Shown here piece after piece: positions 1 to 35,607 of a stretch of DNA of 35,607 nt; within the stretch, counting starts at the first letter, position 1, and each line of letters starts with the position of its first letter. Source of the stretch: Deltaproteobacteria bacterium (GTDB taxonomy: Bacteria; Desulfobacterota; Binatia; UBA12015); NCBI GenBank assembly GCA_009885395.1, contig VFKT01000347.1, positions 1 through 35,607 on the forward strand, written 5' to 3'. The notes beneath the pieces are model-generated. The model was not told the DNA's origin and did not search any database. It saw only the letters and a list, made by a program, of their open reading frames with translations. The position numbers and the translations under genes are program-made.

Positions 1-530
1 CGAGGTTCTCGCACTCACGCATCGGCCGGCGGGCGTCGAACGAGTTCTGCGGCAACCGTGCGAAACGCCGGTTGTGGTCCGCCTTGAACTCCGGCAGGTA
101 CGCTTGGCCGGCGGCCATGTCGTTGATCCCGCGCAGCCGCAGTTCTTTCACCAAGCGGTCCTGCAGCGTGCGGTTGGCGCGCTCAACGCGCCCCTTGGCC
201 TGCGGAGAGTTGGCGCAGATCATCTCGATGTTGAGACGCGTTGATCGCGCGGCCGAACTGCGAAAGGCCCGTTCCACCTGCTGCATTCTCGCCCCCGGCG
301 ACGCGAAAGACGCTCAATTTGTCATTGTAGAATGCGACCGGCTTGCCATGTTGCTCCAGGCACGAGCGCGTCGACGCAAAGTAGTCGTAGGTTGATTCCG
401 ATTTAGCGAACCGAAGCTCCTCGAGCTTGCTGGTCGCGTCGTCGATGTAGACGAGCAGGGTGCAGGCAGGGCCACGATCCTCCAACCAGGCGTGCCGGCT
501 ACCGTCGATCTGGACGAGTTGACCGGCGCC
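1..530 (-). pseudogene. ISNCY-type (DDE/rve) transposase C-terminal remnant, frameshifted near 235
   Basis: Minus strand reads QLVQIDGSRHAWLEDRGPACTLLVYIDDATSKLEELRFAKSESTYDYFASTRSCLEQHGKPVAFYNDKLSVFRV...GRAINA, then after a 1-nt shift LNIEMICANSPQAKGRVERANRTLQDRLVKELRLRGINDMAAGQAYLPEFKADHNRRFARLPQNSFDARRPMRECENL; recognisable ISNCY transposase motifs. Runs off the left edge. Confidence 0.85.
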
Positions 531-583
531 GCGCGCGGCGCTCGCGAGGCTGGTAGGTCCGCCGCGCGCGGTGCTCGCGAGGC
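528..583. repeat. Direct repeat, 2 x 23 bp (22/23 identical), 33-bp period
   Basis: gccgcgcgcggcgctcgcgaggc (528-550) and gccgcgcgcggtgctcgcgaggc (561-583), at the junction between the transposase and DUF4143 remnants. Confidence 0.85.
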
Positions 584-768
584 CTCGAAGTCGGCGATTG
601 GACGACGCGACGCGACCTTTTCGACCACCTGCTCGAATCGTTCGTGGTGCAGCAGCTCATCGCCCAGGCCGGACGGACCGACCCGGACCTGCGGTTCTGG
701 CACTATCGCTCCCGACCGCGGACCCCCGCATCCTCGCCGTGCCTCTTTCGGAACTGTGGAGACAATGA
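584..768 (+). pseudogene. Remnant of a DUF4143-containing AAA ATPase, internally deleted
   Basis: Frame 2 reads LEVGDWTTRRDLFDHLLESFVVQQLIAQAGRTDPDLRFWHYRSR (DUF4143-like); another frame then gives a typical C-terminus ILAVPLSELWRQ* ending at 768. No N-terminal ATPase domain. Confidence 0.7.
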
Positions 769-872
769 CAGGGAAGCACGATAGGCTCTCGCCAGCCCGG
801 CTGTAATCGGAAAATGGGCGACGGCAAGCGGTGCCCTCGGGAGGTCGCGCGTCCGCGTCTGAGGGCCTGCGA

Positions 873-1967
873 TCAGGCGTGTGAGTGCGCCGCGGGTCGG
901 TCGGCCCCGGCGAGGCCAAGATCCCGGCTCAGCGTGCGGGCCAACTCGCGGAAGCGCAGCGCCGCCGGGCTGGCCGGGTCACTCGCAACAATGGGCGTGC
1001 CTTCGTCGCCGCGGGCACCGATCGCAGGAATCAACGGGATGCTGCCGAGATAGGGCAGCGAGAGCTCGGCGGCGAGGCGCTGGCCGCCGCCCCTACCAAA
1101 AATCGCCGTTTCGTGGTCGCAATGCGGGCAGACGTAGCCACTCATATTTTCGAGCACGCCCAACACCGGAACCTTCATCTGCTGGAACATTTTCATGCCG
1201 CGCCGAACGTCAGCCAGCGCGACTTCTTGCGGTGTGGTGACGATCAGGCCGCCGTCCATTTCGATCTGCTGCGCGAGCGTGAGTTGCACGTCTCCCGTCC
1301 CTGGAGGCAAGTCAAGTACCAGCACGTCGAGATCCCCCCATTCGACGTTGAAGAGAAATTCGCGCACCAGTTTGGTCACCATCGGGCCGCGCCAGATCAC
1401 GGCCTGTTCGCGTTCAACAAAAAGACCCATTGACACCATCGATATACCGTGCGCGAGCACCGGCACGATGCGTTTTTCTGCCGTGACCTGGGTTCGGCTT
1501 CCCTCGACGCCGAGCAGCAGCGTGGTGCTTGGCCCGTAGACATCGGCATCGAGCAGGCCGGCACGCAGGCCTTCCGCCGCCAGTGCCAGTGCAATATTGG
1601 ACGCGACGGTCGATTTGCCGACGCCACCCTTGCCGCTCGCCACCGCGAGGATGGTGCGGACGCCGGGAATCCGTTTATGCGGGCTGTGCTGAGGCGCTTC
1701 GGCGCGCGCCGCGGCGGGGTTTCCAGCGGCCGCCACCTCGACGATTTCCAGCGGCGGCAAGCCCGGAATTTCGCGCAGCCTGGCTTCGATCTCGGGCCGG
1801 ATGCGCTCGAGCAGGTCTGGCACACCCTGCGGCGGGGCCAGGACGATGCGAGTGCGGTCGCTCTCGACGACCACCTCGCGCACCACACCGAAGGACACGA
1901 TATCCCGCGAAAATCCGGGGAACTTGATCTGTCGGAGTGCGGCTTGGACATCTTCGAGGTGTGGCAT
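873..1967 (-). CDS. apbC: Mrp/NBP35-family iron-sulfur carrier P-loop ATPase
   Basis: MPHLEDVQAALRQIKFPG... DUF59-like N-terminus; ASGKGGVGKSTVASNIALALA deviant Walker A; LPPGTGDVQLTLAQ; CPHC motif. Start set at the internal ATG (1967) rather than the ORF-track start. Confidence 0.92.
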   Translation of the reverse strand: MPHLEDVQAALRQIKFPGFSRDIVSFGVVREVVVESDRTRIVLAPPQGVPDLLERIRPEIEARLREIPGLPPLEIVEVAAAGNPAAARAEAPQHSPHKRIPGVRTILAVASGKGGVGKSTVASNIALALAAEGLRAGLLDADVYGPSTTLLLGVEGSRTQVTAEKRIVPVLAHGISMVSMGLFVEREQAVIWRGPMVTKLVREFLFNVEWGDLDVLVLDLPPGTGDVQLTLAQQIEMDGGLIVTTPQEVALADVRRGMKMFQQMKVPVLGVLENMSGYVCPHCDHETAIFGRGGGQRLAAELSLPYLGSIPLIPAIGARGDEGTPIVASDPASPAALRFRELARTLSRDLGLAGADRPAAHSHA

Positions 1968-2418
1968 CGGCGGGAACCCTAGCCGACGCCCCCGGCGACC
2001 TCGACCCAGACCCGTTCGACCGGGAAGGGCAGGAGACCGAGGCCCCAACTGGCGGTGGGTGAGCGTCGGTGCCGGCCGACCCTTCTGCGTGGGTGCGAAC
2101 TCGTCCCCCGGGGCCGTGCTGGTACCGCGGAAGCCTCGGCGACGGTCGACCTGCGTCGCAACCGCATCACGGAGCGGCGAAGACTTAACGCAGGCCGCAT
2201 CCCGAGTGCTGGCGCGCCTGCGAAAACAGGCTGTTTTCCCGGGCCTTTGCGCTGGCACCGTCTTTGCTGCTGCGGTCTATCGGGTCGTTCGCGACTCGGA
2301 CTGTCGCAGAAGGCGGCGGTCGAAATGAGGTTGGCCCCGGACGGGTTTCCGTCCGTGCGTCCTGCGGCGCGATTGGGCTTGGGTGGTGGGCAGACGCACG
2401 GACCGGAGGAAAAACGTG

Positions 2419-2682
2419 ATGATGACAGATGAATTATCGGGCAACGAAATCAAATCGCTTCGCAAAAGCTTGGGCCTCACCCAGGAAGAGTTCGCGCATG
2501 CGGTTGCCGTGACCTTCTCGACGGTGAATCGCTGGGAAAACGGCCATGCCAAGCCGAGCAAGCTGGCACGTCGGGCGATCGAATCGGTTTCGGCCCGCCG
2601 CACGGTTTCGCGTTCCGCCGCGGCCGATAGCGGCCACTCGATCGACGAACTCTCGCGCTACGGCTCGTTGCAGCACGCTTGA
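2419..2682 (+). CDS. XRE/Cro-type helix-turn-helix regulator
   Basis: MMTDELSGNEIKSLRKSLGLTQEEFAHAVAVTFSTVNRWENGHAKPSKLARRAIE: canonical XRE HTH; SD ggagga at 2405-2410. Confidence 0.85.
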   Translation: MMTDELSGNEIKSLRKSLGLTQEEFAHAVAVTFSTVNRWENGHAKPSKLARRAIESVSARRTVSRSAAADSGHSIDELSRYGSLQHA

Positions 2683-2864
2683 AGACGGACGGGGGCTTGC
2701 GTTGCAGCGCAAGTCCCCGCTCCTCGAAGGGGGGCCTTCGACCAAAGACCTGCCGAGGACGATTGGCGCGGCGTCGGTGGATGGCACCCGGCGTGCGTCG
2801 GGGGGCGTGCCTCGGCTACACCTCAGGGACGATCAACGCGGGCCCATCCCCACGTTCGCGACTT

Positions 2865-4118
2865 TTGGCTCCGGCCAGTTGCGATACTCTCGTGGCGCTT
2901 GGCCCCGCCACGCGCCGCGGCCACGCGATCTTCGCCAAAAACAGTGATCGACCGCCTGGCGAATGCCAGCCGCTGGTCCTGATCGAGAGGGCGACGCATG
3001 CGAAAGGGGCTCGTGTCCGCTGCCAGTACCTCGATGTCGCGCAAGTCCGGCAAACGCATCGCGTCCTCGGTTCGAGCCCGGTCTGGCTCTGGGGCTTCGA
3101 GCACGGACTGAACGAGCACGGCGTCGCGATCGGCAACGAGACCATCTTCACGCACGAGGCCCCCGCCGCGACGGGCCTCCTTGGCATGGACCTCGTCCGG
3201 TTTGGCCTCGAACGTGGGGCCACCGCGGCCGAAGCGTGTCAGGCGATCATCGAATTGATCGAAACCCACGGCCAGGGCGGCTCCGGTTGGCGCGAATTCC
3301 CCTTCGCTTACAACAGTTCGTTTCTGCTCGCCGACCCGGGCGAAGGCTGGATCCTCGAAGCCGCCGGTCGTCGTTGGGCAGCGCGACGTGTGCACGAGGT
3401 CGATTCGATCTCGAACCAGGTGACGATTGCCGCGGATTGGCAGCGCCTTTCCCGCGATGCCATCGCGCATGCCCGCGATCTTCCCGGAGAGGTGCGCGAG
3501 CCTTTCGATTTCGAGGCGGCCTACCGCGATGCCACGACGATCACCCCGGCACTTGCGGCCGGTCGGCTGCGTTGCTCGCGTTCGTTGTTGGCGGCCGGGC
3601 GTGGCGACCACGATCCGTTTTCGATGCGTCGCCTTCTGCGCGACCATGACGGGCACGGCGAGCGTTTCCGCCCGGTGGAATCGCACGAAGACGAGCAGTT
3701 CTACACTCTCTGCATGCACCAGGGGTTGAGCCGCACCACCGCGGCCATGCTGGCCGAACTCGAGGCGGTGCCAACGGGACCGCGGCTCGCCTGGATCGCC
3801 TTCGGTCGGCCGTGTGCCTCGGTTTTTTTGCCCGTGTTTGTTGGCCCGACGCTGCCGGCCGTTTTGACCGAGGGGACGGTTGAGGAGGGGGCCTCGCTGT
3901 GGTGGGATTTCGAGCGACTTGGTGCCGCGGTCGATGCCTCGCCCGATTGCATTGAGGCTTTGCGCGCTGCGCTCGACCCGCTTCAGGTGGCAATCGATGT
4001 GGCGCTTGAAAACGCCCTAAGGGCGGGTCTGAGCGAAGATGTCGCGTTCGAGCTTTCGGCAGCGCTGGCTGAACGTGCCGCCGTCGCGGTGCGCGCCGCT
4101 AGGACTTTGCTGGGCTGA
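2865..4118 (+). CDS. Secernin / peptidase C69-like Ntn hydrolase
   Basis: ASCDTLVALGPATRRGHAIFAKNSDRPPGECQPLVLIERA: secernin-type Cys-Asp-Thr N-terminus and FAKNSDR motif; start codon uncertain (TTG 2865 proposed). Confidence 0.75.
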   Translation: MAPASCDTLVALGPATRRGHAIFAKNSDRPPGECQPLVLIERATHAKGARVRCQYLDVAQVRQTHRVLGSSPVWLWGFEHGLNEHGVAIGNETIFTHEAPAATGLLGMDLVRFGLERGATAAEACQAIIELIETHGQGGSGWREFPFAYNSSFLLADPGEGWILEAAGRRWAARRVHEVDSISNQVTIAADWQRLSRDAIAHARDLPGEVREPFDFEAAYRDATTITPALAAGRLRCSRSLLAAGRGDHDPFSMRRLLRDHDGHGERFRPVESHEDEQFYTLCMHQGLSRTTAAMLAELEAVPTGPRLAWIAFGRPCASVFLPVFVGPTLPAVLTEGTVEEGASLWWDFERLGAAVDASPDCIEALRAALDPLQVAIDVALENALRAGLSEDVAFELSAALAERAAVAVRAARTLLG

Positions 4119-4274
4119 GTTCGCTGGCCGGCCCGGTTCCGAACGCAGGCTCTCGCCTCTGGCTGACCTCGGGCCCGGCGTCGCGCCGAAGTGCGGGCAA
4201 TCCAGATCGCCGCACTCCGGCGCGCGCCGGAACCGTCCTGCTGTTGCTGAAATGGGTCGAACTTCATCACGCGC

Positions 4275-4514
4275 TCAAGCCGCCTTGCGCGTCGCGATGA
4301 CCTCGGTCGCCTCGGGGTCGACCAGAAACGACTCCATCGGCTGCCCGGAGTAGCGGGCGATCCGGAAGAGCACGTCGGTCGTGGGGACACGCCCATTCAG
4401 ATAGTTGTAGACGGCCGAGAGGCTCAAGCCCACGTCGTAGGCAAAGGCTTTGGGCTCGTCGCGGATGATTTCCCTCATTTTCCGGGTGAACACGCCTGGG
4501 TCAATGTTCTGCAT
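4275..4514 (-). CDS. Small helix-turn-helix DNA-binding protein (79 aa)
   Basis: MQNIDPGVFTRKMREIIRDEPKAFAYDVGLSLSAVYNYLNGRVPTTDVLFRIARYSGQPMESF; SD aaaggag just upstream of ATG. Confidence 0.75.
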   Translation of the reverse strand: MQNIDPGVFTRKMREIIRDEPKAFAYDVGLSLSAVYNYLNGRVPTTDVLFRIARYSGQPMESFLVDPEATEVIATRKAA

Positions 4515-4575
4515 GATCGATTCTCCTTTCTTGCCGGCAACCGGCCGGCTACCGGGTTGTTGATCGACGAAAACG

Positions 4576-4607
4576 AAAAAAGGCCGCCGAGCTTTCGCCC
4601 GGTGGCC
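4576..4607 (-). terminator. Intrinsic terminator (minus strand)
   Basis: Minus strand: GGCCACCGGGC-GAAA-GCTCGGCGGCC then TTTTTT; 11-position stem (one mismatch, one G.U), GAAA loop. Confidence 0.8.
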
Positions 4608-4645
4608 TTCCTTCGATCCGAGGATCGTTCCAGATCTGTTTGGTC

Positions 4646-4831
4646 TCAGCTCTGGAGGGTCCTCCTTTGGAAGCCACCGGGCATCCGGCCCGAGTCGACT
4701 TTGCGCGTCATCCACGCTTGGCGAATTCGGGTCCGAAGCGCCGGAACTACGACCGTACAGACGGCGAACGCATGTACCGGGCGCAGCTCACCCAGATGGG
4801 TGCTGGCGGTCTGTGTTGCGTTCGTCGTCAT
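4646..4831 (-). CDS. Hypothetical 61-aa small protein
   Basis: ATG with SD GGAGAG 6 nt upstream, followed about 40 nt after the stop by the terminator at 4607-4576. Short, no family recognised. Confidence 0.45.
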   Translation of the reverse strand: MTTNATQTASTHLGELRPVHAFAVCTVVVPALRTRIRQAWMTRKVDSGRMPGGFQRRTLQS

Positions 4832-4941
4832 GCGGGACTCTCCGTTGCCTTGAGGACTGTCTTTCCACAGCCGCCAGGCTTGCGCAAGGCAGGGGTTTCC
4901 ACGTTCGTGGTCGGGGCTATCCGGCTTGAGGAAGGGCCCCT

Positions 4942-7089
4942 TCAGCCGGGATCGGCGCCCATCTCTGTCGTGATCTTTTCGATCGATTCCATCAGTTCGG
5001 TCCAGCGATCGACTGCGGTCTTGAGGTCGCGGTTCGTCCAGGCGTGGGAGGTCCCGAGCTCGGCCGGGGAGGTGCTCGCATGGGCGGCGGGGTCGGCCAG
5101 TTGGGCTTCGAGGGCGGCCTGCTCGGTCTCGAGCCTTTTGACCTCGCGTTCGGTCTGCTCCAGATCCCGGCGCAAATCGCGGGTGCGGCGGGAGAGTTCG
5201 TTACGGCGTTCCGCCTCGAGACGCTTGCCCTCACGGCGGGCGCTTTTCGAGAGATCTGGTGCGGGTTGTTTGACCGTCGGCGGGGTGGCGCCTGCGGGCG
5301 CAGTTCTTGCCGTCGAAGGTCGCGCGGCAGAAGCGAGCGTGGCTTTTGTCGTCAAGAACCGGGTTATCGGCTGGGGCGCGGCCTTTGCCGTCGAAGGTCG
5401 CGCGGCAGGCCGGGCCGTGGCTTTCGCCGTCGAGGGTCGGGCAGCAGGCGTTTCCGCGGCTTCCTCCGCCCGTTTGCGTTGCGCCCACTCGTAGGACTCC
5501 CAATCGCCGCGGTGGTCTTCGACCCCGGCGTGGTCGACCCGAATCACCCGGGACGCCAGCGTGCGGACGAAATGAAGATCATGGCTGACGAAGCAGAGAG
5601 TGCCTTCGTAGATTTTCAGCGCGTTGACGAGTGCATCGACCGAATCGACGTCGAGATGGATGGTCGGTTCGTCCATCAAGAAAACGCTGGGCGGATCAAG
5701 CAAGAGGAGAGCGAGCGCGAGCCTGGATTTCTCTCCCCCGCTCAAAACCGAAACCGGTTTCTGGACGTCATCACCGCGGAAGAGAAAGGCACCCAGCAGT
5801 GTTCGGAGTGCCGTCTCGCCGATCGACGCCCCAACCTGATTGGCGTTCTGGATGACCGTACTGCCGAGGTCAAGCATTTCGGCGCGATGCTGGGTGTAGA
5901 GGGCGGTGCGCACGCCCATTCCGACGCGGCGATCGCCGGCATCGGGCAGGATGGTTCCGGCCAGCAGGCCGAGTAGCGTGGATTTGCCCGCGCCATTGGG
6001 CCCAACCAACGCAATCTTTTCGCCGCGTTCGACGACCAGATGGAAGTTCTCGTAAAGAGGTCGTCCATCCCAGGATTTCTCGATGCCATCGAGTTCCAGT
6101 GTCACGCGCGCTGTGCGTTTCGGCTGCGGGAAGCGGAAGCCAAGGGTGGGACCGGCGCGCTCGACTTCGATACGATCTTCCCGCCCGAGTGCCTTGATTC
6201 GGCTCTGTACCTGGCTGGCCTTGCTGGCCTTGGCCCGGAAGCGCTCGATGAACTTCTCGGTTTCGCGTCGCCGTCGCGTCTGTGCCCCGGCGGCCGCAGT
6301 CAGTTGGATGAGTCGCTCTTCGCGCTGGCGCCGGTAATCGGAATAGCCACCTCGGTAGCGCACCAATTTCCCGCGATCGACTTCCACGATCTGCGTGACG
6401 ACGGTGTCGAGAAAGCTGCGATCATGGCTGACCACCAACACGCAGCCGTCGAATCGTGCCAGATGGGCCTGCAACCAGAGGACGGCATCCAGATCGAGAT
6501 GGTTGGTCGGTTCGTCCAGCACAAGAATATCGGGCGGATCGGCGAGCAGGCGAGCGAGTGCGGCGCGCATGATCCAGCCACCTGAGAACGTCGAAAGCGG
6601 ACGGATCTCGTCGCCGGGTTCGAAACCCAGGCCCGCGAGCGCGCGCCGGGCACGGGCTTCGCGTTGGTGTCCGCCGTGATGACGGAGTTGGTCGTGCAAA
6701 GTTCCGAACTCGTCGGCGAGGCGATGCTGAAGCTCTTCGGCCTCTGGGCCGTGGCGATGCGAGGCGCGTTCGATTTCGGCCTCGACGCGCTCGATGCCGA
6801 GCAGCACGGCCGCGAGGTGCTCGCCCGGCTCAAGAGCCAAATCGAGCGGGGTGCGGTCCGACGAGGGAAGGGCCTCCTGTGGCAGGTAGCCGACCGAGGT
6901 GCCGCGGCTCAGGTTGACCGTCCCCTCATCCGCCCGATCGAGACCGAGCACGAGCCGCAGCAGCGTCGTTTTGCCGGCACCGTTGGGGCCGACGATACCG
7001 ATCCGCTCGTCGTCCGAGATCTCGATCGAAACATCGTCGAGCAGGCGACGGGCGCCTACTTGACGGGTGACACGGGCAAACGAAATCAC
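4942..7089 (-). CDS. ABC-F family ATPase (two NBDs, YheS/Uup-like)
   Basis: Two Walker A motifs (GPNGAGKTT, GPNGAGKST), FSGGW and LSGGEKSRLALA signatures, EPTNHLD and EPTIHLD; coiled-coil C-terminus; no TM segments. Confidence 0.95.
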   Translation of the reverse strand: MISFARVTRQVGARRLLDDVSIEISDDERIGIVGPNGAGKTTLLRLVLGLDRADEGTVNLSRGTSVGYLPQEALPSSDRTPLDLALEPGEHLAAVLLGIERVEAEIERASHRHGPEAEELQHRLADEFGTLHDQLRHHGGHQREARARRALAGLGFEPGDEIRPLSTFSGGWIMRAALARLLADPPDILVLDEPTNHLDLDAVLWLQAHLARFDGCVLVVSHDRSFLDTVVTQIVEVDRGKLVRYRGGYSDYRRQREERLIQLTAAAGAQTRRRRETEKFIERFRAKASKASQVQSRIKALGREDRIEVERAGPTLGFRFPQPKRTARVTLELDGIEKSWDGRPLYENFHLVVERGEKIALVGPNGAGKSTLLGLLAGTILPDAGDRRVGMGVRTALYTQHRAEMLDLGSTVIQNANQVGASIGETALRTLLGAFLFRGDDVQKPVSVLSGGEKSRLALALLLLDPPSVFLMDEPTIHLDVDSVDALVNALKIYEGTLCFVSHDLHFVRTLASRVIRVDHAGVEDHRGDWESYEWAQRKRAEEAAETPAARPSTAKATARPAARPSTAKAAPQPITRFLTTKATLASAARPSTARTAPAGATPPTVKQPAPDLSKSARREGKRLEAERRNELSRRTRDLRRDLEQTEREVKRLETEQAALEAQLADPAAHASTSPAELGTSHAWTNRDLKTAVDRWTELMESIEKITTEMGADPG
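5309..5464 (-). repeat. Four imperfect 39-bp tandem repeats in the ABC-F linker
   Basis: Units 5309-5347, 5348-5386, 5387-5425, 5426-5464; encode 13-aa repeats of the type ARPSTAKATARPA/ARPSTAKAAPQPI. Confidence 0.85.
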
Positions 7090-7205
7090 GGCTCTCTCCT
7101 GGTGGTGGCGAGGGCACCCGAGGGCGACACGCCGGACACGTCTTCTGCTCGCCAGAGGCAGGCGCGGACCTTGACCTCTGGCACCGCAGTGAGCAGGCTT
7201 GGGCC

Positions 7206-7880
7206 ATGCTCAAGATGATCTTCTTCTGCCATCGGCGCCCCGATATCGAGCATGCCGAATACGCCCGGCGTGTGCTCGAGGACCATGTGCCGCTGGCGCT
7301 GCGGCACCATCCGACGATGCGCCATTATGTCGTCAATATCGTCGATCGGATCGAGATGGCGGGCTCGGCCGAAATCGATTCGGTGGCCGAGCTTTCGTTC
7401 GATTCGATGCAGGATTACCGCGAAAGGCTCTACGATTCGCCCGAGGGCCAGCGCCTGATCGGCGAGGACGTCGCCCGTTTCATGGGCTCGGCGGACGCCT
7501 ATGCCTGCGATGAGCAGGTCCATCTGGGCGACGATGCTGCTGCTGCCGGCCCGGGGTGCTTCAAGCTGCTGCTGGCGCTGACGCGCCACTCGGGCCTCAG
7601 CCATGAGGCTTTCGTCGAGCATTGGCGCACGCGCCATGCTCCGCTTGCTGTGGAACGTCATACGGGTCTGCTGAAGTACGTGACCAACAGCGTCGATTCA
7701 CGGCTCTCGCCCGGAGGCGAGGACTTCGACGGGATCGCGGAACTGCATTTCGCGTCTGAGGAGGCGTTTGTCGAGGAGCTCTACCGCTCCGACACCGGCT
7801 TGGCGCTGATTGAGGCCGATACGCGTGACTTTCTTGGCGCGATCCAGGGCTGGATCGTCTCGGAACACGTGATGAAGTAG
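7206..7880 (+). CDS. EthD-domain protein (two tandem EthD-like repeats)
   Basis: MLKMIFFCHRRPDIEHAEYARRVLEDHVPLALRH...CFKLLLALTRHSGLSHEAFVEHWRTRHAPLAVERHTGLLKYV: two ferredoxin-like EthD halves. Confidence 0.8.
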   Translation: MLKMIFFCHRRPDIEHAEYARRVLEDHVPLALRHHPTMRHYVVNIVDRIEMAGSAEIDSVAELSFDSMQDYRERLYDSPEGQRLIGEDVARFMGSADAYACDEQVHLGDDAAAAGPGCFKLLLALTRHSGLSHEAFVEHWRTRHAPLAVERHTGLLKYVTNSVDSRLSPGGEDFDGIAELHFASEEAFVEELYRSDTGLALIEADTRDFLGAIQGWIVSEHVMK

Positions 7881-7979
7881 GGCGGTGCGGGTTGCGAGGC
7901 GGGGCCGGGCGGTGCGGCACGGGTGCTGGTTGCGAGGCGTGGCCGGGATCGGACCGGGGCGGAGAAGGCAGGAAGATCG

Positions 7980-8036
7980 ATGAGGTTCGGGGTGGCGTTG
8001 TCTGTGGGTGCGATCCCTGCGGGGGAAGATCGATGA
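7980..8036 (+). other. 18-codon micro-ORF that copies the start of the downstream gene
   Basis: ATG AGG TTC GGG GTG GCG TTG TCT ... GAT CGA TGA (MRFGVALSVGAIPAGEDR*); its TGA overlaps the ATG at 8033 (ATGA). Confidence 0.55.
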
Positions 8037-9055
8037 AGTTCGATGTGGCGTTGTCCGCCGCGAATCCGGCGGCTGCCGGCGCCGAGGCCCAGGCCTTCGA
8101 GGCGCAAGCTCTCGACGGGGTGCTCAGCTTTGAAGGGCCGCATGATCCTTTTCTGCCCTTGGCGCTGGCCGCGGCGGCGACGCAGCGGATCGAGCTGACA
8201 ACCGCGGTGGCGATCGCCTTCGCCCGCAACCCCATGCTTTGCGCCTACCTGGCGAACGATTTGCAACTTGTCTCGCGTGGCCGTTTTCGGCTCGGACTTG
8301 GTTCACAGATCCGGCCCCATATCGAAAAGCGTTTTGGACAGGCGTGGTCGCGACCCAACGCCCGCATGCGTGAATTCGTTCTTGCGATGCGGGCCATCTT
8401 TCGGACCTGGAACGAGGCTGCGCCGCTGCGTTTCGAGGGCGAGATGTATCGCCACACGCTGATGCCGCCCTTTTTCAATCCGGGACCGAACCCCTTTGGC
8501 GTGCCGCCGATCCTGCTCGCCGGTTTCGGCCCCGCCATGGTGCGGGTTGCGGGGGAAGTCGCCGACGGCTGGATCGTGCATCCCTTGCATACCCGCGCCT
8601 ATGTCGAGGAGATCGCGCGTCCCGCCTTGGCCGAAGGCGCGGCGCGGGCCGGACGAAGCGTTGACACGTTGGAGATTTCAGCCCAGACAATCGTCATGCT
8701 CGCGCGCGACGAAGCCGGGCTGGAGCGCGCCAGGCAGGGCGCCCGGATGCAACTCGCGTTTTATGCTTCGACGCCGGCCTACCGCGTTGTTCTTGACCAC
8801 CATGGCTGGGGTGCGCTGCAACCCGAATTGAGCGGCATGGTGCGGCAAGGCCGCTGGGGCGAGATGGCGGCGCTGATTCCCGACGCGATGCTCGCGACTG
8901 TTGGAGTGGCCGGCACGCCAAAGGACGTGGGCCGTGCGCTGCGCGAACGAAACAGATTTGCGACGCGGACCAGCCTGGTGCTCTATGATGAGAGCGGCGA
9001 TCCCGGCGCTCTGGGTGCGCTTCTCGCTTCCTTTCAAATTGACCATGATACCTGA
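8033..9055 (+). CDS. LLM-class (F420-dependent-type) oxidoreductase
   Basis: MKFDVALSAANPAAAGAEAQAFEAQALDGVLSFEGPHDPFLPLALAAAATQRIELTTAVAIAFARNPM...LGLGSQIRPHIEKRFG...ILLAGFGPAMVRVAGEVADGWIVHPLHT. Confidence 0.9.
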   Translation: MKFDVALSAANPAAAGAEAQAFEAQALDGVLSFEGPHDPFLPLALAAAATQRIELTTAVAIAFARNPMLCAYLANDLQLVSRGRFRLGLGSQIRPHIEKRFGQAWSRPNARMREFVLAMRAIFRTWNEAAPLRFEGEMYRHTLMPPFFNPGPNPFGVPPILLAGFGPAMVRVAGEVADGWIVHPLHTRAYVEEIARPALAEGAARAGRSVDTLEISAQTIVMLARDEAGLERARQGARMQLAFYASTPAYRVVLDHHGWGALQPELSGMVRQGRWGEMAALIPDAMLATVGVAGTPKDVGRALRERNRFATRTSLVLYDESGDPGALGALLASFQIDHDT

Positions 9056-9064
9056 CCATGGTAC
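9040..9064 (+). promoter_or_regulatory. Candidate TA-module operator (tandem repeat)
   Basis: TGACCATGATAC (9040-9051) and TGACCATGGTAC (9053-9064), 13-bp period, just upstream of the antitoxin start and overlapping the previous stop codon. Confidence 0.5.
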
Positions 9065-9082
9065 GGTGGGCGGGTGCAGACG

Positions 9083-9313
9083 ATGCCTATTTCCAGGTTC
9101 AAGGCGACCTGCCTCGCGACGCTTGAACGCGTCAGAAAGACCGGCATTCCCCTGCGGGTGACCCGCTTCGGGCAGCCGGTGGCGGATATCATTCCCCCGG
9201 CACCCGAACCGGCGAGCAGCAGTTGGCTCGGCTCGATGCAGGGCACAGCCACCATCGTTGGCGAAATCACCGGCCTTGGCCTGGCGGTCATCGAATCGGA
9301 AGAGGTCGAGTGA
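9083..9313 (+). CDS. Type II antitoxin, Phd/YefM family
   Basis: MPISRFKATCLATLERVRKTGIPLRVTRFGQPVADIIPPAPEP; overlaps the downstream PIN gene by 4 nt. GTG at 9074 is an alternative start. Confidence 0.85.
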   Translation: MPISRFKATCLATLERVRKTGIPLRVTRFGQPVADIIPPAPEPASSSWLGSMQGTATIVGEITGLGLAVIESEEVE

Positions 9314-9705
9314 AACTTCTGCTCGACACGCATATCTGGCTTTGGAGTCATCTCGACCCGGCGAAGCTCGGGCGAAAGCTGGCGCTGGCGCTGGAGGCCA
9401 AAGACACCGAACTCTGGCTCTCGCCGGTCAGTATCTGGGAGTTTCTTCAACTCGTTGAGAAGGGCCGGATCGTCGTCAAGGGCGATGCCGGGACCTGGGT
9501 CGAGACCGCGTGGTCGCGCACCCGGATGAACGAGGCCCGCCTCAATCGCGAAGTTGCCCTCCGCAGCTGCTCGATCCAGGTGCCAACCCAGGATCCGGTC
9601 GATCGTTTCCTGGCAGCGACGGCCGAGGTTTACGAACTGACACTTGTCACCGACGACAAGCAGCTTCTGCGCGGCAAAGGCTACCGGACTCTGTCGAACC
9701 GTTGA
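9310..9705 (+). CDS. PIN-domain toxin (VapC-like)
   Basis: MKLLLDTHIWLWSHLDPAKLG...LSPVSIWEFLQLVEKGRI...QDPVDRFLAATAEVYELTLVTDDKQLL: conserved PIN acidic residues; GTG start overlapping antitoxin stop (GTGA). Confidence 0.88.
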   Translation: MKLLLDTHIWLWSHLDPAKLGRKLALALEAKDTELWLSPVSIWEFLQLVEKGRIVVKGDAGTWVETAWSRTRMNEARLNREVALRSCSIQVPTQDPVDRFLAATAEVYELTLVTDDKQLLRGKGYRTLSNR

Positions 9706-9721
9706 GCTTTTGCGTGCCGCA

Positions 9722-9763
9722 GATTATCGATCGGCGATTGTCGATCGGCGATTGTCGATCGGC
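9722..9763. repeat. Three tandem 14-bp repeats GATTRTCGATCGGC
   Basis: 9722-9735, 9736-9749, 9750-9763; one substitution in the first unit; 17 nt after the PIN toxin stop. Confidence 0.9.
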
Positions 9764-9806
9764 GGGCGTACGGGGCAACGAGACCGGGCCGACACACCCG
9801 CGTGGC

Positions 9807-10427
9807 TCAACCGAATTCGAAACCGATCAAGGCCTCGAGTTCGCGCAGAGCCTGGTCGGGATCGTCGACTTTGATCGTCGCCATGCCGAGCCCGCGGGCG
9901 GTCTTCAGATTGCGGCCGATATCATCGAGGAAAATGGCCTGTGCAGGCTCGACCTCAAGCCGTGCGCAGACCACGGCGTAGATGCGTGGATCGGGTTTTT
10001 GCAGGCCCTCGGCGACGGATTCGACGAAGACGTCGAAGAGCGCACGCAAAACATCTTCGCGCTTTTCTTCGCTGCTCCAGTTGTTGGTGAGTGCGGCCAC
10101 CCGCAAGCCCTCGGCACGCAGCCGGGCGATCGCTGCCAGCATTTGTGGCCTCGGCCGCGTGATCTCGCCGATCCGCCGCATCATCTCGCCGACCGGGATC
10201 TCGCGGCCGGCGGCGCGGCAATCGTTGGCGAATTCTGGTATAAAGCGCTCCATGGTAAGCAGGCCCCGCTCGAGTCGGGACCAGGCCCCGGCCTCGGCGG
10301 TGTCGGCCACGACCCGGTTCACGAATCCGGGGGGGATCTCGAGTTCGCGCTCGAAGGCGGCGATGGCGTGCAGGGGAGAACCGACGATGACGCCACCGAT
10401 ATCAAAGATGACGGCGCGGTAGTTCAT
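9807..10427 (-). CDS. HAD-superfamily hydrolase
   Basis: MNYRAVIFDIGGVIVGSPLHAIAAFERELEIP...LRVAALTNNWSSEEKRED...KPDPRIYAVVCARLEVEPAQAIFLDDIGRNLKTARGLGMATIKV. Confidence 0.92.
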   Translation of the reverse strand: MNYRAVIFDIGGVIVGSPLHAIAAFERELEIPPGFVNRVVADTAEAGAWSRLERGLLTMERFIPEFANDCRAAGREIPVGEMMRRIGEITRPRPQMLAAIARLRAEGLRVAALTNNWSSEEKREDVLRALFDVFVESVAEGLQKPDPRIYAVVCARLEVEPAQAIFLDDIGRNLKTARGLGMATIKVDDPDQALRELEALIGFEFG

Positions 10428-10739
10428 GCGGCGACCTGTCGATGCCGGGGCGGCACGCCTCGGCCGGGTCGAAGCATTGCGCGGAAAAGAACGAGAGCTG
10501 CCGGATCACCAGCACACGTTGGCGGCAGGTTTGCGCCGGGTCGAGGCGCAGAGGCCGTCAGCGCATAAGGCAGTCGAGCGAAGCGGCTTGCTTGCCACAC
10601 GTTTGCGCCGCGTCGAGGCGCTGAGCGGGCGCGATCTGCCGGAAGGTTCATCGTCGGGGATTAGCCGCTTTGGCGCTGTGCCGCATCTGGTTGGGTTGCG
10701 ACTGGCGTGGCGCTGCTCGTCGTGGCAGGGCTTTGCTTC

Positions 10740-11300
10740 GTGCATCGCCGTCTTCTGCTCGATTTGCTCGGCCGTTACGAAAGCGGCGTTGCCGATTCTG
10801 CCGCGATCGTCGCGCGCTTCCGCGATTTTGTTTCGGCTTATGTGGATTGTTTCGAGCGCAGTTGTCGCCCCGGCCATATCACGGGTTCGGCCTGGATCGT
10901 CTCGCGCGACGGTCGTTCGGCACTCTTGACCCACCACGCCCGGCTCGACCGCTGGCTGCAGCTTGGCGGGCACGCCGATGGCGACCCCGATCCGTTCCGG
11001 GTGGCGCATCGCGAAGCCCGCGAAGAATCAGGCTTGACCAGCATCGCTCTGCCGGCGTTTGATATGGGTGGGCTGCCGCTCGATCTCGACATCCACAGCA
11101 TTCCGGCGCGAGGCGACGAGCCCGAACACCTGCATTACGATGTCCGCTATCTCTTCGAGGCCGACGCGACCGAGCCCCTGGTGGTGAGTTCCGAGTCGCA
11201 CGATCTTCGCTGGGTCGGGATCGACGATCTACGCAGCTTGAGCGACGAGGAGAGTCTGCTGCGGCTGGCCCGCCGCACGCTTGAGCGATGTCGCGCCTGA
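10740..11300 (+). CDS. NUDIX hydrolase
   Basis: LGGHADGDPDPFRVAHREAREESGL: NUDIX box-like REAREESG; probable GTG start (MHRRLLLDLLGRY). Confidence 0.85.
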   Translation: MHRRLLLDLLGRYESGVADSAAIVARFRDFVSAYVDCFERSCRPGHITGSAWIVSRDGRSALLTHHARLDRWLQLGGHADGDPDPFRVAHREAREESGLTSIALPAFDMGGLPLDLDIHSIPARGDEPEHLHYDVRYLFEADATEPLVVSSESHDLRWVGIDDLRSLSDEESLLRLARRTLERCRA

Positions 11301-11408
11301 ACGCGCGTTCGGAACAGCTCGGCTGGGAGCGGCGCGAGGGGCCAGGCCTGCGAGGCGCTCGCAACTCCGATTGAACGCTGCCGGTGGCCCCGTCGAGCGG
11401 AGCTTTGT

Positions 11409-12566
11409 TCAGGGTTTCTCGCTGCCCACAATCCACATCGAGAAATATTGCGAGCCGCCGCCATAAGCGTGGCCGAGCGCCCGGCGCGCGCCCTCGATCT
11501 GGTGCTCGCCGGCCTGCTTTCGCACCTGCATCGCCGCCTCGGCGAAACGCAGCATCCCGGAAGCACCGATCGGATTCGACGAGAGCACGCCCCCCGACAT
11601 ATTGACCGGCAGATCGCCGTCAAGTGCCGTCGCGCCCTCGAGCGTCATGCGCCAGCCCGCGCCTTCCTCGGCGAAGCCGAGATTCTCCATCCACATCGGC
11701 TCGAACCACGAGAAGGGCACATAGATCTCGGCGCAATCGATTTCGCGGCGGGGGTTGGTGATGCCGGCCTTGGCGTAGAGATCCCGCGCCGCCATCTTGC
11801 CGGCCTCGGGGTTGATGGCGTCACGGCCGGCGAACATCGTCGGCTCGCTGCGCATCGCGGTGGCGTGGATCCAGGCCGGCGGCGTCGGAGCGCGCTGGGC
11901 CAGATCCTCGCGCGCCAAAACCATCGCGCAGGCGCCGTCGGACGAGGGGCAGGCTTCAAGCAAGCGGATCGGATCCCAAAGCATTGGACTTTGTTCGACC
12001 ATTTCGTGCGAGATATCCTTCAGGTGGAGATGGGCATAGGGGTTTTTCAAGGCGTTGAGTCGATCCTTGACCGCGACCCGGATACCGACATCCGCGGGTG
12101 CTCCTGAGCGTCGGATGTAGCCACGCACCAGCGGCGCGAAGAAGCCGCCGGCACCCGCCACGACAGCGACGCCAAAGGGGGCTGAAATGGTCAGACCCCA
12201 CATCGCATTGCTCTCGGATTGTTTCTCGTAGGCTACCGTCAGGACACGATCGTGGATGCCGGCCTGAATCAGGCTGGCGGCGACGATTGCGGTCGAGCCG
12301 CCCACGCTGCCGGCGGTGTGGACGCGCAGCAGCGGCTTGCCCGGCGCGCCGAGCGAGTCGGCAAGATAAAGTTCGGGCAGCATACAGCCTTCGAAGGTGT
12401 CGGGGGCCTTGCCGACCACGACGGCGTCAATATCAGCCCAGCCCAGCCCGGCGTCGAGCAGAGCGCGATCGGCCGCCTCGCGGACGAGCCCCGGCATCGA
12501 GACGTCCACCCGCTTGGCGGCCAGCTTGGTCTGCCCGATCCCGACAATTCCGCAGAGCTCAGCCAT
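11409..12566 (-). CDS. Thiolase-superfamily (lipid-transfer/acetyl-CoA acetyltransferase-like) protein
   Basis: MAELCGIVGIGQTKLAAKRVDVSMPGLVREAADRALLDAGLGWADIDAVVVG...VHTAGSVGGSTAIVAASLIQAG...NPIGASGMLRFAEAAMQ. Confidence 0.88.
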   Translation of the reverse strand: MAELCGIVGIGQTKLAAKRVDVSMPGLVREAADRALLDAGLGWADIDAVVVGKAPDTFEGCMLPELYLADSLGAPGKPLLRVHTAGSVGGSTAIVAASLIQAGIHDRVLTVAYEKQSESNAMWGLTISAPFGVAVVAGAGGFFAPLVRGYIRRSGAPADVGIRVAVKDRLNALKNPYAHLHLKDISHEMVEQSPMLWDPIRLLEACPSSDGACAMVLAREDLAQRAPTPPAWIHATAMRSEPTMFAGRDAINPEAGKMAARDLYAKAGITNPRREIDCAEIYVPFSWFEPMWMENLGFAEEGAGWRMTLEGATALDGDLPVNMSGGVLSSNPIGASGMLRFAEAAMQVRKQAGEHQIEGARRALGHAYGGGSQYFSMWIVGSEKP

Positions 12567-13618
12567 CAGTCTCCCTCCAAAACGCAGACCAGATTCTGTT
12601 GCAGCGCGGGCCCGTGCGCGGCATGGGCGACGCCGCGATCGGCCTCGCCCGAAAGGATCCGTCGCGCCACTTCGCCGATCCGCTGCAGGCCGCACGACAT
12701 CATCACATGCGCACAGAGCGCACCGCCCGAGGGATTGACACTCGCCGTGTCGGGCACACCCAGCGCTTCGCGCAGGATCGCCTCCTCGTGCGAGTAGGGG
12801 GCGTAGATCTCGGCGATATCAATCTTGTCGCGAGCGACGCCCGCTTTCTGCGCGGCCAATTCGGCAGAACGACAGCGAGTCAGATCCCGCACCCCAAGCG
12901 CTGCAGGATCGACGCGATGGTCGATGCCGCGGATCCAGGCCGGCCGCTTCGAGACCGAGCGGGCCAGATCGCCAGCGGCCAGCACGATCGCGCTGGCGCC
13001 ATCGCCATTGGCCGGACAATCGTGGGCGCGCAGAGGTGAGGCGACGTAGGGCCGCGAGAGCAGCTCGTCGACGGTTTCTGTGCCTGAGACGATCGCGTGC
13101 GGGTTGGAGCGCGCCGCCGCCCGGTTGCGGGCCGCGATCTCGGCGAGGGAACGTTCACTCCCCTTGCCCGACTCGATCCAGGCCCGCGCTTGTAGGGCGG
13201 CGATACTGTCGGCATGCGGCCAGAGGGGCGTCACGCAATAGGGGTCGAGCGTCATTGCCAATATATCGCCGAGATTTCCCGCCGCACTTTTGCCGAAGCC
13301 GTAGACCAGAGCGGAGTCGACCTCGCCCGTCTGGATCTTCACCCAGGCCTCGTAGAGCGCCCAGGCGCCGTCCTGCTCGACGTGTGATTCGCGGATCGGC
13401 GGCCAGGCACCAACCGCATCAAGCGCCATGACGAAAGCGAAGGGCTGACCCTGCAAGAAATCGCTCGAACCCGAACAGGTGAATTCAATCCGCGACCGCT
13501 CGAGACCCGAAGCCGCGATCACTTCCCTGACGACCGGCATCAGGATCTCAACCTCGTTGCGCTCGGTTTCCCGGGCAGCGGTAGATTGGGCGAACGAGAG
13601 GACCGCAACGTCGCGCAT
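12566..13618 (-). CDS. Thiolase-superfamily protein (paralogue)
   Basis: MRDVAVLSFAQSTAARETERNEVEILMPVVREVIAASGLERSRIEFTCSGSSDFLQGQ...VNPSGGALCAHVMMSCGLQRIGEVARRI; TGATG overlap with the downstream thiolase. Confidence 0.85.
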   Translation of the reverse strand: MRDVAVLSFAQSTAARETERNEVEILMPVVREVIAASGLERSRIEFTCSGSSDFLQGQPFAFVMALDAVGAWPPIRESHVEQDGAWALYEAWVKIQTGEVDSALVYGFGKSAAGNLGDILAMTLDPYCVTPLWPHADSIAALQARAWIESGKGSERSLAEIAARNRAAARSNPHAIVSGTETVDELLSRPYVASPLRAHDCPANGDGASAIVLAAGDLARSVSKRPAWIRGIDHRVDPAALGVRDLTRCRSAELAAQKAGVARDKIDIAEIYAPYSHEEAILREALGVPDTASVNPSGGALCAHVMMSCGLQRIGEVARRILSGEADRGVAHAAHGPALQQNLVCVLEGD

Positions 13619-14106
13619 CAGGTATGCTCCCCGTAGGTTTCCAGGGCGGCGTCGGGCTCGCCCGAGGGCACGAAACATTCGATGCTGGCGATGGTGGGGC
13701 CGAGCTTTTCGGTCGGGACCCAGCGCGCCTTGACGCGCATGCCCATGCGGACTTCCTCAGGCGCAAGGCCCTGAAGGACATGGAAAAACGGAATACCGGC
13801 GCCGTCGAGAAGGATGCTGGCGCAGGCGTACGGCAATTCGAAATGGATGTTCTCGGAGGGTACGCGCACGATGGAAAAGGTCACCACCGTGCCCGAATCC
13901 TGCACGTCTACTTCGCGCTCGGTCGGAACCGCGCAGCGGGGGCAGGAGCCGCGTGCGGGAACGTAGACCTTCAGGCAGCTCGGGCATTCCTGGCCAAGAA
14001 TGCGGTGCTGCGCGATGCCGCGCAGAAACCGCGAAGTGGCGCGACCCGGCGTGTAATCATATTCGAGCCGGATCGGTGTGACAATGCTCTTGACTGGTTC
14101 CACCAC
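13618..14106 (-). CDS. DUF35 / OB-fold protein with zinc ribbon
   Basis: QHRILGQECPSCLKVYVPARGSCPRCAVPTEREVDVQDSGTVVTFSIV: rubredoxin-type CxxC...CxxC plus OB fold; GTG start proposed (14106 or 14103). Confidence 0.85.
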   Translation of the reverse strand: MVEPVKSIVTPIRLEYDYTPGRATSRFLRGIAQHRILGQECPSCLKVYVPARGSCPRCAVPTEREVDVQDSGTVVTFSIVRVPSENIHFELPYACASILLDGAGIPFFHVLQGLAPEEVRMGMRVKARWVPTEKLGPTIASIECFVPSGEPDAALETYGEHT

Positions 14107-14110
14107 TTGT

Positions 14111-14578
14111 TCAATCCTCTTTTTCGAACCAGCACACGTCGCGGATCGAGCCCTGTGGCACCTCGACCCAGCGCGGTTGCACTCGCAAGCCCGTCCGCAT
14201 GGCGCTCTCGCCACCGGCGTCGACCGCGTGCAGAAACGGTGCGTCGGCGCCGTCAAGCAAAATCAAAGCCCAGGCGAAAGGCCGGTCGAGAGGATGCTTG
14301 GCGGTGGGCTTCCCCACCCATGTCCAGGTCGTCACGATTCCAGCAGGCCCGACTTCGATCAGGCGATCTTCGCCGAGTCGGGCGGCGGTCACGGGGTCGA
14401 ACTCGGCCGGCGGCACGAGCACCCGGCCGTCATCGGCGCGGCTGCCAATGAAGCGTCGTTCGGCGAGTCCGGTGAAGAATTTTTCGAGGATCGGTCCAAG
14501 CGAACGCCTGAAGGGGTACTCAAGAACGTGCGTAGCGTGCAGACTTTGCTCTGTCTCTTCGTTCTCAGCCATCGTCAT
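14111..14578 (-). CDS. DUF35 / OB-fold protein lacking zinc-ribbon cysteines
   Basis: RRFIGSRADDGRVLVPPAEFDPVTAARLGEDRLIEVGPAGIVTTWTWV...FAWALILLDGADAPFLHAVD. Confidence 0.8.
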   Translation of the reverse strand: MTMAENEETEQSLHATHVLEYPFRRSLGPILEKFFTGLAERRFIGSRADDGRVLVPPAEFDPVTAARLGEDRLIEVGPAGIVTTWTWVGKPTAKHPLDRPFAWALILLDGADAPFLHAVDAGGESAMRTGLRVQPRWVEVPQGSIRDVCWFEKED

Positions 14579-14863
14579 GCGGCCTCTCTTTGTGCCGAAT
14601 CTTCAGGGTCATTTGGAACCGCCGAGCGGGTCCGATCTTGCGGACTGCTAGCGTCCGCCGCACAGCCTGCGCAAGCACCTGTCGACGCGACGCACCCACT
14701 CTATTGCCTTGTGGCGGAAGCCGCTGCGCCAGCCTGGAGTTGGCCGAGAGCCGTCGTGTTCTGAGCAGTAGCGGCCGGCAGGGCCCTCGTGGAGACAGCG
14801 CTGGAGGCCTCTTTCCGAGAGCCGTCCAGTGCAGAGCGGCGGCGGAGCAAGAGCCGAGCAGGC

Positions 14864-17800
14864 TCAGCCGCCGGCGGCTCCCTCGGGCGTGGGCGGAAGT
14901 ATGGCGTCTCCACTTGACGAGGCTGCGAGGTTGGAGGATCCGGTGGCCCGACGCTTCGCTCGCAGCCGCCCCCACAATTCACCCAGATCGTCGAGTAGGG
15001 AATAGGCAACAGGCGTGCCGAGAAGGGTGAGGACAAGGCAAAGCGTCTGGCCGCCGATGATGACGTCCGCCATCGAGGCGCGCGAGGCGGCACCGGGGCC
15101 GCGTCCGATTGCGATCGGCACCATGCCCAGCACCAGCATCACGGTTGTCATCAGGATCGGCCGCAAGCGGACCCGGTTGGCGAGCAGGATCGCCTCGTCA
15201 CGCGCCATGCCGGCCGCCCGGAGCTGGTTGGTGTAGTCGATCTGCAGGATTCCATTTTTCTTGACGATACCAAAGAGCATGAAGAGGCCGAGGATGGAGT
15301 AGAGGTTCAGGTTTTCGCCGATGAGCAGCAGCGAGAGCAGGGCAAACGGCACCGAGAGAGGTAGCGAGACCAGGATCGAAATCGGATAGATGAAGCTCTC
15401 GAACTGCGCGGCCAGCACCATGTACATGAAGATTGCACTGAGCAGGAAGGCAAACCCAAAATTACTCGCCATCTGGGCCATCTGCTTGGCGTTATGCGAA
15501 AGGCGGACGCCGTGGTGGGGCGGCAGGCCAGCTTCCTTGACGATTTCCTGTGCCGTTTGCACAGCGTCGCTGAGCGCGACACCTTCGAGATTGGCGGAGA
15601 TCGTCACGCGCCGCTGGCGGTCGAGCCGCCGGATCTGAGCGGGGCCGCGGTCCTCGCTGATCGTGATCACCGAAGAGAGCGGGACCAGCTCGCCGTTGGG
15701 CCGTGCTACTTTCAGGTCGAGAATTGCACGCGGGTCATCGCGGAACGGCAAGGCGGCACGCATCTGTACATCGTATTGGGTGTCGTCCTCTTCGAGGAAG
15801 CCGACCGTCTCGCCGCCGACGAGCGTGCGCAGAGTCGAAGCGATGTCTTCGACGCGAATGCCGAGGTCGGCTGCTCGCTCGCGGTCGATATCGACCTGAA
15901 TCTCCGGCTTGCGCAGCGCGAGCGTGAGATCGACATCGACATAGCCCGGCATGGTGCGGAGGCGATCGGCGAGCGTTTGTCCGAGCCGGGCCAGGGTCGT
16001 CAAGTCGGGGCCGACGATATCGAATTCAAAGTCCGATCGGCGACTACCGCCAAATGGGTTTGATTCTTGTATGCTGGCACGCAAATCGGGGAACTCGGAC
16101 GCGACTTCCCGGGCGAGGATCATCACTTCCCGTTGGCTCAGTTCGCGCTCGTCGAGTGGTGCCAGTTTGACGTAAATGGAGGCTGCTGTGACGTCGCCCT
16201 CGCCGTCACCGAAACCGCCACCGCCCACCTGGACCAGTGCGTTTCGGACGCCGGTCAGTTTCGAGATCCGACCGGCCAGCTCTGCCACATTGGTTTGGGT
16301 CCGGCTGAGCGTGAAACCTTCGGGGGCCTGCAGGCTGACTTCGAATTCACCCTGATCGTCGGTTGGGATGAAGTCCTTGCCAATCGCCATGAAGATCGGG
16401 ATGGTCGAGAGAATCACCACAGCCGACATCGCGACGACGATCCAACGTCGTCGCAGTGAGGCGGCCAGAAGTGCTGCGTACCCGTTTTCGATGGCCGCGT
16501 AGATGCCCTTGTTGCGCGAGAGTTCCTTACCTGGAGCGGGCGGGCGCAAAAAGCGGGAGCAGAGCATCGGCGTCAGGGTGAAGGAGATGATCATGGAAAT
16601 GAAGATCGCCACTGCGACGGTGAGTCCGAATTCGTGCAGGAACCGGCCCGACATACCCGACATGAAGGCAAGCGGGACAAAGATCACGATCAGCGAGAGG
16701 GTGGTCGCCAAGACCGCAAGCCCGATTTCTTTTGTGCCGTCGATTGCCGCCTGGAAAGGGCTCTTGCCCTTTTCTTCGACGTGTCGGTGAATATTTTCGA
16801 GGACGACGACGGCATCGTCGATCACCACTCCGATCGACAGGATCAGGCCGAGCAGCGTGAGGTTGTTGATCGTGAAGTCCATCATCCAAAGGAAGGTGAA
16901 GGTACCGATCAAGGAGGTTGGGATCGCCAGGGCTGCGATCACGGTCGAGCGCCAATCGCGCAGGAAGAAGATCGTTGAGAGGGCAACCAGGATTCCGCCC
17001 AGCAGCAGGTGGAAGCGGGCTTCATCGATCGAGGCCGAGATGAATCTACTTTGATCCTTGACAGTTTCGATACGGATATCGGGGGGCAGCGTGGGGACGA
17101 TCTCCGCCAGTCGCTGACGAACGCGCTGCGCGACCTCGGTGGTATTGGCTCCCGATTGCTTGCGGACGTTGAGGAGGAGTGCCGGCCGGCCGTCGAGCGT
17201 GGCGTGCGAGCGGGCTTCGATCGAACCATCTTCAATCGAAGCGATATCGCTGAGCATCACCGGTCGATCGCCAAGCGTGCCGACGACCAGCGACCCAAAC
17301 TCCGAAACGCTGCGCACCCGACCGAGCGTGCGCAGCACGAGTTCGCGTGATCCCTGATCGACGCGTCCGCCCGGCAGCTCGACATTCTGGGTGCGGAGCG
17401 CTGCCCTGACTTGCGTGATCGACAGGCCATAGGAGTCGAGCCGATCCGAATCGACGACGATCTGAATGGCGCGCTTTTGCGTGCCCACGAGTTCGACCGC
17501 ACCGACGCCACGCACGGTTTGGAGATTCTCCTTGATGCGACGCTCGGCAATTTCGGTAAGTTCGCGCGGATCGCGGTCGCCGGCGACCGCCAGGCCAAGC
17601 ACTGGCACCGCATTGAAATCGAAGCGGGTGACGCGGGGGGCGTCGGCTTCGCGTGGCAGGCGTCCGCTGGCAAACGCCAGCTTGTCGCGTACATCCTGTG
17701 CGGCCTGCGCGCTGTCGCGCTCAAGTTCGAAGGCGACCAGCACGCTCGACAGGCCTTCGGAACTGGAGGAGTGGATATAATCGATGCCTTCGACCTGGGT

Positions 17801-18016
17801 CACGGCCTCTTCTATGGGCTTGGTGATTCGGCCTTCGACTTCCTCGACCGACGATCCGGGCAAGGTGGTGATGACGGAGGTGTAGGGGAACTCTATTTTT
17901 GGGTAGAGATCGGTGCCGAGCTGTCCGAACGAGAGCAGGCCCATGACGACGATGACCCCGACCAGCATGGTCGCGAAAACAGGTCGGCGGATGCAGATTT
18001 CGGCCAAGCGACTCAA
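14864..18016 (-). CDS. RND efflux transporter permease (AcrB/MexB-like)
   Basis: 1050 aa; MSRLAEICIRRPVFATMLVGVIVVMGLLSFGQLGTDLYPKIEFPYTSVITTLPGSS...DDAVVVLENIHRHVEEKG...GKDFIPTDDQGEFEV. Confidence 0.95.
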   Translation of the reverse strand: MSRLAEICIRRPVFATMLVGVIVVMGLLSFGQLGTDLYPKIEFPYTSVITTLPGSSVEEVEGRITKPIEEAVTQVEGIDYIHSSSSEGLSSVLVAFELERDSAQAAQDVRDKLAFASGRLPREADAPRVTRFDFNAVPVLGLAVAGDRDPRELTEIAERRIKENLQTVRGVGAVELVGTQKRAIQIVVDSDRLDSYGLSITQVRAALRTQNVELPGGRVDQGSRELVLRTLGRVRSVSEFGSLVVGTLGDRPVMLSDIASIEDGSIEARSHATLDGRPALLLNVRKQSGANTTEVAQRVRQRLAEIVPTLPPDIRIETVKDQSRFISASIDEARFHLLLGGILVALSTIFFLRDWRSTVIAALAIPTSLIGTFTFLWMMDFTINNLTLLGLILSIGVVIDDAVVVLENIHRHVEEKGKSPFQAAIDGTKEIGLAVLATTLSLIVIFVPLAFMSGMSGRFLHEFGLTVAVAIFISMIISFTLTPMLCSRFLRPPAPGKELSRNKGIYAAIENGYAALLAASLRRRWIVVAMSAVVILSTIPIFMAIGKDFIPTDDQGEFEVSLQAPEGFTLSRTQTNVAELAGRISKLTGVRNALVQVGGGGFGDGEGDVTAASIYVKLAPLDERELSQREVMILAREVASEFPDLRASIQESNPFGGSRRSDFEFDIVGPDLTTLARLGQTLADRLRTMPGYVDVDLTLALRKPEIQVDIDRERAADLGIRVEDIASTLRTLVGGETVGFLEEDDTQYDVQMRAALPFRDDPRAILDLKVARPNGELVPLSSVITISEDRGPAQIRRLDRQRRVTISANLEGVALSDAVQTAQEIVKEAGLPPHHGVRLSHNAKQMAQMASNFGFAFLLSAIFMYMVLAAQFESFIYPISILVSLPLSVPFALLSLLLIGENLNLYSILGLFMLFGIVKKNGILQIDYTNQLRAAGMARDEAILLANRVRLRPILMTTVMLVLGMVPIAIGRGPGAASRASMADVIIGGQTLCLVLTLLGTPVAYSLLDDLGELWGRLRAKRRATGSSNLAASSSGDAILPPTPEGAAGG

Positions 18017-19122
18017 GAGTTATGCTCCGTCTGGCCAGGGTTCGCCGCCTGGCGGACGGCGACGGGCGAGCCTTCCGTCAGGTGGGATAGGGCGCTGGTG
18101 GCGATACGCTCGCCGGCCTCTAGTCCCGAGATGACCTCGACCCGGGTGTCGACCCGGTCGCCGATTTCCACCTGACGCGAGTGGGCCAGGCTGTCCTTAC
18201 CGACCACCCAGACGCGCTCGACCCCGGCCAGTCGGGTCACGCTCTCGGCCGGAATGAGCAGGGCGGTCTCGTTGCGTGTGACGATCTCGGCCTTGACGAA
18301 GAAGCCCGGTTTGAGTCGGCCCCCCAGGTTCGGGATCCAGGCTTCGACAACCAGGGCCCGTCGGTCGGGGTCTGCGGCCGGGCTGATGCGGGTCAGCTTG
18401 CCCTTGAGGAGATCGTCGGGAAAGGCGGCGACGCGGCCACGGACAGCCGCGCCAACAAGGATTTCGGACGCATAGCGCTCGGGAACATCGCCTCGGAGAC
18501 GAAGCGGGTTCTCGGCGACCAGGACGAAAAGTGGCGTTCCGGTGCGGACAAAGCTGCCGACGTCGGCGAGCCGCTCGGCGATGCGACCGGCAAAGGGTGC
18601 CCGGATCGTCGAATGGGCGAGGTTGATGGCGAGGACATCGCGCCGCGCTTCGGCCATTGCACTTTGGCTCACGAACTCATCGAATTTTTGCTGCGAATCC
18701 AGGCCGCGTTTGAGCAGCTTGGCCGCCCGTTTCTCTTCGGCGCGGGCCTTGAGAAGGAGAGCCTCGGCCTCGCGCAGATGCGCTGCGATCGTCGTTCCGT
18801 CAAGCTGTGCCAGTACTTCATCTTGCTGCACGGTGTCGCCGAGATCGGCATCCACCGAGAGCAGGCGACCATCGGTCTCGGCAGCCACCCGGGCCTCTGC
18901 ATTGGCGGTGAGCGTGCCGACCAGCGAGACCGTGCGCTCCAGTTGCTCTGCCGCGACGGGTGCCAGCGTGACGAAGACAGCTTCGACATCGCCTGAAGTC
19001 TTGCCGTCGGCAGCAGGATTCGTCGGACTGCACGCGCTGGCGAGGCCAAGCAGGGTCATCCCGGCCCAGGCAAGGGCGGCCTTTCGAACCCGGCTGTTTT
19101 CTCCGGGCATAGGAAATTTCAT
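18013..19122 (-). CDS. RND efflux periplasmic adaptor (membrane fusion protein)
   Basis: Lipoprotein-like N-terminus (LLGLASACSP), biotinyl-lipoyl-like VAAETDGRLLSVDADLGDTVQQDEVLAQLD, STIRAPFAGRI; 4-nt overlap with permease. Confidence 0.92.
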   Translation of the reverse strand: MKFPMPGENSRVRKAALAWAGMTLLGLASACSPTNPAADGKTSGDVEAVFVTLAPVAAEQLERTVSLVGTLTANAEARVAAETDGRLLSVDADLGDTVQQDEVLAQLDGTTIAAHLREAEALLLKARAEEKRAAKLLKRGLDSQQKFDEFVSQSAMAEARRDVLAINLAHSTIRAPFAGRIAERLADVGSFVRTGTPLFVLVAENPLRLRGDVPERYASEILVGAAVRGRVAAFPDDLLKGKLTRISPAADPDRRALVVEAWIPNLGGRLKPGFFVKAEIVTRNETALLIPAESVTRLAGVERVWVVGKDSLAHSRQVEIGDRVDTRVEVISGLEAGERIATSALSHLTEGSPVAVRQAANPGQTEHNS

Positions 19123-19736
19123 TGGGGTACCTCCGTGATCTCCGGGTCACGCCCGAGCGCGCCGTACAGAAAGAGACGAGAAATTTGTCTGGCAAGATGG
19201 GGGATCGCATCCCCGTCCTGGTGGTTGACGAGCAGAAGCAGAGCGGAGCGCACCATGCCGAGCAAGAGTTCGGCGGCAATCACGGGTTCTGCTGCCAGCG
19301 GCCGACCGTTCAGGCGTTCCCGCTGCAGCGTGTGGGCGATGGCGCTCGTGACCTCAGTGCGCTGGCGCAGCCAGGCCTCGCGATCTTCGGCCGGCAGGCG
19401 GTGCTCAAAGCGCTGCATCAGGGCCAGGAACTCGCCCTTGTCGGCGAAGTAGGCCAGCATCCGGGCCACGGCGTGCTCGATCAGGTCTTCGAGCCGGGAG
19501 TCGGCGTCGAACATGCGCAGGAACTCGAGATGCGTCGCCTCGGCGCCTCGGACGACGCTGGCCAGTAGGAGTTCCTCCTTGGTCGGGAAATAGCGGTAGA
19601 GGGTGCCCTTTCCGACCCCGGCACGGGAGGCGACATCGTCCATCAGCACCTGGTCGTAATCGCGTTGGGCGAACTCGCAGGAGGCGGCGGCGAGAATTTC
19701 CTCTCGCTTCAGGTCGGTTTTCTGTCGTCCACGCAT
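19119..19736 (-). CDS. TetR/AcrR-family regulator
   Basis: MRGRQKTDLKREEILAAASCEFAQRDYDQVLMDDVASRAGVGKGTLYRYFPTKEELLLA. Confidence 0.95.
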   Translation of the reverse strand: MRGRQKTDLKREEILAAASCEFAQRDYDQVLMDDVASRAGVGKGTLYRYFPTKEELLLASVVRGAEATHLEFLRMFDADSRLEDLIEHAVARMLAYFADKGEFLALMQRFEHRLPAEDREAWLRQRTEVTSAIAHTLQRERLNGRPLAAEPVIAAELLLGMVRSALLLLVNHQDGDAIPHLARQISRLFLYGALGRDPEITEVPQ

Positions 19737-19841
19737 GGGTTTTGCCACGTTCCCTGGAAAAGCCTGCGCCGCCTGGTCGCAACTGGACCCGGATACATGA
19801 CGCAACGCGCTATCGCACGGACGCTCTCCGCTAAGATCGAT

Positions 19842-19855
19842 ACTGACTGGTCAGT
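19842..19855 (-). promoter_or_regulatory. Candidate TetR-type operator ACTGACTGGTCAGT
   Basis: 6-bp perfect inverted arms (ACTGAC/GTCAGT) about 106 nt upstream of the TetR gene, in the divergent intergenic region. Confidence 0.65.
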
Positions 19856-19972
19856 CCCGTTTATCAGAGGGGCGCAGCTTGAGCAAGACCCTGATCGACC
19901 GATCTCCCGCGAGAAAATTAAAGAAAATTGAAAATATTAAACGCACGTCCCCGCTTGAACGGCGGACGCGGG

Positions 19973-20734
19973 ATGCCTTCAGTGGCGCTTATGAACATCC
20001 AGCGCTCCGAACATGAGGGCGGTGTCCGCTTGCTGCGGATCGACCGACCACCGGCCAATGCGATCAATACCGAGTTCCTTTCGGCGCTTTTCGCTGAAAT
20101 GGAGGCCTGTGAGGCCGATCCCGCAGTGCGGGCGGTGGTGGTGGGCAGCGCGGCCCGGTTCTTCTCGGCGGGCCTGGATTTGAAAGAAATCATGGCCAAG
20201 GGGCCGGGCCAGATGGCCGCTCTGGGCGGCGCGGGCGATGGCATCTACCGCCTCTGGCGCCTCCCCAAGCCAACCATCGCCATGGTCGAGGGCCACGCGC
20301 TGGCCGGCGGGGCGATCCTGATGCTGGCGTGTGATTTCCGGATCGCGGTCCGCGGTTCGTACCGGATCGGCGTCACCGAGAGCGCGCTCGGCCTGCCGCT
20401 GCCCAACGGAGCCTTTCAGATCGCCCGCTACGCTTTGCCCCCGCAGCACCATCATCGCGTCCTGCTCGAGGGCGAAGGTTTCGGGCCCGAGCGCGCGCTC
20501 GAACTTGGCTTGATCCACGAATTGGTTGAACCGGCAGCGGTCGAGGCCCGCTGCCTCGCTCTGGCGGCCAAGCTCGGTGCCTATCCCGAATCTGGTTACG
20601 GCTACCAGAAGGCCAAGCTGCAGGCCGAAGCGAACCGCGCACTGGTCGAGCCGCCGCCTCTCGGTACGGATCGTTTCGAGGCGACGGGCTTGACGCCCGA
20701 AGTGTTTGCCCGCTTGATGCCAGCCAAGATCTGA
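19973..20734 (+). CDS. Enoyl-CoA hydratase/isomerase family protein
   Basis: VRAVVVGSAARFFSAGLDLKEI...PTIAMVEGHALAGGAILMLACDFRIAV...ESALGLPLP: crotonase fold motifs. Confidence 0.9.
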   Translation: MPSVALMNIQRSEHEGGVRLLRIDRPPANAINTEFLSALFAEMEACEADPAVRAVVVGSAARFFSAGLDLKEIMAKGPGQMAALGGAGDGIYRLWRLPKPTIAMVEGHALAGGAILMLACDFRIAVRGSYRIGVTESALGLPLPNGAFQIARYALPPQHHHRVLLEGEGFGPERALELGLIHELVEPAAVEARCLALAAKLGAYPESGYGYQKAKLQAEANRALVEPPPLGTDRFEATGLTPEVFARLMPAKI

Positions 20735-20821
20735 TGCGGATGAAGCGCGCATGAGATCGTTCGCGCCGAGCGTCTCGACGTCTGCGCTGCCCAAGCGGCA
20801 GCAGATGCGCAACGGCCTCGC

Positions 20822-21811
20822 ATGACAGAACCCGCGGTGCGCCTTGGCCTGATCGGCGCCGGTAAGCATGGCGCGCGTTACCTGAACCACGCCCATAGCG
20901 ACGTGGCCGGCTTGCGCTTGACCGGTCTTTGCCGTCGCGACAAGGCTGCCGGCGTGACCCAGGCAAGCGAGGTGGATGCCCGCTTTTTCGACTCGATCGA
21001 GGCTTTGATCGGTGCGCCGGAGGTCGATGCGGTTGCGGCAGTGGTTCCGCCGGGGCTGCACCCGCGCATCGTGGAGCTTTGCATCGACGCACAAAAGCCG
21101 CTCTTGCTCGAGAAGCCGATGGCGACAGATGCGGCGAGCGCTCGGGCCTTGCGTGATGCGCTGACGGTGGCAGGCCTGCCCTGCCTGGTGGCGCAAACAC
21201 TGCGTTGGTCGGCGGTGGTGCGGCGCGTGGTCGAACTTGCGCCTGAGATTGGCCGCCTGCACCAGATCGTGCTGGGTCAGAGCTTCGAGCCGAGCCGACT
21301 CGACTGGCTCGATGATCCGGCACTTTCGGGTGGCGGCAATGTTTTGCATACCGGGGTGCATGGTTTCGACCTTTTACGACACTTGACAGGCGGCGAAGTC
21401 GTCTTTGCCTTCTGTCGAACCGCGCGGATCTTCACCCACTCGAGCGAGGACCTCTTCTCCGCCGTACTTGAAGTCGAGGTGCCCGATGGCCCCGCTATTC
21501 AGGCACTGGTTTCGGCAGCCCGAACCACCCGTTCGCGCTATGGTGAGATCCGCTTGATCGGTGAAGGCGGGCAGATCAACGCCGACCATGTGCTCGGCCG
21601 GGTGGAACGCCTCGAGGGGCGGGGCCCTGTATCGGTCGAAGCCGTGCCCGAAAGGCCGACAGTCGTGGCCGTGCTCCGCGATTTCGTCGAGGTCGTACGC
21701 CGGCGTTGCCCCCCGCCCGTGACGGCGGCCGATGGTGCGGCGGCGGTGGCGATCGCGGAGGCGTGTTATCGCTCGGCGGAATCCGGTGCGCGCGTCAAGG
21801 TGACGGCCTGA
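20822..21811 (+). CDS. Gfo/Idh/MocA-family oxidoreductase
   Basis: VRLGLIGAGKHGARYLNHA...DAVAAVVPPGLHPRIVELCIDAQKPLLLEKPMA. Confidence 0.9.
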   Translation: MTEPAVRLGLIGAGKHGARYLNHAHSDVAGLRLTGLCRRDKAAGVTQASEVDARFFDSIEALIGAPEVDAVAAVVPPGLHPRIVELCIDAQKPLLLEKPMATDAASARALRDALTVAGLPCLVAQTLRWSAVVRRVVELAPEIGRLHQIVLGQSFEPSRLDWLDDPALSGGGNVLHTGVHGFDLLRHLTGGEVVFAFCRTARIFTHSSEDLFSAVLEVEVPDGPAIQALVSAARTTRSRYGEIRLIGEGGQINADHVLGRVERLEGRGPVSVEAVPERPTVVAVLRDFVEVVRRRCPPPVTAADGAAAVAIAEACYRSAESGARVKVTA

Positions 21812-21835
21812 AGGCCCGGTGTGGAGGAAGCTGCG

Positions 21836-22141
21836 ATGGCGCTTTTCGTATTGATCGGCCGTGATGGCGAAGGTGGGACGGCACGCCGCAAGGAGGTGCG
21901 GCCTCGCCATCTGGAGCACCTCGGGCCACTCGCCGACGCCGGCCGCATCGTGATCGCTGGCCCTTTTTTTGAGGACGACGGCACGACGCCACGCGGCAGC
22001 GTAGTGGTCTTTGAGGCAGATTCCCTTGAGGCGGCCCGCGCCCTCGCGGCCCGCGATCCCTATGTGGTGGAAGGCGTTTTTGGCTCGGTCGAGGTGCAGC
22101 CGATGGCGCGTGTCTTTCCGGTCGCGAAAGCTTCGACGTGA
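21836..22141 (+). CDS. YciI-family protein
   Basis: MALFVLIGRDGEGGTARRKEVRPRHLEHLGPLADAGRIVIAGPFFEDDG...AARDPYVVEGVFGSVEVQPM. Confidence 0.85.
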   Translation: MALFVLIGRDGEGGTARRKEVRPRHLEHLGPLADAGRIVIAGPFFEDDGTTPRGSVVVFEADSLEAARALAARDPYVVEGVFGSVEVQPMARVFPVAKAST

Positions 22142-23076
22142 GTGCGGCTGGAGGGAGGGCGGCGTTGATCGCCGAGAATTCGGATCGTGGCTGGCATACG
22201 CCAGGTGCAGAACTCGCGTGGAGCGAATCCGTTGGTTTTCGCTTTGCCGACCCGGCGAGCCGATTGGGCGTGGTGGCCCGGCTGGGCGTGCACCCGAACG
22301 AGGGATCGGTTGACGTCGCCATCGATATTTTCATGCCCGACGGCAGCTTTGTCGCCGTCCGGCAGATCGGGCCCTGGCGCGACGGCGTTGCGCCTCTCAT
22401 TGAGGGCTTCGAGATTCAGGCCGTCGAGAGCGAGGATCGCTGGCGTCTTTTTTGTGACGGCGCGGCGCATTCACTGCCCGAAGCTGCGGTGGCCGACCAG
22501 CCCGCGGCCTGGAAGAGCTCGCGGATCGAGCGGGTGATTCTCGAACTCGAATGGCAAGCCTGCGCCGAGCCGCTGCAGTCTGGCGGCGGGGGAACCCGCT
22601 TCACGCAGGCGGGTCGGATGCGTGGCGAGATGTGGGTCTCTGGCGATCATTTTATACTTGACGTGCCCGCCCTGCGCGACCGAAGCTGGGGCCCACGACG
22701 GCTGGAACTCCCCGAGAGTCGAGCCCTGCTCTGTTGTCTCGCCGACGGCGAGGGCGGCTTCGAGATCGAGACACTCCGGCGCGAAGGCGAGTCCGCTCCG
22801 GGGACGTCGGGCTGGATCGTCATCGGAGGCGAGGCGCGCGCTCTGGCTGAACTCGAGTTGGTCGAAGATGGCGAGGGCAGTGCCGTGCAGGGGCTGCGGG
22901 CCAGTCTCGGCCTCCTCGATGCGGCGAAGCTCAGCCGCGAGGCCCGGGTGATCGTCATGGCACCCCTGCCGGGTCGGCGTAACGACGCCGCGTTCCTTTT
23001 GCGCGAGTGTTTCGTCGAGTGGGCGGGCGAGGGCGGCACGGCGCTTGGCTTCGCCGAACTTCTCAGCCGGACCTGA
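22138..23076 (+). CDS. Conserved hypothetical; CrtC/lipocalin-like beta-rich protein (tentative)
   Basis: GTG start overlapping the YciI stop (GTGA); sequence style (SVGFRFADPASRLGVVARLGVHPNEGSVDVAIDIFMPDG) suggests a hydroxyneurosporene-synthase/DUF7064-like fold; not certain. Confidence 0.6.
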   Translation: MSAAGGRAALIAENSDRGWHTPGAELAWSESVGFRFADPASRLGVVARLGVHPNEGSVDVAIDIFMPDGSFVAVRQIGPWRDGVAPLIEGFEIQAVESEDRWRLFCDGAAHSLPEAAVADQPAAWKSSRIERVILELEWQACAEPLQSGGGGTRFTQAGRMRGEMWVSGDHFILDVPALRDRSWGPRRLELPESRALLCCLADGEGGFEIETLRREGESAPGTSGWIVIGGEARALAELELVEDGEGSAVQGLRASLGLLDAAKLSREARVIVMAPLPGRRNDAAFLLRECFVEWAGEGGTALGFAELLSRT

Positions 23077-23103
23077 GCGGCGCGTCAGACGCTCAGGATG
23101 AAC

Positions 23104-23123
23104 AGCCCCGCTGTGGGGCTTTG
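23104..23123 (+). terminator. Candidate terminator
   Basis: AGCCCC-GCTGT-GGGGCT followed by TTG; 28 nt after the 23076 stop. Confidence 0.45.
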
Positions 23124-23178
23124 TCCGGCCCGGCAGGGCTGAATCCACGCGAGGGCCTGGCTCTCCTTGCCGGCCTTC

Positions 23179-23201
23179 CCCGGAGACGTTCCGGGTTTGT
23201 T
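23179..23201 (+). terminator. Candidate second tandem terminator
   Basis: CCCGGA-GACGT-TCCGGG then TTTGTT. Confidence 0.4.
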
Positions 23202-23275
23202 CCGATTCGCGTTCGCGCGCAAAACCGCCCAGAATCCCATCTGCCTGCCGTGCGGGTGAGCAATTTTTGGAAGTT

Positions 23276-23295
23276 TTATGCGTTGCGACGCATAA
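23276..23295. promoter_or_regulatory. Perfect inverted repeat upstream of padR (candidate operator)
   Basis: TTATGCGT-TGCG-ACGCATAA in an AT-rich island, about 125 nt before the PadR start. Confidence 0.5.
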
Positions 23296-23421
23296 GAATA
23301 AAAAAGTCCCCGGTTCAGATTGACAGCCCTTGAGTTTGGGTGGACGCTGCGCCTTGCAGCACCGTACCCCCGATCCACCCGTTTCATTCACAAACAATCA
23401 ATCCGGTCCGGAGGTGTAGTC

Positions 23422-24024
23422 ATGTCGATTCGTTTTGCGGTTCTGGGTCTTCTCTCGGAGGGGCCGCTGCACGGCTACGCCATCCGGGCCCGGTTCGAGC
23501 AACGGCTCGGTGAGCTTTGGGAGCTCAACTACGGTCAGGTTTACGGGATTCTCGCCGCGCTCGAAGCCGATGGCCTCGTCAGTGCCACGGAGGAGAGCGT
23601 CGGGCGGCGGCTCCGACGGATCTACGCGATCAGCACCAAAGGCAATCAAACTTTGCAGAGCTGGATGCGGGGTCTGGACTCGCGCGGCAGGCCGTTTCGC
23701 GACGATTCCTTCCTCCGTCTCCTGCTCACAAAACCTGACGATCTGAGTGATTGCAAGCAGTTTTTTGATATCGAGCGCCGCCGTACCTGGCGGGAGTTGC
23801 GAGATCTCGTCGATCGTCGCGACGCCGAGGAATCCTCGGAGGACTGGCGTTCGGTGGTGACGCGTCTTTACCTCGATGCGGCGATTCTCCACCACGAGGC
23901 GCGCATCAAGGCTCTTGATCGCTGTCGCGAGGTGCTTTCCGGGAAGTTGGCACCGGCGGCGGAGGCCGTTGTCCAGCCGCCGGTGCTGGCACGCGCGGCA
24001 CAGGGGCGGGGGGCGACTCGATGA
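23422..24024 (+). CDS. PadR-family transcriptional regulator
   Basis: MSIRFAVLGLLSEGPLHGYAIRARFEQRLGELWELNYGQVYGILAALEADGLVSAT: canonical PadR wHTH. Confidence 0.93.
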   Translation: MSIRFAVLGLLSEGPLHGYAIRARFEQRLGELWELNYGQVYGILAALEADGLVSATEESVGRRLRRIYAISTKGNQTLQSWMRGLDSRGRPFRDDSFLRLLLTKPDDLSDCKQFFDIERRRTWRELRDLVDRRDAEESSEDWRSVVTRLYLDAAILHHEARIKALDRCREVLSGKLAPAAEAVVQPPVLARAAQGRGATR

Positions 24025-25049
24025 ATGTCGCCCTGCAAAACAGTCAAGTCATTTCTGTTTCAGCGCACGACGATCGCAGCGAGCCCGGGTTTGAGCGGCT
24101 CGCCCGGCTCACGTCTTTCCTCGAAGGGCGCCTGGGGGAATGGGATCATCTCCCCTCCCTGGTCCGGGTCCAGCTTCTCGGCGGAAAACGCTTGAGAGCG
24201 AGGCTGCTCTTTGCCGCTGCGCCTCCGGGTGACCCTGAACAATCGCAAGCCATGGTGCGTGCGGCTGCGGCCGTAGAACTGGTTCATGCCGGATCTTTGC
24301 TGCACGACGATATCGTTGACCAGGCCTCCCGACGGCGGGGTCATTGTGCCGCCTACCGACTTTATGGGGAGCGTTTTGCCACGCGGGCCGGCACCTTCGT
24401 CATGGAGGAGGCAACGGTGCTTTTCGCCGGCCTGCCGCTCGACGCCCGGCTCGCCTTTGCCCGCGCCGCACGCGCAGCGAGCCTCGGCCAACTCGCGGAG
24501 ATTGCGCATACGGGCAATCTTGAACTCGGCCTGCGCGAACGCTTGCAAATCATGGATGGTAAGACAGCCGTCATCTTTCAGCTTGCGGCCCGACTCGGGG
24601 CGATGCTGGGCGGGGCGGGCTCCAATGTGGTGCGGACTTCCGCGGCGGTAGGCCGCTGGTTTGGTTTCCTCTTCCAACTCGCCGACGATGTCGAAGACCT
24701 TTGTGCCTCGGCCGAGGCGCTGGGCCGCCCACCGGGATCAGATCTGCGCAGTGGTGTGGTGACGCTGCCGGTGGTCTTTCTGGTCGAGGCCCGGGGTGCG
24801 GCCGCCTTCGGCAGCGCGCAGTCGCTGGCGTGGCGAGCCGAGGAGCCTCTGGCGGCGCGGGATTTGAGGGCACTCTTTCGAGACGCGGGGGCCTTTGCCC
24901 GCGCTCGCGTGCTCGGCATCCGGTGGGCCGACCGGATCGAGAAGATGCTCGAGGACCTCCCGGACGGTCCGGGTCGATGCTGGATTCTAAATCTGACCAA
25001 ACAGGTCGAGCGGGTGCTGCTGGAGCGTCTCGAGGTGGCCGATGACTGA
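24021..25049 (+). CDS. Polyprenyl (trans-isoprenyl diphosphate) synthetase family protein
   Basis: GGKRLRA, SLLHDDIVDQASRRRG (first DDxxD), DGKTAVIFQLAARLGA, FLFQLADDVEDL (second DDxxD); 4-nt ATGA overlap with padR. Confidence 0.9.
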   Translation: MNVALQNSQVISVSAHDDRSEPGFERLARLTSFLEGRLGEWDHLPSLVRVQLLGGKRLRARLLFAAAPPGDPEQSQAMVRAAAAVELVHAGSLLHDDIVDQASRRRGHCAAYRLYGERFATRAGTFVMEEATVLFAGLPLDARLAFARAARAASLGQLAEIAHTGNLELGLRERLQIMDGKTAVIFQLAARLGAMLGGAGSNVVRTSAAVGRWFGFLFQLADDVEDLCASAEALGRPPGSDLRSGVVTLPVVFLVEARGAAAFGSAQSLAWRAEEPLAARDLRALFRDAGAFARARVLGIRWADRIEKMLEDLPDGPGRCWILNLTKQVERVLLERLEVADD

Positions 25050-25827
25050 GGGGCGGGCGGGATTGGAAGCCGCGTTGCTGGGTCTTCTCCGGCTCGAGAG
25101 GCCCGATGTGCCGCTGCTCCTCTTGGCCGCCTGGGCTGCAGAAACCTCGAGAACAACAACTGTAAATTTCGGCTGGCCGCTGCACGACCCGAGTCTGGAG
25201 CCTTCGGCTGCTGTAACCTCGATCGCGTTGCGTCTTCAGGTTTCACTCGAAGAGTTCGACCCTGGGCTTGGCCGCCATTTTGGGAATCTCTGGCGAACGG
25301 GTGACGTGCGTCTGCTGCTTACGGCAGGGGCCATTTCCCTGGTGGCAGAGAGCGAGCCCGTGCCTGGGCCGGCGGTATTTGGACTGCTCCGTGCCCTTGC
25401 CTTGCAGGGGCTGATCACCTGGCTTGAGGATGAAGCCGGGCGGGTCGGGGGAGTACCCTGGGAGGTCGCCATCCTTGCTTCGGATTGCGCACTTGCGGAA
25501 TGGATGACCGAGATTGCACCGCTCCCGGACGGTTGCGCGCAGCGCGTCTCGCAGGCCTTTGCCTTGCAACGGGCCGCACGGATCCGCCTGGGTGGGGTCC
25601 CCGATCCGCATCGGAGCAGATCTGATCTGGGCCGGCGTCGAACGGCAGGCGGAGAGTTGGAACGCGACCTTGGCGCGCCCGGGCGTGCGGTTGCAGGGGC
25701 CTTGCTCGAGTGCGGATTACGGCCGGAGGCAAAAGGAATTCGTGGGGAAATGCTCGCGGCAGCGGTCTGGCTGGGCACGCTCGCGGTCCTTTCCGCGACC
25801 GCGCGAAACGTGGAGAGGTCGTCTTGA
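25042..25827 (+). CDS. Hypothetical alpha-helical protein in prenyl synthetase/ABC operon
   Basis: ATG overlaps prenyl synthetase by 8 nt; TTGA overlap with downstream permease; no recognised motif or DDxxD. Confidence 0.65.
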   Translation: MTEGRAGLEAALLGLLRLERPDVPLLLLAAWAAETSRTTTVNFGWPLHDPSLEPSAAVTSIALRLQVSLEEFDPGLGRHFGNLWRTGDVRLLLTAGAISLVAESEPVPGPAVFGLLRALALQGLITWLEDEAGRVGGVPWEVAILASDCALAEWMTEIAPLPDGCAQRVSQAFALQRAARIRLGGVPDPHRSRSDLGRRRTAGGELERDLGAPGRAVAGALLECGLRPEAKGIRGEMLAAAVWLGTLAVLSATARNVERSS

Positions 25828-28412
25828 AGAATCTGCGAGCCGCAATCTGGTTGCTACAAGATGTCGCGGTGCCCTACCACCGCCGTCATATCGGACGGGC
25901 GTTCCTGACTCTGTTGGGGGTGGTGATCGGCTGTGCGATCGTGGTGGCCGTCGAATTGTTGAACCGCTCGGTGGTCGGGTCGTTCCGCGATACGATAGAA
26001 ACCATCGCGGGTTCGGCCGACCTTCAGGTGACCAATCCGGGCGCCGGAGTTCCGGAAGCGCTGCTCGATGGGCTGCCGGACGTTCCCGGCATCTCCTCTG
26101 CCGCCGGTCTGCTGCAGGCCACGCTGCCGACCTCACGCGGCGAACTCACGATTTTTGGGGTCGATGTCTTCGGCGACCAGGCCGTGCGGGCCCGCCAATT
26201 TCCACCCGAAGCGATTCAGATTCCAGACGAATTCGCCTTCAGTAATGCATTCGATTCGATTGCGGTCTCGACCACTTTGATGGAGCGCTGGAGGCTCGAG
26301 CCCGAGGCGGCCATCGAAGTCGCCGCGCCCTCGGGTCGGAAGGTGTTGCGGGTGCGAGGGACGGTCGAGCCGCGTGGTCCGGCGGCCCTCTACGATGGCG
26401 CAGTGGCGTTGCTTGATCTTCCGGCGGCACAGCGTCTGCTCGGCCGGGATGGCTTTGTGGATCAGATCGACATCGTTCTCGAGGAGGGCGCGGATCGCGA
26501 CGCCGTAACGCGACAGATTGAACAGATTACAGCTGGCCGTGCCCGGGTTCATCCGCCGCGTGAGCGTGCCAGTGGTCTTGACGGCATGCTGCTGAACCTG
26601 CGGACCTTTCTCTCTCTGGTGAGTCTCGAAGCGATCGTGGTCGGTATTTTTCTTGTCTACCACGCGCTGGCGACGGCCATCGCGCATCGTCGGCGCGAAC
26701 TCGCGATCTGTCGGGCAGTCGGCTTTGCGCCGCGCGCCCTTGCGCTCGCGGTGGGCATCGAGGCGCTGGCCTTTGGCATTGCGGGCGCAGGTATCGGCTG
26801 TGCGCTCGGAGTCGGGATGGCAGAAATAGCTCTTGATGCAGTGCGTGGCGCCGTGGGCGCAATCTATGCCCGCTCGGGAGCGGCCTCGCTTGAACTGGGT
26901 GCGGGACAGATCGGCCTCGCCTTGCTGCTTGGCGTGGGAACCGCGCTCGGGGCGGCGATCGGGCCCGCGCGCAGTGCGGCACGGGTGCCGGTGCTGCGCC
27001 ATCTCCGCCGCGACGACGCCGATGTACCGCCGCTCAAATCACTCGGCAGTTTCTTCTCTGGGATCGGCCTCGGTGTGAGTCTTCTGCTGCTGGGGACCGC
27101 TGGATTCTTTGTTGAGTACCGCTCGAGCAGTGCCCTGGTCCACCTGACGCTCATGGCGGTGCCGACGGCCTTGCTGGCGCTGGGCTTCGCGGCTCTCGCC
27201 CCTGCCTTTCTTGCCGGGTTCGTGGCTCTGCTGCAGCGGTGTTTCGGCCGACGGCAGCCGATCACACTCGAGCTCGCCCTGGAATCTCTGGCGCGCGATC
27301 CAGCGCGACGCCGCGGGCCGCTTACGCCAATGATCGTCGCCTTTGCGCTCGTTTTGCTCGGGGCTTCGATGGTCGCCAGTCTGCGCGCGTCGATTCTCGG
27401 CTGGGTGGAACGGACGCTTGCGGCCGACCTCTACGTTGTTGCCGGACCCTCGCTGCCGCTGCCCTCGGGCGAGACGTTCCCAGCCGCACTCGAGGCGAGA
27501 GTCGCTCCCGTTGCAGGCGTTGCGAGGGTGGCGGCGAGCCGATTGGTCTACACGCCGCTGGGCAACCGGACGGTTGTGCTGCGCAGTCTGCGCGACACCT
27601 TGCCCTTCGACGAATTGCATTATCCCATCCAGCAGGCGCTGCCCGACGCCGCCGCGCGATTTGCCCGCGGCGAGGGGGTCCTGCTCAGCGACGATCTGGC
27701 GCACCGCGAGGGCCTCTCGGTAGGCGATACGGTCGAACTCACGACCGCCTCGGGACCGCGCCGCTTCCTGGTTGCGGCGGTGGTCGTAGATTTTACGCTC
27801 GACGTTGGCACGATCACCATCGAGGAAGCCACCTATCGCCGACTCTGGCAGGACGACCTGGCCAATGTGCTCTATGTCTGGACTGAGAAGGGCGCGTCGC
27901 TGCCAGCGGTGCGGCGCTCGATCGGATTGGCGCTCGAACCGGTGGCGCGAACTTCGATTCTCACGGCCGGGCAATTCGAGCAGGATGTTTCAGGCGCACT
28001 CGATGGCGCGCTTCGCTTGACGTGGGCGATCGAGATCGTCGCTCTTGGAATCGCCTTGATCGGGGTCATCAACTTCTTCCTGGTCGAGGTTTCGGACCGT
28101 CGGCGCGAAATGGGCCTTTTGCGTGCAGTTGCCCTGGGGCCGACGGCGCTCGGCCGGTCGCTGCTCTTCGAGGCATCGGTCCTTGGCGTGCTCGGTGGTC
28201 TCCTCGGCGTGGCCTATGGCGCCTTGGTTTCATGGCTGGTGGTGACCCGCTCGGCCCGGCTGATTTCGGGTTGGAGCCTCGACTTCGTCTTCTCTGCCGA
28301 ACTGGCCGCCGCCACGGTGGTGGTCGCGACGGTTGCGGCCGTCCTCGCCGCTCGTTTCCCCGTCCGCCGGGCCCAGTCCCGCTCGGTGGCCGAACTGATT
28401 GCGATGGAGTGA
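25824..28412 (+). CDS. FtsX-like ABC transporter permease (two FtsX domains)
   Basis: FLTLLGVVIGCAIVVAVELLNRSVVGSF...; multiple TM blocks, IAHRRRELAICRAVGFAPRALALAVGIEALAFG and VSDRRREMGLLRAVALGPTALGRSLLFEASVLGVLGGLLG; probable TTG start. Confidence 0.9.
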   Translation: MKNLRAAIWLLQDVAVPYHRRHIGRAFLTLLGVVIGCAIVVAVELLNRSVVGSFRDTIETIAGSADLQVTNPGAGVPEALLDGLPDVPGISSAAGLLQATLPTSRGELTIFGVDVFGDQAVRARQFPPEAIQIPDEFAFSNAFDSIAVSTTLMERWRLEPEAAIEVAAPSGRKVLRVRGTVEPRGPAALYDGAVALLDLPAAQRLLGRDGFVDQIDIVLEEGADRDAVTRQIEQITAGRARVHPPRERASGLDGMLLNLRTFLSLVSLEAIVVGIFLVYHALATAIAHRRRELAICRAVGFAPRALALAVGIEALAFGIAGAGIGCALGVGMAEIALDAVRGAVGAIYARSGAASLELGAGQIGLALLLGVGTALGAAIGPARSAARVPVLRHLRRDDADVPPLKSLGSFFSGIGLGVSLLLLGTAGFFVEYRSSSALVHLTLMAVPTALLALGFAALAPAFLAGFVALLQRCFGRRQPITLELALESLARDPARRRGPLTPMIVAFALVLLGASMVASLRASILGWVERTLAADLYVVAGPSLPLPSGETFPAALEARVAPVAGVARVAASRLVYTPLGNRTVVLRSLRDTLPFDELHYPIQQALPDAAARFARGEGVLLSDDLAHREGLSVGDTVELTTASGPRRFLVAAVVVDFTLDVGTITIEEATYRRLWQDDLANVLYVWTEKGASLPAVRRSIGLALEPVARTSILTAGQFEQDVSGALDGALRLTWAIEIVALGIALIGVINFFLVEVSDRRREMGLLRAVALGPTALGRSLLFEASVLGVLGGLLGVAYGALVSWLVVTRSARLISGWSLDFVFSAELAAATVVVATVAAVLAARFPVRRAQSRSVAELIAME

Positions 28413-28418
28413 ACGGAA

Positions 28419-29165
28419 ATGAAAAACCTGTCGATTGAACGCAACCCTGTTCCCCTCGAAGCACGGAAGGTGGTCAAGGCGTATCCACTTGGGCACGCCG
28501 AGACTCGCGCCCTCGATGGCGTCGATCTCAGGATCGAGCCCGGCGAGTTCGTGGCCGTGATGGGGCCGAGTGGCTCGGGCAAAAGCAGTCTGCTCAACCT
28601 TCTGGTCGGTCTTGATCGCCCGACTTCGGGCGAGGTCTGGGTCGAGGGCCGCGCCCTTTCGACGCTCGACGAGGATGGGCTGACGGCCTTGCGTCGCACC
28701 CGCGTGGGGGTGATCTTTCAGGCCTTCAATCTGCTGCCAGGTCTCTCGGCGCAGGAGAACGTCGAGTTGCCCTTGCGTGCGGCCGGAACGAGCCGGCAAG
28801 CCGCGTCGCAGCGCGCTCGTGCCATGCTGGAGCGGGTCGGGCTCGCGGAGCGCTGCGGGCATCGCCCCGACGAACTCTCGGGTGGTCAGGCGCAAAGAGT
28901 CGCGATCGCCCGGGCGCTGGTGATCGAGCCTTTGATCGTCGTCGCGGATGAACCAACCGGCAGTCTCGACTCGGAGAACGGTTCTGGGGTGCTCAGGCTG
29001 CTGCGTCAACTCAATGACGAACGCGGGGTAGCTGTGCTGATGGTGACGCACGCTCCGGCGGCGGCGGCCTATGCAGATCGGATCGTGACGATGAGCGACG
29101 GTCAAGTGGTGGGTGAAGAGCGGCCTCGGGCCGATCAGCCGGTCTTGGTACACGCACTCGCCTGA
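28419..29165 (+). CDS. ABC transporter ATP-binding protein (LolD/MacB type)
   Basis: MGPSGSGKSSLLNLLVGLDRPTSGEVWVEG...LSGGQAQRVAIARALVIEPLIVVADEPTGSLDSENG. Confidence 0.95.
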   Translation: MKNLSIERNPVPLEARKVVKAYPLGHAETRALDGVDLRIEPGEFVAVMGPSGSGKSSLLNLLVGLDRPTSGEVWVEGRALSTLDEDGLTALRRTRVGVIFQAFNLLPGLSAQENVELPLRAAGTSRQAASQRARAMLERVGLAERCGHRPDELSGGQAQRVAIARALVIEPLIVVADEPTGSLDSENGSGVLRLLRQLNDERGVAVLMVTHAPAAAAYADRIVTMSDGQVVGEERPRADQPVLVHALA

Positions 29166-29252
29166 GGGCTGGCGTGCCGCCAAGCATATCGTCAAAACTC
29201 CCGCTGGTATGCGCCCTGATGCACGCACTCGCCTGATGCGCTGGCGGGCCGG
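29151..29252. repeat. 71-bp-spaced direct repeat containing the ABC ATPase stop codon
   Basis: cacgcactcgcctgagggctggcgtgccg (29151-) and cacgcactcgcctgatgcgctggcgggccg (29222-): 15 bp identical then near-identical. Confidence 0.75.
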
Positions 29253-29311
29253 CGCTGCGGGCGGCTTCGCTTCGGATCAACCCATCGCGGCCCAGGCCCG
29301 ACGGGGGCGGC

Positions 29312-29695
29312 TTATTGCAGCGTGCCGGGGACCTGCAACGCAAAGCGCGGTATTTTAGCCTCGAAGATGCGACCGCCGGCCTCGTGCATCTCGTAGCTGC
29401 CTTCCATCGTGCCGTAAGGCGTCGGCAGGACCGAGCCACTGGAGTACTGGTGTTTCTCCCCCGCATCGAGAATCGGTTGCTGGCCGACCACACCGTCACC
29501 CGTGACTTCCTGCAGCCTGCCGTTGCCATCGGTGATGAGCCAGTGCCGACGGCGAAGCTGAACCCGGGACAGGCCCTCGTTCTCGATCGTCACCTGGTAG
29601 GCAAAGGCGTAGCGTCCATCCTCGGGGTCGGAGTGCTCCTCGAGAAAAACCGCTTCCACGGTGACCCGAATCCCATCCGTGAGCGTGGTCGACAC
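29312..29695 (-). CDS. apaG: ApaG-domain (DUF525) protein
   Basis: VSTTLTDGIRVTVEAVFLEEHSDPEDGRYAFAYQVTIENEGLSRVQLRRRHWLITDGNGRLQEVTGDGVVGQQPILDAGEKHQYSSGSVLPTPYGTMEGSYEM; GTG start. Confidence 0.93.
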   Translation of the reverse strand: MSTTLTDGIRVTVEAVFLEEHSDPEDGRYAFAYQVTIENEGLSRVQLRRRHWLITDGNGRLQEVTGDGVVGQQPILDAGEKHQYSSGSVLPTPYGTMEGSYEMHEAGGRIFEAKIPRFALQVPGTLQ

Positions 29696-29815
29696 CCATG
29701 CTCCATAGCCCGGAGACCGACGCAATGCATCCAGCTCAGGGTTGCAGGACGCCCGATCAGTCGCCAAACCCCTGCCAGGCACGCGGCGTTGGAGGCCACG
29801 CGCCTGGAGGATCCC

Positions 29816-30235
29816 ATGAGCCAATCGCATTACGCCGCGGCGCTGCCGCGCCCCACCCCGGATTCGCAGCCCTTCTGGGATGCGCTGCGGCAGCACGAGC
29901 TGCACCTTCAGCGTTGTCAAGCTTGTGGACAGGCCTTCTTCTATCCGCGTAACGTCTGTCCGCATTGCCTGTCATCGGACCTCGCCTGGTTCCGGTCCAG
30001 CGGTCGCGGACGGCTTCATACTTTCGTGATCGCGTACACGGCGCCACGCAACCCGCCGCTTGAAGTGCCCTACGTGATCGCGATGGTTGAACTTGAGGAG
30101 GGGCCGCGCCTCATGACCAATCTGGTCGGGGTCGAGCCCGACCCGAAGCAAATTCGCTGCGAGATGCCGGTCGAGATCGAGTTTGTTGATGTCACCGACG
30201 AGTTCACCTTGCCCCGGTTTCGGCCGGTCGCCTGA
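29816..30235 (+). CDS. DUF35 / OB-fold zinc-ribbon protein
   Basis: PFWDALRQHELHLQRCQACGQAFFYPRNVCPHCLSSDLAWFRSSGRGRLHTFVI. Confidence 0.9.
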   Translation: MSQSHYAAALPRPTPDSQPFWDALRQHELHLQRCQACGQAFFYPRNVCPHCLSSDLAWFRSSGRGRLHTFVIAYTAPRNPPLEVPYVIAMVELEEGPRLMTNLVGVEPDPKQIRCEMPVEIEFVDVTDEFTLPRFRPVA

Positions 30236-30252
30236 TTTTGGAGGAGAGAACC

Positions 30253-31413
30253 ATGGCAAGCGGGGGAAAAGGACGGGGTCGGATCGCGATCGTTGGGGCC
30301 GCCGAGTCTGACGCTCTCGGCAAACTGCCACAGAAATCAGCGTTGATGCTGCATGCCGAAGGGGCGCGCAACGCGCTTGGCGATGCCGGCATCGCACCGT
30401 CGGAAGTCGATGCGGTCCTCTCGACCGGGCGACAGACGGCGAACGATGTGCCCGAGTATCTGGGGATTCGGCCCCGCTATATGGACAACACGCAAATGGG
30501 AGGCTGCTCCTTCATTGCGCATCTGCAGCACGCGCTGGGGCTGATCGAAGCCGGGATTGCCGAGGTCGTGCTCATCACGCATGGCGAGAGCGGCCGCTCG
30601 CGGGTCGGCATGGGCGGGACGGGCTTTTCGCCGGATTCGCCGCCGGGTCAGTACGAGATGCCGTTTGGAATCGGCGGGCCGGCGACCCGCTACGGACTCG
30701 CGGCAACTCGTCATATGCACGAATACGGCACCACCAAGCGCCAGCTCGCCTGGGTGGCGGTCGCCACCCGCGACTGGGCAAGCCTGAATCCGCGCGCCTC
30801 GATGCGCGATCCGATCACTGTACAGGATGTGCTTGACTCTCGTCAGGTCGCCTGGCCTTTCAATCTCTTGGATTGCTGCCTCGTAACCGATGGCGGTGGG
30901 GCGCTGGTGGTGACCTCGGCCGAGCGGGCACGCGATTGTCGCCAGAAGCCGGTCTATGTGCTCGGTACCGGCGAGGCCACAACGCACTCGATAGTTTCAC
31001 AAATGCCGCGCTTTCATATCTGGGATGCGGCGATCACCTCGGGGCAGGGAGCCTGGGCGATGTCAGGTGTCAAGCACTCCGAGATCGATCTGGCGATGCT
31101 TTATGACGCCTTCACGATCGTGCCGATCATGGCGCTCGAAGCGCTCGGCTTCTGCGGCTTTGGTGAAGGTGGTGCCTTCGTCGAGGGTGGCCGCACCGGC
31201 CCCGGCGGCGATTTCCCGATGAACACCAACGGTGGCGGCCTCTCCTACACCCATACCGGCATGTACGGCATGTTCCTGCTGATCGAGGCCGTGCGCCAGT
31301 TGCGCGGTGTTTGCGAGGGACGGCAGGTGCCGGGGGCAAAGACCGCGATTTGTCACGGCACGGGCGGGATCTTCTCGGCCGCAGCGACGGCAATTCTCTC
31401 GACCGAGCGGTGA
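30253..31413 (+). CDS. Thiolase-superfamily protein paired with DUF35
   Basis: GRIAIVGAAESDALGKLPQKSALMLHAEGARNALGDAGIAPSEVDAVLSTG...TQMGGCSFIAHLQHALGLIEAG...NTNGGGLSYTHTGMYGMFLLIEAVRQL; SD ggagaga. Confidence 0.9.
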   Translation: MASGGKGRGRIAIVGAAESDALGKLPQKSALMLHAEGARNALGDAGIAPSEVDAVLSTGRQTANDVPEYLGIRPRYMDNTQMGGCSFIAHLQHALGLIEAGIAEVVLITHGESGRSRVGMGGTGFSPDSPPGQYEMPFGIGGPATRYGLAATRHMHEYGTTKRQLAWVAVATRDWASLNPRASMRDPITVQDVLDSRQVAWPFNLLDCCLVTDGGGALVVTSAERARDCRQKPVYVLGTGEATTHSIVSQMPRFHIWDAAITSGQGAWAMSGVKHSEIDLAMLYDAFTIVPIMALEALGFCGFGEGGAFVEGGRTGPGGDFPMNTNGGGLSYTHTGMYGMFLLIEAVRQLRGVCEGRQVPGAKTAICHGTGGIFSAAATAILSTER

Positions 31414-31417
31414 AGCA

Positions 31418-31525
31418 GAGCGAGCAGCCAGAGAGCGATCGTCCTCCGGGGGACGCGGGCGGTTACGTCAATCCAAGAGATTCCCGGCTTGGAGCGAGCA
31501 GCCAGAGAGCCATTACCCTCCGGGG
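31418..31525. repeat. 74-bp-spaced direct repeat after the thiolase stop
   Basis: gagcgagcagccagagagcgatcgtcctccgggg (31418-) and gagcgagcagccagagagccattaccctccgggg (31492-); first 19 bp identical. Confidence 0.85.
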
Positions 31526-31648
31526 AGGATGCCTGCCGTGGCAGGCGTCACGCCTGGCGCTGGGTATGTTGATTTTTGTATCTTGATGAGGTCCTGGTCG
31601 CACGCATCTGCGCGAGGTCAGCAAACCCGCGCGACCGCTCGCTCTTGT

Positions 31649-32488
31649 TCAGGAAAAGCCTCCGCCTGCCGCAGCGGCGATCCGCCCCAGTTCCCCCAGG
31701 GCTTCGCCGAGGCGCGGGCCGTGCCAGAAGGGCAGCCGGCCGTCGATCAGATGCACCTGGCCTCTTCGTACAGCCCATGATTCAGAGAGCTCGCCCGTAC
31801 GCACCGCCTCGGCGTCGGCGGCAGTGAAGCGGTAGGGTTCGTCGGGCAGCAGCACGATCTCGGGCTTGTGCCGCGCGAGCTCGTCGAGTTCGATACGGGG
31901 GTAGTGGCCGGACTCATCGGCGAACACATTGACCAGACCGACCGCTTCGAGGAGGTGATGCGCATAGGTGTCGCGGCCGATCGTCATCCAGGGGTCCTTC
32001 CAGACGGCGAGGAAGCAGCGCAACGGCCTTTTCAGTCGGCGGTGCCTGGCGTGCGCCAACGCGTCCAGCATCTTTGTAAGAACGGACTCAGCCCGGTTTT
32101 CGTCCGCGCCAAGCCCCGCCAGTCGACGGACCTGCTCAACCGAGTCCTCAAGCGTGACGGGATGATCGACCCAAACCACAAGCCCGTTCTGGCGCAGTCG
32201 TCGTACGTCAGATTCACGGTTCTCCTCGCGATTAGCAAGCACTAGATCAGGCGCGAGCGCAATGATCTCGTCAAGCCGTGGATTCTTGGTGCCGCCGATA
32301 GGCGGGCAGATGTTGATCAGCTGCGTCGGGTGGATGCAGAAGTCGGTGCGCCCGACCAGCATAGGTGCGAGGCCGAGAAGCACCAGCGTCTCGGTGACAC
32401 TCGGGACCAGCGAAACGATTCGACCCGGCCGCTCGGGCAGAGACACCGCGACTTCCGAGGCGTCGATCCGGAGTGTCATCTCGGCCAC
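31649..32488 (-). CDS. BtuF-like / helical-backbone metal receptor (cobalamin-binding protein-like)
   Basis: RIVSLVPSVTETLVLLGLAPMLVGRTDFCIHPTQL...IGGTKNPRLDEIIALAPDLVLANREENRESDV; no N-terminal signal peptide seen. Confidence 0.85.
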   Translation of the reverse strand: MAEMTLRIDASEVAVSLPERPGRIVSLVPSVTETLVLLGLAPMLVGRTDFCIHPTQLINICPPIGGTKNPRLDEIIALAPDLVLANREENRESDVRRLRQNGLVVWVDHPVTLEDSVEQVRRLAGLGADENRAESVLTKMLDALAHARHRRLKRPLRCFLAVWKDPWMTIGRDTYAHHLLEAVGLVNVFADESGHYPRIELDELARHKPEIVLLPDEPYRFTAADAEAVRTGELSESWAVRRGQVHLIDGRLPFWHGPRLGEALGELGRIAAAAGGGFS

Positions 32489-32503
32489 AGGAGGGCGGGC
32501 ACC

Positions 32504-32916
32504 TCAGCGGGGTCCCGATCCCAGGAGGCGAAAGCCCATGGCTCGCGCAGCCTGTGCCAGCTCGGCGTCGTGCGTGGCGAAAAGAAGTTCGTCATAGTGT
32601 ACTTTGATGAGGATAGCCGTAGCAACATGAATTGCATCGAGTGAGGCGAGCTTTGTCGGGCAGGGGTCGGCTGCGTGCGTCAGGACGACGTCGTCTGTAT
32701 GCGCCAGCTCAAATGATTTCAGGTACATCAGGACGCTTTCGCGCTGCCTGGCTAAGGCATCGTCGCTCTAACCGAGCCGCAGACGTGCCCGACCGATCGT
32801 CCGAAGGCATTGGTCTCACTCGCGAATGGACGCTCGATACGGTTCCATTCGCGCAAGCGGCCTGGATCGCCAAAGATGATCCAGAGCAGGACCGACGAAT
32901 CGACATAGACGGTCAC
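32504..32916 (-). pseudogene. PIN-domain toxin (vapC-like), disrupted
   Basis: VTVYVDSSVLLWIIFGDPGRLREWNRIERPFASE, then a frameshift (about 32808-32814), CLRTIGRARLRLG, in-frame TAG (32770-32768), SDDALARQRESVLMYLKSFELAHTDDVVLTHAADPCPTKLASLDAIHVATAILIKVHYDELLFATHDAELAQAARAMGF. Confidence 0.85.
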
Positions 32917-33170
32917 TGTCGGCCGCGTTCCTCGAGCAGGAGGTCGAGCGAGGAAATCTTCCAGTTCGCTGGTCTTGGTGGGTGTTCGCGGATCGTCACG
33001 AAGTCGAGCTTTGGCTTGATGCTTCGGAGCGGCTTGCGGATCGAACCTGCGGGGACGATCCGTGCGATGGGGCGATCGCGGTCCAAGACCTCGATTTCGG
33101 CCCCGCGTTCGACGGCGCGCAGATGTTTGGAAAGATGGTCGTTGAGTTCCGCAATCCTGACGCTCTTCAT
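32913..33170 (-). CDS. Type II antitoxin, Phd/YefM (VapB-like)
   Basis: MKSVRIAELNDHLSKHLRAVERGAEIEVLDRDRPIARIVPAG; GTGA overlap with the broken toxin. Confidence 0.9.
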   Translation of the reverse strand: MKSVRIAELNDHLSKHLRAVERGAEIEVLDRDRPIARIVPAGSIRKPLRSIKPKLDFVTIREHPPRPANWKISSLDLLLEERGRQ

Positions 33171-33176
33171 GGCTAT

Positions 33177-33188
33177 ATCTGGCCAGAT
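33177..33188. promoter_or_regulatory. Perfect 12-bp palindrome ATCTGGCCAGAT (candidate antitoxin operator)
   Basis: Lies 7-18 bp upstream of the antitoxin ATG (minus strand). Confidence 0.55.
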
Positions 33189-33260
33189 TTGCGACTAAAC
33201 GTCAAGCTCTCGCCGGGTCGGACTTACAGCCGACCCGCCAGCAGCTAAGGTTCGACGTCG

Positions 33261-34400
33261 ATGCCGGATGAAGCCATTGCGCGGGCACCGGGCCGGGTGA
33301 ATCTGATCGGCGAACACACCGACTACAACGGTGGCCTGGTGTTGCCGATGGCGATCGACCTGGTCACGGAGGTGCGCTTGCGACGCCGCGGCGACCGGCG
33401 TCTGGTGCTGCGCTCGACCGCGAAAACGCAGACGATCGAGACGGCGCTCGACGATACGATGCCGCAAGGCGGGGGCGCATGGGGCGATTATGTGCGCGCA
33501 GTGGCGCTGGCTCTGATCCGGCAGGGGATCGAGGTCCCCGGAGCCGACGTATGGATCGAGAGCCAGGTTCCTGAAGGTGCGGGCCTTTCGTCGTCTGCCG
33601 CTCTCGAAGTTGCGACCGCGATGGCCTTTCTCGATCTCGTCGAGGTCGAGCTTGAGCCGCGCAGCATCGCGCGTCTTTGCCAGCAGGCCGAGAACGATTT
33701 CGTCGGCACGCGCTGCGGCATCATGGATCCGCTCGTAAGCGTTCTCGCCGAGTCCGGTCGGGCAATGTGGCTCGATTGCGCGACGCTTGAGAGTCGCGCC
33801 GTGGCGTTGCCGCCCGACATTGCCGTGCTGGTCGCCGATACCGGCGTGCGTCATGCGCTGGCTTCGGGCGAGTACAACCGTCGTCGTGCCGAATGCGAAG
33901 CGGCATTACTCGTAGCGCGCCGGTTGTCGCCGGAGATCAATTTTCTTGCCGAACTGAAAGAGTCGGATCTCGAACGACTTGGCAGATATCTCGAGGTGCT
34001 GCCGCTCGCCCGGGCGCGCCATGTGGTGCGGGAGTGCGCCCGGGTCGAGGCCGTGGTCGCGGCGCTGGAGAGTGGACAACCGCAAGAAGCAGGTCGCCGC
34101 ATGGTCGAATCGCACGCTAGTCTGCGCGACGACTACGCCGTCAGCTGTCCCGAACTGGACCTGCTGGTCGAACTCGCCCTGGCCCAGTCGGGCGTGTTCG
34201 GCAGCCGCATGACCGGCGGCGGTTTCGGTGGTTGCACCGTGAGCCTGGTGGAGCAAGGCCGGGCTGCCGACGTTCGCGCTGCGATGGACGAGGCATGGCG
34301 AAGGGCGAGGGGGCAGCCTCTGCGGAGCTGGGAGTTCCGCCCGGGACCGGGTGCCTTCGCGTTGCGCCGGGCTTCGACCAACGCCGGGTCCGCCCGCTAG
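33261..34400 (+). CDS. galK: Galactokinase
   Basis: RAPGRVNLIGEHTDYNGGLVLPMAI signature, PEGAGLSSSAALEVATA, MTGGGFGGCTVSLV GHMP-kinase motifs. Confidence 0.95.
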   Translation: MPDEAIARAPGRVNLIGEHTDYNGGLVLPMAIDLVTEVRLRRRGDRRLVLRSTAKTQTIETALDDTMPQGGGAWGDYVRAVALALIRQGIEVPGADVWIESQVPEGAGLSSSAALEVATAMAFLDLVEVELEPRSIARLCQQAENDFVGTRCGIMDPLVSVLAESGRAMWLDCATLESRAVALPPDIAVLVADTGVRHALASGEYNRRRAECEAALLVARRLSPEINFLAELKESDLERLGRYLEVLPLARARHVVRECARVEAVVAALESGQPQEAGRRMVESHASLRDDYAVSCPELDLLVELALAQSGVFGSRMTGGGFGGCTVSLVEQGRAADVRAAMDEAWRRARGQPLRSWEFRPGPGAFALRRASTNAGSAR

Positions 34401-34673
34401 CCCGTAACTCGCGAGGCCCGCTGAACCTTGCGAGTTCCAACGCCGTATCAGGTTGCTGGCGCGCTCTCTCCAGCGGAAAGCCCGTGAGAGCACGGCCCCG
34501 GCCCTCCCTCTGGTCGCAAAAATTGGACAGTAGGCCGTGCGAAATTGGCAGTCAGCGGCAAGAAGTTGCCAGCACTGCATCGAGCACGAGCCCTTTCGGC
34601 CCAAAAAGCCTTGAAACACAAGCCTCGGCGAGCGGGTCCGCGTGGCATCGCATTTGCGGAGTCAGGTCTTACC

Positions 34674-34713
34674 GACCTTTTGCCCGCTGCCCTCCTGCAG
34701 CGGACGAAAGGTC
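34674..34713 (+). promoter_or_regulatory. Leader hairpin with CCUCCU loop upstream of the 40-aa ORF
   Basis: GACCTTTTG-c-CCGCTGC [CCTCCT] GCAGCGG-a-CGAAAGGTC; long stem with one mismatch and one G.U; 8 nt before the SD. Confidence 0.55.
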
Positions 34714-34731
34714 CGGGTGAAGGAGAGAATC

Positions 34732-34854
34732 ATGCGCCGTGTCCGTCGAAACATCGTCCGATTCAATCGTCGTTGGCTGCCGTTCGGCGGGATGGATGCG
34801 GCTCGTGCGGCCCTGCTCGGGGCTGCCCTGGTGGCGGGAATGATCGCCGCCTAG
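34732..34854 (+). CDS. 40-aa small cationic/hydrophobic protein
   Basis: MRRVRRNIVRFNRRWLPFGGMDAARAALLGAALVAGMIAA; SD AAGGAG with 6-nt spacing; followed by an intrinsic terminator. Confidence 0.6.
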   Translation: MRRVRRNIVRFNRRWLPFGGMDAARAALLGAALVAGMIAA

Positions 34855-34885
34855 GGAATTCTTTCCGATTCTTCGACTCACGAAG

Positions 34886-34924
34886 GGCCGCTTCTGGAAT
34901 GGGGACCAGAGGCGGCCTTTCGTA
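34886..34924 (+). terminator. Intrinsic terminator
   Basis: GGCCGCTTCTGG-AATGGGGA-CCAGAGGCGGCC then TTTCGTATTT; 12-bp stem with one G.U. Confidence 0.75.
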
Positions 34925-34948
34925 TTTCAGCCTGGGAAGGCAGCCGAT

Positions 34949-35607
<659 letters not shown>

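Follow-up and report, generated by a model that had tools for sequence, protein, structure and literature searches.

A small gene downstream of galK in deltaproteobacterial genomes, with a predicted sigma-54 promoter and a probably membrane-bound product of 40 residues

Annotation often misses very short genes. SgrT, MgtR, KdpF, and CydX are small (<50 aa) single-helix membrane proteins that typically modulate a larger membrane protein, and none of them is known to be sigma-54 driven next to galK. PspG, another small membrane protein, comprises ~80 aa. In E. coli, it is an orphan target of PspF (PMC9239133). The trans-acting alpha-r14/cuckoo small RNAs contain three hairpins, each with CCUCCUCCC (PMC10746234).

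The locus described here was found in the window, i.e., the whole 35,607-nt stretch of DNA that was analysed. Like pspG, it is a stand-alone gene for a small, probably membrane-bound protein and appears to be served by sigma-54 and an enhancer-binding protein, the activator being a candidate here; unlike PspG, its product has 40 aa and no Pfam match, and the two are not known to be related in sequence. With SgrT, MgtR, KdpF, and CydX it shares its length and a predicted single hydrophobic helix, but it matches no family by sequence. As in the alpha-r14/cuckoo RNAs, its leader bears an anti-Shine-Dalgarno sequence in an apical loop, although here a single CCUCCU loop is present, it is confined to one genome, and it precedes an ORF. 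Comparative evidence indicates a complete unit consisting of a candidate activator site, a predicted sigma-54 promoter, a leader, the ORF, and a terminator-like hairpin (Table 1). We consider it likely that the locus is a monocistronic RpoN-dependent gene which gives an RNA of ~250 nt and encodes an inducible membrane effector or modulator of 40 residues.

Table 1. Features of the small-gene locus, in window coordinates
Feature	Position	Strand	Remarks
galK	33261-34400	+	Pfam; synteny; conserved 5' of the small gene (11/11 genomes)
Dyad GGCAAGAAGTTGCC, proposed enhancer-binding protein site	34557-34570		86 nt 5' of the sigma-54 box
Predicted sigma-54 promoter, -24 TGGCAT / -12 TTGC (TGGCAT-N5-TTGC)	34643-34657	+	canonical spacing; 11/11 homologs
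Predicted transcription start	34669	+	~11-12 nt past the GC of the -12 element; from sigma-54 promoter geometry
Leader hairpin, 16 bp + one mismatch (9 bp, one C.A mismatch, 7 bp)	34674-34713	+	lineage-specific; begins 5 nt from the predicted RNA 5' end
Apical loop CCUCCU (CCTCCT)	34691-34696	+	not conserved
Shine-Dalgarno (SD) AAGGAG	34720-34725	+	6-nt spacer; SD-like sequence in all homologs
40-aa small protein gene, ATG...TAG	34732-34854	+	homologs, dN/dS, AlphaFold2 model (mean pLDDT 75)
3'UTR stretch ATTCTTTCC	34860-34868	+	9 bp (incl. G-U) complement of the SD region 34722-34730
18-bp terminator-like hairpin	34881-34922		separates the small gene from convergent acnA; lacks a U-tract

The small gene, its neighbourhood and its product

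A first-pass annotation of the window had described the ORF, with its strong and well-spaced SD, as a self-contained small-protein unit. Comparison with relatives supports this description: judged from its sequence conservation, the ORF is a genuine gene. Full-length homologs of 39-40 aa were detected by profile search in 11 of the 15 genomes of the family (the window's own counted; E 1e-10 or better), and a search among relatives returned ungapped full-length matches in nine family genomes, at 45-50% identity. The homologs are 40 aa long (39 in G010), with the consensus MKRxxREQKRFIRRWxRxxGSxxxRAALLGxAFLxGM(I/V)AA. For the closer homolog pairs, dN/dS is ~0.1-0.3 (dN ~0.08-0.25 vs dS ~0.4-1.6) and codon position 3 holds most of the differences, which supports purifying selection and conservation as a protein. 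Beyond the family, whose members are deltaproteobacterial MAGs according to their named records, profile searches of the wider class and phylum gave weak partial matches only. Neither the protein nor the RNA of the window has a match in Pfam, NCBIfam, or Rfam, a match of the protein to the Psp families in Pfam/NCBIfam was sought and not found, and a PDB profile search with it gave no meaningful match. The gene represents a small-protein family that is new, narrow in its distribution, predicted to be controlled by sigma-54, and absent from Pfam and NCBIfam.

The small gene is present as a single copy at a fixed chromosomal locus, and in all 11 gene-bearing genomes galK lies 5' of the small gene on the same strand. 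The gene on the 3' side varies, e.g., acnA in the window, and cytochrome oxidase-like, superoxide dismutase-like, or other genes elsewhere (names read from sequence). The acnA gene of the window, a name that was given in the first-pass annotation and fits the sequence, lies on the minus strand with its end at 34949, convergent with the small gene. In genus g2 the small gene is cleanly absent from all three genomes: at the empty site of G002 (L064) convergent acnA comes directly after galK, and another ORF takes this place in G007 and G011. In G014 (L044), tandem copies of a ~30-nt G+C-rich repeat (ggggtgacggtcggggtcgaaggccgcggc) lie downstream of galK and 5' of the small-gene promoter. Elsewhere in the window, at 32504-32916 (-) and 32913-33170 (-), an antitoxin-like ORF (MKSVRIAELNDHLSKHLRAVERGAEIEV...) is followed by a pair of short ORFs whose frames differ and which, by eye only, resemble a single interrupted PIN-domain toxin gene.

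AlphaFold2, given ten homologs as input, predicted helices at residues 2-15 and 20-39 (mean pLDDT 75, pTM 0.33), the former cationic and amphipathic and the latter hydrophobic. Across the homologs, the net charge is +5 to +9 for residues 1-18 and the Kyte-Doolittle mean is 2.0-2.5 for the final 15 residues. The Arg-rich N-terminus and hydrophobic C-terminus noticed earlier in the window peptide are supported. The best 19-mer scores 1.25-2.12 across homologs and 1.55 in the window copy, which is borderline for a transmembrane helix. The protein is probably membrane-bound and probably acts as an effector or modulator in the envelope; orphan sigma-54 small membrane proteins, e.g., PspG, are comparable. 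Residues A32, G36, A39, and A40 are invariant in the family; A32, G36, and A40, spaced four residues apart, would form a face of small residues, as is typical where helices pack together, and the invariant Ala-Ala C-terminus appears to resemble a protease C-degron.

Promoter, upstream dyad and 3' hairpin

The first-pass annotation saw the ORF, the SD, and the hairpins of the unit but missed its sigma-54 promoter and the dyad further upstream. The element TGGY-N7-TTGC is located 80-92 nt 5' of the ATG in 11/11 copies (10 distinct), and TGG and TTGC are the only fully invariant columns around the boxes. The background frequency of this pattern in these loci is 6.1e-5 per position, so that ~0.0008 occurrences are expected per copy in the 13-position window. 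The element agrees with the Desulfovibrio sigma-54 consensus tGGcacg/tTGCt (PMC4641369). RpoN is encoded in 15/15 genomes of the family, together with 6-40 activators each.

A dyad, GKCAR-N4-YTGMC, is present at -77 to -99 from the sigma-54 box in 8 of the 10 distinct copies; G004 has a near-match (9/10 positions) and in G003 the dyad is missing. Outside the promoters, these loci comprise a further 162,829 bases, in which the pattern has no match. The dyad consensus was derived from these promoters themselves, but the copy of G005/G009, left out of the derivation, fits it perfectly. From this conservation, the dyad is proposed to be an enhancer-type activator site, and its position agrees with the ~100-150 nt 5' of the start that is usual for such sites. 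Because the sigma-54 element is found in 11/11 copies and the upstream dyad in 8/10, the locus is read as a stand-alone, activator-dependent unit of ~250 nt. A sigma-54 promoter implies tight, signal-dependent expression, which makes the inducing signal and the membrane target directly testable. Apart from this locus, the window contains a near-consensus sigma-54 promoter-like site at 2253-2267 (+), TGGCACCGTCTTTGC; such pattern matches number six in the window vs 2.5 expected.

At the 3' end, an intrinsic terminator had been placed ~30 nt after the stop codon. A strong 18-bp hairpin (-34.8 kcal/mol) does start 26 nt past the stop, but it lacks the U-run that follows the G+C stem of an intrinsic terminator (tail CGTATTTCAG), and a consensus terminator scan made no call. 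Because acnA is convergent, the hairpin may serve both the small-gene and the acnA sides.

Leader hairpin and alternative readings

The leader hairpin with its apical CCTCCT loop is present as the first-pass annotation described it, 6 nt before AAGGAG rather than 8 nt. It is more stable than shuffled sequences (z -3.3 for 34664-34740, z -5.0 when the leader is taken to begin at the predicted start), as is clearly the case for the leader of G012 (z -3.6), whereas the other homolog leaders range between z -1.1 and +0.3. The CCUCCU loop with its long stem occurs in the window genome only; other leaders have different hairpins or none, and those of other genera are unrelated in sequence. There is no same-genus copy for comparison of the hairpin (in G001, 70% complete, a distant paralog is all that matches galK). 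Comparison with relatives, as had been suggested, shows the ORF to be conserved and the hairpin not.

It had been proposed that the loop and the SD form a pseudoknot that represses translation until it is released. The perfect 5-bp complementarity of CUCCU and AGGAG is indeed present and the hairpin is stable, and G013 has a small apical hairpin with CCTCCG, complementary to its own SD CGGAGG. A conserved switch of this kind does not fit the restriction of the loop and long stem to the window, most homolog leaders folding no better than shuffles. Its geometry also appears strained, as the 17-layer stem would rise ~48 A in A-form and the linker of 7 nt would reach ~42 A when stretched, and the loop-SD pairing of -5 to -7 kcal/mol is weaker than SD:anti-SD pairing (-9.1), while the window SD pairs better with its own 3'UTR (9 bp incl. 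G-U) than with the loop; we regard the pseudoknot as very unlikely. A dual-function small RNA whose loop binds the SDs of other mRNAs, like the alpha-r14/cuckoo RNAs, would suit a short, predicted stand-alone transcript with an anti-SD loop, and sigma-54 regulons can hold small RNAs, e.g., four in D. vulgaris (PMC4641369). Here it is the protein that is conserved and not the loop, anti-SD loops are not repeated, and in place of CCUCCUCCC in conserved hairpin loops there is a single, non-conserved CCUCCU in an RNA with no Rfam match, which leaves this reading only a slight chance. In the window, the leader fold starts at the predicted first nucleotide, which would fit protection of the 5' end better than a conserved switch.

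The peptide had also been called toxin-like. This may hold, but specific pointers to a toxin are lacking (it is single-copy, at a fixed locus, and by prediction sigma-54 dependent, and no partner was found). If the gene encoded the membrane-active toxin in a type I toxin-antitoxin pair, with pairing between the 5' and 3' parts of the mRNA, this would account for a short peptide both cationic and hydrophobic and for the SD:3'UTR complementarity, which extends over 9 bp in the window and 11 bp in G012. Such pairing is not general among the homologs, the gene has a single copy at a fixed chromosomal place, and a conserved antisense unit was not identified; a check for an antisense antitoxin found a sigma-70-like promoter on neither strand, in a scan of low sensitivity. 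Control by sigma-54 and an activator is moreover atypical of known type I pairs, and we judge this reading quite improbable. Lastly, the dyad itself might be a relic of galK termination or the operator of another regulator, given that it sits in the spacer downstream of galK and that a regulon with dyad and sigma-54 box is not evident elsewhere: in a search of 15 genomes with the strict dyad, the small-gene locus was the sole repeated match. Against this, the distance from dyad to box is constrained (77-99 nt) while that to galK varies, the dyad of G005 falls inside the galK end, and no U-tract follows the dyad; an origin of this kind seems unlikely.

Proposed mechanism and candidate activators

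In the preferred reading of an RpoN-dependent gene for a membrane effector or modulator, a dimeric enhancer-binding protein would bind the dyad and remodel RNA polymerase-sigma-54 at the promoter. The resulting RNA of ~250 nt would start near 34669 and end at the 3' hairpin, with the 5'-terminal hairpin most simply acting as a stabilising leader, and the small protein would be translated from 34732. The C-terminal helix (20-39) most likely inserts in the cytoplasmic membrane, and the Arg-rich amphipathic helix would lie along its inner face. The invariant A32/G36/A40 face would then mediate self-association or binding of a membrane partner. In its likely role, the protein would be induced to act on the cell envelope or on a membrane complex, as an effector or modulator.

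Candidates for the activator were compared across seven genomes. Four of the six activators of G000 have reciprocal orthologs in g2, the genus without the small gene; the L147 clade has none. The product of G000 C254:5232-6752 is an NtrC-type response regulator with REC, AAA, and Fis domains; a histidine kinase comes before it, and relatives of the regulator (E below 1e-130) occur in 11/11 gene-bearing genomes vs 0/3 of g2. This co-occurring L147 clade comprises subclades A (69-76% identity) and B (55-60%), neither of which alone covers 11/11. In the B operons, a sigma-54 box precedes the kinase gene; the regulator of G014 has a gene for a PspA/IM30 protein after it (G012 B is similar by eye). 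The dyad is not evident at the own operons of subclades A and B, and a dyad-like site at -98/-99 in the B operons is not significant. The clade is a lead only to the activator of the small gene, which may alternatively be among the activators shared with g2. Tentatively, and with considerable doubt, the locus could represent a new 40-residue envelope family, each member with a dedicated enhancer-binding protein site used at one locus. It would then be the only target of a two-component system of the NtrC type, a relative of the system that these bacteria encode together with pspA downstream of a sigma-54 promoter, and would form a Psp-like branch of the membrane stress response.

As a separate observation, a sigma-54 box followed by an operon of a histidine kinase and an NtrC-type regulator is found in relatives, at L260, L261, L262, L264, L265, and L266. 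The histidine kinase of the G014 operon has a 2TM domain. At L260, and apparently at L265, a PspA/IM30 gene comes after the kinase/regulator operon, an arrangement that is two-component-controlled and phage-shock-like.
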